In this document: one piece after another, positions 1 through 64,000 of the stretch
Position numbering within the stretch: the first letter of the stretch is position 1
How the letters are laid out: every line of letters starts with the position of its first letter
The notes under the pieces: model-generated
What the model saw: the letters and a program-made list of their open reading frames with translations, nothing else
The model's database searches: none
Told to the model about the DNA's origin: nothing
Translations under genes and position numbers: made by a program
NCBI RefSeq assembly: GCF_001435315.1
Contig: NZ_AZGK01000004.1
Location: forward strand, 124,001-188,000
Reading direction: 5' to 3'
Length of the DNA: 64,000 bases
From: Lentilactobacillus parabuchneri DSM 5707 = NBRC 107865
GTDB taxonomy: Bacteria > Bacillota > Bacilli > Lactobacillales > Lactobacillaceae

Positions 1-84
1 TGTAGTCGAGTGGGTCAAATAATATCGAAGTACCAAAAAGGCGTCGAGTTAAAAACTGATACTTTTGGCCCGGCCCCTCGTTTA

Positions 85-1392
85 TTATCTTTGTGGTTGC
101 GTATAGTAAAGCTTCAAAGTATCGCCATATTTGGCAGAAGCGTTGGCAGCAACCGTAGCTGATTTATTGAAATAATAAGTCGGTGTAGACGTTGTGCCAT
201 CAGCGTTGGTAACCGCGACACCAGTGAGTGTTGCCAACTTGTTAGAGTCACTAAAGATCGTATTATCAAATACTTTGGCAGGAATCGTTCCCTGGGTATT
301 ACTTGAAAAGACCGCCATTTCAGCATCTGTCAAAATTGGATAAGTGTTCGCCTTCAACTGTGAAGGGCTAATCTGTTGACCCGTATTCGTCAGATAATAG
401 GCCACGGGTGACGTAAAGTTCATGGTCACCGGATCAACGTAGATGAGATAATCGTTGGTCCCCACCGTCACACTGGCAGGCAAATTTGTGGGGCTTTGGG
501 TATCGCTAATCTTATACCCAGTTGGGACGTTCTTGGTCGCCACCGTCGTTAGTTCAGTTGGGTTATTAAGAATGTCACCTAATTTGGCGCCGTTTGTCAA
601 AGTGGCACTATCCTTTAAATCCGTTTTTTGAATAATCCAAGTGTAAGCGCCGACTGATTGTCCGGCAGCATTAACGTAGTTGATCTTCACACTGTTATCC
701 TTGGTGGCTGGTTGTGAGTTTGGGGCGTTCAAACCACCAGAATAAACCCAACCCACAATCGCAGAATTCTTATCATCAGTGACTTTGTAATATAGGTAGT
801 TTTCCCGAGTCTTCATTGCTGCATCTGAAATTGTAAATGTATCGCCGGCGGTATAGCTACTCATGTCGACTTGCTTAGCCTTATACTGTGACCATTTTGG
901 ATCAACCCACAGCGTATATTTATTGATATTATTAAGCGTATAACCGGTTTTTTGAACCGGCATATTGGCATTTTCCATGGTGTTGGCGGGATTCACCCCA
1001 CCCGAAAAGGTGCCTGAAACATTGCCACCGTAAATCCAACCACGGTAGACGCCATTAAACGACACAATTTTGTAGTAAACAGACCCCCGGTTAGTGGTGG
1101 CAACCCGGTAAGCTCTGAAATACTGACTTGATTTTTTAGACGTCCCGTATCTTTGCAGCGTGTACTTTGATGCAATAACCCGTGCACCCCGCAACGTACC
1201 AGCTTTAGTGTACAAGGCACTGGTTCCGTTGGTCGTCACGTTACGATTTTGTGGTGCAGTCTGTAAAGCTTGGTTACTTGTTATTCGTGCGTAAGACTTC
1301 GCACTTACATTGGTGGTTAAAATACCCGTTGTAGCAGTCAATGAAATTGCCGCAAGCCCCAAAATCAGCGATTTGTTGAGATTCAAATGCAT
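85..1392 (-). CDS. Secreted surface protein with SH3/SLAP-like repeats
   Basis: The predicted protein has 435 residues when started at the internal Met at 1392, which follows a GGGGAG ribosome binding site; an upstream in-frame start at 1428 has no better site. Residues 1-31 form a typical signal peptide (basic N-terminus, hydrophobic core, NVSA-KS cleavage region). Two similar segments (about residues 60-130 and 155-235) end in YYKI...RGWIYGGNV and YYKV...GWVYSGGL, a pattern of small SH3-like wall-associated domains in lactobacilli. The C-terminal half is Thr/Asn/Ser rich with no recognised enzyme motif and no LPXTG anchor. I infer a non-covalently attached or released surface protein; its function is unknown. 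The same YY...GWVxSGYL pattern recurs in the secreted proteins at 54.3-56.8 kb. Confidence 0.75.
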   Translation of the reverse strand: MHLNLNKSLILGLAAISLTATTGILTTNVSAKSYARITSNQALQTAPQNRNVTTNGTSALYTKAGTLRGARVIASKYTLQRYGTSKKSSQYFRAYRVATTNRGSVYYKIVSFNGVYRGWIYGGNVSGTFSGGVNPANTMENANMPVQKTGYTLNNINKYTLWVDPKWSQYKAKQVDMSSYTAGDTFTISDAAMKTRENYLYYKVTDDKNSAIVGWVYSGGLNAPNSQPATKDNSVKINYVNAAGQSVGAYTWIIQKTDLKDSATLTNGAKLGDILNNPTELTTVATKNVPTGYKISDTQSPTNLPASVTVGTNDYLIYVDPVTMNFTSPVAYYLTNTGQQISPSQLKANTYPILTDAEMAVFSSNTQGTIPAKVFDNTIFSDSNKLATLTGVAVTNADGTTSTPTYYFNKSATVAANASAKYGDTLKLYYTQPQR

Positions 1393-1448
1393 AACCTTCA
1401 CTCCCCATAATCTTTCGAATCCAATCATAATTGGCGTTAATTAAATGT

Positions 1449-1473
1449 TACCATGTTAAATTTTAATATGGTA
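1449..1473. promoter_or_regulatory. AT-rich palindrome upstream of the surface protein gene
   Basis: TACCAT and ATGGTA arms enclose a TTAAA/TTTAA inner repeat, giving a nearly perfect 25-bp palindrome about 57 bp upstream of the start at 1392. It could be an operator or lie within the promoter; no regulator can be named from sequence alone. Confidence 0.35.
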
Positions 1474-1525
1474 CCTTTCCAGCTGAATTAACCCAATCGA
1501 CTCGGTGTTGTAACCTTGTAGACAC

Positions 1526-1552
1526 AAAAAGCTGGAGAGTTAACTCCAGCTT
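1526..1552 (-). terminator. Rho-independent terminator
   Basis: A GCTGGAG/CTCCAGC stem, extended by A-T pairs, with a 6-nt loop is followed on the minus strand by a T run. It lies just after the stop of the surface protein gene ending at 1565. Confidence 0.85.
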
Positions 1553-1564
1553 CCCGACTACAGA

Positions 1565-3541
1565 TTACTTTTTGTAACTCATCACCACAATCCGATGTGA
1601 TTCGCCCTCAATGACCAACTTTTTATTGGCAGTCACATAGTCACCGTTCTTTAGCTGATAACGCGTCGTCAGATTATGTTTGACTAACCGTTTCACGTTC
1701 AAAATGGTCCACTTCTTATACGTTTTGGTTCGCCCTGTCAGATTCTTATTCTTATACGCGTGAATTCCATTTTTGGCGATAACCGTGATTTTTTTGTTCC
1801 AACGTGCCGATTGATAATAAACATTTTCCACATAGTTTCGATTAGCCGTAATGTAACCAACTTTGCCAGCCGTTTTGGACTTATGATTAACGTCACGAAC
1901 CTTGTATCTTAACGCACCCCCATTTGAACGGGAATAGCCCGTCACGACAAACATCGGCCGATCAGTTTGCTTAACCTTAGGATACTTAACAATTCGTTGT
2001 GTTTTCCTAAACGTCGCATCTTTATAGAGATAAATTGTCTTGGTCGCATAAACAGCAGCGCCCTTGACTGCAGCGTAATTGGGTAAGCCGGTTCCATTTG
2101 GATTACTAGGAGTGGTCGGATTCCAAGAAGAATTACCACTACCCCCGTTCTCATTGCCAGCATTTGAATTCGTGGAAGATCCACCATTATTGTGGCTGCC
2201 ACCTGGAACCGTTACTTGAATAGTCTTGCTAATCGTCCGTTTTACGGAATCTGAATATACTGCCTCATAAGTGTAGGTCACATTATATACACCTGGTGTG
2301 CTGGTATCTAAAGTACCATCAGAATTGATATGCCCATTGTTCGAGGTTACCTTAACGTTGTCCTTCGTAACGGGAATTTCCGTCGCAGTTGAATTGTTCT
2401 GCTGCTTTGGATCATACAATGTAACGTGATCCAACGGATTCCACTTTGTATTCCGAGTAACGGTTGCGTTATCAGCAACCAGTACCTTAACTACCTGCCA
2501 GTTGATGCCACCAATGCCATTATGATTTAGAATATCGCGCATATATTTAAAATAATCAGGATCAGTGGGCGTTGATCCGCCTGGATACCCGGCTGTAAAA
2601 CTCTCATATGTTAACAAACGGTTCGTCCATACCGGGGCATATCCACGACTCTGGAGCATGTCCCAAAACGGTTGACCGTTGTTGGCAGACATTTGGTCGC
2701 CCAAGACCCGGTATGTTGCATTACTAAATAAAGTTGTGCCGTCATTTGTTCCCAATCCCTTATTAACATTATCAATTTCAATGTCATTTTCAAGGTTAAA
2801 CTGTGGCATTAACGGTTGAACGTCAGTTGCCTGTCTATAGTAGCCATCCTGGTCTTTATATGTCACCAAATATTGACCCTTCATAAAATCAGGATACGTT
2901 TGAACGTCTATTGGAAGGCCGACCCGAAAATAAAGTGATGTACCGTCAAATTCCCAGTTGTTTTCTCGAACCTCATAATACGCGTTCGTATACACGAGGC
3001 CTATCCCATCGTAAGCAAGCGGAACAGCTACATCAATTGACTGCTGTGGCTTTAAACTCCCGTTGATGACGATATTACTATTCCCATATGGCTTAGTGAT
3101 CGTAAATTGTCCTAAGGTCCCACCAGTGATCACAGCTGCTGTCGCAGGATCTCCAACCGGAAGAAACGGTGCACTTCCACCGGACAGATCTTTTGGAAAT
3201 CTCAAAAATTGAGCAACCGAGATATCAGCTCCCCCAGTTGGATTGCTATTTTTCAAATAAAGATGTTCATAAAAATACGGTTTATTAGAGAGTTTCCAAA
3301 CATCATTATTGATCAGTGTCTGTCTTGAAGATCCTCCATAGTTCGAGTTATCTCCATTAGCGGAAATGTATACGGCATGCTCCAAACCGTTACTATATTT
3401 TGCTGGTGTTGTATACCTTGGCGCTGCACCATTGTATAAACTGCTATCCGCACGCGCATTATTCAAACCAAACAACCCAAACAATCCGAATACTCCCAAT
3501 AATAACGCGAAGTGGCCTATTATTCTGATCTGCTTTTTCAT
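1565..3541 (-). CDS. Secreted surface protein with Ig-like and DUF5776-type C-terminal domains
   Basis: The start at 3541 (MKKQIRII) follows a GGGGGAG ribosome binding site and gives 658 residues; a Met 12 codons upstream lacks a site. Residues 1-32 are a signal peptide ending near NNARA-DS. The long N-terminal region (about 33-370) is unrecognised and rich in Tyr, Asn and Gly. A segment around 375-450 (ending SKTIQVTVPGG) looks like a DUF5011-type Ig-like domain. A Ser/Asn/Gly-rich linker follows, and then about 150 basic, Tyr-rich residues (starting near YAAVKGAAVYAT) match the look of the DUF5776/SLAP module that binds cell wall in Lactobacillaceae. No catalytic motif is visible. It is probably displayed on the cell surface and may act in adhesion; that role is inference. 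It has its own terminator. Confidence 0.75.
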   Translation of the reverse strand: MKKQIRIIGHFALLLGVFGLFGLFGLNNARADSSLYNGAAPRYTTPAKYSNGLEHAVYISANGDNSNYGGSSRQTLINNDVWKLSNKPYFYEHLYLKNSNPTGGADISVAQFLRFPKDLSGGSAPFLPVGDPATAAVITGGTLGQFTITKPYGNSNIVINGSLKPQQSIDVAVPLAYDGIGLVYTNAYYEVRENNWEFDGTSLYFRVGLPIDVQTYPDFMKGQYLVTYKDQDGYYRQATDVQPLMPQFNLENDIEIDNVNKGLGTNDGTTLFSNATYRVLGDQMSANNGQPFWDMLQSRGYAPVWTNRLLTYESFTAGYPGGSTPTDPDYFKYMRDILNHNGIGGINWQVVKVLVADNATVTRNTKWNPLDHVTLYDPKQQNNSTATEIPVTKDNVKVTSNNGHINSDGTLDTSTPGVYNVTYTYEAVYSDSVKRTISKTIQVTVPGGSHNNGGSSTNSNAGNENGGSGNSSWNPTTPSNPNGTGLPNYAAVKGAAVYATKTIYLYKDATFRKTQRIVKYPKVKQTDRPMFVVTGYSRSNGGALRYKVRDVNHKSKTAGKVGYITANRNYVENVYYQSARWNKKITVIAKNGIHAYKNKNLTGRTKTYKKWTILNVKRLVKHNLTTRYQLKNGDYVTANKKLVIEGESHRIVVMSYKK

Positions 3542-3678
3542 ATAAACTCCCCCAGAATATAACAAAATTAATAACATTTAATTGATACTTTTATTATACC
3601 AGTTGAGTATCTATTTGGCCTCTAAAACCTGTTCAAAAGAGAGGTTACAAACCGCGTGGACCTCAATATCTGGAGCGC

Positions 3679-3708
3679 AAAAAAGGCATCCCCAAACCAG
3701 GCATGCCT
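3679..3708 (-). terminator. Terminator of the MFS exporter gene
   Basis: AGGCAT (3684-3689) pairs with ATGCCT (3703-3708), followed on the minus strand by six T residues. The stem is short, so efficiency is uncertain. Confidence 0.6.
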
Positions 3709-3736
3709 CAAAAATTTATCCATATATAAATATCAC

Positions 3737-4945
3737 TTACGCAATAACCTTGTCTTTCTTATAAGCCACGATGACGACCACAATATTGATCAAAACAATC
3801 AACGTTGTCATCAAAAATACATAGCGATAATCTAAGATCCCAGCGACTCCCGACGCTAACATCGGCCCGACAACGGCCCCCATCGCCTGGAAGGACTGGT
3901 TATAACTAAAGATTCGACTCACCGATCTCGATGGCGCTTCAAGGGTCATAACCGTTTGCGTGATCGGCAGTAACGCTGCGTTGGCAATCCCAATCAAGAA
4001 CCGCAGAACTCCTAGCATCACAACTGTGGTAACAAAAAACATCGGGAAGAAAACGACGGCCGAGAATATCAGGCCTGCTAACAAGATTTTCTCCGGCCCA
4101 ATGTGGTCGCCGAGTCGTCCCAGATACGGGGCCGCAAAGATCGTCGCAATCCCCGGCAGCGCAGCGATGACCCCACTGGTAAAGGCGACATTTCCCTGGC
4201 TGTGCATGAGTTCTTTAACAAACAAACTGATAATTGGGTTGATCGACGTCGTTGCCGCCATCACCAACATTGATGAGATGATCATTGCCCAAACAACCCG
4301 CTTGTGTTTAATGCCTTTAAACGCGTCCTTGATTCCAGTTTTAGCGCCCTTCTTAATTGGCGTGAAGTCCTCTTTAACAAAGAACCAAGTCGACAGCGAA
4401 GCTAAAAACATCATAAACCCAAACATGTAAAATGGTAGGCGGTAACCGAAGACACCTGAAAGGTACCCACCAATAATCGGTCCAATCAGCTGGCCACCGA
4501 CGTTTCCAGTGGTCAAAGTCCCCATGGTCTTGCCGCTGTCCTCCGTCGGAACCTCACTGGCAATCAGTGCGTATGCGTTATTAATGTAGCCTGAAAAAGT
4601 TCCTTGAATAAAGCGAATGATGATTAAAAACCAAACGTTTGGCGATAATCCTGTCAGCGTCGCACTGATCGTCATCCCAATGGCCGCTCTCAGCAGCATC
4701 GGTTTTCGTCCGGTCTTATCGGCCAAGTTCCCCCACATCGGCGAGACAATCGCCTGACTTAAAAAAACGCCGGAAAATGCCAGCCCAGCATAAAGCGTCA
4801 GCTGCCATTTGGGGAAGTTACCCATTTCAGATATAAATAATGGTAGAAACGGCATCGACATGCTGGCGCCGGCACCGGTGGCAAAGTTGCCAAACCAAAG
4901 CGCCCACAGGTTTTTCTTCCACTGAGGTGTTGCAGATTTTGTCAT
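3737..4945 (-). CDS. MFS drug efflux transporter (DHA1-type, 12 TM)
   Basis: The 402-residue protein has about 12 hydrophobic segments and the MFS motif A between TM2 and TM3 (GNLADKTGRKPML). A proline/glycine-rich TM5 segment (GPIIGGYLSGVFGYR) fits antiporter motif C. The overall look is that of the MdtG/YusP-like DHA1 group of Firmicutes proton antiporters, which export structurally varied drugs. The substrate cannot be deduced. It is a single-gene unit, divergent from the Lrp regulator at 5128, with its own terminator. Confidence 0.8.
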   Translation of the reverse strand: MTKSATPQWKKNLWALWFGNFATGAGASMSMPFLPLFISEMGNFPKWQLTLYAGLAFSGVFLSQAIVSPMWGNLADKTGRKPMLLRAAIGMTISATLTGLSPNVWFLIIIRFIQGTFSGYINNAYALIASEVPTEDSGKTMGTLTTGNVGGQLIGPIIGGYLSGVFGYRLPFYMFGFMMFLASLSTWFFVKEDFTPIKKGAKTGIKDAFKGIKHKRVVWAMIISSMLVMAATTSINPIISLFVKELMHSQGNVAFTSGVIAALPGIATIFAAPYLGRLGDHIGPEKILLAGLIFSAVVFFPMFFVTTVVMLGVLRFLIGIANAALLPITQTVMTLEAPSRSVSRIFSYNQSFQAMGAVVGPMLASGVAGILDYRYVFLMTTLIVLINIVVVIVAYKKDKVIA

Positions 4946-5127
4946 GATTTTCCAAGACCCTTACTAAATTCGAATTTTAGATACAAAATTTATTATAACG
5001 ATTATTGTTGTAGGTGGCAATTATCTTTGACAAATGCCACGCTTTCTGAAAAACGAGGCGTCCAAAGAAACCCACTCAATCGTGAATGGTATAATGAATG
5101 CAAAATATTTTTAAGAGGAGAATTCGA

Positions 5128-5574
5128 ATGGACAAATTAGACCGCAAAATTTTAAATATCATCCAAGAGGATGGAAGAGCTTCAATTAAGAGCATTGCTG
5201 AACAATGTTTTATTTCTGCTCCCTCAGCGTCCGTTCGGCTTCAAAATCTTGAGAGTCATGGCTTTATCAACGGCTACACCGCAGACGTAAATTATGAGAA
5301 ATTAGGCTACCTGATCAAAGCGTTTGTCAGGATCGATGTCAGTTACGTGGAAATGCCGAAATTCGTGAAATTTATTTCAAAGATTCCCAATGTGGTTGAA
5401 TGTAATTACATTACTGGGGACGCATCCGTCCAACTAAAAGTCTTTTACAAGACCATGACTGAGTTAAACGAGTTCAATGCATCCCTCAAGGACTTTGGCT
5501 ACAGCCATACCAACGTTGCGTTTACGACCAATATTGGTCCCCGACCACTGAAGCTTCCCGAAGACGATGCGTAA
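5128..5574 (+). CDS. Lrp/AsnC family transcriptional regulator
   Basis: The start at 5128 (MDKLDRKIL) is chosen because AGAGGAG lies 7-8 bases upstream; it gives 148 residues, the usual size. An N-terminal winged helix-turn-helix (residues about 4-50, RASIKSIAEQCFISAPSASVR as recognition region) is followed by a beta-alpha-beta RAM ligand-binding domain (about 65-140). Lrp proteins sense amino acids and form dimers to octamers. The neighbour at 5783 is an amino acid permease on the same strand, so local control of that permease is a reasonable inference. Confidence 0.88.
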   Translation: MDKLDRKILNIIQEDGRASIKSIAEQCFISAPSASVRLQNLESHGFINGYTADVNYEKLGYLIKAFVRIDVSYVEMPKFVKFISKIPNVVECNYITGDASVQLKVFYKTMTELNEFNASLKDFGYSHTNVAFTTNIGPRPLKLPEDDA

Positions 5575-5782
5575 TACCAGCCTCTGAAAAAAATATTTTG
5601 TTTTCATAGGCAAACCGTCAATTCTGCCTTATTTTCATGAAAATATTATCAAATTTACAAAATCATCTAAAAACTTCCGCCCCAAACCGCTCAATTTCGA
5701 CACGGTCGTGTTAGGATAATGGCAAATTAATTAGAGGCCTCTAATTCAATTCATCATTTCCAAACAGGGAGGAAGTTTATTC

Positions 5783-7183
5783 ATGCAAAAAACAGAAGTA
5801 ACCAAAAACGCTGACGGCACCCGCCGCTCCTTGAGCAACCGTAACGTTCAGATGATCGCTATCGGAGGCACGATTGGAACTGGATTATTCTTAGGATCCG
5901 GAACCACAATCAGCAAAACCGGTCCATCGATTTTATTAGTTTACTTAGTATTAGGGATCTTTTTCTTCTTAATGATGCGGGCGTTGGGTGAAATGCTTTA
6001 TTCCGACCCATCACAACACACGTTTGTTGCCTTTATTACCCGCTATTTGGGACCAACAGTCGGCCACTTCACTGGTTGGACCTATTGGCTGGGCCTTTCT
6101 TTTTGTGCCATGGCTGAAATTACTGCCATCTCTACATACGTCCAGTTTTGGTTTCCAACTATTCCATCGTGGATCATCCAATTGGTGTTCTTGGGCACCT
6201 TGGCCGGCGTTAATCTGATCGCTGCCAAGTTATTTGGTGAAGCAGAGTTCTGGTTTGCGTTAATCAAAATTGTCGCCATCCTTGCTCTGATTGCAACAGG
6301 TGCGTTCATGATGTTTAGCCATTCGGTCACACCGTTGGGACATGCATCAATTCAAAACATTTCCCAAAACTTCTCAATGTTCCCACACGGTGCAATGAGC
6401 TTTATTTCTGCCTTTCCAATGGTCTTCTTTGCTTTTCAAGGCATTGAATTCGTCAGCATTACCATCGGCGAAGCCCAAACACCACACAAGATTATCAAAA
6501 AAGCCGTTAATGAAACGTTGCTTAAAATTTTGATTTTTTACTTTGGTGCTTTGATTGTCATCATGGGAATTATTCCATGGACGCATTTAAACGCTGCCAG
6601 CAGCCCGTTTGTTCAAGTATTCAAATTAGCCGGCTTCCCAGCCGCCGCTGCTATTATTAACTTCGTTGTATTGACGTCGGCTTCCTCATCGTTGAACAGC
6701 TTTATTTTCTCAGCCGGCCGTCACTTCTACCAACTGGCCACCGAAACGCCTGAAGACAGCTTCATGCACCGCCACTTTGCCAAAATTTCTAAAAATGGGG
6801 TTCCAGTTGCCGCAATTACCATGTCGGCTTTCTGCCTACTGATCACACCTTTGATGAGTTTGACCAATGCGACTGCCTCGGTCTTCACGATCGTAGCAGG
6901 TTCTTCAAACGACATGTACATTTTGGTTTACGCCTTGGCAATGATTGCCCACCGGAAATACCGCCAATCAAGCGACTTCCTACCAAATGGATTCAAGATG
7001 CCTTGGTATAACATTACCAGCCCACTGACAATTGCGTTTTTTGCGATTATCTTCGTGACCCTATTCTTCATCCCACAAGATATTATCGGAGCTGTGGGTG
7101 CCATCATTTGGACCATCGTGTTTGGTGGTGTGACTTACATGCATCAACGCAGTATGGCAGTGGCCAACCCGGAAAATGATTAA
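5783..7183 (+). CDS. Amino acid permease (APC superfamily, AAT family)
   Basis: The 466-residue membrane protein starts after GGGAGGAAG and carries the AAT family N-terminal signature (IAIGGTIGTGLFLGSG in TM1) plus GEMLYSDPSQHTF. About 12 TM helices span residues 20-455. TM6 has FFAFQGIEFVSITIGEAQTP, where APC carriers contact substrate and proton. It resembles the CycA/YifK/AnsP group, but the amino acid cannot be named. It lies 208 bp downstream of an Lrp regulator gene and ends in a strong terminator. Confidence 0.88.
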   Translation: MQKTEVTKNADGTRRSLSNRNVQMIAIGGTIGTGLFLGSGTTISKTGPSILLVYLVLGIFFFLMMRALGEMLYSDPSQHTFVAFITRYLGPTVGHFTGWTYWLGLSFCAMAEITAISTYVQFWFPTIPSWIIQLVFLGTLAGVNLIAAKLFGEAEFWFALIKIVAILALIATGAFMMFSHSVTPLGHASIQNISQNFSMFPHGAMSFISAFPMVFFAFQGIEFVSITIGEAQTPHKIIKKAVNETLLKILIFYFGALIVIMGIIPWTHLNAASSPFVQVFKLAGFPAAAAIINFVVLTSASSSLNSFIFSAGRHFYQLATETPEDSFMHRHFAKISKNGVPVAAITMSAFCLLITPLMSLTNATASVFTIVAGSSNDMYILVYALAMIAHRKYRQSSDFLPNGFKMPWYNITSPLTIAFFAIIFVTLFFIPQDIIGAVGAIIWTIVFGGVTYMHQRSMAVANPEND

Positions 7184-7194
7184 CAATTTCAATT

Positions 7195-7266
7195 AAAAAA
7201 TCTAAGATCAAATCTAGTGACAACTGTTTGAAGACAGCGATAACTAAATTCGGTCTTAGATTTTTT
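7195..7266. terminator. Bidirectional terminator between permease and xylulokinase
   Basis: AAAAAATCTAAGA (7195-7207) and TCTTAGATTTTTT (7254-7266) form a 13-bp perfect stem with A and T runs on both sides and a smaller CTGT/ACAG hairpin in the loop. It can serve both convergent genes. Confidence 0.85.
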
Positions 7267-7302
7267 GTGTTTTCGGTGATTTTACCAATCCCGTTTCATG
7301 AT

Positions 7303-7327
7303 TGGCCGATCCTCATCAAATCGGCCA
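7303..7327. terminator. Hairpin after xylulokinase gene
   Basis: TGGCCGAT (7303-7310) pairs with ATCGGCCA (7320-7327) across a 9-nt loop, 19 bp beyond the xylB stop. There is no T run, so it may assist the bidirectional terminator at 7195-7266 or protect the 3' end. Confidence 0.5.
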
Positions 7328-7345
7328 TTTCAGTTAGGTTTGTTC

Positions 7346-8854
7346 CTAACTGTTATCACGACGAAAATCGACCAACTCATGTGTGATTTGCTTTGTGCTT
7401 GGATAAATCTTTCGATAAATATCGTGTAATCTTTGGTATTTTTTGACGTTTTCAGGTTCCGGCAAAAAGACATCTTTGAATTGAACGAAGACTTTCGAGC
7501 ATTGAGAAACATCCTTGTACCACCCAACGCCAACTGCAGCCAGCATCGCGGCACCCAGACCCGGTCCCTGCTCATTTTGAAGTGAAATCACTTTAACATT
7601 AAAGATATTCGCCTGAATCTGCTGCCACAATGGGCTTTTAGCGCCGCCGCCAATGGAGACCACCGTGTCAAATTGACTGCCCTTTTCTTCATAGAGATCA
7701 AGAATGTCCCTAAACGAGAAAATAATGCCTTCAAGAACCGCTCGGACAAAGTCGTAACGCCGATGAATCCCGTCGATGCCGATAAAGCTGCCACGGATAT
7801 CGGCATCGGCATAGGGTGCTCGTTCACCAACAATGTACGGGGCAAATAGCAGACCATTGGCACCAACAGTTGATTTGCCAGCACTTTCAACAACCTCCGT
7901 AAAGTCCTCGTTTTCAGCGAAGGTTTTCTTAAACCAACTGAGTGAATATCCAGCAGCCAAGGTAACCCCCATTGAATAGTAAGCGTCAGGGATGGCGTGG
8001 TCCTCATACTGAATCACACCATCGTAATTGGTCTCCTTCTTGAGCTCATACTTGAGAATTACGCCGGAGGTTCCGATACTTGAAAGGACCTTGGTGGGAC
8101 CGTCAATTCCGGCGCCAACAGCACCACAAGCGTTGTCTGCGCCGCCAGCAAAGGTCTTGGTGTCAGTGGACAGTCCTGAATATTCGGAATACCAGTCATC
8201 AATATGGCCGGTTTCATCGATTGAACGGACCAACGGTGGACACAGACTGGCAGGAATATCGAATGCATCAAGGATTTCTTGGCTCCAGCGCTGTTTGTCG
8301 ACATCCAGCATGACCGTTCCGGTGGCATCGGAATAATCAATTGCCAACTTGCCGGTCATCCGGAAGCGTAGGTAGTCTTTTGGCAGCAGCATCGTTGTTG
8401 CTTGTTTAAAGATTTCCGGTTGGTTTTCTTTAACCCACAGTAATTTGGGCAGGGTAAATCCTTCAAGTGGCTTGTTATGAGTGATTTCAACGAACCGCTC
8501 ACCCATCTTGTCCATGATCTCTTCTCGTTGCTTAGTAGAACGCGTATCGTTCCAAAGCATCGCTGGCCGCAACACTTTATGATTCTTATCCAGCAACACG
8601 AGGCCGTGCATCTGGCCTGAATAGCTGATTCCCTTAATGTCTTCAGGCTGGATGCCATCCTTTAAAATAAGGCGCACGATGGATACCGTCGTCGCACTTA
8701 CCCAGTCTTCCGGATCTTGTTCAGCATAACCGGGTTTTGGCTGATCTAACGGAAAATCCATCCCTTCTTGAGCAATAATATCACCGGCTTTGGTAACCGC
8801 CGTGACTTTTACAGAACTTGTGCCAAGGTCAACGCCCAATACGCAATCAGTCAT
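7346..8854 (-). CDS. xylB: Xylulokinase (FGGY sugar kinase)
   Basis: Starting at 8854 ([14 protein letters not shown]), preceded by AGGAGG, the protein has 502 residues, normal for xylulokinase. The N-terminal phosphate-binding motif DLGTSSVK, the SGQMHGLV segment typical of xylulokinases, and the C-terminal [14 protein letters not shown] segment are all visible. It phosphorylates D-xylulose to xylulose 5-phosphate with ATP, feeding the phosphoketolase pathway used by heterofermentative lactobacilli. No xylose isomerase, transporter or XylR lies nearby, so the gene is not in a classical xyl operon here. Related FGGY kinases for other pentuloses are a less likely alternative. Confidence 0.85.
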
Positions 8855-8876
8855 GTTGTTTCCTCCTGACATATAA

Positions 8877-8907
8877 CCATTTGATCCATTGGGTTCGGAT
8901 CAAATGG
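8877..8907 (-). terminator. Hairpin after uvrA2 gene
   Basis: CCATTTGATCC and GGATCAAATGG form a perfect 11-bp stem with a 9-nt loop between the UvrA-like gene and xylB. No T run follows on the minus strand, so termination is possible but not certain. Confidence 0.5.
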
Positions 8908-8918
8908 CTTGTCTTATT

Positions 8919-11441
8919 TTACTTAAACTTTTCGAAATGTTCCGCCAAATATCGGGTCGTCAAACTCTGCGGATTGACAATCAAATCTTTTGGCCGGCCT
9001 TTTGCAACAATTTGGCCACCCTGATCGCCACCCCGGGGGCCCATGTCGATCAAGTAATCGGCGTTGGCCATTAAATCCAGGTCATGTGTGATCATCAAGA
9101 CGGTCGCCCCTTGGTCAATCAGCTGGGAGAACACCTTCAACAGCACGTGGACATCCAATGGGTGCAGTCCCACCGTTGGCTCATCGAAGATAAACAAAGT
9201 GTCATTTTGGCGGCTCTTCATGTGTGACGTGAGTTTTAGTCGCTGTGCCTCACCACCTGACAGACTGGGTGTCGATTCGCCGAGATGGAGATAGCCAAGT
9301 CCCATTTGTTGAAGGACCTGAAGCGTTTTGGAAATTGACGCGTCATCTTCAAATAACCCGATCGCATGGTCAACGTCATAGTCCAACACATCAGCAATTG
9401 ACATCCCGTTCCACTTAACTTTCAAAATATCTTGATTAAATCGTTTGCCACGGCACGTTGGACAAGTCTCAACCATGTCCGGCAGATACTGGATGTCTAA
9501 AGAAATTTCACCCGTCCCACCACATGTTGGACAAGCACCCTGTTTATTATTGTAAGAAAAGTAACTGGGCGTGTAATGATTCTTCTTGGCAGCCGGTAAC
9601 TGGGCAAACTTTGTGCGCAAATGATCCATAATGTTGGTATAGGTGGCCAGCGTTGATCTGGCATTTTTCCCAACCGGAGTGGCGTCAACACTGACAATGT
9701 GTTTCAGCCGACCAGGTTCAAAGTTGGCAATGTAGTCGGGAAGAGAGCGCCGATGAATTTTGGCTTGAAAGGCATCCAGTAATCCATCCAACACCAGCGT
9801 CGTTTTACCCGCGCCGGAAAAGCCGGTTATCGCAATCAAACGGTTAATCGGAAAATCAGCCGTAACGTCGTGTAAGTTAAAGCGGTGACTGATCGTCAAC
9901 GTCGCCTGGCCTTTCTCAAAGACATTTTTCTGGACAACATTTCGTGTCATCAACTTAGCCTGACCGGTCAGAAACGGGCCAATCAGTGACTGCTTGCTGG
10001 CGCGAATTTCTGCCGGCGTCCCCTGATCAATCACCTGACCGCCATTCACACCGGAACCGGGACCGATTTCAATGATGTAATCAGCCGCATCAATAATCGA
10101 TGTTTCGTGGTCGACCACCACCAATGAATTCCCCTGATCAACAAGTTGGTGGAAAATCTTGATCAAACCCGAAACGTTATCCGGATGCAGTCCGACTGAA
10201 GGCTCGTCCAAGACGTACAGCACACCGGTCGTTTGGGTGCGCAATGTCCGTCCCAACTGGATTCGCTGGAGTTCTCCGGTTGAAAGTGATGCGCCGGCAC
10301 GGTCCATCGTCAAATAGTCCAACCCCAGATCAAGTAACGGTTGGGTTTGATTCAACAATTCAGTCGTTAAATTCTTCGCGAGTGGCTGCATGTTTTCCGG
10401 CAGCCATTTTTTAATGCGTTTAACAAATGCCGGCAACTTGCCAATTGGCAGGTGACTGGCTTCCGCAATGTTCATACCGTCAATCAGCTGGGTTAACCGA
10501 TCCGGATTCATCCGGGTACCGTGACACAGCGGGCAGGTGAAAAATCGGTAGAATCGGTTGAGCCGTTTTAATGCGACTTCACTTTTAGTGGTGCTCATAC
10601 TATCTTCCACCGCGTTATAGGCATTTTCGTAAAGCGCGTTATCCATATGGAAAACCCGGCCGTTTTTGCTGGGGATATCAATCGCAAAATGTTCCTGCTT
10701 GCCGTGGAGAACCATGTCTTTTTCTTGAGCAGTCAGTTGGTTATATGGGACATCGATTCGAACCCCCGCAGCTTGGGCCACGATCGGCATAAAGTTGCGC
10801 CCAGGAATCCGCCAAGCAGCCACAGCCCCGTCTCGAATCGTTTTCGTTTGATCCCCAATGAGCTGATTTGGATCCAGTTGCTTGGTAATCCCCAAGCCCT
10901 CACACTTTGGACAGGCACCGTCTGAATTAAACGCAAAGTCTTCGGCGCCAAATGCGCGAAATTTCACGCCGCAAGTTGGACAGGTAATGATGCCCATTTG
11001 ATCACCCATCACGTCCATCGCTTCGGCAATCTTAATTGTCGGTGGCACCTGATGTCCATTTGGGCACTTTGGCGACCCCAAGCGGGAATACATCAACCGC
11101 AAAACGTTGAAAATTTCCGTCATGGTTCCAACAGTTGACCGGGCACCAGGCACGGTTGGTCGTTGTCTTAATGCCAGCGCAGACGGAATATGCTTGACCG
11201 AATCAACATCGGCACGGCCGACTTGGCTAATCCGCCGACGAGTGTATGTTGCTAATGAATCCAAATAACGACGGGCACCTTCGGAATACAAAATCCCCAT
11301 CGCCAAAGAAGATTTTCCTGAGCCGGACAGCCCCGAAATGGCAACGAATTGATGCAACGGGATATTAACGTTGATATTTTTTAAATTATTCACTTTTCCC
11401 CCAACCACCTCAATGTGATCGGGCAATTTGTTTGCTGGCAT
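8919..11441 (-). CDS. UvrA2-like excinuclease paralogue (dual ABC ATPase)
   Basis: The protein has 840 residues, about 100 shorter than housekeeping UvrA. It has two ABC halves: Walker A GLSGSGKSS near residue 40 and GFSGAGKTT near 545, signatures LSTGELQR and LSGGEAQR, and Walker B motifs ending LDEPSVGLHP and FDEPTVGLHP. Two zinc-binding CxxC pairs per half survive (CPTCG...CPKC and CPTCGG...CPTC). The shorter length fits the UvrA2 group, which lacks or reduces the UvrB-interaction region and is often linked to tolerance of DNA-binding drugs. The main uvrA is expected elsewhere with uvrB. It is a monocistronic minus-strand unit downstream of the pyr operon. Confidence 0.82.
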   Translation of the reverse strand: MPANKLPDHIEVVGGKVNNLKNINVNIPLHQFVAISGLSGSGKSSLAMGILYSEGARRYLDSLATYTRRRISQVGRADVDSVKHIPSALALRQRPTVPGARSTVGTMTEIFNVLRLMYSRLGSPKCPNGHQVPPTIKIAEAMDVMGDQMGIITCPTCGVKFRAFGAEDFAFNSDGACPKCEGLGITKQLDPNQLIGDQTKTIRDGAVAAWRIPGRNFMPIVAQAAGVRIDVPYNQLTAQEKDMVLHGKQEHFAIDIPSKNGRVFHMDNALYENAYNAVEDSMSTTKSEVALKRLNRFYRFFTCPLCHGTRMNPDRLTQLIDGMNIAEASHLPIGKLPAFVKRIKKWLPENMQPLAKNLTTELLNQTQPLLDLGLDYLTMDRAGASLSTGELQRIQLGRTLRTQTTGVLYVLDEPSVGLHPDNVSGLIKIFHQLVDQGNSLVVVDHETSIIDAADYIIEIGPGSGVNGGQVIDQGTPAEIRASKQSLIGPFLTGQAKLMTRNVVQKNVFEKGQATLTISHRFNLHDVTADFPINRLIAITGFSGAGKTTLVLDGLLDAFQAKIHRRSLPDYIANFEPGRLKHIVSVDATPVGKNARSTLATYTNIMDHLRTKFAQLPAAKKNHYTPSYFSYNNKQGACPTCGGTGEISLDIQYLPDMVETCPTCRGKRFNQDILKVKWNGMSIADVLDYDVDHAIGLFEDDASISKTLQVLQQMGLGYLHLGESTPSLSGGEAQRLKLTSHMKSRQNDTLFIFDEPTVGLHPLDVHVLLKVFSQLIDQGATVLMITHDLDLMANADYLIDMGPRGGDQGGQIVAKGRPKDLIVNPQSLTTRYLAEHFEKFK

Positions 11442-11503
11442 ATAACGACTCCTTTTGAAAATATGATTAATTTAATTCTAACGCAGCAAGAACTTTTGCG
11501 AAC

Positions 11504-11533
11504 AAAAAAAGCCAAACCATTACTGGTTCGACT
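11504..11533 (-). terminator. Terminator of the pyrFED operon
   Basis: On the minus strand AGTCGAACCA pairs (two G-U pairs) with TGGTTTGGCT around a 4-nt loop, followed by seven T residues, 14 bp after the pyrD stop. Confidence 0.85.
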
Positions 11534-11546
11534 CTCATTATTTTAC

Positions 11547-12491
11547 TCAGATTGTCTTTAATTTTCCTCTGAAGTCATCAAGCGTTTGGTACCCTTTTTT
11601 GTCCATAATTTCTTCAAGTTCTTTAGAAATTCGTTCAAAAATTGGCGTTCCTTCATATCCAAAGGCAGTTCCAATTTGAACTAAGTCGGCACCACACAAA
11701 ACGTGTTCGAAGACATCCATACCGGACTTGATACCACCCGTTCCAATAATTGAAATTCGCGGATCGAGCCGTTGCCGAAGGGCACGAACGTTGGCCAATG
11801 CGGTCGGCTTAACGTAATCGCCACCGAGGCCGCCAAAACCACCCTTAGGCTTGATGACAACTGATTCGGTTTCTGGATCGACAACCAAGCCATTACCAAT
11901 CGAATTAATCACATTGATATAAGTCACTGGAAAATCGTTCAACACTTCTGAAATGCCATTAAATTGGTTAAAGTCAAAGTATGGTGGTAATTTTAATCCA
12001 AGTGGCTTTTTGAAGAATTTGAACGTTGCGGTCAACACATCACGAACGGCATCAAAGTCATAACCAACTTGAGACTTACCGGCAACGTTAGGACAAGAGA
12101 GGTTCAATTCAGTTAAGCCGTCAAACGCACTTTCCTGAACTTTTTTGAGCATCTCAATGTTTTGGTCAATTGATAATCCGGCAACTGATAGAATAACCTG
12201 CTTGCCATTTTGACCTTGGTTTTCTTCAGCAAATTTCAGATAATAATCGATGCCGTGGTTCGGCAGGCCCATCGAGTTAATGCTTCCAAGTGGCAAAGCC
12301 TTCATCCGTGGGCTTTCGTTTCCGGCCCGCTCTTCTGGAGTGGCACTTTTGGTCACACAGCCACCAGCCATTGAGTCGAGCGTCTTCTCCAGTTCGTCGG
12401 TGGTTGAGCAGCGAACACCGGCAGCATTTAATAGTAGGTTATCAAATTTGTAATCACCAATGTGTGAGGCGAGTGAGATTTTAGTTTGCAT
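11547..12491 (-). CDS. pyrD: Dihydroorotate dehydrogenase, class 1A
   Basis: The start at 12491 (MQTKISLASHIG) is preceded by GGGAGGAAG and overlaps the end of pyrE by 11 bp, giving 314 residues. It oxidises dihydroorotate to orotate using FMN in the cytosol. The ELNLSCPNVAGK segment is the class 1A active-site loop with the catalytic Cys, and the C-terminal GTGGIKSG and GADLVQIGTA segments bind FMN phosphate. Class 1A enzymes use fumarate as acceptor and need no PyrK partner; none is present next door. It is the last gene of pyrF-pyrE-pyrD, probably translationally coupled to pyrE. Confidence 0.93.
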   Translation of the reverse strand: MQTKISLASHIGDYKFDNLLLNAAGVRCSTTDELEKTLDSMAGGCVTKSATPEERAGNESPRMKALPLGSINSMGLPNHGIDYYLKFAEENQGQNGKQVILSVAGLSIDQNIEMLKKVQESAFDGLTELNLSCPNVAGKSQVGYDFDAVRDVLTATFKFFKKPLGLKLPPYFDFNQFNGISEVLNDFPVTYINVINSIGNGLVVDPETESVVIKPKGGFGGLGGDYVKPTALANVRALRQRLDPRISIIGTGGIKSGMDVFEHVLCGADLVQIGTAFGYEGTPIFERISKELEEIMDKKGYQTLDDFRGKLKTI

Positions 12492-13128
12492 TTGCTTCCT
12501 CCCGTTTTGTCCAGTCCCAAGGGGCTTTGTGCCAGGTTGATAAACGTGAATATTCTTCATCTGAGAATTTATTTTCTTTGTGGCCCTGCGCAATTAAATC
12601 GGCATAGCTGAGTAATGGGACCAACTTTGTATCGGCATCAGCGAAGTTTTTGTCTGCATCGGGCAAGCCGTACGTGAAGACTGAAGCGACGCCGATAACG
12701 TTTACGCCTTCGTTTCGAACCGCTTTGACGGCTCCCAACACACTTCCGCCGGTTGAAATTAAATCATCAATCAAGACAACCTTGTCGTCCTTGGTAATTC
12801 GGCCTTCAATCTGCTTTCCGGCACCATGATCCTTTGGCTTGGCCCGGACGTATATTAATGGTAGATTCAATCGTTCAGCTACCCATGCAGCGTGGGGAAT
12901 CCCTGCCGTTGCAACGCCGCCGATGACGGTTGCGTCCGGATAGTTGTTCTTAATATTTTCAGCCAAGCCGTCAGCAATCATGTCTCTCAATGATGGAATC
13001 GAGATTGTCAATCTAAAGTCGGTATAGATTGGGCTTAAAATACCGCTGGCATATCTAAATGGCTTTTCAAGGTTGATGCTGACAATTTGGTGATCAATCA
13101 GTGATTGAATGATTTGATTAGTTTGCAT
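12481..13128 (-). CDS. pyrE: Orotate phosphoribosyltransferase
   Basis: The 215-residue cytosolic enzyme joins orotate and PRPP to make orotidine 5'-phosphate. The PRPP-binding motif VVLIDDLISTGGS is intact near residue 120, and the YVRAKPKDHG loop supplies the catalytic Lys residues. Length fits the family. Its start overlaps the pyrF stop by 11 bp and its end overlaps pyrD by 11 bp, so all three genes are tightly coupled. Confidence 0.95.
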   Translation of the reverse strand: MQTNQIIQSLIDHQIVSINLEKPFRYASGILSPIYTDFRLTISIPSLRDMIADGLAENIKNNYPDATVIGGVATAGIPHAAWVAERLNLPLIYVRAKPKDHGAGKQIEGRITKDDKVVLIDDLISTGGSVLGAVKAVRNEGVNVIGVASVFTYGLPDADKNFADADTKLVPLLSYADLIAQGHKENKFSDEEYSRLSTWHKAPWDWTKREEANAN

Positions 13129-13837
13129 AATTCCACTCCTCTAACATTTTATGATATGCGGCAACCGGATTTTCGGCGCGAATAATCGGTCGGCCGACGA
13201 CCAAAGCCGAACTGCCATATTCAGCAGCCTGCTTAGGAGTCGCGGTTCTTGACTGGTCATCCTTGGGAAAGTTGGCTGGCCGAATTCCTGGGGTCACGTA
13301 CAAGAAGTCGTCGCCAACCTGTTCTTTTAACGAGCTCACTTCAAGAGGTGACGTGATAACACCATCGGCACCGGATTTTTTAGCTAACTTGGCCAGTGAA
13401 ACAACTTGATCGACCATATCTAGCTTGCAGTTTTGCTCATGCTTTAGGGCATCTTCGGTAATGGAGGTTAACTCGGTTACCGCAAGTAATTTCGGCGTTG
13501 GCACACCAGCTTCTTCGCTTCCTAGTTCCAACCCTTCCTTAGCTGCGGCAATCATTTCTGATCCCCCCAGTGCGTGGACAGTTGTGTAAGTCACACCCAT
13601 CCGACCGATTTGCATCATTCCCATCTTAACGGTATTGGGGATGTCTTGAAGTTTTAGGTCCAAGAATATTTTAAAGCCTTTGTTCAATAGCTCCTTGACA
13701 ATTTCGGGGCCCTCACCATAAAACAGTTCCATGCCGATCTTGACGGTCATCCCTTCATCAGTCGGAAACTGGTTGATAATCTTGAACAAGCCTTCTCGAT
13801 TCCAAACATCAAGTGATACAATTAACGGTCCTCGCAT
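13118..13837 (-). CDS. pyrF: Orotidine 5'-phosphate decarboxylase
   Basis: The start at 13837 (MRGPLIVSLDV) follows a strong CAGGAGGG site; the reading frame is open further upstream but runs through the attenuator. The 239-residue enzyme converts OMP to UMP. The catalytic tetrad motif is seen as FLDLKLQDIPNT (Asp-Lys-Asp), and the C-terminal VTPGIR and VVGRPI segments hold phosphate. It is the first gene of a short pyr operon; pyrB, pyrC, carA/B and pyrR are not in the window. Confidence 0.95.
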   Translation of the reverse strand: MRGPLIVSLDVWNREGLFKIINQFPTDEGMTVKIGMELFYGEGPEIVKELLNKGFKIFLDLKLQDIPNTVKMGMMQIGRMGVTYTTVHALGGSEMIAAAKEGLELGSEEAGVPTPKLLAVTELTSITEDALKHEQNCKLDMVDQVVSLAKLAKKSGADGVITSPLEVSSLKEQVGDDFLYVTPGIRPANFPKDDQSRTATPKQAAEYGSSALVVGRPIIRAENPVAAYHKMLEEWNYAN

Positions 13838-13861
13838 AATTACCCTCCTGGTTGATTGCAG

Positions 13862-13985
13862 AAAAAGAGCCCGAGACTGCAGAACTCGGTACATCCCTGC
13901 ACCAATCCCTGTAAAATCACGGACTCTTAGATTATTTGTCGTCCGCTTTTGGCCTCTCTGAACCAAATTAAAGCTCTTTTATTTG
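13862..13985 (-). promoter_or_regulatory. PyrR-type transcription attenuator leader of pyrFED
   Basis: On the minus strand the leader carries GGTTCAGAGAGGCC (13964-13951), close to the conserved PyrR RNA-binding loop with its CAGAGAGG core. It ends in a terminator (CCGAG/CTCGG stem followed by GCTCTTTTT at 13862-13889) just before the pyrF ribosome binding site. An upstream AAAAGAGC (13980-13973) can pair with the terminator's 3' arm as an alternative fold. In this known mechanism UMP-bound PyrR stabilises termination. I infer UMP-repressed attenuation. Confidence 0.8.
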
Positions 13986-13991
13986 TTTATA

Positions 13992-14020
13992 ACTTTATCA
14001 CGTTGATCGAGGTTGTTCAA
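13992..14020 (-). promoter_or_regulatory. Putative promoter of pyrFED
   Basis: On the minus strand TTGAAC (-35) and TAAAGT (-10) are separated by 17 bp and lie just upstream of the PyrR leader. The -10 is weak by consensus. Confidence 0.5.
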
Positions 14021-14181
14021 GTAGAATTTGTTGAGCTGCTTAATCAACCTTCTTTGGTGAAGGGTCACAGATAATCGGATCATCTAAATGAAACGCCCTT
14101 GCATTCACATAATTTCCATGGCATAATACGAACAGCTTAAAAATAAAGAATGTCAGCGAGCATTCATTTGGAGGAACGAAA

Positions 14182-15420
14182 ATGGAAAATACAAATGCAC
14201 TTACGCACAGCCATGCTTTTACGAAGAATCAGAAATGGGTCATTGCCTCGACCAGTTCAGGATTCGCGTTGGAAAATATGGATGTGCTATTTTTATCTTT
14301 TGCGATGAGTTCAATGATTGGCCAACTTCACTTGAGTGGCGGCGCTGCCGGTTTGATTGGGTCAATCACCAACCTGGGAATGCTGTTCGGCGGCATTATG
14401 TTTGGCTTAATTGGTGATCGTTTTGGCCGGGTTAAAACATTTACCTACACAATTTTCATCTTCGCGTTCGCCACTGCCATGATGGCCTTCGCCAATAACA
14501 TTACGTTAATCTACATCTTGCGGTTTCTTGCCGGAATTGGGGCGGGTGGTGAATATGGCGTCGGTATCGCAATGATTGCCGAATCCTTCCACAAGAACCA
14601 AATTGGGAAAATGACTTCCGTTGCCGCAATCGGCGGGCAGATTGGTGCGATCTTAGCCGCCATCACCGCCGCAATCGTCATTCCTCATTTAGGATGGCAC
14701 GCCCTATTCCTCGTTGGAATTGTGCCGGTTGTTCTGACCTACTTTGTCAGACGACATTTAAGCGAAACTGCTGAATTTGTACAAGCAAAGAAGCAGGAAA
14801 AAGAATCCACCAGCAAGGCCGTCTTTAAATACATGTTCAGTTCACCAAAATTAGCTTATCAAAGCTTTGCACTGATGATTATGACGACCGTTCAAATTGC
14901 AGGTTACTTTGGCTTAATGAACTGGTTGCCAATCATTGTTCAAAAACAATTGGGCCTAAGCGTTTCGGGTTCATCACTGTGGATGATTTCAACCATCATT
15001 GGCATGAGTCTGGGAATGATTACTTTCGGGTCAATTCTTGATTTCTTCGGACCACGCCGGGCATTTGGCATCTTCCTTATTGCTTCTGCCGCAATGGTCT
15101 TTACCATCACATTGGCACACAACACAATTTCACTGCTCATCATTGGTGCCATCGTCGGCTTCTTCTCAAACGGCATGTTTGGTGGCTACGGTGCGGTAAT
15201 CAGCCGACTGTACCCTACAGAAATTCGGTCGACCGCAAATAACATTATCGTCAACATTGGCCGGGCAATTGGAGGCTTCTCATCAGTGGTTATCGGCATC
15301 CTGATGGATAACTACTCACTGACTGTTGTCATGGGATTTCTCTCAATTCTCTACATCATCAGTTTCATGACCATGATCACATTGCCGGGATTAAAGAAAA
15401 TGACGTTAAAACGTGCATAA
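14182..15420 (+). CDS. MFS metabolite:proton symporter
   Basis: The 412-residue protein starts after GGAGG and has about 12 TM helices. It carries GLIGDRFGRVKTF between TM2 and TM3, and RFLAGIGAGGEYGVG in TM4, which is the sugar/aromatic-acid porter type of signature (the GGEYG form is common in AAHS and related carboxylate or aromatic acid symporters). The second half repeats GSILDFFGPRRAFG. An organic acid or aromatic substrate is a guess from family. It is a single gene divergent from the pyr operon with a strong terminator. Confidence 0.8.
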   Translation: MENTNALTHSHAFTKNQKWVIASTSSGFALENMDVLFLSFAMSSMIGQLHLSGGAAGLIGSITNLGMLFGGIMFGLIGDRFGRVKTFTYTIFIFAFATAMMAFANNITLIYILRFLAGIGAGGEYGVGIAMIAESFHKNQIGKMTSVAAIGGQIGAILAAITAAIVIPHLGWHALFLVGIVPVVLTYFVRRHLSETAEFVQAKKQEKESTSKAVFKYMFSSPKLAYQSFALMIMTTVQIAGYFGLMNWLPIIVQKQLGLSVSGSSLWMISTIIGMSLGMITFGSILDFFGPRRAFGIFLIASAAMVFTITLAHNTISLLIIGAIVGFFSNGMFGGYGAVISRLYPTEIRSTANNIIVNIGRAIGGFSSVVIGILMDNYSLTVVMGFLSILYIISFMTMITLPGLKKMTLKRA

Positions 15421-15435
15421 ATATTGCAAATCAGC

Positions 15436-15467
15436 AAAAATCGCCAACAATTTGTTGGCGATTTTTT
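15436..15467 (+). terminator. Rho-independent terminator
   Basis: ATCGCCAAC/GTTGGCGAT stem with a 5-nt loop and T7 run, 15 bp after the MFS stop; A run on the other side makes it symmetrical. Confidence 0.9.
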
Positions 15468-15592
15468 TAGTTAATTTGAATATTTCCCTATAATAGTCGA
15501 TAATGGTTGTATATACATATTCTGGAGGATTTTAACAATTATTATTTAAGCGAAAACTCGTCAGGCAATTCGAAAGGTAGGTCAAAATAGTA

Positions 15593-16228
15593 ATGGAAAA
15601 AATTATTGCGTTTGATATGGACGGAACGGTCGCAGAGACTTTCCCGGTGATTTTTGATTCGTTTAGGCGCACAGTACACGACTACACCGATAAATGGATT
15701 AGCAATCAGGTCATTTTGGCCACCTTTGGCGCAAATGAAGTTGGCATGTTAAAGGAATTGATTCCTAATTATTCTGATGAAGTTTTGGCAAGCTTTCACG
15801 AGAACTACCGCAGAGCGCATTTACAATTGCGGCACCCGTTTGATGGGATCGAAAAGTTAATTAAAGAGTTACATGAACGAGACGTGATCACGCCGATGAT
15901 TACTGGAAAAGGCGAGCAAAGTCTAACGGTCAGCCTGGATTCTCTTGGCCTCAACGACGCCTTCTCGCCGGTTATGTCCGGGTCTCCAGACGGCTCAATC
16001 AAAGCCAAACAATTTGGTGAAGTCATTAAACAATTCAAGTTAACACCAGAAGACATGGCTTATATCGGAGATGCCTCAACCGACGTTGTTGCCTGTAAGC
16101 AGGCAGGTATCAAGTGTTACTCAGCTGCTTGGTCGATTAATGCCAAGCCTGAAGAGCTGGAGAAAATCAATCCTGGTGAGGTTTATACTTCGGTCGAACA
16201 ATTACGAGAGACACTTATCAACAATTAA
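15593..16228 (+). CDS. HAD-family hydrolase (phosphoglycolate phosphatase/PpaX-like)
   Basis: The 211-residue protein has the HAD motif I FDMDGTVAET with nucleophile Asp (residue 8) and general acid Asp (10). Motif II is MITGKG (Thr near residue 103), motif III Lys is in the SIKAKQFG segment, and motif IV is YIGDASTDV. A helical cap (about 15-85) places it in subfamily IA with Gph and PpaX. It should dephosphorylate a small phosphorylated metabolite; the substrate is unknown. The ribosome binding site (GAAAGGTAGG) is rather far from the ATG. It stands alone with its own terminator. Confidence 0.82.
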   Translation: MEKIIAFDMDGTVAETFPVIFDSFRRTVHDYTDKWISNQVILATFGANEVGMLKELIPNYSDEVLASFHENYRRAHLQLRHPFDGIEKLIKELHERDVITPMITGKGEQSLTVSLDSLGLNDAFSPVMSGSPDGSIKAKQFGEVIKQFKLTPEDMAYIGDASTDVVACKQAGIKCYSAAWSINAKPEELEKINPGEVYTSVEQLRETLINN

Positions 16229-16238
16229 TTTCAAAACA

Positions 16239-16280
16239 AGGGGTTGGGCAAAGCTAAAAGTTTTGCTTCAACCTCTTTTT
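16239..16280 (+). terminator. Rho-independent terminator
   Basis: A long imperfect stem AGGGGTTGGGCAAAGC against GTTTTGCTTCAACCTCT closes a small loop and is followed by T5. Confidence 0.85.
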
Positions 16281-16381
16281 AGCCTGACTGTTACCTAGCA
16301 GATTCGTGCGCCAAATAGAAACTTTCAGCGTATAATCAAAATCAACGAAACAAATTTGATTGATGAAGGGAATTGATTTTT

Positions 16382-17260
16382 ATGAAAATTCAAGAAGGTT
16401 ACATGCCATTTCACGGATACCAGACCTACTACCGGATTGTCGGCGAAAAGACACCTGGCAAGGCACCGCTGCTTTTAATTCACGGTGGACCGGGTTCTTC
16501 TCATAATTATTTTGAACTACTGGATGATTACGCCGAGACCGGCCGCCAATTAATTATGTATGACCAGGTCGGCTGTGGTAAATCATCAATTCCAGACGAC
16601 GAATCAGTCTATGTCAAAGAGACCTGGGCGGAGGAATTAATCGCCTTACGTCAATATCTTCATTTGGATCACGTACATATGTTGGGCCAATCGTGGGGCG
16701 GAATGTTGGAAATGCTTTACTTGACGCACTACAGCCAAGAAGGCGTTAAAAGTGTCATGATCGATGGCTCTCCCGCTTCAATTCAATTGTGGATTAAAGA
16801 GCAACACCGACTCATTAAGTATTTGAGTTATGAAGACCGCCAAGCAATCGCTGAAGCCGAGCGGACCGGTGATTTTAGCGGCCCTAAATATTTGGCTGCC
16901 AACGACCGTTACATGGAGCGTTACTGCTGGGACGACCCTGATGAAAACTCACCTGAACCCTTAAGACGGCCAACCAACGGAAAAAAGGCCAGTCTGATCG
17001 CCGAAGGTCCCAATGAGTTTACTGAAAACGGCACAATTAGTGATTTTGATGTTACCGATGACTTGAAGAACATCCACGTCCCAGTCCTGGTCACAAACGG
17101 CACTGATGACCTCTGCACGCCGTTGATTGCCAAATCAGTATACGATCACATTCCTAACGCAAAATGGCACCTGTTCGCTAACAGTCGTCATTTAGCCCTA
17201 TTAGATCAGCACGACGAATTTATCAGCGTTTTGGATAACTGGCTGAACGAGAATGATTAG
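16382..17260 (+). CDS. pepI: Proline iminopeptidase (alpha/beta hydrolase)
   Basis: The start at 16382 (MKIQEGYMPFHG) has AAGGGA upstream; an in-frame Met three codons earlier does not. The 292-residue protein closely resembles the known lactobacillus PepI in its N-terminal segment, HGGPGSSHNYFE oxyanion region (residues 34-45), nucleophile elbow GQSWGG (Ser104), TNGTDDLCTP (acid) and SRHLAL (His). It cleaves N-terminal proline from peptides in the cytosol, useful for proline-rich peptides. Its stop is 2 bp before yaaA, so the two are co-transcribed. Confidence 0.9.
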   Translation: MKIQEGYMPFHGYQTYYRIVGEKTPGKAPLLLIHGGPGSSHNYFELLDDYAETGRQLIMYDQVGCGKSSIPDDESVYVKETWAEELIALRQYLHLDHVHMLGQSWGGMLEMLYLTHYSQEGVKSVMIDGSPASIQLWIKEQHRLIKYLSYEDRQAIAEAERTGDFSGPKYLAANDRYMERYCWDDPDENSPEPLRRPTNGKKASLIAEGPNEFTENGTISDFDVTDDLKNIHVPVLVTNGTDDLCTPLIAKSVYDHIPNAKWHLFANSRHLALLDQHDEFISVLDNWLNEND

Positions 17261-17262
17261 CG

Positions 17263-18018
17263 ATGAAAGTTATTATTTCTCCAGCTAAGAAAATGGTCGT
17301 CAATCTTGATGATTTTGATGTCTTGGGACTCCCCATGTATCTGGATCAAGCCACAGAAATTTTGGCGGCGTTACGCCAATTAAGTTATGATCAGCTCAAA
17401 CAGCTATGGCACGCCAGCGAAAAGCTGACTCAAGCCAGTTATGACCAACTGCAACAGATTGACTTACATCAGCGCCTAACACCCGCAATTTTGAGCTTTT
17501 CGGGCATCCAGTATCAATATATGGCACCAGATCTGTTAAGTAAGGATGGGTTAGATTATCTGCAAGGTCATTTAAGAATTCTTTCGGGGCTTTACGGAAT
17601 TTTACAGCCATTCGATGGTGTTGTGCCCTATCGTTTTGACATGGACTCACGTTTGGCAATCGGCACTGCTAACAACATGTATCAGTACTGGGGCGATCGC
17701 ATTTATCGGGCACTTGCCGACGACGGGCCAATTATCAACTTGGCTTCTCAAGAATATTCGAAAACGATCACAAAATTTCTGAAACCTGACGATCAGTTCA
17801 TTGGCATCACGTTTGGTCACTTGGTGGATGGCCAAATCAAAACCCGAGCGACTTTCGCCAAGATGGCGCGTGGGGAAATGGTCCGATTCATGGCGGAGCG
17901 CCACATCACCGACGTAGCTGAACTCACTCAATTCGATTCGCCCAACTACCAGTTTGACGAGGCCAATTCCACCGATACCAATTTAGTTTTTCTGCGTCAA
18001 TCAGCAGTGGATAAGTAA
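17263..18018 (+). CDS. yaaA: YaaA family peroxide stress protein
   Basis: The 251-residue cytosolic protein begins MKVIISPAKKM, the hallmark of YaaA (DUF328), and keeps the LSGLYGILQPFDGVVPYR core and the C-terminal KMARGEMVRFM segment. In E. coli YaaA lowers free intracellular iron under peroxide stress and binds DNA; the chemistry is unresolved. Here it directly follows pepI in a two-gene operon, an association I read as shared transcription only. Confidence 0.92.
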   Translation: MKVIISPAKKMVVNLDDFDVLGLPMYLDQATEILAALRQLSYDQLKQLWHASEKLTQASYDQLQQIDLHQRLTPAILSFSGIQYQYMAPDLLSKDGLDYLQGHLRILSGLYGILQPFDGVVPYRFDMDSRLAIGTANNMYQYWGDRIYRALADDGPIINLASQEYSKTITKFLKPDDQFIGITFGHLVDGQIKTRATFAKMARGEMVRFMAERHITDVAELTQFDSPNYQFDEANSTDTNLVFLRQSAVDK

Positions 18019-18060
18019 ACTGGGAGTGTGTAACAAAAACCGGTTAGGTTCCAAAATACA

Positions 18061-18107
18061 AAAAAATGGTCCAAACATCCTAGGATTGGATGATTGGATC
18101 ATTTTTT
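18061..18107 (+). terminator. Terminator of pepI-yaaA
   Basis: ATGGTCCAA-CATCC pairs with GGATG-TTGGATCAT around a short loop, flanked by A6 on the left and T6 on the right. Confidence 0.85.
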
Positions 18108-18152
18108 ATACGACCTATTTCGGGCGATTCGGCTGAGTCTTATTTGCGCCAA

Positions 18153-18201
18153 AAAGGGACTGTGACAAAACTAACGTTTTGCTAGCAGCCCCTTGTTTTT
18201 T
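18153..18201. terminator. Bidirectional hairpin between yaaA and purD
   Basis: AAGGGACTG and CAAAAC pair with GTTTTG and CAGCCCCTT, with A5 to the left and T6 to the right. It can stop transcription from either side, including read-through from the purine operon. Confidence 0.75.
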
Positions 18202-18221
18202 CAATTTTATATAGCCGGAAC

Positions 18222-18331
18222 GTGTGCCAAAAGGCCGCTTCCTAGGCATAACTACGAATAACTTTCCGAGCTTTCAGCTCAAAAAGTCATTCTAGGTTAT
18301 GCTACGGAAGCAAAACCGCCTTTTGGCACAC
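18222..18331 (-). repeat. Long palindrome at the 3' end of purD (repeat family member A)
   Basis: GTGTGCCAAAAGGC (18222-18235) and its exact complement (18318-18331) enclose a second pair GCTTCC-GCATAAC/GTTATGC-GGAAGC and an apical GAGCT/AGCTC hairpin. Read on the minus strand it starts GGGAGTGTGCC 10-20 bp after the purD stop and ends CACACGTTCC, like the other family members. Confidence 0.75.
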
Positions 18332-18351
18332 TCCCTTTTGTCATTCATCGT

Positions 18352-19584
18352 TTATAGATCTCTAAAGCCAATATCTTTTCGATAGTAAAACTCGTGCAGG
18401 TCCAATCTACTTAACTCGGCATAAACCTTTGCCTGGGCACATTCCAAAGTTGAGGCGTGATTATACAAGGTGAAGATTCGCCCACCTGAACTATATAGCT
18501 TACCGTCTTCTTCAGTGACACCGGCATAAAAAATGTTTCCTGGTAAATCTGCCGGTAAAGCAATATGTTGTTTCGGTGAGGTTGGATACCCTGGGGCAGC
18601 AACCACCACGCCCAAGTAAAAATCACCCTGTTGCCATTTGATGTCTGGCAATTTGCGGTCAATCAAATCAGACGTCATCTGGTAAAAATCACTCTCAAGT
18701 TGTGGCAGTAATACCTGCGTCTCAGGATCACCCAGTCGCAAATTGTATTCGATAACTTTTGGCCCCTGCTTTGTCAGCATGCAGCCAACGTAAATAATTC
18801 CAGCAAACTCCAGGTCTTCTTTGGCAAGCCCGGCCATCGTTGGATCCACGATTTCATGAATCGTTGTGTCCAAGACTTCCTGAGTAATATGGGGAACAGG
18901 GGAATAAGCTCCCATACCACCAGTATTTGGACCGGTTTCGCCCTCATCAATTTTCTTGTGATCTTGGGAAATCGGAAAAACAACCTTCTTGTCACCGCCA
19001 ACAAATAGCATCAGTGAAAATTCTTCGCCTTCAAGAAATTCTTCAATCAAGATCTCACCGGATTTGTCGAGTGCCGTCTTGATGGTTGGCTCCAAGTCAT
19101 CGGCATCCTTAACAATTGTGACCCCTTTACCGGCAGCCAGCCCGTTTTCTTTGACAACTAATGGTAATGACAGTTCATCAGCGTAATGCTTGGCTGCCGA
19201 AAAATCCGTAAACGTTTTGAACTTGGCTGTCGGAATATTATTTCGCTGCATGAAGCCTTTGGCAAAATTCTTATCACTTTCCAAGCGGGCTGCGGACTCA
19301 TCAGGTCCAAACACACGCAGACGAGCTGCGATAAATGCATCGACAATTCCTTTTGAGAGCGGAACTTCCGGTCCGACAAACGTTAGATCAATCAGATGTT
19401 CCTTGGCAAATTCAACTAATTTTGGAAAATCCATTTCATCGATATCAACAATCTGTATCTGATCCTTTTTCATCCCAGGGTTGCCAGGGGCACAATAAAC
19501 TGTTGTAACTTGTGGACTTTTCAACATTGTTGCTGCAATTGCGTGCTCTCGGGCACCGGAACCGATAACTAGGACGTTTGCCAT
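18352..19584 (-). CDS. purD: Phosphoribosylamine-glycine ligase (GARS)
   Basis: The start at 19584 (MANVLVIGSGAREHA) follows AAGGAGAT; the frame is open upstream but without a site. The 410-residue ATP-grasp enzyme makes glycinamide ribonucleotide, step 2 of purine synthesis. The N-terminal GSGAREHA motif, ATP-grasp core (ENGLAAGKGV, then EEFLEGEEFS), HKKIDEGETGPNTGGMG and EYNLRLGDPETQ are all intact. It is the last gene of the pur operon, separated from purH by a 192-bp gap that contains a palindromic repeat. Confidence 0.95.
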   Translation of the reverse strand: MANVLVIGSGAREHAIAATMLKSPQVTTVYCAPGNPGMKKDQIQIVDIDEMDFPKLVEFAKEHLIDLTFVGPEVPLSKGIVDAFIAARLRVFGPDESAARLESDKNFAKGFMQRNNIPTAKFKTFTDFSAAKHYADELSLPLVVKENGLAAGKGVTIVKDADDLEPTIKTALDKSGEILIEEFLEGEEFSLMLFVGGDKKVVFPISQDHKKIDEGETGPNTGGMGAYSPVPHITQEVLDTTIHEIVDPTMAGLAKEDLEFAGIIYVGCMLTKQGPKVIEYNLRLGDPETQVLLPQLESDFYQMTSDLIDRKLPDIKWQQGDFYLGVVVAAPGYPTSPKQHIALPADLPGNIFYAGVTEEDGKLYSSGGRIFTLYNHASTLECAQAKVYAELSRLDLHEFYYRKDIGFRDL

Positions 19585-19710
19585 GATGAGATCTCCTTTT
19601 GATTGGTTGTTTTTGGTTATGTATAACGGCTGACAAGCAGCCTTGTGGTGCGGTTTGTAGATTTTTGTTTGGCTAGGTGTTCGGACCCCAGTCTTCACTC
19701 TGACTAAAAT

Positions 19711-19769
19711 GTGTTCGCCAGGGCAATAACCAGCTTATGCTCCGGAGCCACCCGAGGCTCGTCACACTC
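19711..19769 (-). repeat. Palindrome between purH and purD (repeat family member B)
   Basis: Read on the minus strand, AGAGTGTGACGAGCC begins 7-8 bp after the purH stop and the element ends GGCGAACACATTTTAG. The ends pair imperfectly (GTGT..CG..CC with GGCGAACAC), and GGCTC/GGAGCC arms form an inner stem. The left end matches member D almost base for base. Confidence 0.6.
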
Positions 19770-19776
19770 TGTTCTT

Positions 19777-21306
19777 TTAATGCCTGAAATGTCTAACCCC
19801 TGTCATGACCATTGCGATACCAAATTTGTCTGCCATCGCAATCGAGTCCTTATCCTTGATGCTGCCACCGGGTTGGATAATTGCCTTAATGTCGTGCTTT
19901 GCAGCATATTCAACACAGTCATCCATTGGGAAGAAGGCATCCGATGCCATAATGGCATTTTCGTAACCGTCTTTTGGCATTGCCTTTTGGATCGCAATTT
20001 TCGCCGAGTCGATCCGGTTTGGTTGGCCCATTCCAACACCCAAAGTCTTAGAATCGGTCGTTACAACCACTGCGTTACTCTTAACGTGTTTAACCACGTG
20101 TTGGCCAAATTGGAGCGCCTTTAACTGTTGTTCAGTTGGTTGAACCTTGGTAACCACCTTGAAATCAGGAATTTGGTCAATTTCATGGTCGCTTTCTTGA
20201 ATTAACATCCCACCACTGACAGTAATCTCTTCAAAGCGGTCAGGTTGGTCACGATGGCTCAAGTCAGCTTTCAGCAAACGGATATTCTTCTTTTTGGCCA
20301 GGATTTCAAATGCTTCATCACTGTATGAAGGTGCAATGATAATTTCCAAAAAGATCTTGTGCATCTTTTCAGCAGTTGCAGCATCAATTTCGCGGTTCAC
20401 TGCAATAATGCCGCCAAAAATTGACATTGGGTCTGATTCATATGCTTCATCCCAGGCCTTTTCAATGGTGTCTGCCACACCAACACCACATGGGTTCATG
20501 TGCTTCATTGCAATGACAGTGGGTTGATCAAATTCAGCGACCATGTTCAGTGCAGCATTAGCATCCTTAATGTTGTTATATGATAATTCCTTACCGTGAA
20601 GTTGGTTGGGAATAATTGATAATTTGGATGGTAGTGCCTTACGGTAAAACGCGGCTTTTTGATGACTGTTTTCACCATAACGGAGTGCCTGTTGCTTTTC
20701 ATAGGTCAGTGTTAATTTTTCTGGGAACTCTTCTTCAGTTAAGTAATTAGAAATCAGTGCATCATAGGCAGCAGTGTGACGGAATACCTTCGCAGCCAAA
20801 TGTTTTCTGAAATCGGCGTCATCTTTATGGTCTTTGAGCGCATCAACGACCGGTTGGTAATCAGCCGGGTCGACGACCGTCAGCACACCCGCAAAGTTCT
20901 TGGCAGCTGCCCGCAGCATTGAAGGGCCGCCAATATCGATTTGTTCGATGGCTTGTGCTTGCGTGGTATCAGGCTTCTCAATGGTTTCTTTAAATGGGTA
21001 TAGGTTAACCGCAACCAAATCAATTGGGGTGATACCGGCATCTTTTAATTGTTTCATGTGGTCGGGATTGTCGCGTTTGGCAAGAATACCAGCATGAATC
21101 TTTGGATGAAGCGTTTTTACCCGGCCATCCAACATTTCTGGAAATCCGGTTACTTCTTCAACGCCGGTCACCTTCACGCCGCCATCTTCCAACGCTTTTT
21201 TGGTACCACCAGTTGAAACGATTTCAAAGTCCAAATCGATTAACTGTTTGGCAAAATCAACCAGGTTACTTTTATCAGAAACACTTAAAAGGGCTCTTCT
21301 TGACAT
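19777..21306 (-). CDS. purH: Bifunctional AICAR transformylase/IMP cyclohydrolase
   Basis: The 509-residue enzyme does the last two steps to IMP. The N-terminal MGS-like cyclohydrolase domain (about 1-145) shows [13 protein letters not shown] and [13 protein letters not shown]; the C-terminal transformylase domain has [11 protein letters not shown] and KHMNPCGVG with catalytic Lys-His. Its ATG overlaps the purN stop by 1 bp (TAATG) and is preceded by AGAGGAG. Confidence 0.95.
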
Positions 21307-21893
21307 TAGATTTCTCCTCTTTCTAATAATTGTTTAACAACATTGGGATACAAAACATGTTCGGTTGCGTGAATTCGCTGCTCAAGATCGCTCAACTGAT
21401 CATCCTTGTGTACCGGGACTTCCTGTTGGGCGATGATCTTCCCGGAATCAATTCCGGAATCGACCCAGTGAACCGTCACACCAGTGGTATCGACACCGGC
21501 TTCATAAGCATCCTCAATTCCATGACGACCAGGAAACTTCGGCAGCAATGCCGGATGGATGTTAATGATCTTACCCTCGTACTTGGCTAACAGCGTTGGA
21601 CCAATAATCCGCATGTAGCCGGCAAGAATAATGAAATCAATTTGATTATCGGCTAACTTTTGGGCGATGACTGTCTCAGCAGCGGCCTTATCCGGATAAT
21701 CTTTAAAATTAATCACAAACGTTGGAACCGATTCTTGATGTGCCCGGTCAAGGACGTGAACATGAGCGTGGTCACAGACCAGTAATTTAACTTTGAGCGG
21801 TAGGCTTTCTTTCTTAAAGAAATCCGTTAACGCCGTAAAATTGGTTCCTTCGCCGGAAGCAAATATCGCAATGTTTTTTACGTCAGGTTTCAT
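21306..21893 (-). CDS. purN: Phosphoribosylglycinamide formyltransferase
   Basis: The 195-residue folate-dependent enzyme transfers formyl from 10-formyl-THF to GAR. The motifs [12 protein letters not shown], the catalytic Asn-His-Asp set ([13 protein letters not shown] and [13 protein letters not shown]) are intact. It starts inside the purM stop (ATGA overlap of 4 bp), indicating coupled translation. No PurT alternative is nearby. Confidence 0.95.
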
Positions 21894-22906
21894 TGTTGAT
21901 CCTTTCGAATAATAACTTCTTGATGCCCAGAAACAAGCTTACCAACTCGATAAACGGTCTCACCGGATTTCTCCAGTTCTGCTTTAACGTCTTCAGCCAC
22001 GTCTGGGTGAACGGCAACGACCATTCCCAAGCCAAGGTTGAAAGTATGCTTGAGATCGTCAAATGACAGCTGACCAATGCGCTGAAGATTTTCCATAATT
22101 GCCGGCACTTTCCAACTGCCATAATTGAACTCGGCAGAAAGATTGTCAGGCAAAATTCGGGCAACGTTTTCGGGAAGGCCACCACCCGTGATGTGGGCAA
22201 TAGCAGTAATTTTCCCCTTATCGATCAGCGGTAGCACGGACTTGACATAGATCTTGGTTGGTCGCAAGAGCTCATGCTTCAAGTCAAGCTCACATCCGGG
22301 CAATGTCTCATCAAGTGAATAGTCATGTTGCTTGAATAAAATATCGCGCACCAAGCTGAACCCGTTTGAATGAAGGCCGTTAGAAGCAAGTCCCAACAAC
22401 ACATCCCCTTCACGCAAATTCTTCGCGCTCAGCAGTTTCGCCTTATCGGCAATCCCCACTGCGAATCCAGCCAAATCATAGTGACCATCCGTATACATAT
22501 CGGGCATTTCAGCTGTTTCACCACCGACCAATTTGGCCTGCGCTTGGGAGACACCTTCAACAACACCGCTGACGATGTCTTTGGCTTTGTCATTGTCCAA
22601 ATGACCAACCCCAAGGTAATCAAGGAAGAACAGCGGCTTGGCACCCTGGGCCAAAACATCGTTGACGCACATCGCGACCAAATCAATACCAATTGTTTTA
22701 TGAAGATTGGCCTTAATTGCGATCAACAGCTTCGTTCCAACCCCATCTGTTCCGGATACCAGAACTGGATTTTGATAGGTACCCAGCTCTAAAGGAAACA
22801 ACCCGCCAAATGATCCAAGGGCACTATTTTTAGATAAATTCTTAATATCATCGACTAACTTGTAACCAGCGTTGATGTCAACACCGGCCTTTTTGTAGGC
22901 GTCCAT
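21890..22906 (-). CDS. purM: Phosphoribosylformylglycinamidine cyclo-ligase (AIR synthetase)
   Basis: The 338-residue ATP-dependent enzyme closes the imidazole ring. Visible family segments are SGTDGVGTKLLIA, DLVAMCVNDVLAQGAKPLFFLDY, GGETAEMPD and HITGGGLPENVARI. The start follows a short 10-bp gap from the purF stop, and the end overlaps purN. PurM shares ancestry with PurL, encoded two genes upstream. Confidence 0.95.
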   Translation of the reverse strand: MDAYKKAGVDINAGYKLVDDIKNLSKNSALGSFGGLFPLELGTYQNPVLVSGTDGVGTKLLIAIKANLHKTIGIDLVAMCVNDVLAQGAKPLFFLDYLGVGHLDNDKAKDIVSGVVEGVSQAQAKLVGGETAEMPDMYTDGHYDLAGFAVGIADKAKLLSAKNLREGDVLLGLASNGLHSNGFSLVRDILFKQHDYSLDETLPGCELDLKHELLRPTKIYVKSVLPLIDKGKITAIAHITGGGLPENVARILPDNLSAEFNYGSWKVPAIMENLQRIGQLSFDDLKHTFNLGLGMVVAVHPDVAEDVKAELEKSGETVYRVGKLVSGHQEVIIRKDQQ

Positions 22907-22916
22907 TATAATGACC

Positions 22917-24359
22917 TCATCTCATTTGTTGTAGTTGGGCTTGATCACGATCGTACTCTTCTTGGTAATCATAAAGTGGTGTTGGATATTGGCCGTCAAA
23001 GTAAGCGACACAAAGTCCTTTGTTAGGCGCATCGGTCTTCAGGTTAACTGAATCAACCACGCCTTGAACACTCAAGAAACCAAGGGAATCGGCACCAAAA
23101 GTTTCTCTCATTTCTTCGATTGTCTGATTGGCTGCAATCAACTCACGAACGTGTTGGATATCGATTCCGTAAAAACATGGGTAACGCAGTGGCGGTGAAG
23201 CAATCCGCAAATGAACGGAAGCGGCGCCAGCATCTTTAAGAAGCTTAACGATCCGACGACTGGTTGTGCCACGGACGATTGAATCATCGACCAAAACAAG
23301 ATTCTTGCCGCGGACAACGCCTTTTACAGCGGAAAGCTTCATATTAACACCCTGCTCACGAAGCTCCTGAGTCGGTTCAATGAAAGTCCTGGCAGAATAT
23401 TGGTTCTTGACCAGCCCCATTTCATAAGGCAGTCCCGACGCTTCAGCGTATCCCATCGCTGCGGACAACGATGAGTTCGGCACCCCAATGACCATATCAG
23501 CATTTTCGACAGGTTGTTCTTGAGCCAATCGAGCCCCCATCCGCTTTCTGGCGGAGTGAACGTTGACCCCATAGATATCGGAATCAGGGCGGGCAAAGTA
23601 GATAAATTCCATCGAGCAAATCGCCAACTGAGTGTCATTGGTGTATTGGTCAATCGTGATCCCAGAGTCATCGATTTTAATTAATTGACCTGGTTGAACA
23701 TCACATTTGAATTTGGCGCCAACGGCATCCAAGGCACAAGTCTCGCTGCAGACGACGTATGCACCATTTGGCAGCTGGCCGACAACCAATGGTCGAAAGC
23801 CGTTAGGATCAAGCGCTGCGTAAAGCCGATCCTTCGTCATGACCAAGTAGGCGAAGCCGCCCTTGATAATGTTCAGGGCTTCTTTCATCTGGTCATCCAA
23901 ATTATCGGCCTGACTCAAACGAATCAAGTGCATTAAATTTTCGGTATCGGAACTTGAATGATAAATGGCGCCACGATCTTCGAGATTTTTTCGGATTGAA
24001 ATGGCGTTCGTTAAGTTCCCATTATGTGCTAAAGCAAACTGGGTATCACTAAAATTAAATGGCAGTGGTTGAATGTTTTCCAGCAAATTGCTGCCGGCCG
24101 TTGAATATCGAACGTGGCCGATTGCAGCCTCGCCAGTCATTTCATCAACTGCATTGGGCGAATCAAAAACGTCGGTTAAAAGGCCAAAGCCCCGCTTGGT
24201 TGTCAGATGGCCACCGTTATTAACTGTAATTCCGGCGCCTTCCTGACCGCGGTGTTGAAGGGCAAACAAACCAATGTAAGTCAGCTTGGCGGCGTCGGGA
24301 GTTCCCCAAACACCAAAGATGCCACATTCTTCATTTAAACTTTTTACTTCAGACGGCAT
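22917..24359 (-). CDS. purF: Amidophosphoribosyltransferase
   Basis: The start at 24359 ([16 protein letters not shown]) has GAAAGGGG upstream and overlaps purL by 16 bp; it gives 480 residues with an 11-residue propeptide before the catalytic N-terminal Cys of the class II glutaminase domain. The C-terminal PRTase domain shows [15 protein letters not shown]. It commits PRPP to purine synthesis and is feedback inhibited in the family. Of the four Cys that hold the Fe-S cluster in the Bacillus-type enzyme, those in AICSMEF, YPCFYG and GLCVAY are present, but the second Cys of the last CxxC is Tyr here. Confidence 0.95.
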
Positions 24360-26578
24360 GGCAATGCCCCTTTCCAAATCCCGAGCGCTTTATCAACATC
24401 GAGGTCAAAGTAACCATCGTTGGCTTGGACAAATAGGTGATTGTCATCGACTACCTTTCCAAGCTGTTGCGCTTCTTTTCCAACCAATTGTTCGAATTCA
24501 GCCTGCTTTTCTTGTGGTACTGAGACGATGAAACGTGATTGGCTTTCAGAGAAGAAGTCGGCAACGCTTAAATCGCTTGCTAAGTCGACTCCCAATTGAT
24601 GACCAAAGGTACTTTCAGCGATCGCTGTGATCAGACCACCTTCGGAAATATCGTGGGCTGATTGTAACAGGTTGGCTTGAATCGCTTGAGTAACGAGTTG
24701 TTGAATCTTAAGTTCATAATCCAAATCAAAGTCAAACAGTTTGCCGGCAATCTTTCCGGTCTGCATTTTTTGAATTTGAGAACCATTAAAACCAGGTTCG
24801 GTCTTGCCGACAACATAAACCAAATCACCAGCATGCTTAAAGTCTTGGGTGGTAATATGGTTTAACCCTTTGATCAAGCCAACCATTCCGACCATTGGTG
24901 TTGGGTAAATTGGAATATTGTCATATTCATTGTTCAACGAAACATTCCCGGAAATAACCGGCGCTTCAAATTTCTCGCAGGCTTCGCTCATCCCCATGAC
25001 CGCTTGATCCAACTCATAGAATTGGTCCGGCTTTTCAGGATTGCCAAAGTTTAGACAGTCCGTAATTCCAAGTGGAACCGCTCCGGAAGCAACGATATTG
25101 CGGGCAGCTTCAGCCACTGCCATCGCACCGCCGACCCGTGGGTTGAGGTACAGGTAGCGACCGTTAACATCAGTGGTGATCGCTAATGCTTTGTCGTGGT
25201 GGCGGACCCGGACAACAGCTGCGTCAGATCCCGGTGCCACAACCGTATTCGTTTGAACTTGGGTATCGTATGTTTCATAAATGCTTTCTTTAGATGCAAT
25301 TGTTAATTGGCCCAGCATCTCTTTCAATGTTTCAGTTGGGTTGGAAATTTGTGGCTCAAATTGCGCTGAATCAACGTTCTTCAAATGTTCAGGAACGGCT
25401 GATTCCCGATGGTAAACGGGTGCTTGAGATGCCAGTGAATCGACCGGCACGTCAGCAACCGTCTTGCCGTGATGCAACAATTTATATTGGTGGCCTTCCG
25501 TCACGTGACCAATGACAACCGCATTGACACCCTGGTCAGCAAATACTTTTAGGACTTCATCTTCATGACCGGCCTTGACACACAATAACATCCGTTCTTG
25601 AGATTCGGAGAGCATCAGTTCAAAAGCTGACATGCCTTCTTCACGTTGTGGAACCAAGTCAAGATCTAGGGTCATCCCATTTCCACCGGCCTTAGAGCCC
25701 ATTTCTGCAGATGATGAAACGAGCCCGGCGGCCCCCATATCTTGGATTCCCACCAAGGCATCCGAATGGTTGTTAATGACTTCAAGGCAGGCTTCCATCA
25801 CTAATTTTTCTTCAAACGGATCGCCAACTTGGACAGCTGACCGTTGACTTTCATGTTCCGAATCAAACTGTAAGGACGCAAATGAGGCGCCGTTGATGCC
25901 GTCACGCCCCGTTTTATGACCAACATAAATGATACTGTTGCCAACGCCGGCAGCAGCCCCGACCTCGATTTTATCAAGGTCCATCAAGCCGACTGACATG
26001 ACGTTAATGAGTGGATTATGGGCATAGGCATCGTCAAATGCGGTGTCGCCACCAACGGTTGGAATGCCAATACAGTTTCCATAAGCACTAATTCCAGCAA
26101 CGATTTGTTGGATAAAATACTTATCTGCATCCGTCTTGGGTTCGGCAAATCTCAAACTGTCCATGCTGGCAATCGGACGGGCACCCATTGAAAAGATGTC
26201 CCGTAAGATACCACCGACACCCGTTGTTGCGCCTTGAAACGGTTCAACGGCTGAGGGATGATTATGACTTTCTGCTTTAAAGACAACGCCTTGGTTATCT
26301 CCGATATCAATAATGCCGGCACCTTCACCAGGACCTTTAACAACATGTTTGCCCTTGGTAAAGAATTTTTTCAGAACCGGCTTGGAGTTTTTGTACGAGC
26401 AATGTTCACTCCACATTCCTGAGAACAAACCGACTTCTGTGTAGTTTGGTAAACGGTGTAAAACGTCATCCTTGATTAATCCGTACTCATGGTCGGTTAG
26501 ACCCATTGATTGATATAACTTTTGATCACGGATTTGTTCCGGCGTCGCTTCGGTTGTTTGGTCCATTACACTATTCAT
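24344..26578 (-). CDS. purL: FGAM synthase, large subunit (short PurL type)
   Basis: At 744 residues this is the short PurL that works with separate PurQ and PurS. It converts FGAR to FGAM using ammonia from PurQ. Visible motifs are [33 protein letters not shown] and [18 protein letters not shown] in the N-terminal half and [24 protein letters not shown] in the second half. The start at 26578 follows GAGGGG and overlaps purQ by 8 bp. Confidence 0.96.
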
Positions 26579-27254
26579 AGATTACCCCTCGAGTCTTAAT
26601 GTGATTGACGATTGACTGGAAGACACCCTTGCCGTCATCGGAACCAAGAATGGCTTCCACGGCTCGTTCAGGATGAGGCATCATTCCAAGGACATTTCCA
26701 CGTTTGTTAATAATGCCGGCGATGTTATTAACACTGCCGTTGGGATTGGTTGCATACTTGAAAACGATTTGATCATTGGCAACCAGGTCTCGTAACGTCT
26801 CTTGGTCACAGTAATAATTCCCGTCACCATGAGCAATTGGCAGGCTAATCAACTGACCCGCCTTGTATTCCGAACTGAACATTGATTGGTCGTTATTGAC
26901 AACAAGCGGTTCAGTCTTACAAATAAACTTTGCAGAAACATTTTTCTGAAGGCTTCCGGGTAACAACCCGGCTTCAGTGAGAATCTGAAATCCGTTGCAA
27001 ATTCCAAGAACTGGTTTGCCACTGTTGGCGAATTCCTGAAGTGCAGGAATAATTGGTGAGAAACGGGCAATTGCCCCACTTCTCAAGTAGTCGCCATAAG
27101 AGAAACCACCGGGAATAAGTACGGCGTCAAAACCATCGAGTGACTCATTTTTGTATGAAACCAGTTCGACATCTTCTTTAATGATGTCTTTGATTGCGTT
27201 ATAGAGATCCATTTCGCAATTCGATCCTGGAAATGCAAGGACAGCAAATTTCAT
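26571..27254 (-). CDS. purQ: FGAM synthase, glutaminase subunit
   Basis: The 227-residue class I glutamine amidotransferase supplies ammonia to PurL. The nucleophile is in [10 protein letters not shown] (Cys near residue 86) and the His-Glu pair is in MMPHPERA near the C-terminus. It overlaps purS by 4 bp (ATGA) and purL by 8 bp, consistent with a stoichiometric complex. Confidence 0.96.
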
Positions 27255-27514
27255 TGGGCAGCCTCCGTTTCAACAATTTCATAGTGATAATTTTCCATAT
27301 TGTAATTGGCCAACAGTTTGTCGCAAATTTCGTTGATTTCGTGATCCAACTCGTCTTTAGACTTTCCGTCAGCAACGGTTAATTCGAAATACTTACCGAG
27401 CTTAACGTCATCAATATTGTCGTAACCTAAACGTTTCAAAGCCTTATGAACAGCTTCTGCTTCAGGATTCAAAATGGATTTTTTATAGTTTACGTACACT
27501 TTTACGAGAGCCAT
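27251..27514 (-). CDS. purS: FGAM synthase, PurS subunit
   Basis: The 87-residue protein has the usual PurS size and the opening [15 protein letters not shown] plus [17 protein letters not shown]. PurS dimers bridge PurQ and PurL in the channel complex. It overlaps purC by 1 bp and purQ by 4 bp. Confidence 0.95.
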
Positions 27515-28245
27515 TATTTAACATCCTCCACTTTTTCCAAACGTCCAAGAATTTCTTTATATACAGGAACCAATGCCCCAAGACCTTTTCTGAAGACATC
27601 TTTATCAAGTGACTTCTTCGTCTCGCGGTCGATCAAGCGGCAGCTGTCAGGTGAAATTTCGTCGGCCAAGATCAGCTGGTTATCTGAGTCCATCCCAAAT
27701 TCAACTTTGAAGTCGACCAGGTCAATATTCATTTCTGAGAAGATTTCTTTTAGCCGGTCGTTCACTTTAAGGGCAATGGCGCGCATTTGTTTCATTTGGT
27801 CTTCGGTTGCAACGCCCAATGCTTCAGCTTGAAAATCATTAATGAATGGGTCATCCAGTTCGTCACTCTTGTAGAAAAATTCTTGAACCGGCTTATCGAA
27901 CTTCATCAAGTGTTTGGCAGCAAATTTCTTTTCGAAACTACCGGACGCAAAGTTTCGGACAACTGTTTCCAAAGGAATGATTTGAACCCGTTTAACGAGT
28001 TGGTTATTTGAGTCAATCTGCTTGATAAAATGGTTCTTAATGCCGTGCTTGGCAAGGTCTTGGAAAATCAAGGCCGAAATTTCACAGTTGGTTTGGCCCT
28101 TGCCTTCCATTTGGACTTTTTTCTTGCCGTTAAAAGCGGTCACTTGGTCCATGTAATGAACCCACATGGTGTTCGGTTCGTTGGTGGTGTACATTTCTTT
28201 GGCTTTACCTTTATACAACAAGTCTTTTTTAACTATTTCAGTCAT
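27514..28245 (-). CDS. purC: SAICAR synthetase
   Basis: The 243-residue enzyme joins CAIR and aspartate using ATP. The opening DLLYKGKAKEMYTT, PLETVVRNFASGSF, and LADEISPDSCRLID match the family. It follows purK with 1 bp between stop and start and overlaps purS by 1 bp. The next enzyme, PurB, is not encoded in this window. Confidence 0.96.
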   Translation of the reverse strand: MTEIVKKDLLYKGKAKEMYTTNEPNTMWVHYMDQVTAFNGKKKVQMEGKGQTNCEISALIFQDLAKHGIKNHFIKQIDSNNQLVKRVQIIPLETVVRNFASGSFEKKFAAKHLMKFDKPVQEFFYKSDELDDPFINDFQAEALGVATEDQMKQMRAIALKVNDRLKEIFSEMNIDLVDFKVEFGMDSDNQLILADEISPDSCRLIDRETKKSLDKDVFRKGLGALVPVYKEILGRLEKVEDVK

Positions 28246-28246
28246 T

Positions 28247-29380
28247 TTAATTTTCTCCCTTTAGCATGTCTGTTGATTTCAGTAACTGGTCAATGTCGTC
28301 ACCAACGACGGTAACGTGGCCCATTTTGCGTTGTGGTCGAATTTCAGCCTTCCCATAATCATGAAAATGCCACTCAGGATGTTCTTTGAGTAAATTTCTG
28401 GCAAGGGTTAAGTCGGTTCCCAATAGGTTTCGCATCACTGCGGGCTTTTCTTGAATAATTTCAGGAATCGGCAAGCCGCAAATACTTCTGATGTGGGCTT
28501 CAAATTGAGAAATGTTGCAGGCTTCGATCGTGTAGTGACCGGAGTTATGTGGGCGAGGCGCCAATTCGTTAACCATGACATCTTGGTCATTAATCACGAA
28601 TAGTTCAATTCCAAGAACGCCATATAAGTCGAGACGGTTGGCAATGATTTCAGCATATTGCTTGGCTTTGGCATGAACGGTCTTGGAAAACCTCCCCGGT
28701 GCAATCGTCGTATGAAGGATATGATTCTTATGACGATTTTCGACAAGCGGAAATGTAATCACTTTTCCGTTGAGGTCCCGAGTGACCATCACCGATGCTT
28801 CAGCAATGAAATCTTGGCGGGCTTCTAAAATGCAGGTCGCTTTTGAGTAAAGCTCAGAGGCATTGGCAACGTCGGCTGCGGAATTGATATCCATTTGACC
28901 ATGCCCATCGTAACCACCGGAAACGGTCTTTAAAATCGCAGGATAGCCAACTTCTTCAACTGCCCGTTTGAGTGATGCTTCATCAGAAACCGCCGCAAAC
29001 TTGGTAACGGGGATGCCACAATCTTTAAGGAAGTTCTTTTCATTCAGGCGTTGGCCGGTGATGTGAAGTAAATTGACGCCTTGCGGGAGCTCAGCGACTT
29101 TGTTAGCTTTCAACAACGAATTTTCGTCGACATTTTCAAATTCGTAAGTCAACACGTCACTTTGCTCGGCTAATTTCATTAATGAATCAACGTCGTCGTA
29201 TTCAGCAACAATTTGAAAGTCGGCAACCTGCCCTGCAGGTGCTTCAGGCGTTGGATCCAGAATTCCAACGTGATACCCCATCGATTTGGCAATTAACGCC
29301 ATCATCTGGCCGAGTTGTCCACCACCAACGATTCCAATGGTTGCGGGCGGCAAAATTGTTTTAATCGAACTGTTGCTCAC
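28247..29380 (-). CDS. purK: N5-carboxyaminoimidazole ribonucleotide synthase
   Basis: The 377-residue ATP-grasp enzyme carboxylates AIR with ATP and bicarbonate. The start is GTG at 29380 inside the end of purE, with GGAGG nine bases upstream. Motifs are [26 protein letters not shown], and [16 protein letters not shown]. It acts directly before PurE. Confidence 0.95.
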
Positions 29381-29849
29381 TGTTTTTGGCCTCCACTCTC
29401 TGCTTTTCTTTTAGATCAGCAAGCCTTTGTTCAACCTGCGGATCAGTTGTTGCCAAGACCTGAGCTGCCAGCAATGCGGCATTCTTTGCACCAGCTTCAC
29501 CAATGCTGACGGTCGCCACTGGCGCACCAAACGGCATTTGGACGATTGAGAGCAATGAGTCAACTCCGTTTAATGTTCGTGTTTTCATTGGCACCCCAAT
29601 TACGGGAAGTGTCGTGTTGGCGGCAATCATTCCTGGCAGGTGAGCAGCCCCACCGGCACCAGCAATGATAACTTTCAATCCTTTGTCCCGCGCTGTTTTG
29701 CCAAATTCTTGAAGTTCATCGGGCATTCTATGTGCTGAGATAATGTGCTTCTCATAAGGGATTTTGAGACTTTCCAGTTGCTCACAAGCCAGCTTCATCG
29801 TTGGCCAGTCAGATATCGAGCCCATTGCTACGCCGACAACGTTTGCCAT
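29361..29849 (-). CDS. purE: N5-CAIR mutase
   Basis: The 162-residue class I PurE converts N5-CAIR to CAIR. The [10 protein letters not shown] nucleotide-binding segment, SAHRMPDEL, and [12 protein letters not shown] motifs are intact; the His of SAHR is the catalytic residue. It is the first gene of the operon, 38 bp downstream of a well-formed -10 box, and overlaps purK by 20 bp. Confidence 0.96.
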
Positions 29850-29887
29850 TTAAACCACTCACCTTTTCAAATTTATTTAGTGTCTAA

Positions 29888-29916
29888 AGGATACTTGACA
29901 TGATGTTGTAAGTCAA
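29888..29916 (-). promoter_or_regulatory. Promoter of the purine operon
   Basis: On the minus strand TTGACT (-35, 29916-29911) and TATCCT (-10, 29893-29888) are spaced by exactly 17 bp, giving a short leader before purE at 29849. No purine riboswitch fold is visible in the leader. Confidence 0.75.
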
Positions 29917-29920
29917 CCTT

Positions 29921-29933
29921 ATTGTTCGTGTTT
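29921..29933 (-). promoter_or_regulatory. Putative PurBox (PurR operator)
   Basis: AAACACGAACAAT on the minus strand fits the Firmicutes PurBox with its central CGAA, and sits 5 bp upstream of the -35 box. A weaker same-direction box with TTAGCGAATAA lies about 42 bp further upstream (29965-29975). PurR of this family responds to PRPP; whether it represses or activates here cannot be told. Confidence 0.65.
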
Positions 29934-30089
29934 AAAACGATATATGACCCTTTTGCCCTAAATTTATTCGCTAATTTACGGATTTTGTTTACTGATTCGA
30001 CTGAGAACAGTTGTCGATTGTTTTATCCAAACTACTTTTGCGTTAACATGGAAAACATAACTTAATGACAATACATAGGGGGAATTGAT

Positions 30090-31307
30090 ATGTTTGGCTT
30101 CTTTAAGGATCGATATCGAGAACCATCGTTTAGTATTACCAGCTTGTTTGTTTTTACGTCATTTATCTTTCTAGTGTCCTGGGGCGAGATCAACCCATTC
30201 TTACCACTTTTCATCAAAGAAACGCTCCATACAGGGACCGCGGCAACCAGCTGGTTCACCAGCCTGTGTATTGCTGCACCCTATCTGGTTGGCATGTTGA
30301 TTGCACCGGTTTGGAACCGACTTGCGATTAAATATGGCGCCAAGCCCTGGCTGCTTCGAGCTGGTTTTGGCTCGGCTATTATTCTGCTGTTAATGAGTAT
30401 GGTTCAAAATCCACTTCAGTTGGTCATTTTAAAAATCATTCAAGGCCTGTTCGTTGGCTTTATTTCGATTGCCAGCAGTATTCTCATCAGTCTGGTTCCG
30501 GCTGCCAAAGTGGGCCAAACCCTTGGCAAATTAGGTGTTGCCACCAGCTTGGCCACCGTCTTAGCGCCAGTCATCGGAGGAATCTTAATTCCACTGCTGT
30601 CGTTTCGGCTCACCTTAATCATTAGTGGCGGACTTCTATTGTTGTGTTGCGGATTCTTACAGTTTAAGCTGCCAAACACGCGCGTTACGCCACGAAGCAA
30701 TCAAAAAATACCGCGTCATTTTCCTGTGCGGCTGGTTTTGGTGTTGTTGGGGGTCCTTCTAATTCAAATCACCAATAATTCGATCACGCCCTACTTGGCT
30801 TTGATTGTTCGTCAAATCGACAGTCATGCCGGTCTGCTTTTGATCGGTGTCACCATCGCAATTACTGGCGTCTTTTCATTTGCAATTTCTCATTCAGTTG
30901 ATTTCTTCATCAATCGTTGGTCGTCTATCGGATTATTGGCTTTTGCGTTATTGCTGGGGACCATGAGTTATGTCGTCGCCGCCCTTTCCATAACCGTTTT
31001 GGCTTTGATACTGAGTCGCAGTCTGCTTGGACTATCTGATGCCGGTCATAATCCAACGATCGAAATCGAAGTGTCCAAAACGATTCCTCACAGCCAATTA
31101 GGCTCAGCGTTTGCGCTCCTACAATTCGTCCAGTCATTTGGCGTTGTGATCGGGGCTTTTGCCGGCGCCTTTCTCAATAATTCAGGCGGTTACCGGACCA
31201 TGTTCACCTGGGCAGCAATTGGTTATTTTGTTTCCCTTGTGGTGGTCTTAACCAGTCATTTATTTCCCGCAAACTTAGCTTCTGAAAATGGTAAAATTAA
31301 CTCATAA
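30090..31307 (+). CDS. MFS multidrug-type transporter
   Basis: The 405-residue, 12-TM protein starts after AGGGGGAA. The first helices hold SWGEINPFLPLFIKETL and a motif-A-like loop WNRLAIKYGAKPWLLRAG, as in DHA1 exporters. TM5 has APVIGGILIPLLSFR. The substrate is unknown. It is divergent from the purine operon and 21 bp upstream of an aldo/keto reductase gene, so the two may be co-transcribed. Confidence 0.78.
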   Translation: MFGFFKDRYREPSFSITSLFVFTSFIFLVSWGEINPFLPLFIKETLHTGTAATSWFTSLCIAAPYLVGMLIAPVWNRLAIKYGAKPWLLRAGFGSAIILLLMSMVQNPLQLVILKIIQGLFVGFISIASSILISLVPAAKVGQTLGKLGVATSLATVLAPVIGGILIPLLSFRLTLIISGGLLLLCCGFLQFKLPNTRVTPRSNQKIPRHFPVRLVLVLLGVLLIQITNNSITPYLALIVRQIDSHAGLLLIGVTIAITGVFSFAISHSVDFFINRWSSIGLLAFALLLGTMSYVVAALSITVLALILSRSLLGLSDAGHNPTIEIEVSKTIPHSQLGSAFALLQFVQSFGVVIGAFAGAFLNNSGGYRTMFTWAAIGYFVSLVVVLTSHLFPANLASENGKINS

Positions 31308-31331
31308 CAAGATTTACATGGAGGCTATATG

Positions 31332-32309
31332 ATGAAATTTAGAACCTTAGGTAAAACCGGATACAAAATTAGTGAAGTTTCACTGGGCACTTGGCAGCTT
31401 GGTGGCAAGTGGGGCACCCCGTTTGACTCCAAAGATGCCCGAGACACTCTGGAAGAAGCATACAATCACGGCGTTAATTTCTTTGACACCGCTGATGGTT
31501 ACCAAGATGGTAAAAGTGAGCAGGCGGTTGGTGAGTTTGTTCGGTCTCATCCCGACGTTCACTTTACAACCAAGATTGGCCGGAAGGAATCCCCACTATC
31601 CCTCGAGCACTTCAACCCTGAGCATCTTGTCCGTTACGTAGATGAATCCTTGAAAAACATGGGTGTCGACTCCTTGGACATGGTCCTTTTGCACTGTCCA
31701 CCAATGATGAATTACTATATGCCGGAAACCTTCTTTGAAATGGATAAGCTTAAAAAGCAGGGTAAAATTCAAAACTACGGTGTCAGCGTTGAACGGGTCG
31801 AAGAAGGAATCAAGGCCTTGAGCTACGATATTTCTGCCGTTGAAATTATTTTTAATATGTTCCGGTTGCGGCCAGCAGATTTGTTCTTTGATTTGGCCAA
31901 GAAAAATAACGTCGGCATCTTAGCCCGAGTCCCGTTGGCAAGTGGCTTGTTAACGGGTAAATATACGGCTGATACCAAATTTGCGCCAGAGGATCACCGG
32001 ACCACCAACCGCCATGGCGAACAATTTGACAAAGGCGAAACATTCTCCGGCGTTGATTATCTGACTGGCGTCAAAGCTGCAAACGAGTTGAAAGACCGGT
32101 TGGGAACGGACAACCTCGCCGCTATGGCGCTGCGCTTTATTTTGATGTTTGACGCCGTTTCTGCTGTCATTCCCGGGGCAAGTAACCCCAACCAAATTGA
32201 CCGCAATACCACTGCTGCAGAACTGCCGGCGTTTACGGATGCCCAGATGCAGATTGTCCGCGACGTTTACGATCAATACATTAAAAATCCAGTTGAATAT
32301 CTTTGGTAA
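31332..32309 (+). CDS. Aldo/keto reductase
   Basis: Two adjacent ATG codons follow GGAGG; the second (31332, MKFRTLGKTG) has better spacing. The about 325-residue (beta/alpha)8 enzyme keeps the catalytic tetrad: Asp and Tyr in FFDTADGY, Lys in TTKIGRK and His in LLHCPP. The C-terminal VIPGASNPNQIDRN segment binds NADP(H) phosphate. It reduces unknown aldehydes or ketones in the cytosol. It lies downstream of an MFS transporter and has its own terminator. Confidence 0.85.
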   Translation: MKFRTLGKTGYKISEVSLGTWQLGGKWGTPFDSKDARDTLEEAYNHGVNFFDTADGYQDGKSEQAVGEFVRSHPDVHFTTKIGRKESPLSLEHFNPEHLVRYVDESLKNMGVDSLDMVLLHCPPMMNYYMPETFFEMDKLKKQGKIQNYGVSVERVEEGIKALSYDISAVEIIFNMFRLRPADLFFDLAKKNNVGILARVPLASGLLTGKYTADTKFAPEDHRTTNRHGEQFDKGETFSGVDYLTGVKAANELKDRLGTDNLAAMALRFILMFDAVSAVIPGASNPNQIDRNTTAAELPAFTDAQMQIVRDVYDQYIKNPVEYLW

Positions 32310-32321
32310 TTTATTCAACAC

Positions 32322-32355
32322 AAAAGCTGAGGTGCGTTAAGCATCTCAGCTTTTT
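32322..32355 (+). terminator. Rho-independent terminator
   Basis: AAAGCTGAGGTGC/GCATCTCAGCTTT stem with a small loop and T5 tail, 13 bp after the aldo/keto reductase stop. Confidence 0.9.
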
Positions 32356-32454
32356 GCGTTGAACGGCGGTCGAATGATACAGCCGACACTATTTTTGATT
32401 CTAAAAAAGGTTGATGTTACAATAACACAAACGTTTGCTTACACGAAAGGATGA

Positions 32455-33435
32455 TTGATTAATACTGTTATGGATAAAAACACGCAATCAGAGGCTGAGA
32501 TAGAGCCGCAGCAGCCGTCCGTTAATCGCGGTGCCGCAATCAGTCTAAAAACACTCATGGCATTTGTTGGAATCGCACTTTTGTCGCTTGGAACCACCTT
32601 TCTTCGTGAAGGTCGTGTCGGTCTGGATCCGTTTACGGCAATGAACACTGGGATTGCTGCCAAGATTGGCCTTGGTCTGGGAAATACCCAGCTTATTTCC
32701 AACCTGGTTATCTTTATGATTGTCCTCTTACTGGATCGGAAGAAGATTGGTATCGGCACCATCATGAACATGATTTTGGTGGGTTATGAAATTCAATGGT
32801 TTACAACTTTGTATAATCAAATCCTGCCAAATTCGCTTAACTTTTTGACGATATCGGCCGACTTGATTATCGGCTTATTATTGTTCACGTTGGGCTCTTC
32901 CATGTATATGGGTGCCAGTCTGGGGGTCGCCCCCTACGATGCAATTGCGCCAATTCTTTCAACTCGAGTTCATTTGAAGTACCGGGTAGCCAGAATTGGC
33001 CAAGACATTTTGTTCATGATCGCCGGGTTTTTCATCGGCGGTCCAGTTGGAATTGCAACCATTATCGTCGCCTTCTTCACGGGTCCGTTAATCACCTACT
33101 GGAATAGTCACGTCAGCGAAAAGCTCCTGCTTCGGATTAATAATTTCAGTGCCCAGCCATCTTTGAAAAACGCCGGTACGCAAATTGCCAGCTTTGGCCG
33201 CGGAGGGTATCGAACAGTCGTTAAAGCTTACCAAATGACCGAACAGATTCAACGCCATAAGTCAGCCTACACAGACTCACAACTCGTTGAACAATTAAAC
33301 GAATCACAGCAGCAATTAAAAGAAGCCGGTCAAATTTACGAAAACGCCCAGCGCCAATATAAAATTCTGGTCCAAGAGGCCAAGAAACGTGGCAAGGTCG
33401 TTAAGGGAAATTTGCCGGGTAATCGAGCAGAATAA
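32455..33435 (+). CDS. YczE/YyaS/YitT-family membrane protein with extended C-terminal tail
   Basis: The protein has 326 residues from a TTG at 32455 (AAAGG only four bases upstream) or 321 from the ATG at 32470 (site far upstream); the start is undecided. Five or more TM helices span about residues 30-220, with FLREGRVGLDPFTAMN and GASLGVAPYDAIAP repeated halves typical of YczE-like proteins, whose function is unknown. After the membrane domain an extra hydrophilic tail of about 100 residues follows, with Gln/Glu-rich heptad-like sequence (SQLVEQLNESQQQLKEAG) that suggests a coiled coil. Most relatives end near the last helix, so the tail is notable. Confidence 0.72.
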   Translation: MINTVMDKNTQSEAEIEPQQPSVNRGAAISLKTLMAFVGIALLSLGTTFLREGRVGLDPFTAMNTGIAAKIGLGLGNTQLISNLVIFMIVLLLDRKKIGIGTIMNMILVGYEIQWFTTLYNQILPNSLNFLTISADLIIGLLLFTLGSSMYMGASLGVAPYDAIAPILSTRVHLKYRVARIGQDILFMIAGFFIGGPVGIATIIVAFFTGPLITYWNSHVSEKLLLRINNFSAQPSLKNAGTQIASFGRGGYRTVVKAYQMTEQIQRHKSAYTDSQLVEQLNESQQQLKEAGQIYENAQRQYKILVQEAKKRGKVVKGNLPGNRAE

Positions 33436-33437
33436 AT

Positions 33438-33476
33438 GTGTACAATTTGTGTACTTCTTGCGTACTTCTTGCGTAC
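33438..33476. repeat. Short 11-bp tandem repeat
   Basis: GTACaatttgT, GTACttcttgC, GTACttcttgC, GTAC: three and a half units of an 11-bp repeat immediately between the YczE-like stop and the terminator. Confidence 0.6.
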
Positions 33477-33510
33477 AAAAAAGTTCTGGGGTTGTCCCCA
33501 GAACTTTTTT
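33477..33510. terminator. Bidirectional terminator
   Basis: AAAAAAGTTCTGGGG and CCCCAGAACTTTTTT form a perfect stem with a 4-nt loop. It serves the YczE-like gene and the convergent ferritin-like operon. Confidence 0.92.
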
Positions 33511-33545
33511 AGTGGTTTAAATTACGTGACCCTCAAGCTTAAATC

Positions 33546-34097
33546 CTAGTCCTCATCATCCTCGTCTTCATCCAAGCCTTCTCTTGGTGACTTTCCAAGC
33601 AGTGCTTGCAACTTGGCAACGTTGTGGTTGTTGTCTCCAAGCAAGTTGACCAGATAGTCGGCTAAAACCGGGCGATCCTCTTTTTGTGCCAATTTGATTG
33701 CGCGAGTTACAAACATGTTTTCCGTATCGTAATCGTGAACCAGATCATCGACAAGCCATTCAGCTGTTTCATATTTATTTTGGCCGTTTTCCTCAAGCAT
33801 GGCGTACTCAGTGAATTCTTTTTGGGTACTTGGGGTAATGAGGCCTTCATCGATCAGAACTGTCCCTAAGGCATCTTTTTGGCTGTATGCTTGGTCAAGC
33901 AAGTCGCCAAACACATTCTTCAACGTTTCAGCGGACATCCCTTTGACATACCATTTTGCCATTTGAAGCTTATTGGCTAAAACTTCCAAGTTGGAAACGA
34001 TATGTCCGGTCATTGCGCCGGCAGTTGGTGTGTGATGATCAATATCTGCTTGCTTTACTTCTGCTTCGAATAATTTTTCTGGAGTTGCTGTTGTCAT
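33546..34097 (-). CDS. Ferritin-like/Dps-related protein with degenerate metal site
   Basis: The ATG at 34097 is used because GAGGTG lies seven bases upstream (a GTG at 34106 overlaps that site). The 183-residue protein is predicted all-helical and contains a Dps-like segment (MAKWYVKGMSAETLKNVF). Where Dps proteins have ferroxidase His in the LH..F position it has Lys, and the following Asp-x-x-x-Glu pair is only partly kept (QKDALGT). The C-terminus is an acidic Asp/Glu run. It may be a stress or DNA-associated protein or a metal buffer. It is the third gene of an operon with a metal P-type ATPase and an HMA protein. Confidence 0.6.
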   Translation of the reverse strand: MTTATPEKLFEAEVKQADIDHHTPTAGAMTGHIVSNLEVLANKLQMAKWYVKGMSAETLKNVFGDLLDQAYSQKDALGTVLIDEGLITPSTQKEFTEYAMLEENGQNKYETAEWLVDDLVHDYDTENMFVTRAIKLAQKEDRPVLADYLVNLLGDNNHNVAKLQALLGKSPREGLDEDEDDED

Positions 34098-34110
34098 ATC
34101 TTTCACCTCG

Positions 34111-34332
34111 TTATTTAACTTTCATTGACTGAACTTCGTAGCCTAAATCGGAAACGGTGTCTGACAATTTGTCAGCGGAAATCTTATCACCGTCAAATTC
34201 GGTTTTGACTTTAGCGGCATTAAACATCACTTTGACGTTTTCCACCCCATCTTGCTTCTCAAGGGCACCCTTGATTTTTTGCATGCATGACGGGCATGAC
34301 AGTGCGTCGAGCTGTAAAATTGCTTTACTCAT
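34111..34332 (-). CDS. Heavy-metal-associated (HMA) chaperone, CopZ-like
   Basis: The 73-residue protein starts at 34332 after GGAGG. The ferredoxin-like HMA fold is evident from ILQLDALSCPSCMQKIKGAL with a CxxC metal site (CPSC), and from VENVKVMFNAAKVKTEF and LGYEVQSM. It should carry a soft metal ion in the cytosol. The gene lies between a P-type ATPase that lacks its own HMA domain and a ferritin-like gene, so it probably delivers metal to, or regulates, that ATPase. Confidence 0.85.
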   Translation of the reverse strand: MSKAILQLDALSCPSCMQKIKGALEKQDGVENVKVMFNAAKVKTEFDGDKISADKLSDTVSDLGYEVQSMKVK

Positions 34333-34360
34333 ATTAATGACCTCCATCTTCTTTACTTCT

Positions 34361-36280
34361 TTACTGTTTTAATGATAAATCATATTCGCGAACGGATAAT
34401 TGATCTGGATCAAGTTTTGCAACTTTCGGTCGATAATTAATTAATCTCATTGCGTTAAAGATGACAACCAGGATACTTGCTTCATGGACGAACATCCCAC
34501 TGGCCATGTATATGAAGCCAAGAATCAGGCCAATTAGCAGTGCTGCCACCGTGGCAATCGCGATGAAAATGTTCTCTTTGGTATTCATCACGGTCTTCTT
34601 CGACAAGCCATAAGCGTGAATCAATTCGTTGAATCCGGATGACATGAGGACAACGTCTGAGGTTTCAACGGCAACGTCGGTTCCACTTCCCATGGCAATT
34701 CCAATGTCTGCTGTAACCAGCGACGGGCTGTCATTGATGCCGTCACCGACAAAGGCAACTTTGTGGCCTTGCTCCTGGTACTTCTTAACATATTCAACTT
34801 TTTGTTCGGGTAATAATTCCGCATGAACTTCATCAATGCCAATTTGGTCGGCAACGGCATCAGCAGTTTGCAAATTATCCCCAGTCAGCATCACGGTCTT
34901 TTTGATGCCAAGTGACTTCAAAGTGGCCAAGCTTTCCTTAACGCCTTGACGGATCACATCTGAGATTCCAAGGATGGTTTGAACCCGGCCATCGAAAGCA
35001 ACAATGACAGTTGAACTTCCCTGGCTTTGAATGGCCTCTAAATCTGACTTCTGCTGGTCAGTTAAGGCAATTTCCTCATCGTTCATCAATCTGAGATTAC
35101 CAATCAAAACCGATTGGCCATCAGCGGTTGCTTTCACACCTCGACCTTTAATAGTATCGGCATCAGTCACTTCGACCTTGTCAAATCCAATTTTGTGGTC
35201 TGCAGAGAATTTAACAACTGCTTGGGCAAGTGGATGATCCGACTGTTTTTCAATTGCAGCCGCAATCGTCAAGCCGAGTTGATTCTTTGAGTAATCTTTC
35301 AACTGCGTAACAGCGGTTTTGCCTTCTGTTAAGGTCCCGGTTTTATCAAAGACGAGGGTGTCAACGTTGGCGAAGGTGTTCATGACTTCGCCGCCCTTGA
35401 TCAAGACGCCATTTTTCGCACCGTTACCAATTCCGGCAACGTTTGAGACTGGTGCGCCGATGACCAAAGCGCCTGGGCAGCCAAGCACTAAGACGGTGAT
35501 CGCTAACCGGAAGTCTTTAGTAACCAGCCCGACAATCAAGGCAATAATCAAAACGGCCGGGGTGTAATAAGTGGCAAATTTATCAATAAACTTTTCGGCT
35601 GGTGACTTGGTATCTTGAGCATCTTCGACTAATTCAACAATTTTGCCAAATGTCGTATCATCACCGACTTTGGTTGCACGAACTTTTACTGTACCATTGT
35701 CGAGCATTGTGCCTGAAAAGACTTGGTCGCCCACATTTTTGGTGACTAATTTGGATTCGCCGGTAATGCTTGCTTCGTTGATGTGCCCTGAACCGTCGAC
35801 AATTTCGCCATCGACTGGAATTTGGCCGCCGGCTTTGACCAATACCACATCGTCTACGTCAACAAAGTCAACGTCGGTCTCTTCGGTCTCACCATCGTCA
35901 TCAACAACTAACGCGGTGGTGGGTGCCATCTCAGTTAAATCTTTGATTGAGTGCCTCGTCTTGGCCAATGTTTTGTCTTCCAAGAATGTTCCAAATAAGA
36001 ACAGGAAGGTCACAATCGCCGATTCGTTATATTCACCAATGGCGAAGGCCCCAATAACAGCGATACTTACCAGTAATTCAATACTAATCGTTTTAAATCG
36101 AAGTGCCGAGATTGCCCGAAGAATGATTGGGACTGCGGAAATGATTGAAGCGGCGATAAATGAAACCGTGTAAATCATATCGCTGTTCAAAACCTTTCCA
36201 AGCAGGCCAACCCCAATTAATATTGCGGTGACTAACGTTATCTGGTTTGTGTGCTGATTAATGTACTTTTGAAATTTCAT
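34361..36280 (-). CDS. Heavy-metal P1B-type ATPase with CPG motif
   Basis: The start at 36280 (MKFQKYINQ) follows GGAGCGGG and gives 639 residues. It has the actuator motif ITGES, the phosphorylation site DKTGTLTEG, the ATP-site HPLA motif and the hinge GDGINDSPSL. TM helices are visible at about 15-35, 40-63, 70-105, 245-300 and 580-625. The membrane metal motif is GCPGALVIG (CPG rather than CPC/SPC), and the last helices carry FVHEASILVV, similar to the HEGGT element of P1B-4 Co/Fe/Zn exporters. There is no N-terminal HMA domain. It should export a metal cation; which one is not decided by sequence, but the ferritin-like partner makes iron or another divalent metal worth considering. Confidence 0.85.
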   Translation of the reverse strand: MKFQKYINQHTNQITLVTAILIGVGLLGKVLNSDMIYTVSFIAASIISAVPIILRAISALRFKTISIELLVSIAVIGAFAIGEYNESAIVTFLFLFGTFLEDKTLAKTRHSIKDLTEMAPTTALVVDDDGETEETDVDFVDVDDVVLVKAGGQIPVDGEIVDGSGHINEASITGESKLVTKNVGDQVFSGTMLDNGTVKVRATKVGDDTTFGKIVELVEDAQDTKSPAEKFIDKFATYYTPAVLIIALIVGLVTKDFRLAITVLVLGCPGALVIGAPVSNVAGIGNGAKNGVLIKGGEVMNTFANVDTLVFDKTGTLTEGKTAVTQLKDYSKNQLGLTIAAAIEKQSDHPLAQAVVKFSADHKIGFDKVEVTDADTIKGRGVKATADGQSVLIGNLRLMNDEEIALTDQQKSDLEAIQSQGSSTVIVAFDGRVQTILGISDVIRQGVKESLATLKSLGIKKTVMLTGDNLQTADAVADQIGIDEVHAELLPEQKVEYVKKYQEQGHKVAFVGDGINDSPSLVTADIGIAMGSGTDVAVETSDVVLMSSGFNELIHAYGLSKKTVMNTKENIFIAIATVAALLIGLILGFIYMASGMFVHEASILVVIFNAMRLINYRPKVAKLDPDQLSVREYDLSLKQ

Positions 36281-36444
36281 AATATCCCGCTCCATTCCTT
36301 AATTTGTATCTTAAGTATATGGTGGATGCGCAAATAAAGAATTGACCTATATCAAGTTTGGCATTTTCCTTAAATAAATCTTCTTTTTGCATTATCGGAT
36401 TAATTCCACCATAATTAGAGGTAACAAGATTGGAGGAGAAGTAT

Positions 36445-37077
36445 ATGAAAATCATCGTAATTGGTGCTACTGGACGAGTTGGGTCAAATATCGTCGCAAA
36501 GCTGGCAAAGCATCCTGAAGACGAGGTCTATGCCGGTGCCCGGCAACCCGAAAAAATTCCAGCTAACGACCATGTCACTCCGTTTGCCTTGGACCTCAGT
36601 GACAAAATGGACGACATTAAAGAAGCCCTTCCGGAAGCTGACGCAATTATCTTCGCTGCCGGTTCGGGTGGCAGAGATTTGCTGAAGATTGATCTGCATG
36701 GTGCCGTTAAGGTCATGCAGGCCGCCGAAGAAAAGGAAATCAATCGCTTCGTTATGTTGAGCTCCAAGGGGTCGCTGTCTCCGGATGAATTCGCTGACTC
36801 CCCACTTGAGAATTATCTCATCGCCAAATATTACGCCGATGAGTGGCTGATCCATAATACCCATTTGGATTACACGATCCTCCAACCAACTACACTGGTT
36901 GAAAAGACCGGGTCCGGAAAAGTGACTCTGGGTGCATACAGCACCAATGAAAATAGCATTGATAATGTTGCCGATGTTTTAATTGGCCTGGTCGAAAATC
37001 ACGCCGGAATTAAAGAAGTCATTGAAATGAGTACTGGAAACGAACCAATTCCAGAAGCCATTAATGAATTAAATTAA
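36445..37077 (+). CDS. NAD(P)-binding SDR-like oxidoreductase
   Basis: The start at 36445 (MKIIVIGATGRVG) has TTGGAGGAG upstream. The 210-residue Rossmann protein belongs to the atypical SDR group (YwnB/HSCARG-like) with GATGRVGSNIV at the N-terminus, AIIFAAGSGG, and MLSSKGSLSPDEF. The usual SDR Tyr-x-x-x-Lys is seen as YLIAKYYAD. It may be a redox sensor or reductase; the substrate is unknown. It is divergent from the metal ATPase operon. Confidence 0.82.
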   Translation: MKIIVIGATGRVGSNIVAKLAKHPEDEVYAGARQPEKIPANDHVTPFALDLSDKMDDIKEALPEADAIIFAAGSGGRDLLKIDLHGAVKVMQAAEEKEINRFVMLSSKGSLSPDEFADSPLENYLIAKYYADEWLIHNTHLDYTILQPTTLVEKTGSGKVTLGAYSTNENSIDNVADVLIGLVENHAGIKEVIEMSTGNEPIPEAINELN

Positions 37078-37095
37078 ATTTGAAGCAACAAGTAG

Positions 37096-37132
37096 AAAAG
37101 CAGTTCATCATTAAATGTGATGAGCTGCTTTT
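37096..37132 (+). terminator. Rho-independent terminator
   Basis: AAAAGCAG-TTCATCA/TGATGAG-CTGCTTTT stem with a 7-nt loop and T4 tail, 18 bp after the SDR stop. Confidence 0.85.
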
Positions 37133-37279
37133 GTGTCAGATTTAATTACATGTACCAATTTAAAAATGAAATTCTTTTTACTAACGATCATGCTGATAAA
37201 AGTTGTTGTTTTTAGGCATTGGTACCGGTTCCATTTGAATGAGCGAGATTCTAATCTTCTAACCAATTTCAAAAAGTGC

Positions 37280-37316
37280 TGGACGTGTGAAAAAGATGAT
37301 GTTAGAATTTATGACA
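37280..37316 (+). promoter_or_regulatory. amtB promoter overlapped by a GlnR box
   Basis: TGTTA-GAATTTA-TGACA (37300-37316) fits the GlnR/TnrA operator consensus TGTNA-N7-TNACA without mismatch. It covers a possible -10 TAGAAT (37303-37308) lying 17 bp from a weak -35 TGGACG (37280-37285). Position and target both suggest repression of ammonium uptake by GlnR under nitrogen excess. Confidence 0.75.
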
Positions 37317-37339
37317 TTAAAAGATAAGGAAGCGATGTT

Positions 37340-38674
37340 ATGAATGCTGCAAACACCTCATTTATGATTCTATCCAGTATTTTGGTATTATTCATGACTC
37401 CCGGACTAGCGTTTTTCTATGGGGGCCTGGTTTCAAAGCGAAACGTTGTCAACACGATGCTGTCAGTTTTCATCATGACCGGTGTTGCAATTGTTCTTTG
37501 GATTGTGATTGGCTATTCACTCTCATTTTCAGGTGACATTGGTGGGTTCATCGGAACCGTCAAGAATTTCTTTATGAACGGCATCGACCTGACCAGCCTG
37601 ACAGCGACTAAAATTCCAACTGGGATCTTCGCCGTATTTGAAATGATGTTTGCCGTCATTACGCCTGCCCTGTTCGTCGGTGCGGTGGTTGGCCGAATTA
37701 GGTTTAATTTTCTCTTAGTCTTCCTAGTTCTTTGGTCAGTCATTATTTATTACCCGATGGTTCACTTGGTCTGGAGCCCTCACGGCATCCTCTATGGGCT
37801 TGGCGTTCTCGACTTCGCTGGTGGAACCGTTGTTCATATCAACGCTGGTGTTACAGCATTTGTATTGTCTGCTTTCTTAGGCAATCGCATTAAATTTGGC
37901 GACATCCCCCACACGCATTACAACCTGCCGTGGGTCTTGCTTGGAACTGCGATTTTGTGGATTGGCTGGTACGGCTTTAACGCTGGTTCTGCCCTGGGAG
38001 TTGATAACATTGCTGCGCAAGCAACGATTACCACGACCATGTCCACGGGTACCGCAATGGTCACATGGATGATTTTGGATATGATCATTAATGGGAAGCC
38101 AACTTTGGTAGGTGTTTGTACCGGTACCCTCTGTGGTCTGGTTGGGATTACGCCAGCCTGTGGGTTTGTGACAATTGCCGGATCATTTTGGATCGGGATG
38201 TTCTCAACATTTGCCAGTTATTTCTTCGTTAACTATCTAAAAGATCGAATTGGTGTCGATGATGCGTTAGACGCATTTGGCTGCCATGGGGTCAGTGGGA
38301 TTGTCGGAAGTATTGCAACCGGATTGTTCGCAACCAAGGCAGTTAACCCGATTGTCGCTCACAACGGCGCCTTTTACGGTGGTGGTTGGCACCAAATTAC
38401 AGTCCAAGTCGTTGCAACACTTGCAACAATCGTCTTCGTGGCCATTGCCGCTTCCATTATTATCAAGGGCCTCAGTCTGGTGATGCCAATGCGGGTTGAT
38501 CGCAAGGAAGAAGAGCTTGGCCTGGACCAAGGTGAACACGGTGAAGAAGCTGATTACACCGTTGAAATGAGTAAAGATCTCGATGAATATCGTTCTGATC
38601 TGAACCTGTATTCAAAAGAATTTAGAGGACAACTGGGCGGACTGGATGTCCCAAAGGATCCGCGGTTGCATTAG
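37340..38674 (+). CDS. amtB: Ammonium transporter
   Basis: The 444-residue Amt/MEP/Rh protein has about 11 TM helices and the signature DFAGGTVVHINAGVTAFVLSAFLG region (37.8 kb), the twin pore His in VHINAG and GCHGVSGIVG, and PGLAFFYGGLVSKRN at the N-terminus. The mature N-terminus begins directly in TM1, as usual in Gram-positive Amt. A C-terminal cytosolic tail of about 60 residues is acidic. No glnK gene adjoins it, unlike in many bacteria. A GlnR box overlaps its promoter. Confidence 0.93.
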   Translation: MNAANTSFMILSSILVLFMTPGLAFFYGGLVSKRNVVNTMLSVFIMTGVAIVLWIVIGYSLSFSGDIGGFIGTVKNFFMNGIDLTSLTATKIPTGIFAVFEMMFAVITPALFVGAVVGRIRFNFLLVFLVLWSVIIYYPMVHLVWSPHGILYGLGVLDFAGGTVVHINAGVTAFVLSAFLGNRIKFGDIPHTHYNLPWVLLGTAILWIGWYGFNAGSALGVDNIAAQATITTTMSTGTAMVTWMILDMIINGKPTLVGVCTGTLCGLVGITPACGFVTIAGSFWIGMFSTFASYFFVNYLKDRIGVDDALDAFGCHGVSGIVGSIATGLFATKAVNPIVAHNGAFYGGGWHQITVQVVATLATIVFVAIAASIIIKGLSLVMPMRVDRKEEELGLDQGEHGEEADYTVEMSKDLDEYRSDLNLYSKEFRGQLGGLDVPKDPRLH

Positions 38675-38675
38675 G

Positions 38676-38821
38676 GGAGAGTGCGACGAGCAACGGTTTG
38701 ACACGCCAAGTAGGCTAGGCGGTTTCACAGCCGTCGGAGAGCTAAGGTCCTTCCAATTGAAATCCTGGTTTTGGATTTTGATTGGAAGGTCTTAGATCGC
38801 AGTGTCAGTTGCGTCGTCCAC
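38676..38821 (+). repeat. Long palindrome at the 3' end of amtB (repeat family member C)
   Basis: GAGAGTGCGACGAGCAAC starts 2-4 bp after the stop and pairs with GTTGCGTCGTCCAC at 38808-38821. TGACAC/GTGTCA and a long apical stem (CTAAGGTCCTTCCAAT with ATTGGAAGGTCTTAG, then AAATCC/GGATTT) fill the interior. Together it makes a stable hairpin of about 145 nt with the same left end as members B and D. Confidence 0.75.
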
Positions 38822-39176
38822 AGGACTAGACACTGCACTTCGTTTGTGGTCGTCGGAGCAAGTTTGGGCTAGGTAAAAAGGAAAGCCCAAACGGACATCT
38901 ACATCAAACCAGAGTGCAAAGCGAACCGTTTAACTACTAGACATTTCATGGCCATCAGACCACAAAAATAACCAGTCAATAATGAACGCAGTTTATTCAT
39001 CGTTGACTGGCTATTTTTCTGCCGTGGTTTCCAGGTCGTCCAACCGGCTAAATGAGACACAAAATAAAACTCGTTTCATCGCCCAGCCAAGAATCCCCTC
39101 ACCCTTCTTGTCCCAGCTTACTATCTACTTTATACTAAGCACCAAAGGATATATTAACGATACGGGAGGCAGTTAA
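38822..39176. other. Intergenic stretch upstream of the Nudix gene
   Basis: No gene is supported here. It holds a GTTTGGGCT/AGCCCAAAC hairpin (38862-38892) and the terminator-like hairpin at 38964-39018. The rest shows no clear coding signal; the Nudix gene is preceded by GGGAGG at 39165-39170. Confidence 0.5.
38964..39018 (+). terminator. Terminator-like hairpin with conserved apical motif (copy 1)
   Basis: CCAGTCAA pairs with TTGACTGG and inner ATGAA with TTCAT, followed by CTATTTTT. The central ATGAA..GCA....ATTCATCGTTG core is shared with the hairpin at 40777-40823 while the outer stem bases differ in a compensating way. Confidence 0.75.
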
Positions 39177-39668
39177 ATGACATATTCACGTTCCGAACCA
39201 ATTGAAATGGTCAACATGTGCATGATCTATAATGAACAGACTCGAGAAGTGCTGGTAGAAGACAAGACCGACGTTGCTTGGAAGTTCGGTCACACCTTTC
39301 CCGGTGGCCACGTTGAAAAAGGCGAGTCATTATACGATGCCATGGTCAGAGAAGTCTTTGAAGAAACCGGCCTCAAGGTGAGTCATTTGCAGTCATGCGG
39401 GACAGTTGAGTGGTTTAATGAAACCCCCGCGTATCGCCGAATCGGATTTCTATATAAAACGACTCATTTTTCCGGTGAACTCAAGCAATCTGACGAAGGC
39501 AAAAACTATTGGCTGCCATTAAAGGACCTCAACGAAGCCAACACTGCTGAAAGTTTCATGAAATTCCTCAAAATTTTCACTGATCCTGATACAGTCGACG
39601 CCACTTCGCCGATTATGAACGGATCGCTGACGATAATCCCTAAAGACGACACAACTCGCGAATCATAA
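39177..39668 (+). CDS. Nudix hydrolase (MutT/8-oxo-dGTPase-like)
   Basis: The 163-residue protein contains a full Nudix box at about residues 43-66 (GGHVEKGES, then REVFEETGL), fitting GX5EX7REUXEEXGU with all metal-binding Glu residues. The N-terminus MVNMCMIYNEQTREVLVEDK resembles Lactobacillales enzymes annotated as 8-oxo-dGTP diphosphatase. It hydrolyses a nucleoside diphosphate derivative; the substrate is unproven. The start has GGGAGG upstream. A lipid kinase gene follows 45 bp downstream. Confidence 0.85.
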   Translation: MTYSRSEPIEMVNMCMIYNEQTREVLVEDKTDVAWKFGHTFPGGHVEKGESLYDAMVREVFEETGLKVSHLQSCGTVEWFNETPAYRRIGFLYKTTHFSGELKQSDEGKNYWLPLKDLNEANTAESFMKFLKIFTDPDTVDATSPIMNGSLTIIPKDDTTRES

Positions 39669-39713
39669 TATAATGATGTTGTAATCCTAGGATCGATGAA
39701 TAGGAGGTGCAAC

Positions 39714-40604
39714 ATGAAAAAGTACGTCATTATCTATAATAAGAATGCCGGTAAAACCGATAATCAACAGATTGCGACTGATGCCAAGACGCTGTTGGAA
39801 AGTAATGGCAAAACAGTTGACTTACGCCAGACTAAATCCCGAGATGACGCGGTTCACCAAGCAGAAATCGCTACCGAAAACTACGATTGTTTAATTACCA
39901 TTGGTGGTGACGGGTCAATCAATACCGCCTGTGAGGGCTTTTTAAAGGCAGGGAAGGCCATTCCTCTAGGAATCATCCCCGGTGGCACGATTAATAATTT
40001 TGCCCGGGCACTGGACATCCCGCTGAAAGTCGATGACGCCATCAATAACCTTCTGAACGGCGAACCAACGGAAGTGGATTTAGGTGCCATCGGAGACACA
40101 CCGATGATTAGCAGCCTGACACTGGGCCGACTTGCCGACATCGCCAGGAACGTGAAGGACGACGAGAAGAAAAAGTTTGGCAAGGCGATCTATCTAGTCA
40201 AGGGCTTCAAGGAGTTATTCACCAACCGCTCTTACAAGCTGAAGATTACCGCAAACGGTCACACTGAAACCTTACGTTCGCAAATTCTGCTCATTACAAC
40301 AACGAACTCGGTCGGCGGCTTCATTGCCTTTAACCCCGACGCGTCTTATGATGACGATTATCTGCACGTTTTTATTTTGAAGAGCTTTACACCGATGAAA
40401 TTGCTGACGTATTTACGCTATTTCATTACGGGAAATCTCAAGAACGCCAAGGGTGTCAAATACTTTAAATGCCAAACGGTTAAAATTGAAAACCAGTCCA
40501 AGCGTGACATCCAGGCAAGAATTGATGGTGACCCCGCCATGTCGCTGCCAATTACGGTCAAAACAAAGGCGGATTTTTTGAGGGTAATTGTGCCGAGAGT
40601 GTGA
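39714..40604 (+). CDS. Diacylglycerol/lipid kinase family protein (YegS/BmrU-like)
   Basis: The start at 39714 (MKKYVIIYNKNAGK) follows AGGAGG. The 296-residue protein shows the kinase catalytic domain signature: IYNKNAGK, nucleotide loop TIGGDGSINTACEG, and LGIIPGGTINNFARAL. The C-terminal beta-rich lipid-binding domain includes VGGFIAFNPDASYDDDYLHV. The family phosphorylates diacylglycerol or related lipids at the membrane; DgkB-type recycling of diacylglycerol is one option. The final codon and stop lie inside palindrome D. Confidence 0.85.
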   Translation: MKKYVIIYNKNAGKTDNQQIATDAKTLLESNGKTVDLRQTKSRDDAVHQAEIATENYDCLITIGGDGSINTACEGFLKAGKAIPLGIIPGGTINNFARALDIPLKVDDAINNLLNGEPTEVDLGAIGDTPMISSLTLGRLADIARNVKDDEKKKFGKAIYLVKGFKELFTNRSYKLKITANGHTETLRSQILLITTTNSVGGFIAFNPDASYDDDYLHVFILKSFTPMKLLTYLRYFITGNLKNAKGVKYFKCQTVKIENQSKRDIQARIDGDPAMSLPITVKTKADFLRVIVPRV

Positions 40605-40710
40605 CGAGGGCTGGGTGATGCGGTTTCTAAGGCAGCTTTGGTTTAAACCCTGCTTTTGGGTTTGAATCAAAGTTCCCTTAGAAATTAGTATCAGGCTCGT
40701 CGGAACACGT
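40596..40710 (+). repeat. Long palindrome overlapping the lipid kinase stop (repeat family member D)
   Basis: The left end GAGAGTGTGACGAG contains the TGA stop codon of the lipid kinase gene and pairs with CTCGTCGGAACAC at 40697-40709. A long inner stem (TTTCTAAGG...CTTTGGTTTAAACCC with GGGTTTGAATCAAAG...CCTTAGAAA) closes on a 7-nt loop. It is the clearest copy of the family. Confidence 0.78.
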
Positions 40711-40776
40711 TTTATCTAAATAACAGCCCCCCTTACAAATTGAAATCATGCTTACATTCCTTAGACTCGCATCAAA

Positions 40777-40823
40777 AGAACCGACCAATCATGAATGCAA
40801 CTCATTCATCGTTGGTCGGTTCT
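40777..40823 (+). terminator. Terminator-like hairpin with conserved apical motif (copy 2)
   Basis: AGAACCGACCAA and TTGGTCGGTTCT form a perfect 12-bp outer stem with inner ATGAATG/CATTCAT. The apical core matches the hairpin at 38964-39018. The T run after it is weak. Confidence 0.7.
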
Positions 40824-40902
40824 ATTACGTTTAAAATCAAACTTGTCATCTACGAACCAATTTCATCCAATCCCAGCACGCACTGCATTTTCACCCCTCA
40901 GG

Positions 40903-40954
40903 TTGCATTTTCCCAAAGGACGTGTAGAATGATTAGTGTTTGTTTTCGAACACT
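40903..40954 (+). promoter_or_regulatory. Promoter and palindromic operator of the marR-MFS operon
   Basis: TTGCAT and TAGAAT (40925-40930) are spaced by 16 bp. Just downstream is AGTGTT-N8-AACACT (40935-40954), a palindrome well placed for autorepression by the MarR protein encoded next. Confidence 0.6.
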
Positions 40955-40968
40955 TCAACTAAAATGAG

Positions 40969-41409
40969 GTGATCATCATCAATACCCAACAACGCGACTT
41001 ACTCAAAGAAATCATCTTTTTGAATCGCGGGATTCGGCGAACGGAACGCCGACTTTTGCGCAAATACGCCAGAAAACACGGCCTGGCTCCAAATGAGCTT
41101 TTATTAATTGATACTTTGGTGGACTTCCCTGATAACTCAGTCATCGGCTTGGCAGAGATCTTAGAACTCAACAAAAGTACCGTTTCCACCATCATCAAGG
41201 GCTTAATTGCAAAACAGTTAGTGTCTCGTCAGGTCGACCCGGCTAATCAAAGCCGCTTCAAGTTAAACGCGACTGTCAAAGGACGCAATTTATCTGAAGG
41301 AATTTATAACGCCTATTTGGATGAACTCAACACGGTTTTTTCACTCGACCAACTCGATTTAGGAAAGATCAAGGATGTTCTGACCCGCGTTCACAGTCAC
41401 ATTCAATAA
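40969..41409 (+). CDS. MarR family transcriptional regulator
   Basis: The 146-residue protein has a MarR winged helix: LAPNELLLIDTLVDFPDNSVIGLAEIL then KSTVSTIIKGLIAKQLVSR and a basic wing. The start is odd: the only usable upstream start is GTG at 40969, which itself forms part of a GAGGTGAT Shine-Dalgarno-like sequence, so either translation begins there with no site or at a rare codon just downstream (ATC at 40972-40980). It probably controls the MFS gene 24 bp downstream. Confidence 0.82.
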   Translation: MIIINTQQRDLLKEIIFLNRGIRRTERRLLRKYARKHGLAPNELLLIDTLVDFPDNSVIGLAEILELNKSTVSTIIKGLIAKQLVSRQVDPANQSRFKLNATVKGRNLSEGIYNAYLDELNTVFSLDQLDLGKIKDVLTRVHSHIQ

Positions 41410-41433
41410 TTTTTTATGAGAGGAAGTACTTTT

Positions 41434-42630
41434 GTGCAAACAACAAAGCAAACTAAACTTCAAATGATCTTAATTATCCTATTATTAATCTTAATCGGTG
41501 CCAATCTAAGAACTGCCTTAACAGCCGTTCCGCCGATATTAAACCAGATTTCCGATACTTTTCACCTGCCGGCTTGGTTTTTGGGCAGTCTGACCACCAT
41601 TCCGTTACTCTGTTTTGCCATTATTTCGCCCTTCGTTAACCGGCTGGTCCATCGATTTGGGATGATGCCGGTGATTACCGCCGCCTTAATTGGCTTAGGG
41701 ATTGGATCCTTTGTCCGTATCTATTCATTTCCGGCACTGCTTATCGGAACCTTGCTGGCGGGCAGTTCGATTGCTATCTTAAATGTCTTGTCGCCTGCCG
41801 TTGTCGGTAAATATTTTCCAAGTAAGATTGGGGTCATGACCAGCGTTTATACCCTGTCGATGACGGTCTTCAGTGCATTAGCTGCTGGACTCAGTTCACC
41901 AATTTCCGGCGTTCTTGGCTGGCAGTCAACCTTGCAATGGTTGGCCATTTTCCCGGTCATCACATTGGCGGTGATGTTTTTCAACCAATCCGTTCAGAAA
42001 AAGCCTTCCGCAAACACGATTCAACACAGTGGCGCAACTCGCCAAACCAAGCCTGTTTGGAAACAACCGCTGGCTTGGTCGCTCACTGTGTTCATGGGAC
42101 TTCAATCGTTGTTATTCTATACAATCCTAACATGGGTACCGTCAATTTTCGTCTCTCATGGGATGAGTCAAAACACTGCCAGTCTCTTGTTGGGGCTGTT
42201 GCAGTTGTCGTCACTTCCAATGGCCTACCTCATTCCAAACTTGGCGGGCAGAAGAGAAAAGCAGGCACCGTTAATGCTGATGATTTTCTTGTTGTTTTTC
42301 TTTGGCTTGGGTGGCTTGATGATCGAAACGCCATCAATGGTCATCGCAGTCATTTCCTGCATCCTACTGGGATTTGCAACTAACGCAGCCTTTAGTATGT
42401 CGATGATTTTATTTTCCCTCAAAACAAAAGATCCGTATGAAACTTCGGCAGTCTCCGGGATGGCCCAATCCATCGGCTATCTGGCGGCTTCGGTCGGTCC
42501 AATGATGGCTGGCTTTCTTCACAGTCAATTCAATTCTTGGACGATCGCGCTGGTCTGCCTGATCGTGATTGTCGTGATCATGACCGGTGCTGGATTGATG
42601 ATTGACCGGCAACAACATGTCTTTAATTGA
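41434..42630 (+). CDS. MFS transporter, CynX/NimT (cyanate permease-like) family
   Basis: I choose the GTG at 41434, eight bases after AGAGGAAG, over the ATG at 41416 that lies before the site; this gives 398 residues. The first helix region LILIGANLRTALTAVPPIL is the hallmark of the CynX/NimT family. About 12 TM helices are visible. Members export or import small anions or drugs such as nitroimidazoles; the substrate is unknown. It lies downstream of its presumed MarR regulator and ends in a strong terminator. Confidence 0.83.
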   Translation: MQTTKQTKLQMILIILLLILIGANLRTALTAVPPILNQISDTFHLPAWFLGSLTTIPLLCFAIISPFVNRLVHRFGMMPVITAALIGLGIGSFVRIYSFPALLIGTLLAGSSIAILNVLSPAVVGKYFPSKIGVMTSVYTLSMTVFSALAAGLSSPISGVLGWQSTLQWLAIFPVITLAVMFFNQSVQKKPSANTIQHSGATRQTKPVWKQPLAWSLTVFMGLQSLLFYTILTWVPSIFVSHGMSQNTASLLLGLLQLSSLPMAYLIPNLAGRREKQAPLMLMIFLLFFFGLGGLMIETPSMVIAVISCILLGFATNAAFSMSMILFSLKTKDPYETSAVSGMAQSIGYLAASVGPMMAGFLHSQFNSWTIALVCLIVIVVIMTGAGLMIDRQQHVFN

Positions 42631-42645
42631 TAATTAAACATCCTG

Positions 42646-42689
42646 AAAAAAAGAAGCAGTGTGCGAAAAATGCACACTGCTTCTTTTTG
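42646..42689. terminator. Bidirectional terminator
   Basis: AAAAAGAAGCAGTGTGC and GCACACTGCTTCTTTTT form a perfect 17-bp stem between the convergent MFS and aldehyde dehydrogenase genes. Confidence 0.93.
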
Positions 42690-42709
42690 TAATCCGAGTA
42701 ATGATTCAA

Positions 42710-44134
42710 TTATTCAGCTGGATCAACTGCAACCAATCCACCGGCTAAATTATCCATGTTTGGCTTGTCAGTCTTAACGATTAATTGCTCGTTAACGAAT
42801 GCCATTTGGCCAATGTGGCTCATTTCACGGCCGTAGCCTGAGAGTTTAACCCCACCAAATGGAAGTTCAGGTAATGTTGACATAAAGTTGTTAACAAAGA
42901 CCATCCCAGTTTCAATTTGTGAAGCAACTTCGGCACCGTGGTTAGCGTCGCCGGCAAAGACGATTCCACCCAGTCCGTAAGGGTTGTCGTTAGCAAGATC
43001 AATTGCTTCTTGCTCACTGTGAACCTTGTAGACACATGCGATTGGGCCAAATAATTCAGTCTTGTATGCTGGATTATCTTTATCGATGTCAGTCAAAATT
43101 GTTGGCTTGAAGAATTGACCTGGTAAGTCAATTGGTTCGTTGCCATAAACAACTTTGGCGCCATTGGCAATCGCTTCATCAAGTTGTTTTTGTAATTTAT
43201 CCTTTGATTTCTTGGTGTTCATTGGCGCCAAGCTCGTCTTAGGATCAAGTGGGTCGCCTGGTTTGAGTTGGTCAAATTTTTGCTTCAAATTCTCAACGAA
43301 TTCATCGTAGACATTGTCCATCACAATGAAACGCTTGGAAGATGTACATACTTGGCCAGTGTTGTAGATACGTGCCCGCCATGCAATATCGTTGACATCA
43401 TCCATATTGGCATCGCCTAAAACGATAAATGGATCCATGCCGCCAAGTTCCATGGTGTTCTTCTTCAAGTTCTTACCAGCAGCACCAGCAACGGCTGTAC
43501 CACCACGCTCAGAACCGGTTAAAGCAACGCCTTGAACACGAGGATCTTCGATTGCTTCTGTCACCTGATCGTATGAAAGGAACAGGTTGGTTAACGAACC
43601 TTTAGGGGCACCAGCTTCAGCAACCACGTCAGCGAACATCTGGGCTGAGGTTGGTGTGTTGGCAGCGTGTTTTAAGATCATTGGGTTTCCGACCATGAAG
43701 TTAGGTGCGAAAACACGCATGATTTGGTAGTAAGGGAAGTTCCATGGTTCAACCATCATGACAACACCAGTTGCGTGGTGCTGAATTTCAGCATCCCCAG
43801 TTGCAATAGTATCAATCTTTTCCGGTTTTAATAATTCTTCACCATGGTCTGCGAACCAGTCAGCGATTAACGCAACCAATTCAACTTCGCCTCTTGATTC
43901 ACCAATTAATTTACCCATGTCAATTGTGCAGGCACGAGCCAATTCATCTTCGTGATCACGCAGCTTGTCAGCAACGTTATGAAGAATCTTAGCCCTTTCT
44001 GAAATATCTTGTTTCTTCATTGTTTCATACAAATCATGACCAGTTGCCAATGCAGCCTGCAGCTCGTCGTCAGTCGCAAATGGATACTCCTTTACAACTT
44101 CATTGTTGAAAGGATTAACAGTACGATATGCCAT
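42710..44134 (-). CDS. NAD(P)-dependent aldehyde dehydrogenase (succinate-semialdehyde type)
   Basis: The start at 44134 (MAYRTVNPFNNEV) follows AGGAGG; the frame is open 150 bp upstream without support. The 474-residue enzyme has the cofactor loop EPWNFPYYQI, the Rossmann motif TGSERGG, catalytic Glu in MELGGMDP and catalytic Cys in NTGQVCTSSKR. The look is that of lactobacillus succinate-semialdehyde dehydrogenases, although the usual ELGGSDP has Met for Ser. The true substrate could be another aldehyde. It stands alone. Confidence 0.85.
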   Translation of the reverse strand: MAYRTVNPFNNEVVKEYPFATDDELQAALATGHDLYETMKKQDISERAKILHNVADKLRDHEDELARACTIDMGKLIGESRGEVELVALIADWFADHGEELLKPEKIDTIATGDAEIQHHATGVVMMVEPWNFPYYQIMRVFAPNFMVGNPMILKHAANTPTSAQMFADVVAEAGAPKGSLTNLFLSYDQVTEAIEDPRVQGVALTGSERGGTAVAGAAGKNLKKNTMELGGMDPFIVLGDANMDDVNDIAWRARIYNTGQVCTSSKRFIVMDNVYDEFVENLKQKFDQLKPGDPLDPKTSLAPMNTKKSKDKLQKQLDEAIANGAKVVYGNEPIDLPGQFFKPTILTDIDKDNPAYKTELFGPIACVYKVHSEQEAIDLANDNPYGLGGIVFAGDANHGAEVASQIETGMVFVNNFMSTLPELPFGGVKLSGYGREMSHIGQMAFVNEQLIVKTDKPNMDNLAGGLVAVDPAE

Positions 44135-44324
44135 TATATAACCTCCTATAATTTGGATAAATCTGTAACGCCCTAAATTAAATAGACATTTCAACATCCA
44201 AATATAGAATATCATGTCATGAAAATGGATACAACAAAAAGCATTGTGATTTTCAAAATAGTTCACGAGGTCAATAATAAACATATGTTATTTCTGAAAA
44301 TAGGTTACATTTCACAAGACGGTC

Positions 44325-45674
44325 TTAAGCCGTAACGGCCACCTTTTTTGTATCTTTGATTTTAAATACCAAGAAAATGGCAATTATTTCCAAGATGAGA
44401 AAGGTCAGGAAAACGCCGTTGAAGTTTTTGTCACCCAAAACCACGGTGGCGATCACAATGGCGGTTGACCCCATAATCTGTCGAATCGTGGAGATGATTG
44501 ATGATCCATGGGGGATCAAATCGTTGGTCAATGAATTGGCACCCAGCGTCGTTGCCGGCATCATAGCGAATGCGTTACCAGATTCGATGATAATCGAGCA
44601 AAGAATGGCCACCCACACGTTCTTCAAACCTGACAGCAGCAATAAGGCAGCCCAGCCGACGATAAACAGGCCAAAGCCAATCATAATCACCGGCTTAAAG
44701 CCGATTCGATCTGCCAGTCGGCCGCTTCGCCGATTTAACCAGGACAACACTGCAGCGGCTGGAACAAGCGCCAATCCTGACCAGAGTGGTGTCAGTCCAA
44801 GAATCTGCTGGTAGTATAGCGGCATGATAATCGTAACCGTAATCAGTGACATGTAGGACAGCGAGGTTAACGCCACGCCCAAATCAAAGTTTAAAATCGA
44901 CAAAATATCTAACCGAAGTAATGGTTGTGGCATTCTCAATTGGCGACGAACAAACAGCACCAACAGAATTAATGAAACAACTAAAATAATCCAGTTCAGA
45001 TAACTGCCGGAAGTCATATGTGAAAGTTCGTTAATAAAGTACAGTAGGCCAATGATTCCAAGCGACATCAAGACCGACACAAAGTCGAACTTCGTGGATT
45101 CAATCTTCAGTGGACTAACAACTGTTTTGAGTGCCAGTAAGAACACAATCGTCAACGTAATGAGGAAAAAGGCAAAAATCGCTTCCCACGGGAAAAATTG
45201 CAGTAAGACACCAGAAATAATTGGGCCTACCGCCAATGCGGACCCCATTACCAGGCCAACGGTCCCCATAACGGTTCCCCGTTGACTGGTCGGTGTGATT
45301 TCCAGAATAATCGATTGGTAGGACGGAAATAAGACACCAACGCTAAATCCTTCCATTAAACGGCCGAGCATCATCACCAAAAAATTAGGCGCCCAGATAA
45401 TAATGAACGTTCCGACCACAAAGTTGACCAGCAACGTCAGATATAATGGCTTAAACCGAAAATTTTTCATCAACCACGGCGACAGTGGCATCACCACCGA
45501 CATGATTAGCATGAAGCCGGTCGTCAACCAGGCAATCGTACTGGCTGGCAAATTAAAATAGCGCATAAATGTCGGATAAGCAGTCGATAATGACGACTGA
45601 CTAATTGACATGGTAAATGTTCCCAGCAGCAACGTGGCAATGAACCACTTGCGGCTTTTTTCTGTAAGTTCCAA
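44325..45674 (-). CDS. MFS drug exporter, DHA2 family (about 14 TM)
   Basis: A TTG start at 45674 fits best: GGGGGAT lies a few bases upstream and the next residues (LELTEKSRKWF) begin the usual N-terminus. This gives 449 residues; an in-frame ATG at 45716 has no site. About 14 helices are seen, with GRLMEGFSVGVLFPSYQSII and the motif C segment GLVMGSALAVGPIISGVLLQ of proton antiporters. The product should export hydrophobic drugs or metabolites. It follows a stress protein gene, separated by a putative terminator. Confidence 0.8.
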   Translation of the reverse strand: MELTEKSRKWFIATLLLGTFTMSISQSSLSTAYPTFMRYFNLPASTIAWLTTGFMLIMSVVMPLSPWLMKNFRFKPLYLTLLVNFVVGTFIIIWAPNFLVMMLGRLMEGFSVGVLFPSYQSIILEITPTSQRGTVMGTVGLVMGSALAVGPIISGVLLQFFPWEAIFAFFLITLTIVFLLALKTVVSPLKIESTKFDFVSVLMSLGIIGLLYFINELSHMTSGSYLNWIILVVSLILLVLFVRRQLRMPQPLLRLDILSILNFDLGVALTSLSYMSLITVTIIMPLYYQQILGLTPLWSGLALVPAAAVLSWLNRRSGRLADRIGFKPVIMIGFGLFIVGWAALLLLSGLKNVWVAILCSIIIESGNAFAMMPATTLGANSLTNDLIPHGSSIISTIRQIMGSTAIVIATVVLGDKNFNGVFLTFLILEIIAIFLVFKIKDTKKVAVTA

Positions 45675-45699
45675 GATAATCCCCCTTTTTGACTTATCA

Positions 45700-45742
45700 A
45701 AATAAGGCTGGGACACCGGTAAAATCCCGATATCTAAGCCTT
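45700..45742 (-). terminator. Putative terminator after the mntH-usp operon
   Basis: AAGGCT-GGGA pairs with TCCC-AGCCTT leaving a bulge; on the minus strand ATTTTG follows. The structure is imperfect. Confidence 0.4.
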
Positions 45743-45781
45743 CTTGTTTGATTAATCCTATTTATCTATGAATTCTCGAAA

Positions 45782-46228
45782 CTATCGGACGATCATTACG
45801 GAAATCGGTGAATATTTGGCCATATAGGCTGCTTGGGAACCAAAGTACTTTCGTACGCCAGTCTTTGAAAGTGATCCGACAATCAACAAATCTGCGTTGG
45901 TTGCTGGAATGACCCGCTTCACGATTGTCTCACCAGGGTCTCCCTCATCAATGACGGTGTCAACCTGCTTAACACCTGCCCGCAAAGCCAACTGACGATA
46001 TTGTTCAATATGCTTGGCCAGCTCTGAGCGCTCACCGTGAACATAGTCCTTGCTTAAAGCCTGAAATACATTGACATTATCTTCTTCAAGAATTGAAGTG
46101 ATGATTAGTCGTGCGTTTGATTGACGAGCTTCGCGGATTGCATAACGAAATGCAAGTTGTGCATCCTCCGAATCATCAACACCCACTAAAATCCGGTCAA
46201 ATTTTTGACCACCTGCTTGATTTGCCAT
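45782..46228 (-). CDS. Universal stress protein (UspA family)
   Basis: The ATG at 46228 (MANQAGGQKFDRILVGVDDS) has AAAGGAATG upstream; an earlier GTG overlaps that site. The 148-residue protein has the ATP-binding-type Usp fold: ILVGVDDSEDAQLAF at the start and LIVGSLSKTGVRKYFGSQAAYMAKYSPISVMIVR, matching GX2GX9GS/T. It may bind ATP and act in stress survival. It sits 71 bp downstream of mntH in the same direction, an arrangement I read as an operon. Confidence 0.88.
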   Translation of the reverse strand: MANQAGGQKFDRILVGVDDSEDAQLAFRYAIREARQSNARLIITSILEEDNVNVFQALSKDYVHGERSELAKHIEQYRQLALRAGVKQVDTVIDEGDPGETIVKRVIPATNADLLIVGSLSKTGVRKYFGSQAAYMAKYSPISVMIVR

Positions 46229-46299
46229 TCTAAACATTCCTTTCACACATCATTTAATCTCTCTTAAAAAGTACTAAGTTTATCACAACTCTATTTATA

Positions 46300-47874
46300 C
46301 TACTCTTCGTGGGCTGCTTCAAACTTTGCCTGCAATTTTTTGTTGGTCTTATGGATATCCCAAATCATCCAGGCCAATAGTGCCAGCACAAGGAAAATAA
46401 CAACGTATGAAAGATTGTCAGCCATTGCAACCTGCCCCTTTGACGCATTGTCGCCTAAGAAGGCTTCAAACTGTCCAGGCAGTCCCTTCATGTTCAGGAA
46501 AGTTAACGCAATAACTGAAATCCAGCCAAGAATCTTGATAATCCATGAGTTCTTGAAGCGGTCATGCATTTCAATCTTATTATCCGTGAACATCAATAAC
46601 GGCAACATTGAAAATGGCAAGGCAAATGCCAGGAACACCTGAGAATTATTCATCAATGTATTCAAAGCCTCATGCTGCTGGATTGGCGATTCTTTGCCAG
46701 TCATGGCCACACAAATCAAAACGGGCACAACTGAAATTAAACGGGTCACCAATCGACGCATCCAAAGCGGCATGTGCATATGAATAAAGCCTTCCATAAT
46801 GACTTGACCAGTTAACGTCCCAGTAATAGTGGAATTTTGACCTGAAGCTAACAATGCAACGGCGAACAAAATGGAAAGGATTCCTGATTTCGCCACCGCA
46901 ATCAAAACCCCGTTGCTTAACGTTGATGGGTCTGATAGTGCTTGGAATAAGCCGAAGAACGAGGGATCCTTGACGGTGCCACTCTTAAATACTGCAACTC
47001 CCATGATCAAAAGTAAGGAGTTGACCAAAAACGCCATTGATAATTGAATGTTTGAATCCCATGTTGAGAAACGCACCGTTCGAGCAACGTCTTCTTCATC
47101 GCTATGATCCACTTTTCGCGTTTGAGAAACGGCAGAGTGGAGATACAGGTTATGAGGCATCACAGTCGCACCAATAATCCCCAGTGCACCAGTCAAAGGT
47201 GTTTGGCCACCAATATGGGGTGACGAAGAGAATGTTTCACCGTTTGGCACCAAGCCTTTGAAGACGCCGAGCCAATCAGGATGGGATAAAGCGACTTCGT
47301 AGGCGAACACGACGAAAATAACAAGGATCAAGCACACCACGATCGCTTCAATCTTTCGAAATCCAATCTTGGTTAACAGCAATAATAGCAATACATCAAA
47401 TACAGTAATGAAAACTGAAATAACTAGTGGAATATGGAATAGTAAATATAAAGCAATTGCGGCCCCAATAACTTCCGCAATATCAGTCGCCATAATGGCC
47501 AACTCGGTTAGAATCCATAAAACATACCCAAGGGCACGGCTAGTTCTGGCCCGGATGGCCTGGGCCAAGTCCATTTGCGTCACAATGCCCAGTTTAGCTG
47601 CCATATATTGAAGCAACATGGCAATTAAACTCGACATTAAGATAACGGACATCAATAGGTATTCAAAATTTTGTCCACCGGTAATCGAAGTCGACCAGTT
47701 ACCGGGATCCATATACCCCACGGCCACTAACGCACCGGGCCCTGAATATCCAAATAACGTTCTCCAAAAACCTTTTCCCTTTGGAACAACAACTGTTCCG
47801 TTAATTTCTTCCAACGAAGGACCATTCGCGTAGTGAATCAAATGTTCCTTTTTTGGCTTTTTTTCGTCTGACAT
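46300..47874 (-). CDS. mntH: Nramp-family Mn2+/Fe2+:proton symporter
   Basis: The start at 47874 ([12 protein letters not shown]) follows GAGGAGG. The 524-residue protein has about 11-12 helices and the Nramp metal-site motifs: DPGNW in TM1 ([11 protein letters not shown]) and MPHNLYLHS in TM6, plus [19 protein letters not shown]. It imports manganese, essential in lactobacilli that use Mn2+ against superoxide. A DtxR/MntR-like palindrome lies just upstream of its promoter. A Usp gene follows. Confidence 0.93.
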
Positions 47875-47906
47875 CGCAGTACCTCCTCTATGTTTGTACA
47901 ATTCTA

Positions 47907-47955
47907 ATATTAGCATAGTTTAAATCAATGTAAATCTTTAATTAGGGTCGCCTAA
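47907..47955 (-). promoter_or_regulatory. mntH promoter with MntR/DtxR-like operator
   Basis: On the minus strand TTTACA (-35) and TAATAT (-10) are spaced by 16 bp. Seven bases upstream is TTAGG-N4-CCTAA (47942-47955) within a longer AAAGTTAGG..CCTAATTAAAG context, the pattern of DtxR/MntR-family metal-responsive operators. Manganese-dependent control is inferred. Confidence 0.65.
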
Positions 47956-48050
47956 CTTTGATTTAATAAGTAAGAGAAATCCTTTTTTGGTATATCAAGA
48001 ATGAAAGCGGTTAGCAGTTTCCGAAATTATTTTGAATTTTATTTGGAATC

Positions 48051-48518
48051 TTACTGGCGGATTTTGTTGATTGCGGCTAAAAAGGATGCGATTGTTTCCA
48101 ACTCACCTTTAGAATAACCGGCCGCTAATTTTTCAAGCTTAACGGCCTCAACTTGATGATACTCATGGTGAAGTTGATTGACTTTCTCACCAGCCGTCGT
48201 TAACTGAACAAAGGTATCTTTCTTATTGTTTGGCTGGTGAAATTTGGACACTAATCCTTTAGTAGTCAGCTTGCTGAGGACCTTTGAAACCGCCCCCTGT
48301 GTCAATGGCACTGAATCGACAATCTCCGCGATTTTAGCACTGCCGTCTTGTGGCACCGCACTTAAGACGTGAAGGTCATTGATGGTGATTCCCATTCTGG
48401 TATTGACGTCACCCAAGTCGGTTTCTCGAATTTTTTCCAAAATCGTGGCGTCGACATCATGGCTCCGAAACGTCTCCAATTCAGCTGCAATTGTTTCAAT
48501 AGCAATTTTCTTTTTCAT
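48051..48518 (-). CDS. MarR family transcriptional regulator
   Basis: The 155-residue protein has a MarR winged helix (about residues 40-110): ITINDLHVLSAVP, LTQGAVSKVLSKLTTKGLVSKFHQ and a KKDTFVQLT wing. It is divergent from a flavodoxin-fold oxidoreductase gene, and two copies of a perfect palindrome lie in the 114-bp intergenic region. Control of that oxidoreductase, perhaps in response to quinones or electrophiles, is inferred. Confidence 0.86.
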   Translation of the reverse strand: MKKKIAIETIAAELETFRSHDVDATILEKIRETDLGDVNTRMGITINDLHVLSAVPQDGSAKIAEIVDSVPLTQGAVSKVLSKLTTKGLVSKFHQPNNKKDTFVQLTTAGEKVNQLHHEYHQVEAVKLEKLAAGYSKGELETIASFLAAINKIRQ

Positions 48519-48523
48519 TTTAA

Positions 48524-48589
48524 ATTCCTCGGAATATATATTGACTTTAGATTTAATTTGATTATAATTATTATATTCCTTGGAATATA
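48524..48589. promoter_or_regulatory. Twin MarR-type operators around the oxidoreductase promoter
   Basis: ATTCC-TC-GGAAT (48524-48535) and TATATTCCTTGGAATATA (48572-48589) are copies of one palindrome centred 51 bp apart. Between them lies a near-consensus plus-strand promoter TTGACT (48541-48546), 16 bp, TATAAT (48563-48568). The operators bracket the promoter and the first also adjoins the marR start. Confidence 0.78.
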
Positions 48590-48632
48590 AAATTAAAAGC
48601 AGTTACATCAATCAAATTTAAAAGAGGTTTTT

Positions 48633-49226
48633 ATGAACTATATTATTGTATTTGATCATCCCTATACCCTGAGTTCCAGTCAAAACGTTCCCCATCGACG
48701 CAGCTACAGTGCGGCCGTTGCACAACATACTATTGATTATTTGAAGAAAGCCGGTCACAGCGTTGATGTGATCGACTTACATCAGGACAATTTCGATCCA
48801 GTCATGCATGCGGCCGACTTAGCGGCATGGCGAACCAAAGCGTCATTGAATCCTCAAGTCGACGATTATTTTGACCGCTTGAAATCAGCCGATGAAATCA
48901 TCTTTGTTTTCCCTTTGTGGTGGGAAGTCATGCCGGCAATGACGAAAGGCTTTATCGATAAGGTTTTCAGCAAGAACCGCATTGTCTCAAAGCACCCCAA
49001 AGTCATCTTGCCAAAACAGCCGACCATCCAAATATTGACGGTTGGTGGAACCCCTACCCTACTTTATCGAGTGGTATACGGAAATCCCGTGATGAAAGCA
49101 CTTGGTCGGGGTACATTTAAAAAGATCGGGCTGAAAAAGGTCCGCTGGCATCATTTCAACCCGGAAGATGAAACAGTCAGTAAGCGTCAACGAGATTTAG
49201 AGCACATTGAAAAGTACTTAAAATAA
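48633..49226 (+). CDS. NAD(P)H-dependent flavin oxidoreductase (MdaB/YwrO type)
   Basis: The 197-residue protein has a flavodoxin-like fold: YIIVFDHPYTLSSSQNVPHRRSYSAAV at the FMN/FAD loop and IIFVFPLWWEVMPAMTKGFIDKVF, the hallmark of NQO1/MdaB-like quinone reductases. It would reduce quinones or related electrophiles with NAD(P)H in the cytosol. It is divergent from a MarR gene and flanked by twin operators. AAGAGG lies upstream of the ATG. Confidence 0.86.
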   Translation: MNYIIVFDHPYTLSSSQNVPHRRSYSAAVAQHTIDYLKKAGHSVDVIDLHQDNFDPVMHAADLAAWRTKASLNPQVDDYFDRLKSADEIIFVFPLWWEVMPAMTKGFIDKVFSKNRIVSKHPKVILPKQPTIQILTVGGTPTLLYRVVYGNPVMKALGRGTFKKIGLKKVRWHHFNPEDETVSKRQRDLEHIEKYLK

Positions 49227-49277
49227 GTGGCTTTCAGTTCATGAGGCTTATAATGGTGCTATCAGGGGGAATTTCGC

Positions 49278-50057
49278 ATGACAATCACGCTTAAAAAGTT
49301 GTGGCTGGCGTTGGGCGTTGGCTTGGTTGCACTCACCGCCAGTTGCGCATCGTCTGCCAAGACACCCAATCTCGGCACCCACATCAAACTGACAAGGACC
49401 GCCAATACCCGCGACCTTGGCGGCATCAAAACAAAAAATGGGCTGCATATCCGACAAGGACGACTATTCAGATCAGATGCTTTGACCAACCTCACGCACC
49501 ACGATCGATTGGACCTCCAAAAAAAACACGATGTTAAAGCCGTAATTGATTTCCGCTCAAAACCGGAAATCAAGCAGCGACCGGATAGTCGAATTTCTGG
49601 TGCCCGTTTGCATCAGCTCAATATCTTAAGCAATTTGTCGTCGGGCCGCAACCGCATGCCGCAATATTATCGCCAACTTGTCACGGATAAACAAGATATT
49701 CGGGCATATCGATCCATGTTCAAAATTCTGCTCCAACAAAAACAAGGGGCTGTTTTGTACCACTGCACCTATGGCAAAGATCGGACCGGTATCGCGACAA
49801 TGTTGATACTGAGCAGTTTGGGCGTCCCCAAAACCACCATCATGAAGAACTACTTGGCGTCCAACCGTTATTTATCCGCGTCAAAGCTCCCGCAATACAA
49901 AAAAGGCCACTGGACCCCCGTCCGGTCTGCCTACCTTAACGCAGCGTATTCAGCGATTGACCAACGATCAGGTTCGATGAAACAGTACCTAAATTCCGAA
50001 ATGCACCTTTCAACTACCGACATTCAAAAGCTCCGAACACGCTACCTAACCAAATAA
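49278..50057 (+). CDS. Exported tyrosine/dual-specificity phosphatase
   Basis: The 259-residue protein starts after AGGGGG. Residues 1-24 are a signal sequence with a possible lipobox (LTASC, Cys23), not ideal at -3. The catalytic loop HCTYGKDRTG (Cys163, Arg169) fits the CX5R motif of Y_phosphatase3 enzymes, and TANTRDLGGI, GRLFRSDAL and VIDFRS are typical upstream segments. This family dephosphorylates phosphotyrosine, and some members phosphoinositides; in Gram-positives it may be surface-exposed. The gene is monocistronic. Confidence 0.85.
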   Translation: MTITLKKLWLALGVGLVALTASCASSAKTPNLGTHIKLTRTANTRDLGGIKTKNGLHIRQGRLFRSDALTNLTHHDRLDLQKKHDVKAVIDFRSKPEIKQRPDSRISGARLHQLNILSNLSSGRNRMPQYYRQLVTDKQDIRAYRSMFKILLQQKQGAVLYHCTYGKDRTGIATMLILSSLGVPKTTIMKNYLASNRYLSASKLPQYKKGHWTPVRSAYLNAAYSAIDQRSGSMKQYLNSEMHLSTTDIQKLRTRYLTK

Positions 50058-50104
50058 AGCACTCAGACCACCATCTCAAATGAGATGATTGTCCGAGTGC
50101 TTTA
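50057..50104. terminator. Bidirectional terminator
   Basis: AAAGCACTC-GAC pairs with GTC-GAGTGCTTT and inner CATCTC with GAGATG; T-rich on the plus side. It overlaps the ends of the two convergent genes. Confidence 0.88.
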
Positions 50105-50962
50105 TTTTTGGCTATTTTGCTCGATTTGGTCAATTTGTTTGATGAGATTTTGGTTCTTGTTGAAGCGGGCAAAGGCAGCCGCGTCATTCAAAAGTTCCTG
50201 AACGTGTTCGGAGTATCCGTGGCTGGCCTGTTCGTTTAAGGCTAAATGATACTGAGCACGGGCGACGTAAAAGGTGACGTGCCGTTGTGAACTCAGATTA
50301 ATCAGCGACTGAAGCAACATGTTGCTGATGTCCAATTCATTTTGTGCGCCATAGAAATTCCCAGTGTAAAACAGCATCGTGAGTGACTTCCAAACCGAAT
50401 CGACATCGGTGTTGGAAATCGTCTTCAAACGTTCCGGCATTTTTGAAAAATAGAATTCTGCTTTATCAAAGTTGCCGGCCTGCTGGTAGGAAATCCCCAT
50501 GCCCACGTATGCCAGTGGTGAATAAACGGTGCTGTGCTCCTCATCATAGCCGTTCAAAATCTGATCAAAACAAAAGATGGCTTCGTCAACGTCTTCTCGG
50601 CTCAATGCCAATGCATACCCCTTGATGAACAAATATTCCATTTTTATCTGCTTATCGTCAATTTGATCAATTTGAATGCTGGTCAAAATTTTTAATGCTT
50701 CGTCATACTCTGTCGTAATCAGGTCAAATTCCGCGTGCCGCAATTCGTCCCTGACTTCGGAATCGTTATCCGACTCACTGGGGAAAATGTCGCTCAGTGA
50801 AAGACCCAGCCGCTGGCAGAGCTGCGTCAAAATCTTAGTCGAAATCATCTTGCCGTTATTTTCAAACTTACTAATGGTGGCTTGCGTACAGATTCCCTTA
50901 GCCAATTCGCTTTGGGAATAACCAAGCTCTTTTCTGCGATTAATAAACCTTTGAATGTCCAT
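50102..50962 (-). CDS. HTH-TPR regulator (Rgg/MutR-like XRE family)
   Basis: The 286-residue protein has an N-terminal XRE helix-turn-helix (residues 7-60: RRKELGYSQSELAKGICTQATISKFE) and a long helical TPR-like region to the C-terminus, including GYDEEHSTVYSPLAYVGMGISYQQAGNFDKAEFYFSKMP. This is the Rgg/PlcR-like layout that often binds peptides. It is divergent from the acyl-CoA dehydrogenase/ETF operon. I found no obvious small hydrophobic signal-peptide ORF in the 178-bp intergenic region. Regulation of the divergent operon is inferred. Confidence 0.82.
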   Translation of the reverse strand: MDIQRFINRRKELGYSQSELAKGICTQATISKFENNGKMISTKILTQLCQRLGLSLSDIFPSESDNDSEVRDELRHAEFDLITTEYDEALKILTSIQIDQIDDKQIKMEYLFIKGYALALSREDVDEAIFCFDQILNGYDEEHSTVYSPLAYVGMGISYQQAGNFDKAEFYFSKMPERLKTISNTDVDSVWKSLTMLFYTGNFYGAQNELDISNMLLQSLINLSSQRHVTFYVARAQYHLALNEQASHGYSEHVQELLNDAAAFARFNKNQNLIKQIDQIEQNSQK

Positions 50963-51066
50963 TTTCCCACTGCCTCCTGGTTATCCCCGAAATTATTTAT
51001 GACCTAATATTATCATACTATATAAGCTTACATCAACCATCACGTCATTTTATATACGATATTATA

Positions 51067-51104
51067 TTGACTTTTGGAATAACGGGCTATATAATTTTGG
51101 AATA
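51067..51104 (+). promoter_or_regulatory. Promoter of the acyl-CoA dehydrogenase-ETF operon with direct repeats
   Basis: TTGACT (51067-51072), 17 bp, TATAAT (51090-51095) is a near-consensus promoter. TTTTGGAATA occurs twice (51072-51081 and 51095-51104), 23 bp apart, on either side of the spacer and -10; these may bind the divergent HTH-TPR regulator. Confidence 0.75.
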
Positions 51105-51140
51105 TAAAGGATTGTGAACGCATGCACAGGAGGACTCAAT

Positions 51141-52259
51141 ATGTCGATAACATTAGATCAAAACAAAATGCTGATTCAAATGATCAAGGAATTTACTGCC
51201 AACGAATTAGCCCCACTTGATATGGAAATTGACCAACGTGGTGACTACACGGACGGCTTGTTCCAGAAGGTCGTAGACACCGGCTTGCTGGGAATGACCC
51301 TTCCCCGGGAGTTTGGCGGTGCCGGCTTTGACTACGTTGCCACAGCCCAGGCACTTGAACATATGGCTGCCGGAAACGCCAGTATGGCTGTTACCTTGGA
51401 AGGTCATTTCAAAACGATCGAACAGTTTATCAAGTATGGGAATAAAGCACTTAATGATGCCTACCTCCCCAGTGCAACAAAACGGATTTTTGCTTTTTCG
51501 ATGACCGAACCGTCTGGAGGCTCCAACCCCAAAGGAATCTCAACCCGGGCCATCAAGCAGGGTGATAACTGGGTCATCACTGGCGACAAGATTATGATTA
51601 CCAATGGTGGTCTTGCTGAAGTCTACTGCGTTCTTTCGAAGACTGAAGATGACCAGTTGGCCGTCTTCGTGGTGGACAAGGATATGCCCGGATTTAAATT
51701 CGGCAAACGAGAAGATTTCATTGGCTTAAAAGGCGTGCCAGTCGGCGAAGTCGTCCTGAATCACGTGGTCGTTCCCGAGAGCCATTTGTTAGGCGTTGTC
51801 GGTCAAGGCTTGGAGATCGGTGATAACGCCCATGCAGACGCGCGAATTCTGATGGGTGCCGTACTTGCCGGCATCATGGATCATGAGTTGGCCACGGCTG
51901 TCAGCTATTCAAAAGAACGAAAAGCCATGGATACGCCCCTCTACCAACTTCAAGTCACCCAGGAGAAAATCGCCGATATCGCCATCGCCAGAGAAAATAC
52001 CCGGGCATTATATCAAAAAGGCGCCACAAATAAAGTAGCCAACCAACCGTATGATGAAATCGCCGCAATGGCCAAGTCATATGGGAGCCGATCGGCTGTT
52101 TTATCTGGAGACAAAGCGCTTCAAATTCTGGGCGGTTATGGCTACAGTCACGAATACCCGGTTGAACACCTCATCCGAGATGCCAGAGCCATGGAGCTCG
52201 CTGAAGGAACTATTGAAAAAATGAACGTTGAAATCACCAATGCAGAAATTGCCAAGTAA
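51141..52259 (+). CDS. Acyl-CoA dehydrogenase family protein
   Basis: The start at 51141 (MSITLDQNKM) follows AGGAGG; 372 residues, normal for the family. Signature segments are FSMTEPSGGSN (FAD contact), the middle beta domain with DKIMITNGGLAEVY, and C-terminal LQILGGYGYSHEYPVEHLIRDARAMELAEGTIE, which includes the usual catalytic-Glu region. It would oxidise an acyl-CoA, passing electrons to the EtfBA pair encoded next. Complete beta-oxidation is not expected in lactobacilli, so the substrate and direction are open. It is the first of three genes; etfB follows 12 bp downstream. Confidence 0.88.
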   Translation: MSITLDQNKMLIQMIKEFTANELAPLDMEIDQRGDYTDGLFQKVVDTGLLGMTLPREFGGAGFDYVATAQALEHMAAGNASMAVTLEGHFKTIEQFIKYGNKALNDAYLPSATKRIFAFSMTEPSGGSNPKGISTRAIKQGDNWVITGDKIMITNGGLAEVYCVLSKTEDDQLAVFVVDKDMPGFKFGKREDFIGLKGVPVGEVVLNHVVVPESHLLGVVGQGLEIGDNAHADARILMGAVLAGIMDHELATAVSYSKERKAMDTPLYQLQVTQEKIADIAIARENTRALYQKGATNKVANQPYDEIAAMAKSYGSRSAVLSGDKALQILGGYGYSHEYPVEHLIRDARAMELAEGTIEKMNVEITNAEIAK

Positions 52260-52271
52260 GGAGTGGACTTC

Positions 52272-53045
52272 ATGAAAATCGTTGTCGGCATTAAACAAGT
52301 TCCAGAAACAGATTCAGTCAAAATTGACCCCAAGACAAACAACCTGGTCCGATCAGGAATCCAGGGAATAATTAATCCATTTGATAAAAATGCAATAGAA
52401 GCCGCCCTTCAGCTTCGTGATCAAGCGGGTGGCGAGGTGATTCTCCTCAGTATGGGGCCCGACAGCTACACGACGTCACTTCGAGATGGAATGGCAATGG
52501 GCGCAGACCGTGCAATTTTGGTGAGCTCACGGGCGTTTGGTGGTGCCGATACGTTGGCAACGGGTTATACCCTGGCCAAAGCAATCGAGGCCATCAAAGA
52601 CGTTGATTTGGTGTTATTTGGTCGTCAATCCGTGGACGCAGATACCGGCCAGGTGGGACCGATTGTTGCCGAATTTCTTGATTTCCCACAAGTTACTTTT
52701 GCCGAAACGTTGAGCTTAGAATCTGCCAACACCTTGGTTGTCGAACGACAGCTGGATTCGGCCGTTCAAGATATTAAGCTGACCCTACCAGCGGTCGTGA
52801 CCGTTCGCAAAGAACTGAATACCCCGCGTTACGAAACCCCGTCAAATATCAAAGAAAGCTTCGATAAGCCAATCACCACCTGGACTGAAAAGGATTTAGA
52901 CCTTGATCCGTCAATGATTGGCCAAGCCGGTTCACCCACCAAGGTCACCAAGGTTTATGCGCCAACCAAAGAAGTAAAGAAAACAACTGTCTTACCAGAT
53001 GACCCAACCCAAGCTGTTTCAGAACTGCTTGGCAGCTTGGATTGA
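52272..53045 (+). CDS. etfB: Electron transfer flavoprotein, beta subunit
   Basis: The start at 52272 (MKIVVGIKQVPETD) has TAAGGAG upstream; 257 residues. It shows the family motifs NPFDKNAIEAAL, LLSMGPDSYTTSLRDGMAMGADRAILV and VLFGRQSVDADTGQVGP (AMP or FAD site). It should pair with EtfA to accept electrons from the acyl-CoA dehydrogenase. The gap to etfA is 11 bp. Confidence 0.92.
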   Translation: MKIVVGIKQVPETDSVKIDPKTNNLVRSGIQGIINPFDKNAIEAALQLRDQAGGEVILLSMGPDSYTTSLRDGMAMGADRAILVSSRAFGGADTLATGYTLAKAIEAIKDVDLVLFGRQSVDADTGQVGPIVAEFLDFPQVTFAETLSLESANTLVVERQLDSAVQDIKLTLPAVVTVRKELNTPRYETPSNIKESFDKPITTWTEKDLDLDPSMIGQAGSPTKVTKVYAPTKEVKKTTVLPDDPTQAVSELLGSLD

Positions 53046-53056
53046 GAGGAGTCAAC

Positions 53057-54025
53057 ATGATGAATAACAATGAAATTTGGGTATATATCGAAACAAGCGG
53101 CTCCAGAATTGAGCCAACCAGCCTTCAGCTGATTACCAAAGCAAAGCAGATTGCTGACGGTCGTAAAGTCGTTGCCGTCGTTCCGGAAACCACTGCAGTA
53201 ACCGTTGAAACAACGCTTAAACAATACGGTCCTGACCGGATTGAAACGTTGATAGCCGATCAATTCGCAACCGCAACCGATGAAGAAATCGCTGACGCAC
53301 TCTTCCAAGTGATCAATCACAACCGACCAGACAGCTTGCTTTTCCCAGCTACTATTTTAGGGCGATCAGTTGCACCTCGTCTGCAGGCAAAGCTTCAGAC
53401 CGGCCTGACTGGCGATTGTTTGGATATCTTCTACAAAGATGGCCAGCTGGTTCAAGTTAAGCCGACCTATGGAGATAACGTGATGTGTGATATTGTCTGC
53501 CCAGACGAACGGCCACAGATGGTTACCGTTCGACCAAACACTTTCCGGGCAAAGAAAACCAACGATACTGTCTCAGAAATCACCAAGGCTGTCTTTGACT
53601 TCCACAAGCAAGCCGATAGTCAGGTAATCGCCACCGAGCCAATCATTAACAGCTCATCTAAATTAGACGATGCCAAAGTTGTCATCGCTTTGGGTCGCGG
53701 TGCCTATAACGAAAAAAACATTGAACTGGCCAAAGACCTAGCCGCAAAACTCGGTGGCATGGTCGGCGTCTCCCGGCCATTAACCGACGAACCGGAATTC
53801 ACCCACGATGATCAAATCGGCATTGGTGGTGCCAAACTATCAGCCGACCTGTGAATCAACTTGGGGATTTCAGGAGCGGTCCAATACACCGTTGGAATTA
53901 AGAACGCCAAAAAGATTGTCTCGGTCAATATTGATAAAGATGCCCCAATTTTTGAAGAATCGGACTTCGCCTACGTTGGTGATGTAACGGACTTTTTGAC
54001 TGCATTTGCAAAGCAGGTCAGGTAG
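53057..54025 (+). pseudogene. etfA: Electron transfer flavoprotein, alpha subunit, interrupted by in-frame TGA
   Basis: From ATG 53057 (AGAGGAG upstream) the frame encodes 265 residues of EtfA and meets TGA at 53852-53854. The same frame then continues for 56 codons to TAG at 54023-54025, encoding INLGISGAVQYTVGIKNAKK and a matching C-terminus (DAPIFEESDFAYVGDV). This is the conserved FAD-binding end of EtfA, where relatives usually read LYIxxGISGAxQ. The TGA thus replaces the residue before Ile. Without readthrough the protein lacks most of the FAD site. It is either a recent nonsense mutation or recoding; the intact flanking reading frame argues for a very recent change or sequencing error. 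Confidence 0.85.
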
Positions 54026-54322
54026 CATTATCCTGATTTAGTAATTTAATAAAATCCGAATTGACTACCAAAAAATCGCTCAGCGGTGAAAGAACCGGAA
54101 TTGTTCTTTCACCGCTGAGCGATTGTTATACGCGCTTTATCCTAATTATCTGGAAAGTTTTAAAATGACTACTTCGCCGTACCTATTCATCATTTGTCAG
54201 TATAGAAAAAACTTACCGGTAACTAGATCCGTTTCTAATAGGACCAAATAAAATTAGCGATCCCACGATCCTGTTCTCTAACTCAAATCGACCATTACAA
54301 ATTTAATGCCATTTTGCTAGAG
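54026..54322. other. Intergenic stretch after etfA
   Basis: Apart from the strong hairpin at 54074-54124, I see no coding or regulatory signal that can be supported. Confidence 0.5.
54074..54124. terminator. Terminator after the ETF operon
   Basis: AATCGCTCAGCGGTGAAAGAAC is exactly complementary to 54104-54124 around a 7-nt loop, giving a stem of over 20 bp. The T run is better on the minus strand (TTTTTT) than on the plus strand. Confidence 0.88.
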
Positions 54323-55177
54323 TTATTTTGCAGTAGCTAAATACAATAACGTACCATTATTCTGACTATCATCTAGCTGATAGGATGGATATGGGCTAGT
54401 GAAGTACGACTTAGGACTGTCTTGTGCGCCGTCCCATGACGCAATGCCAATATTATAATTCTTCATGCTTTCACGCTTAGAAGGTGTATAGCCATTCGCA
54501 TTTAAAATGGTTTCAATATAATTAATTCTAGGACTGATCGGTTTGCCCGCCGTTTTACTTAAATACCACATGCTATCGTCACCAACTTGAGTTGATCCGG
54601 CCGGCTTCAAATCATTCAAATAAATATAATTAGTGTAATTTGGTGCTAACGTTGGTTTAGCGTTAATACTCGTTGCTGCAGCTTTCGATAAATCGAGTTT
54701 AAGCTGTGAGTTGGGAAAGAGTTTCAAAATGGCTCTAGTTAATCTTTGCGAACGATCAGTTTGAACATAATTAATAAAAGCTGATTCAGATGTAAAACTA
54801 GCAGGTGATTTCGCCAGTAAGCGGGTGAGATAGCCACTCCAAACCCACCCTTTAACCTTAAGATTGGAGCTAGCGCCAACGTAATAGTACACAGCTCGTT
54901 TACCCGTGTAGTTTTTAACTTTGGCGTAGAAAACATACCAGTTAGAGTTAGGGTAATTCTTAAGATTATGAAGCTTCTTAGTGTGGCGATAATCCCACAA
55001 ATAAGCTGAGTGTGAAACTGATTTAGCTTTATAAGGGACCGCCCCAACTTGTGCCTTATGATAATCGAATGAATAGTTGGCTGGAACAGCGCTGGCTTGA
55101 GCTTTATTATCCGAAATAACTGTGAAGCCAAAAATTGTTGCTAACAGAATTATGAGCGTTAACTTGAGTCGGTTCAT
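54323..55177 (-). CDS. Secreted protein with SH3-like domain (paralogue 1)
   Basis: The 284-residue protein has a signal peptide (residues 1-29, cleavage near AQASA-VP). An N-terminal domain (about 30-120) contains VPYKAKSVSHSAYLWDYRHTKKLHNLKNYP and YYYVGASSNLKVKGWVWSGYL, the same pattern as the two following secreted proteins. The C-terminal half (about 120-284) shares LTRAILKLFPNSQLKLDLSK and KRESMKNYNIGIASWDG with the protein at 55999. No anchor or catalytic motif is seen. The function is unknown; it is likely released or loosely wall-bound. Confidence 0.72.
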   Translation of the reverse strand: MNRLKLTLIILLATIFGFTVISDNKAQASAVPANYSFDYHKAQVGAVPYKAKSVSHSAYLWDYRHTKKLHNLKNYPNSNWYVFYAKVKNYTGKRAVYYYVGASSNLKVKGWVWSGYLTRLLAKSPASFTSESAFINYVQTDRSQRLTRAILKLFPNSQLKLDLSKAAATSINAKPTLAPNYTNYIYLNDLKPAGSTQVGDDSMWYLSKTAGKPISPRINYIETILNANGYTPSKRESMKNYNIGIASWDGAQDSPKSYFTSPYPSYQLDDSQNNGTLLYLATAK

Positions 55178-55209
55178 TTAAATATCCCCCTAAAATATGC
55201 CAATACTTT

Positions 55210-55626
55210 TTAGTTATCTTCTGGTAATTGATTTGGATTATTACCTTTAGATTCATTAGGATTATGCCCTTTTGTTAAATAAACACGCCAAACCCAACCG
55301 GTATTGTGTTGGCCATCAACCTGATAGTACACACGCTTCTTAGACCCCTTCTGAAGAACCCAAACATCAACAACGTTCCAAGTTTCATATGGATACTTAT
55401 TCAGGTTTGAATGTTTGCTAACGGTTGGCGTATTCCAAAGAATGGCACTCTTCTTTGGACTTTTTGCATGGTAAGGGACTCCTGGATAGGCTCTGCCCTT
55501 AATAACTTTCCACCCCGATTTAAGAACGATTCGTTGTTGTGCCGATACGGACATCGTCGTGACTGGGAGCATGAAGCCGATCACAAAGACACTCAAAACT
55601 ATAGTTAATAGAATTCTGTTTTTCAT
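55210..55626 (-). CDS. Small secreted protein with SH3-like domain (paralogue 2)
   Basis: The 138-residue protein has a signal peptide (1-29, SVSA-QQ). The rest is a single domain with GVPYHAKSPKKSAILWNT, NLNKYPYETWNV and VYYQVDGQHNTGWVWRVYL, matching the N-terminal domain of its neighbours but with no C-terminal half. It ends in a short Asn/Pro/Glu tail. It lies 32 bp upstream of paralogue 1 on the same strand and is probably co-transcribed with it. Confidence 0.7.
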   Translation of the reverse strand: MKNRILLTIVLSVFVIGFMLPVTTMSVSAQQRIVLKSGWKVIKGRAYPGVPYHAKSPKKSAILWNTPTVSKHSNLNKYPYETWNVVDVWVLQKGSKKRVYYQVDGQHNTGWVWRVYLTKGHNPNESKGNNPNQLPEDN

Positions 55627-55720
55627 TCAGGTCCCCTCTTTTTAAATCGATTATAGCTGAAAAGATACAGCATTGATAGTTTTAGAAACTGAGGTCAATG
55701 GCTATTACTGCGAACAAAAA

Positions 55721-55951
55721 ATGAGTATGCATGAAGTTAATGTGGCATTATCTATTGACAAAACTCGCTCACCTTGGAATATTTTGGGCTCTACTCCCGT
55801 TGAACGTGTCATAACCTTTTCAGATTTATCTGGGGCAGTAGAAATCGAAGCACCACAATTGACCGGTAATGACATTCTGTTTGGAATTGAGCAGGGAACG
55901 TCCGGTAATAAAACTCATTATATTTACCGTGTTCAAAAATCTATTTTTTAA
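55721..55951 (+). CDS. Small hypothetical protein, possible frameshifted 5' end
   Basis: From ATG 55721 the frame encodes 76 residues with codon use like its neighbours (ends YIYRVQKSIF); the frame is also open upstream from a TTG at 55673. There is no ribosome binding site at 55721. A GAGG-preceded ATG at 55697 opens a different frame (MAITANKK) that hits TGA in a run of six A residues; one extra A would fuse it directly to this frame. This may be a slipped homopolymer, coupled translation, or a chance ORF. No family is recognised. It is the only plus-strand frame in a minus-strand cluster. Confidence 0.35.
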   Translation: MSMHEVNVALSIDKTRSPWNILGSTPVERVITFSDLSGAVEIEAPQLTGNDILFGIEQGTSGNKTHYIYRVQKSIF

Positions 55952-55954
55952 CTG

Positions 55955-55981
55955 AAAAAGCCCTTCCTGAATAAGGAAGGG
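55955..55981 (-). terminator. Terminator of secreted paralogue 3
   Basis: CCCTTCC/GGAAGGG stem with a 7-nt loop followed on the minus strand by GCTTTTT. Confidence 0.85.
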
Positions 55982-55998
55982 GGTACATATTACTTACT

Positions 55999-56847
55999 TT
56001 ATTTAGGGATTCCCAATTGGATTGAGCATGCGCCGTAATCTTGCATATCTCGAAAGTTTGAAAGCGTGACTGGGTATCGGTACTTGTTAGCGATGTTTAG
56101 TTCACTTTGCCGATAAAAAGATTCCGCATAGCCGACGATGTTTAAACCAATATCATAGTTAGACATACTATTTCGCTTATCTTGATCGTATCCCATCTCT
56201 GAAAGCCGTTGATCAATTAGCTTAATGGCTTTAGAAGGGGCCATCCGTTCATAGTAACTGTAATTTCCCTCACTATCAAAAGAATTCAAATCTATCCTTT
56301 TAGTACTTGTAAATTCGTTCAATAAATCCGTTTTTTGGGGTAAGGAAACATATAAGCTTTTAGACAGATCTAGGTTAACTTGGGAATTGGGAAACAGCTT
56401 AGCAACCATTCGCGTTAGCTTTAACGCTTTGTTGCTACTTAAATCGTTAAGGTAGGCTTGTTGGCTATTAAATATGACTGGTAGCTTAATGATACTTTTT
56501 TTGAAATAACCATACCAAGCAATCCCTTTAACCTTTTTATTGTATGCCGAATATAGCTTGTAATACACTTGATTCTTACCTTTAACCGGCTTCACAAATG
56601 CCTTGGAAACCAACCAGACAGTATTAGGATAATTCTTTAAATTGTGAATCCGTTTGGTTTGGGTATTGTTCCAAATATAAGCTTTTTGACTTTTAGTGCT
56701 TGAATAATACGGAATTGGTCCTGTAAATATGGAGCCATCGAAAGAATAGTTGCTTGGGATAGTGTTCGCTGATACTGAGCCAATATTTAATAAGCCAAGG
56801 AAAACAGCCCCTAACAGTAACAAAAATGACAAACTTCTTTTTAGCAT
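55999..56847 (-). CDS. Secreted protein with SH3-like domain (paralogue 3)
   Basis: The start at 56847 (MLKRSLSFLLLL) follows GGAGG; 282 residues. A signal peptide ends near SVSA-NT. The N-terminal domain has IPYYSSTKSQKAYIWNNTQTKRIHNLKNYP and VYYKLYSAYNKKVKGIAWYGYF. The C-terminal half shares LTRMVAKLFPNSQVNLDLSK and KRNSMSNYDIGLNIVGY with paralogue 1, so the two are full-length paralogues. The function is unknown. It has its own terminator. Confidence 0.72.
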   Translation of the reverse strand: MLKRSLSFLLLLGAVFLGLLNIGSVSANTIPSNYSFDGSIFTGPIPYYSSTKSQKAYIWNNTQTKRIHNLKNYPNTVWLVSKAFVKPVKGKNQVYYKLYSAYNKKVKGIAWYGYFKKSIIKLPVIFNSQQAYLNDLSSNKALKLTRMVAKLFPNSQVNLDLSKSLYVSLPQKTDLLNEFTSTKRIDLNSFDSEGNYSYYERMAPSKAIKLIDQRLSEMGYDQDKRNSMSNYDIGLNIVGYAESFYRQSELNIANKYRYPVTLSNFRDMQDYGACSIQLGIPK

Positions 56848-56962
56848 CCTAAATACCTCCATTACTTATATTGTAACAAAAAGATTCTGTATTTGGGGTC
56901 AATAAAACATCCATAAAGAATAACGATAGGTCTTCAAAACCGACACAACCCAACAATGGTGA

Positions 56963-57094
56963 GTTAATCAAAATCAAAACGGCCTAGTTAAATCACCCAC
57001 CGATGCTGACAATTGCCACATTGTAATTACCTACGTCGATGACCGCAGTTACATTAAGCAGTTGGAAAAGACTTGGATCAAAGCCAATAAGTGA
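56963..57094 (+). pseudogene. Possible remnant of a gene 3' end
   Basis: After an in-frame TGA at 56960-56962 an open frame of 43 codons ends at TGA 57092-57094 with a protein-like tail (CHIVITYVDDRSYIKQLEKTW, then IKANK). It has no start codon. The tail looks like a real C-terminus, but I do not recognise the family, and it may be chance. Confidence 0.25.
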
Positions 57095-57164
57095 GCCATA
57101 TTTTAAGAAAGATCAAGAACCCCACTTAACTTCCACAGCTCTATCAATCATTTCAAAAACCACT

Positions 57165-57214
57165 AAAAGCGATGCACTGGAAAAACCAAATGATTTTTCC
57201 AGTGCATCGCTTTT
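57165..57214. terminator. Bidirectional terminator of the B12-uptake operon
   Basis: AAAAGCGATGCACTGGAAAAA is exactly complementary to 57194-57214 across an 8-nt loop. It lies 44 bp downstream of the last gene. Confidence 0.92.
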
Positions 57215-57257
57215 GTCGACAACCTATGTTTATGTTAATTTTTTCCCATCATCAATT

Positions 57258-57953
57258 CTATTCACTAAATCCGTTCACCGTAAAGTACCAATGAACTTGG
57301 TCGCCCGGTTTAATCAATTTATCACCCGCCGACTTGTCAACATACTTGCCGTTGACCGAATACATCCAGCCGCTGCCGGGCTTGATATCATTTTCCTTCA
57401 GTCCGTTAATGGCACTGACGTAAATGGCCGGACTGCTGGTATAGGTGACTTTTAAATTGGTTTGTTTGAGAAGCGTAAAGGCCGTTGTCTTCTTGGTAAT
57501 GCTTAGATTACCTGAATAAAACTGCTTCTTATACCCAGAAACTTTGAGGTAGGCCCTCCCAACCGTATTCGTTGATCGGTGAGTTGTGGCCGTCTGCTTT
57601 TTAGTGGTCGCTTTGGGATGCTGAGACGTGGATGACTGTTTAGCAGTCGCATGATGAGCGGCTGCTTTCTCAGGCGTATGAGCTATCGAAGACGCCCGAT
57701 CCGCTGTTTGATGATGAGCAGCCTGGTGCTGGGACTTGCTGTGATGTGGTTGACTGGAACTGGACTGCTTTTTTGGCTTGCTTGAAGAGGAAGTCGAACT
57801 TGAGAATACCTTAGGCTGGCTGCCGGAATCCATCTTGGCAACCGCTTCGGTCTTCGGATGCTGCTCCGCTCGGTTGGCGATCACCTCGCGAACCCCAAAG
57901 GCCAGGCCCAGCGCAATCACAATTCCAATGACGACTCCAATCGCTTTTTTCAT
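57258..57953 (-). CDS. Membrane-anchored DUF4430 (transcobalamin-like C-terminal) protein
   Basis: The 231-residue protein has an N-terminal hydrophobic segment (about 5-25) that can anchor or export it. A low-complexity Ser/Lys/His/Gln/Ala linker follows (about 45-130), then a DUF4430 domain (about 135-231) with FTLLKQ, VSAINGLKENDIKPGSGWMY, SVNGKYVDKS and a KPGDQVHWYF end. DUF4430 resembles the C-terminal beta domain of transcobalamin and intrinsic factor. It is the last gene of an operon with ECF transporter genes and a secreted alpha/alpha-barrel protein. In the SEED scheme such proteins are called an additional component of a predicted cobalamin ECF transporter. I infer a surface-tethered corrinoid-binding role. 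Confidence 0.85.
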   Translation of the reverse strand: MKKAIGVVIGIVIALGLAFGVREVIANRAEQHPKTEAVAKMDSGSQPKVFSSSTSSSSKPKKQSSSSQPHHSKSQHQAAHHQTADRASSIAHTPEKAAAHHATAKQSSTSQHPKATTKKQTATTHRSTNTVGRAYLKVSGYKKQFYSGNLSITKKTTAFTLLKQTNLKVTYTSSPAIYVSAINGLKENDIKPGSGWMYSVNGKYVDKSAGDKLIKPGDQVHWYFTVNGFSE

Positions 57954-57970
57954 AAACCCATTCCTTTAAC

Positions 57971-59017
57971 TTACTTGATTGTATAAACTGATTGGTGCTT
58001 GAGCGCCTGCCGGTAAGCCGCATTTGCCAAATTGACCTGACCCACACCTAATGTTTGAGTAGCGGCCCCCTTAATTGAGCCGGTTGATCGAACATAACCG
58101 AGCATCGCTTTCAAAGGTGAAGCGGTTTGACCTGATTTAAAGTAACCGTTGACGTATTTCAACGTCGATTGCTTAGTTGAAAATGCGATGATTGCTTCAG
58201 CAGTTGAGTTGGCGTTGGGGTAAGTCTTACCCATGTACGCGTAACCAAACGCACCACTTGGGTAAACCGCATTTTTAAGGTAAGTTTGCCCCTTGGCAAT
58301 CGCTGATTTAACGGCTGCAGTGGTTGACTTGCTTCGAGCCAATGCGGTAACAGCCATTGCCGTGGTGTCGCTGTCTGTATTGGCAAGCTGATTATTATAC
58401 GCCCATCCCTTGTTACTGAGCTGATTCTTAACGATCACCTGACCCAAGCCGGCCTTTGAAAATTGTGCGTTGCTTGGCCGCTGGTAATTACCAGTCGATA
58501 AAGCAATTAATGCCTGACTTTGGACAGTCACAGTCTGCTTCGTCATGGATTTACGATAAAGTGCCGCAACCAGGTTTAGGGATTTCTTAGCGCCGGTCTT
58601 GTGGAGCTTCTGTGGATTCAAGCCAACCGCCTTGATTGCGATAATAGCAGTTGCCAAATCAGCAGGGGTACTCTTCTTATTCAATATTAGGCTGTTAGCG
58701 ACCCGTGTTCGCTGTGTCTTGGTAAACTTGTACCCCAAGCCTTTAAGCCCCAGGAGAAAGTCTGAATAGCCATAAACGGCCCCAGTCGTCGGATAGGCTT
58801 TTTTACTAAATATGTAACTGGTCTTACCGGAAAAGCCGGTCCGGTTCTTGGATAACATCTTCTTGGCGTATTGATAACTGGCCTTGGTCTTTGATTGTTG
58901 GTAAGCAGTTGAAGCAGTCTTAACACTGGCGGCGTTAACGGTTGCCAGCGGTGAAGCGGCACCGGCTAACAATAAGCCGGCCATTGATAAAGTCACTAAT
59001 TTTTTAATGTGTTTCAT
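57971..59017 (-). CDS. Secreted alpha/alpha-barrel protein (prenyltransferase/transcobalamin-N-like)
   Basis: The 348-residue protein has a signal peptide (1-29, NAAS region). The mature part is a series of helix pairs with repeated small-residue motifs: DLATAIIAIKAVGL, TVQSQALIALSTGNY, DSDTTAMAVTALARS, NSTAEAIIAFST. This is the terpenoid-cyclase/prenyltransferase toroid pattern, and the DTTAMA element is like the VDTAAMA helix of intrinsic factor and transcobalamin. It has no cyclase catalytic DxDD motif. It lies between cbrT (20 bp) and the DUF4430 gene (17 bp). I infer a secreted partner that forms, with the DUF4430 protein, a split B12-binding unit. Confidence 0.8.
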   Translation of the reverse strand: MKHIKKLVTLSMAGLLLAGAASPLATVNAASVKTASTAYQQSKTKASYQYAKKMLSKNRTGFSGKTSYIFSKKAYPTTGAVYGYSDFLLGLKGLGYKFTKTQRTRVANSLILNKKSTPADLATAIIAIKAVGLNPQKLHKTGAKKSLNLVAALYRKSMTKQTVTVQSQALIALSTGNYQRPSNAQFSKAGLGQVIVKNQLSNKGWAYNNQLANTDSDTTAMAVTALARSKSTTAAVKSAIAKGQTYLKNAVYPSGAFGYAYMGKTYPNANSTAEAIIAFSTKQSTLKYVNGYFKSGQTASPLKAMLGYVRSTGSIKGAATQTLGVGQVNLANAAYRQALKHQSVYTIK

Positions 59018-59036
59018 AAGTTATCCATCCCTTGAT

Positions 59037-59741
59037 TTATTGTTTGGGTAAAAAACTGTATTTTCGGTCCAGCCGGTTAAACAGCTTTTCCCAAGTTCGA
59101 TATAGTAATCCAATCAGCACAACGTTTGATAGACAATGGTTCAAATCAAATCCAGCGCTCGCCACAAATGCCAAAATAAAACTTTTCGGCGTTAGTGGGG
59201 TCACGTAAGCCAAAGCATACCAAAGATCCATCATCCAGCCAAACACAAATCCCCAAACGCCGCCAAAAACAATCATCGCTATCAGGCTGTGACGAAACTT
59301 GGTCCGGCCGATAAAGCCGGCGGTCAGTCCCATCAACCCCCAGGCAACCATCTGCCACGGAGTCCACGGTCCCTGCCCCAAAAACATATTTGAGACCAGC
59401 GCTGTCGTCGAACCGGTCACAAAACCCAATTCCGGTCCAAGGACCACCCCGCCTAAAATAATCACAAAGCTGGCAGCTTGAACGCTGGGAATCGAGGCAA
59501 ACGGGACGCGGCCGGCAACCGCCAGCGCAATCAAAATGGCCACAAACATTAACGTCTGTGTCTTCAGCGGTTGGTGTTCAAACCGCCAGTAGGCAGGAAG
59601 AAGCGTACATAAGAGCACCATGAAGCTGAATAGCAAGAAATATTGATTTTTTAACAACAGTACTAAGACTAAAAAAACAGCGATCAGCGAAAAGACAAGA
59701 AGCATTCGGCTGAGATAAACTGCCCGTTGATTATGAAACAT
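59037..59741 (-). CDS. cbrT: ECF transporter S component, predicted cobalamin-specific
   Basis: The ATG at 59741 overlaps the end of cbrU by 11 bp and gives 234 residues; an ATG at 59777 would add 12 unlikely residues. The protein has about six TM helices and the S-component pattern VQAASFVIILGGVVLGPELG, MFLGQGPWTPWQMVAWGLMG and TAGFIGR. It binds the vitamin and sits with the EcfA/EcfT energising module. Cobalamin specificity is inferred from the genes downstream and from similarity to CbrT. Confidence 0.82.
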   Translation of the reverse strand: MFHNQRAVYLSRMLLVFSLIAVFLVLVLLLKNQYFLLFSFMVLLCTLLPAYWRFEHQPLKTQTLMFVAILIALAVAGRVPFASIPSVQAASFVIILGGVVLGPELGFVTGSTTALVSNMFLGQGPWTPWQMVAWGLMGLTAGFIGRTKFRHSLIAMIVFGGVWGFVFGWMMDLWYALAYVTPLTPKSFILAFVASAGFDLNHCLSNVVLIGLLYRTWEKLFNRLDRKYSFLPKQ

Positions 59742-61395
59742 CGCCACTCGTCCCTTCTGATTTAAGTGTAACATCATCCACCAATATTGCCTCAGGAACT
59801 TGGCTTCTCAACAACCGATTAATGGGTGTTGTAAAAAAGAAGTTATCAGAAAAAAATTCTCTGGTCGGCAAAATGGTGTTGAGGTGACCATCAAACATAA
59901 ACGCACAGTGTTTCGTATACGCCGCGCAAAAGGCCATGTCGTGGCTGGCCATCAAAATCGTCGTCCCGCTTTGGTTGACTTCTAGTAGCCACTTGCCCAA
60001 CAACTGTTTGGTATATGGGTCCAACCCCTTGGTGGGCTCATCTAAAATCAACAACTGTGGCTTGGCCAATAATGCGATAGCCAGACCCAAAAGCTGCTGC
60101 TGACCGGCACTAAGGTCAAACGGGCTGTGGCTTTTAACCGAATTCAGGTGCAAACGGGCAATCATGGCCTCAATCGCTTCGTTTGAAACGGTTTGTGGCA
60201 GTTGGTCCGCTTGATTTTGCAGTTCTTCCAGAACGGTCTCGGCCCCAAATTGAAGTGCGGGAGTCTGTGAAAGAAACGAAATTTTAGACAGCCGGTCGCC
60301 AGTTGGCAGCCGCCAAACAATCTGCCGGTCAAATTTGATCTTCCCATGCTGGGGAACCCTCAGCCCAGCCAGCATCGTCAGCAAAGTCGTTTTCCCCGAA
60401 CCGTTCTTGCCAACGATTGACAGCCAGTCACCCTTATGCAAATCAAGGGCCAAGCGATCGACAACGTTATTGGCGTGGTCAAAAGAAAACGAAATATCTT
60501 TGGCACTCAATATGACAGGTTTGGCCGCTGCCCTATGCATGTCTTGAATGGCCGACTGAAATTCCAGGCGCTGCTTCAAGATAGCAGTCTGGCCGTCAGC
60601 GACCGAAATCGGCAGTTTTTGATCGGTCAACTTTAAGTTCAAAAATAGTTTGGGAACGTCCGGCACGAAGTATTGGAGCTTGGCATCTGCCGCCATCTTG
60701 GGAATCCCGGTCGCCGGGTCGCCAACAAATGAAAGCTGGCGATCTTGGATCAGGACCATCGTATCAGCTAAAGCCAGTGCCGTTGACAAATTGTGTTCTG
60801 TCATCACAATTGTCATCCCCAACTCATGGTGGATCCGTTCCAAGACATCAAAAAAGTGCTGGGTTGAAAGCGGGTCCAGCTGTGCGGTCGGTTCGTCCAA
60901 TAGAATAATATCGGGACGTAAAATCAAAACCGATGCTAAATTAACTAATTGCAGCTGGCCGCCGGATAGGCTGCCAATCGTATTGTGCAGCAACTGATCG
61001 AGTCCTAAATAGTTAGCCAATTCGGCAATTCGCCGCTCAATTTCTTCACTGGGACAGGCGATGTTCTCTAGTGAAAATGCCAATTCGTCAATCACAGTGT
61101 CCATAATCGGCTGTACGGCGGGGTCCTGGGGAACATACCCCACCGTTTTCGCGCTGGTCAGTTTATCCAAACTATCGAGAGGCCGTTGATTAATCAGAAT
61201 TTGGCCGGATCGAGTCCCATTGGGCAGTAATTCCTTTTTAAAATGATTGATCAAAGTGGTCTTGCCACTGCCGGTTGCACCGGCGATGACGACAAATTGA
61301 CCGCGAAAAATCGTCAGATTAATGTCGGCTAAGGCAGGCTGAGGGCTGTCAGGATATGTAAATGTCAGATGGTGTGTTTGAATTAATTCCTGCAT
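59731..61395 (-). CDS. cbrU: ECF transporter duplicated ATPase
   Basis: The 554-residue protein carries two ABC domains. Domain 1 has Walker A GATGSGKTTL (about residue 36), signature LSGGQLQL and Walker B ILLDEPTAQLDP. Domain 2 has GKNGSGKTTLL (near 330), LSAGQQQLL and LILDEPTKGLDP; H-loops are VMTEHNL and LMASHDM. It powers the transporter from the cytosol. The fused ATPase pair is typical of dedicated (group I) ECF systems, such as CbrU. The start overlaps cbrV by 13 bp. Confidence 0.9.
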   Translation of the reverse strand: MQELIQTHHLTFTYPDSPQPALADINLTIFRGQFVVIAGATGSGKTTLINHFKKELLPNGTRSGQILINQRPLDSLDKLTSAKTVGYVPQDPAVQPIMDTVIDELAFSLENIACPSEEIERRIAELANYLGLDQLLHNTIGSLSGGQLQLVNLASVLILRPDIILLDEPTAQLDPLSTQHFFDVLERIHHELGMTIVMTEHNLSTALALADTMVLIQDRQLSFVGDPATGIPKMAADAKLQYFVPDVPKLFLNLKLTDQKLPISVADGQTAILKQRLEFQSAIQDMHRAAAKPVILSAKDISFSFDHANNVVDRLALDLHKGDWLSIVGKNGSGKTTLLTMLAGLRVPQHGKIKFDRQIVWRLPTGDRLSKISFLSQTPALQFGAETVLEELQNQADQLPQTVSNEAIEAMIARLHLNSVKSHSPFDLSAGQQQLLGLAIALLAKPQLLILDEPTKGLDPYTKQLLGKWLLEVNQSGTTILMASHDMAFCAAYTKHCAFMFDGHLNTILPTREFFSDNFFFTTPINRLLRSQVPEAILVDDVTLKSEGTSGDVS

Positions 61396-62279
61396 GCGCG
61401 ATAAGCTCCTTCAAAAACCAGTGGGCCGATTAATAACATACCCAGGCTGACCGCTGCTAAAAAGTCGTCAGTTGCCCAAAAGCCGGTAAAATCAGCGACT
61501 GATTTCGACCAACCGAACTGGCTGCTTCGAACCACGATCATCCCAATAAAAACGACTAACGAACAGCCCAAAAACATCCAATCAGTGGCATGCCAACGAT
61601 ACGTCTGATAATGGCTGCGTTTGGTCGCCCCAAAGCCCCTGGCATCCATCAACCGAGCCGATTCCATCCCTGACGCCAGCGAATCCTCTAAGAGAATCTG
61701 CAGGAGTTTACCCGCATTTCGAATCCGAACGCCGATAGAACCGGCTTCAACGTTCAAGTTTCGGGTCTTCTGCAGCATGGCCAGTTCGTGAAATTGATGA
61801 TTGAAGGTTTTGACCAGATGAACTGACATCACGGCCAGCAATCCAAGTTTCGGCGTCATTGGTGAAAAGACATAAACCAAGCGATTGGCGGGCAGAATAA
61901 CATTCAATATCCCAAACACCATCAGCATTTCCACCAGCATTAGGCCCATGACGGCACCATAGATTAGGGCAGGCAACGAAGCCCGAAACGTCAACCCGAA
62001 GACCGAAAACTGTCCAAGTGTTGGTGCAAACTTTTGGTTCAACAAACAGTTAAAGAAAACAATCGTTAAAAAGAGCAACCCATTCCACTTGAGCTGCTTG
62101 AACACAGGCCGCCAGCCCATATAAAATCCGCTAACCGCCAACAAGCCGGCAAATCCAACAACTGCGACGGAAACGTGGTTAAACAAAAGCAGCCCAACCA
62201 CGACTTCAACGAAGTAAACTGCCGAAACGACTGGGTGAAGCTGATAAAAAAATGTCATTCGTATCGGCAATTGCTGCAT
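61383..62279 (-). CDS. cbrV: ECF transporter T component
   Basis: The 298-residue membrane protein starts after AAAGGAG and has about six TM helices (four to five before residue 175, one or two after 235). The cytosolic coupling region shows the EcfT signature: SLASGMESARLMDARGFGATKRSHY, in which the Ala-Arg-Gly type motif (DARGFG) contacts the ATPase. It is the first gene of a five-gene operon. Confidence 0.88.
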   Translation of the reverse strand: MQQLPIRMTFFYQLHPVVSAVYFVEVVVGLLLFNHVSVAVVGFAGLLAVSGFYMGWRPVFKQLKWNGLLFLTIVFFNCLLNQKFAPTLGQFSVFGLTFRASLPALIYGAVMGLMLVEMLMVFGILNVILPANRLVYVFSPMTPKLGLLAVMSVHLVKTFNHQFHELAMLQKTRNLNVEAGSIGVRIRNAGKLLQILLEDSLASGMESARLMDARGFGATKRSHYQTYRWHATDWMFLGCSLVVFIGMIVVRSSQFGWSKSVADFTGFWATDDFLAAVSLGMLLIGPLVFEGAYRACRN

Positions 62280-62322
62280 GGTTAGACTGCTCCTTTCAAA
62301 TCGATGTTGACCCTGAATGACT

Positions 62323-62328
62323 ATTATA
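62323..62328 (-). promoter_or_regulatory. Extended -10 promoter of the B12-uptake operon
   Basis: On the minus strand TGATATAAT provides a consensus -10 with a TG extension; the -35 is not clear. The leader is only about 40 nt, so no cobalamin riboswitch can fit. Confidence 0.6.
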
Positions 62329-62378
62329 TCATCAACAAGCGTTTGAATTTTGAGTAACTCCCAAATTATTTAATTGAC

Positions 62379-62978
62379 TTAGTCTTCAACAATCACTCCC
62401 AGCATCGCGACGATTTGTCCGGCCTGCCAGGGGTTAATTTTTAAGCCGGCGATCAGTTCGGGGTTGACGATGAGGTCATCAAAAGTTGCCTTGGACAGAT
62501 CAATTCCCTTCATCCGTGTATCGAGAAAATCAATCTGGTTAACGTCACAATTGTTAAACGACAGTGCCTTTTTGACGGTCACGGCCTGAAAGCTGCTCTC
62601 GACTAGATTGCAGTCGACAAAAAAGCTGTCTTCGAGCTTAATTTCACTGAAATTGGCATAGTGCAGGTTGGAATCTCTGAACTGGCATTTCTTAAGCAGC
62701 GTCCCCATCGAAAAGTCGGCGCCCATCAATTGAACGTTGGTAAATTGGCAATTAGAAAAGTAACTCTTGTGAAAACTGGCGTTCAAGAAGTTACAGCCCT
62801 TAAAGGACACGTAACCCCAGTCGCTGCCGTCAAAGTTGCTTTGTTCAAACGCGCAGTGGTCAAACACAACCTCGTTAATACGAATTAATTGGTTGGAAAC
62901 TGTGATGGTGCAATTTAAATACTCGTTATCCGGTTCGACATCGTCCAAGCTCAATGTCTGTTTCTCAATCGTTGCCAA
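62379..62978 (-). CDS. Pentapeptide repeat protein
   Basis: The TTG at 62978 has AGGAGG six to seven bases upstream and follows the permease stop by 1 bp; it gives 199 residues. From about residue 40 to 160 the A(D/N)LXX-type repeat is clear (CAFEQSNFDG, CNFLNASFHK, CQFTNVQLMG, SNLHYANFSE), forming a right-handed beta-helix. Related proteins can mimic DNA and protect gyrase, but many have no known role. It is the second gene of a pair with an NCS1 permease. Confidence 0.85.
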   Translation of the reverse strand: MATIEKQTLSLDDVEPDNEYLNCTITVSNQLIRINEVVFDHCAFEQSNFDGSDWGYVSFKGCNFLNASFHKSYFSNCQFTNVQLMGADFSMGTLLKKCQFRDSNLHYANFSEIKLEDSFFVDCNLVESSFQAVTVKKALSFNNCDVNQIDFLDTRMKGIDLSKATFDDLIVNPELIAGLKINPWQAGQIVAMLGVIVED

Positions 62979-62979
62979 A

Positions 62980-64000
62980 TTAATCCTCCTGCAGTTGGTT
63001 GCGATAAACAAGTCGACTGACCACGTAGTAAATTACGGCCGCAATCATCATCGAAATAAACGTTGCACCAACTGAATTCGCCAATACCGGCACTTGCTTG
63101 ACGTAGCCGTACGCGATCACCGCAATTAGCCACGACCCAATCGCAATCCAGTTAATTCCACCGGTATACCAGTATTTGCCGGTTCGAGAGGCAAAGTGTT
63201 CGACCCGGTACTTCCGCTTGGCGACGACGTAGAAATCAGTCAAGAAGATGGCAATCTCAGGTCCTAAAAACATCCCAATACCATCCAAAAAGGCGGTAAA
63301 AACATTCAGGAAGGTGGAATAAAAAATTGGAATAAAGGTCACAAACACCGCGACAATCGTCACGGAAACGATGCTTACAGTCAACGACAAGCGTTTGGTC
63401 ATGTTGGTCAGCGCCGATCCAGCCGACATCAGGTTCACCGCATTGGCCGTTGTACTGGTAATAATGATCACGAGCATCGCCAAGACTCCAAGACCCAACT
63501 TGCTGGCAATCGTGGAAGGATCCGAGTTGTTGGCATCGAAGTGATTTAAGGTAATCGCAGTCGCAATTGTCGAGATAATCCCAATCATCGCAAACCAAAT
63601 CAGTCCTAAATTAGCCCCAAAGAACGGTGCCCAAGTCGAACTGGCCCGTTTCTTTGAAAAACGGGTAAAGTCGCTGGCTGCGGTCACCCAGGCTAAATTA
63701 AAGGCGGCCAATACATCCACGGCTTGGCCCGGCGTCATTTTCAGAGCAGCCGGTGCGTGCCACGAAACAATTTCAGATAACGACACGTTTTGGAAGACCA
63801 CGATTGATTCCCAAATCACCAAGATAAAGACCAGAATAATGCCAATTCGTTCAATAATCCGGACGGACTTTTCGCCCATCGAAATACTGAGTAAATGCAG
63901 AATGCTCATCACGATAATTCCTGAAACCAACCCCTTCAATCCACCGGGCTTACCATAGACCGGCCAGCCCAAGACGTCGTGGAGAATATAACTAATTGAG
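62980..64000 (-). CDS. NCS1 family nucleobase/HMP permease (5' end beyond the window)
   Basis: The frame is open to the window edge, so the N-terminus is missing; 340 residues are visible. Membrane helices and the segments FNLAWVTAASDFTRFSKKR, TTANAVNLMSAGSALTN and GPEIAIFLTDFYVV fit the NCS1 (cytosine/purine/thiamine-precursor) transporters. The cytosine permease and CytX-like hydroxymethylpyrimidine carriers are the nearest candidates; I cannot decide between them. The pentapeptide repeat gene starts 1 bp beyond its stop. Confidence 0.85.
   Translation of the reverse strand, partial: SISYILHDVLGWPVYGKPGGLKGLVSGIIVMSILHLLSISMGEKSVRIIERIGIILVFILVIWESIVVFQNVSLSEIVSWHAPAALKMTPGQAVDVLAAFNLAWVTAASDFTRFSKKRASSTWAPFFGANLGLIWFAMIGIISTIATAITLNHFDANNSDPSTIASKLGLGVLAMLVIIITSTTANAVNLMSAGSALTNMTKRLSLTVSIVSVTIVAVFVTFIPIFYSTFLNVFTAFLDGIGMFLGPEIAIFLTDFYVVAKRKYRVEHFASRTGKYWYTGGINWIAIGSWLIAVIAYGYVKQVPVLANSVGATFISMMIAAVIYYVVSRLVYRNQLQED

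Follow-up and report, generated by a model that had tools for sequence, protein, structure and literature searches.

A minus-strand operon of Lentilactobacillus parabuchneri DSM 5707 = NBRC 107865 appears, on balance, to be a corrinoid (vitamin B12-type) import operon equipped with a two-piece extracellular carrier. An ECF importer is encoded there together with two exported proteins that resemble the halves of animal transcobalamin, hence lactic acid bacteria probably catch B12 extracellularly by means of a two-part carrier. To our knowledge, the capture of B12 by Gram-positive bacteria before the membrane step has been little described.

The window, by which is meant the whole analysed stretch of 64,000 nucleotides of contig NZ_AZGK01000004.1, includes in its ORF list five open reading frames at 57258-62279, all on the minus strand (Table 1). 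The original prediction had described this set as EcfT, a duplicated ATPase, an S component, a secreted barrel protein (hereafter the toroid) and a membrane-anchored DUF4430 protein, with which both reading frames and protein families agreed, the membrane anchor being a putative one. Spacings from EcfT to the DUF4430 gene were -13, -47, +19 and +17 bp; the predicted limit of 20 bp on overlaps and gaps thus held for all but the second, which corresponds to the longest reading of the S component. The protein probably starts at residue 13, in line with relative L007, and this would shorten that overlap to 11 bp.

Table 1. Features of the operon and its 3' flank (positions within the window).
Feature	Position	Strand	Basis
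EcfT, transmembrane energy-coupling protein, 298 aa	61383..62279	-	annotated orthologues, ARG motif, hydrophobic stretches
EcfA double ATPase, 554 aa, both ABC cassettes on a single chain	59731..61395	-	PF00005
CbrT-related S component, 246 aa	59037..59777	-	PF07155, phmmer to 6fnp_A
Secreted alpha/alpha-toroid protein, 348 aa	57971..59017	-	structure model, profile matches
DUF4430/SLBB protein, 231 aa	57258..57953	-	PF14478, hydropathy, linker composition
DUF4430 domain proper, residues 157-225	57279..57485	-	Pfam coordinates
Terminator-like hairpin	57166..57213	-	pair count, RNAfold

EcfT itself had no Pfam match above cut-off; it was 46% identical to the pMF1298-5 orthologue, its orthologues in loci L035-L038 were annotated as EcfT, and its sequence contained an ARG motif and several hydrophobic stretches. 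EcfA matched PF00005 in two stretches (E=1.2e-57) and carried two Walker A and two LSGGQ/LSAGQ signature motifs, whilst among the NCBIfam models TIGR01166 (cbiO) was barely above its cut-off and TIGR04521 and TIGR04520 were under theirs. The operon encodes a complete ECF set: EcfT, the paired EcfA cassettes and an S component. Directly 3' of the DUF4430 gene is a hairpin of 20 counted pairs (22 pairs and -34.8 kcal/mol in RNAfold), and the operon is closed by what is predicted to be a strong terminator; the evidence for this is the long stem and not the number of sites, as five terminator-like sites were observed in the scan versus 7.2 expected in shuffles. A search for near-identical copies on plasmids was negative.

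The order EcfT-EcfA-S-toroid-DUF4430 was present in 34 of 51 named loci, and in 44 of the 51 the toroid gene adjoined a DUF4430 gene of the same orientation, the loci having originated from 40 genomes and thus not all being independent. Given these frequencies, the arrangement is not due to chance. Toroid genes were also identified at two loci, L003 and L076, with no transporter genes in the surrounding stretch examined.

The corrinoid context of the operon is strong. Cobalamin adenosyltransferase (ATR) was encoded by 27 of 28 toroid genomes versus 53 of 273 others, and class II NrdJ by 63 of 83 DUF4430 genomes versus 0 of 218 others, the genomes in both comparisons not being independent. Within a sample of the genus, the toroid occurred in 11 of 15 genomes, all 11 of which also encoded ATR, NrdJ and DUF4430, and the remaining four encoded none of these. 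Three of the 28 toroid genomes (G025, G027 and G261) lacked both NrdJ and PduC, with G025 also lacking ATR. Genes for pdu, eutP, microcompartment (BMC) or cobamide-salvage (cob) functions, with one representative per family identified, were neighbours in 27 of the 51 loci, pduC itself being present in 12. The L. parabuchneri genome encodes B12-dependent NrdJ and ATR, and no match to CbiC was obtained in it. Searches for a cobalamin riboswitch were negative in the window, in the six of the 51 loci that were scanned and in the organism's own nrdJ region. BtuCDF was considered as a rival B12 route: the sole FecCD permease of this genome lies in a cluster that also encodes a Peripla_BP_2 protein and a pair of NEAT-domain proteins, and these neighbours make heme a likelier substrate of that cluster than B12.

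The DUF4430 protein consists of an N-terminal hydrophobic stretch (residues 1-27), which may serve as a membrane anchor, an S/A/K/T-rich linker and the DUF4430 domain (PF14478, E=1.6e-17), as judged from hydropathy, composition and Pfam. When the whole alignment was compared with the PDB, it matched low-complexity linkers and was discarded, whereas the core alone was informative. A profile of 14 cores, including that of the window protein, matched transcobalamin-1 (4kki) at residues 360-433 (E=0.0013), and transcobalamin-2 beta (5no0) at E=0.77 only, with other families in between. The transcobalamin-1 match supports the predicted relationship between DUF4430 and the beta domain of animal transcobalamin.

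Whilst the two halves are encoded by separate genes in the window, a second locus of the same genome (L003) encodes a toroid-like domain and DUF4430 in one chain, and a cluster of 12 proteins combines both in this manner (DUF4430 Pfam-tested in two). Comparison of the solo-toroid profile with the fusion profile, with no rows common to both sides, gave a probability of 91.5 and E=8.6e-7; a comparison giving E=2.1e-31 was set aside, as two rows were common to both sides, and a further comparison with rows in common was likewise disregarded. The fusion alignment retrieved no relevant match among PDB sequences, and mixed alignments of fusions and solo proteins misplaced toroid ends into the DUF4430 region, so these were dropped for fold work. 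The toroid tree required several switches between transporter-linked and fusion-linked loci, and favours neither a split-first nor a fused-first history.

The fusions bear on an alternative explanation, in which the operon imports corrinoids but DUF4430 is the only binder of the ligand and delivers it to the S component in a CbrS-type manner; the toroid would then have another task, such as detaching corrinoid that other carriers have bound, or fixing the complex to the wall. Counting against a simple two-piece reading, 56 of the 83 DUF4430 genomes had no toroid match, so that DUF4430 can function in some way by itself. Furthermore, three of five toroid-less DUF4430 genomes inspected contained an nrdJ-DUF4430-S-ATR run, in which a DUF4430 protein of 128-131 aa takes the position that cbrS has within the nrdJ-cbrS-cbrT-pduO cluster described in the available sections of PMC5997447, and human TC-beta alone has been crystallised with bound cobalamin (PMC5599065, available sections). 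The prevalent toroid-DUF4430 adjacency, the presence of both domains on one chain in the 12-protein cluster and the use of both halves by animal carriers nevertheless argue against this explanation, which we regard as unlikely.

The S component matched PF07155 (E=9.7e-12) and, in a phmmer search, 6fnp_A (E=3.6e-7), which we take to be the ECF-CbrT entry, the PDB listing itself reading 'Membrane protein'. Its gene was the sole match in its own genome, at a cut-off of E<=0.001, to the one CbrT query employed, which came from an nrdJ cluster. Two other S components in this genome had stronger PF07155 matches. Together with the gene context, the match to CbrT supports an importer of the corrinoid (CbrT) type, in agreement with the CbrTUV-like importer originally proposed from sequence. 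Were the operon instead to import a non-corrinoid, such as heme, folate, a cobalt chelate or some other cofactor, this would accord with the distant nature of the CbrT relationship and with the best NCBIfam match of the S component, a folate-family S component that scored under its cut-off. Such a substrate is improbable given the co-occurrence with ATR, NrdJ and PduC, and the pdu and cobamide-salvage neighbours.

The toroid has a signal peptide at about residues 1-29, with neither an LPXTG motif nor a lipobox, and was predicted to fold into 13 helices, one of only four residues (pLDDT 88.8, pTM 0.87). The window protein matched nothing over Pfam cut-offs and had no NCBIfam match at E<=1. Against the PDB, the solo-toroid profile matched 7xq4 (E=4.3e-4), and a wider toroid profile matched both 7xq4 (E=8.6e-8) and the squalene-hopene cyclase 1gsz (E=2.8e-7). 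The model and these matches support membership of the alpha/alpha-toroid class, as had been anticipated for the barrel. Phages yielded one weak, partial toroid match.

Kinship of the toroid with animal B12 carriers may be traced less directly than that of DUF4430. Pfam gave no direct Cobalamin_bind (PF01122) match for the window toroid, which is 32% identical over 268 aa to the toroid domain of a relative that exceeded the cut-off of this model when scanned alone (26.4 bits, cut-off 25), Prenyltrans scoring higher there; as a whole protein of 821 residues, the same relative gave no Cobalamin_bind match at E<=1 in hmmscan. Cobalamin_bind was detected at E<=0.1 in 2 of 19 toroid domains and in 1 of 44 solo toroids (E=0.0023), whilst prenyltransferase and squalene cyclase models matched toroids equally well or better. 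Cobalamin_bind matches to toroids are thus few and dependent on how the sequence is cut. A secreted cyclase- or prenyltransferase-type enzyme, and not a binding protein, is a highly improbable identity for the toroid: by profile, its nearest relatives of solved structure are SQHop_cyclase_C-domain proteins and squalene-hopene cyclases, and Prenyltrans outscores Cobalamin_bind in the relative matching both, but the signal peptide, the importer operon and the chain held in common with DUF4430 point elsewhere, and the conserved motif D215-x-D217-T-T falls short of the full cyclase motif, DxDD.

The original interpretation is supported in part, in its importer type, its toroid class and its DUF4430 kinship, with the single chain of both domains in this genome also in its favour, whilst the clamp at the cell surface is a putative one. 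For a two-piece corrinoid carrier, we infer the ligand, its sandwiching, ligand-dependent assembly and hand-off as follows. The long linker would let the DUF4430 domain extend outward, corrinoid binding would join toroid and DUF4430 at the cell surface, and the loaded complex, or the DUF4430 half of it, would pass its cargo on to the CbrT-related S component; uptake would be powered by the operon's own EcfT/EcfA, and the corrinoid used inside the cell by the adenosyltransferase and NrdJ. There is a precedent in human TC-alpha and TC-beta, which, once separated, elute together only in the presence of cobalamin (PMC5599065, available sections). More speculatively, the unanchored toroid could be a diffusible B12 catcher ('corrinophore') that leaves the cell, binds corrinoid and can be captured again by the tethered DUF4430 protein only in its loaded state, as the corrinoid itself would glue the halves together; the two would in that case amount to a transcobalamin split by nature, its parts being joined in a single chain in animals, a suggestion that we put forward tentatively.

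The human TC-alpha/TC-beta experiments make the two-protein split directly testable and, if it is true, the assay is a clean one, namely whether a pair of purified bacterial proteins is held together by B12. A two-piece carrier would also suggest how animal B12 carriers could have arisen from bacterial parts, would propose a function for proteins publicly annotated as 'hypothetical' or 'fucose-binding lectin II', and would have a bearing on how B12 is competed for in fermented foods and in the gut.

Animal transcobalamin, intrinsic factor and haptocorrin appear to share the pairing of an alpha/alpha toroid with a beta-grasp (DUF4430/SLBB) domain, but in the window an ECF importer neighbours two separate halves, one secreted and the other apparently anchored in the membrane. 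By role, the pair would resemble BtuG of Bacteroides, a surface protein that catches B12 for an importer, which is unlike it in being a single lipoprotein working with BtuB (PMC6143338, in the part available). For L. delbrueckii, the available text of PMC5997447 describes ECF-CbrT; this transporter and the nrdJ-cbrS-cbrT-pduO cluster resemble the window operon in having a CbrT-related S component amid B12 genes. The S components of L. delbrueckii use one common module, whereas the window operon has its own EcfT/EcfA and additionally encodes a toroid and a DUF4430 protein with a long linker. In its accessible sections, the work of Burroughs et al. 2007 (PMC1796856) predicted bacterial toroid+SLBB surface proteins in CbiO/CbiQ operons, forming surface complexes and scavenging B12, and also noted AraC-SLBB regulators in Lactobacillus. 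The novelty claimed in the original prediction was thus overstated, as cooperation between toroid and SLBB, surface complexes and B12 scavenging had all been proposed there. Domains, operon type and proposed role are alike, but in the sections of that paper available toroid and SLBB are fused in one chain, with second SLBB proteins in the same operon, and a pair of solo toroid and solo SLBB is not described. The general idea is therefore known, and what is new, within the open-licence PMC literature, is the recurrent split into two proteins.

Scanning 84,980 species, each represented by a single genome, retrieved 51 toroid loci from 40 genomes, all Lactobacillaceae by title and mainly Lentilactobacillus, Levilactobacillus and Secundilactobacillus; a locus is detected only if it has conserved peptides and resembles the window toroid, and distant relatives escape the scan. 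The original prediction paired this exported alpha/alpha-barrel protein with a DUF4430 protein as a split transcobalamin serving an ECF transporter, and the genome search for their co-occurrence bore out the linkage, with EcfT, EcfA, S component, toroid and DUF4430 in order at 34 of the 51 loci, a set that includes near-identical copies (L060-L064). DUF4430 adjoined the toroid on the same strand at 44/51 loci, two had transporter and toroid without an adjacent DUF4430, and a fusion chain lay upstream of the toroid at ten. In Latilactobacillus curvatus (L038) and loci L097 and L098 the order was toroid-DUF4430-EcfT-EcfA-S and the toroid sat within a longer protein; its LPXTG-anchor match passed the cut-off in L038 and in L097 (scanned under L031) but fell short of it in L098 (scanned under L028). 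The gene evidence supports the toroid-DUF4430 pairing well. Toroids were also found on 8 of 72,556 plasmid records, seven of them Lactobacillaceae; the annotation of three plasmid copies as 'fucose-binding lectin II' is probably a wrong name, and the L035 protein matched no Pfam family at E<=1.

At the window locus, the five operon genes had the positions and strand originally predicted. Spacing of 20 bp or less held for the EcfT/ATPase overlap (13 bp) and for the gaps from S component to toroid (19 bp) and from toroid to DUF4430 gene (17 bp), but not for the ATPase/S overlap, which is 47 bp in the longest S reading; this becomes 11 bp if S starts at residue 13, to which the S start of a relative (L007) corresponds. 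TATAAT and AAGGAG sequences occur upstream of EcfT, where a promoter scan listed no site. The genome measures 2.57 Mb, and in the toroid tree the window protein clustered with those of Lentilactobacillus parakefiri, otakiensis, sunkii and kefiri.

The toroid has a signal-peptide-like N-terminus, with neither LPXTG nor lipobox found. Its AlphaFold2 model (44 sequences; pLDDT 88.8, pTM 0.87; the 29 residues below 50 pLDDT being residues 1-29) contains 13 helices, one just four residues long, as would be expected of a six-hairpin toroid. The DUF4430 protein comprises an N-terminal hydrophobic stretch lacking a lipobox, which may act as an uncleaved anchor, followed by approximately 110 S/A/K/T-rich residues and the DUF4430 domain.

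Coordinates of operon features and related loci
Feature	Location	Strand	Remark
Terminator-like long stem, then T-rich sequence	window 57166-57213		end of operon
Three exported-looking proteins (284, 138, 287 aa)	window 54323-56862	-	immediately 3' of operon; similar by eye; no Pfam match
Fusion and solo toroid	L003:9000-12470	+	second locus of own genome
Plasmid toroid	L035:8926-9978	+	'fucose-binding lectin II'
Plasmid toroid	L037:7686-8732	+	'fucose-binding lectin II'
Plasmid toroid	L101:7932-8978	+	'fucose-binding lectin II'
Tandem-toroid protein	L098:2290-4755	+	two toroids; adjoins DUF4430 and EcfT-EcfA-S; LPXTG-anchor match below cut-off
Tandem-toroid protein	L029:802-3597	-	two toroids; adjoins DUF4430; LPXTG-anchor match below cut-off
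Short DUF4430 protein	L092:2064-2459	-	
Short DUF4430 protein	L093:3610-3996	+	
Short DUF4430 protein	L095:3656-4045	+	
AraC-type regulator, C-terminal DUF4430	L079:11851-12945	-	
AraC-type regulator, C-terminal DUF4430	L086:11890-13017	-	
TPP riboswitch	L091:4808-4906	-	close to nrdJ region
NEAT-domain proteins, Peripla_BP_2/FecCD transporter	L103:65-4693	+	own genome, contig C50; heme-type uptake cluster

The second locus of the same genome (contig C7), with no transporter genes nearby, encodes a 798-residue chain whose N-terminal half is toroid-like and which also has a DUF5776 region and, at its C-terminus, DUF4430 (E=7.4e-15). After it comes another solo toroid, sharing 54% identity with that of the window. 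Profiles of 15 solo toroids and nine fusions with no common row matched at probability 91.5 (E=8.6e-7, 220 columns), and the toroid and DUF4430 domains therefore occur fused as well as on separate chains. A comparison at E=2.1e-31 was set aside, two rows being common to both sides.

The window S component matched 6fnp, which we take to be the solved ECF-CbrT (E=3.6e-7), and was the single own-genome match at E<=0.001 to a CbrT query from an nrdJ cluster; two further PF07155 S components in the genome are stronger. Across 301 family genomes, toroid was found in 28 (a count that takes in the wall-anchored relatives and G261, a fragment at a contig edge), PduC in 28 and DUF4430 in 83, with adenosyltransferase in 80 and class II NrdJ in 63 above cut-off. 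Toroid genomes exceeded the others in adenosyltransferase (27/28 vs 53/273), NrdJ (20/28 vs 43/273) and PduC (16/28 vs 12/273), as did DUF4430 genomes in NrdJ (63/83 vs 0/218) and adenosyltransferase (75/83 vs 5/218), with Fisher p values below 1e-8 that ignore common descent. Within the genus sample, the 11 of 15 genomes with a toroid all carried adenosyltransferase, NrdJ and DUF4430, and the remaining four carried none of these. Three toroid genomes (G025, G027, G261) had neither NrdJ nor PduC, G025 also lacking adenosyltransferase. In the window genome NrdJ and adenosyltransferase lie 553 bp apart; the gap holds no ORF of at least 150 aa, and each of its three forward frames is interrupted by stops. 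CbiC, PduC and PF02310 were absent. CbiC was present in 17 of 80 genomes scanned, including 7/28 toroid genomes, and the toroid system therefore extends beyond auxotrophs. Collectively, the gene content argues strongly for a corrinoid as the ligand class.

Within the fetched stretches, the 51 loci included pduC (12), PduV/EutP (15), other BMC genes (14) and cobamide-salvage clusters (8, two being a CobC-like phosphatase alone, whose representative scores below the NCBIfam cut-off); 27 had any pdu, BMC, eutP or cob gene, as judged from one identified representative per family. AraC-type regulators with a C-terminal DUF4430 occurred at 17/51 loci (Pfam confirmation in two members, 16 relatives by clustering), at 11 between the DUF4430 gene and pduC, with the L081 copy seemingly truncated; these possibly sense corrinoids inside the cell and regulate pdu genes. 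Five DUF4430 genomes without toroid (L092-L096) were also compared. Three (L092, L093, L095) encode nrdJ, a DUF4430 protein of 128-131 residues (lipobox-like LTGC/LAGC in two), S component and adenosyltransferase in this order; L094 has the same nrdJ-DUF4430-S run with adenosyltransferase on the opposite strand, and in L096 DUF4430 is divergent from an EcfT, EcfA, S, adenosyltransferase run containing one extra gene. In the described nrdJ-cbrS-cbrT-pduO cluster, cbrS occupies the matching place (PMC5997447), and the short proteins are probably this cbrS, which we infer to be a DUF4430 protein.

Kinship with animal B12 carriers is less direct for the toroid than for DUF4430. A profile built from 14 varied DUF4430 cores ranked 3u7z first ('putative metal binding protein RUMGNA_00854', E=5.6e-4) and transcobalamin-1 next (4kki, residues 360-433, E=0.0013); transcobalamin-2 beta reached only E=0.77, other families ranking in between. 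For the toroid, profile searches placed SQHop_cyclase_C-domain proteins nearest among solved structures (7xq4; E=4.3e-4 from the solo-toroid profile, 8.6e-8 from the profile of 19 mixed toroids), together with squalene-hopene cyclase (1gsz; 2.8e-7 from the mixed profile). The second toroid of the L098 tandem protein, 32% identical to the window toroid over 268 residues, scored 26.4 bits for Cobalamin_bind when cut out (cut-off 25; E=4.3e-6), though Prenyltrans scored better (1e-7) and the whole protein gave no Cobalamin_bind at E<=1. Cobalamin_bind was matched by only 2/19 toroid domains at E<=0.1 and by 1/44 solo toroids (0.0023). Among 27 of the 28 toroid genomes searched, four gave some match at E<=1, and one exceeded the cut-off when scored with in-frame neighbouring sequence. 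The B. subtilis control matched as well, below cut-off. Because of these results, membership of the toroid class is secure, whilst a specific relationship to the transcobalamin alpha domain is plausible, though indirect.

Searches of the open-licence literature found no publication describing a solo toroid whose partner is a solo DUF4430 protein. The pMF1298-5 plasmid operon is reported to carry CbrV, CbrU and CbrT with NrdJ, CobA, CblT, CblS, CobS and CobC, and no comment on its toroid was found in the available part of that report (PMC6722938). CbrT imports cobalamin and cobinamide (PMC5997447), and TCN proteins carry a DUF4430 domain at the C-terminus (PMC4350170). Burroughs et al. 2007 (PMC1796856) had already linked DUF4430/SLBB to transcobalamin, predicted B12 scavenging by toroid and SLBB surface proteins with CbiO/CbiQ-like genes, and proposed that different SLBB proteins form complexes. 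They also noted Lactobacillus AraC-SLBB regulators, whose architecture the AraC-DUF4430 proteins match. Transcobalamin holds B12 sandwiched between toroid and beta-grasp (PMC1796856), and human TC-alpha (as CD320 complex) and TC-beta, expressed apart, co-elute only with cyanocobalamin, intrinsic factor being said to act alike (PMC5599065). Because of this precedent, we propose by analogy that a corrinoid would bring together the secreted toroid and the tethered DUF4430 domain, becoming sandwiched between the two as in transcobalamin, and would then be passed to the S component.
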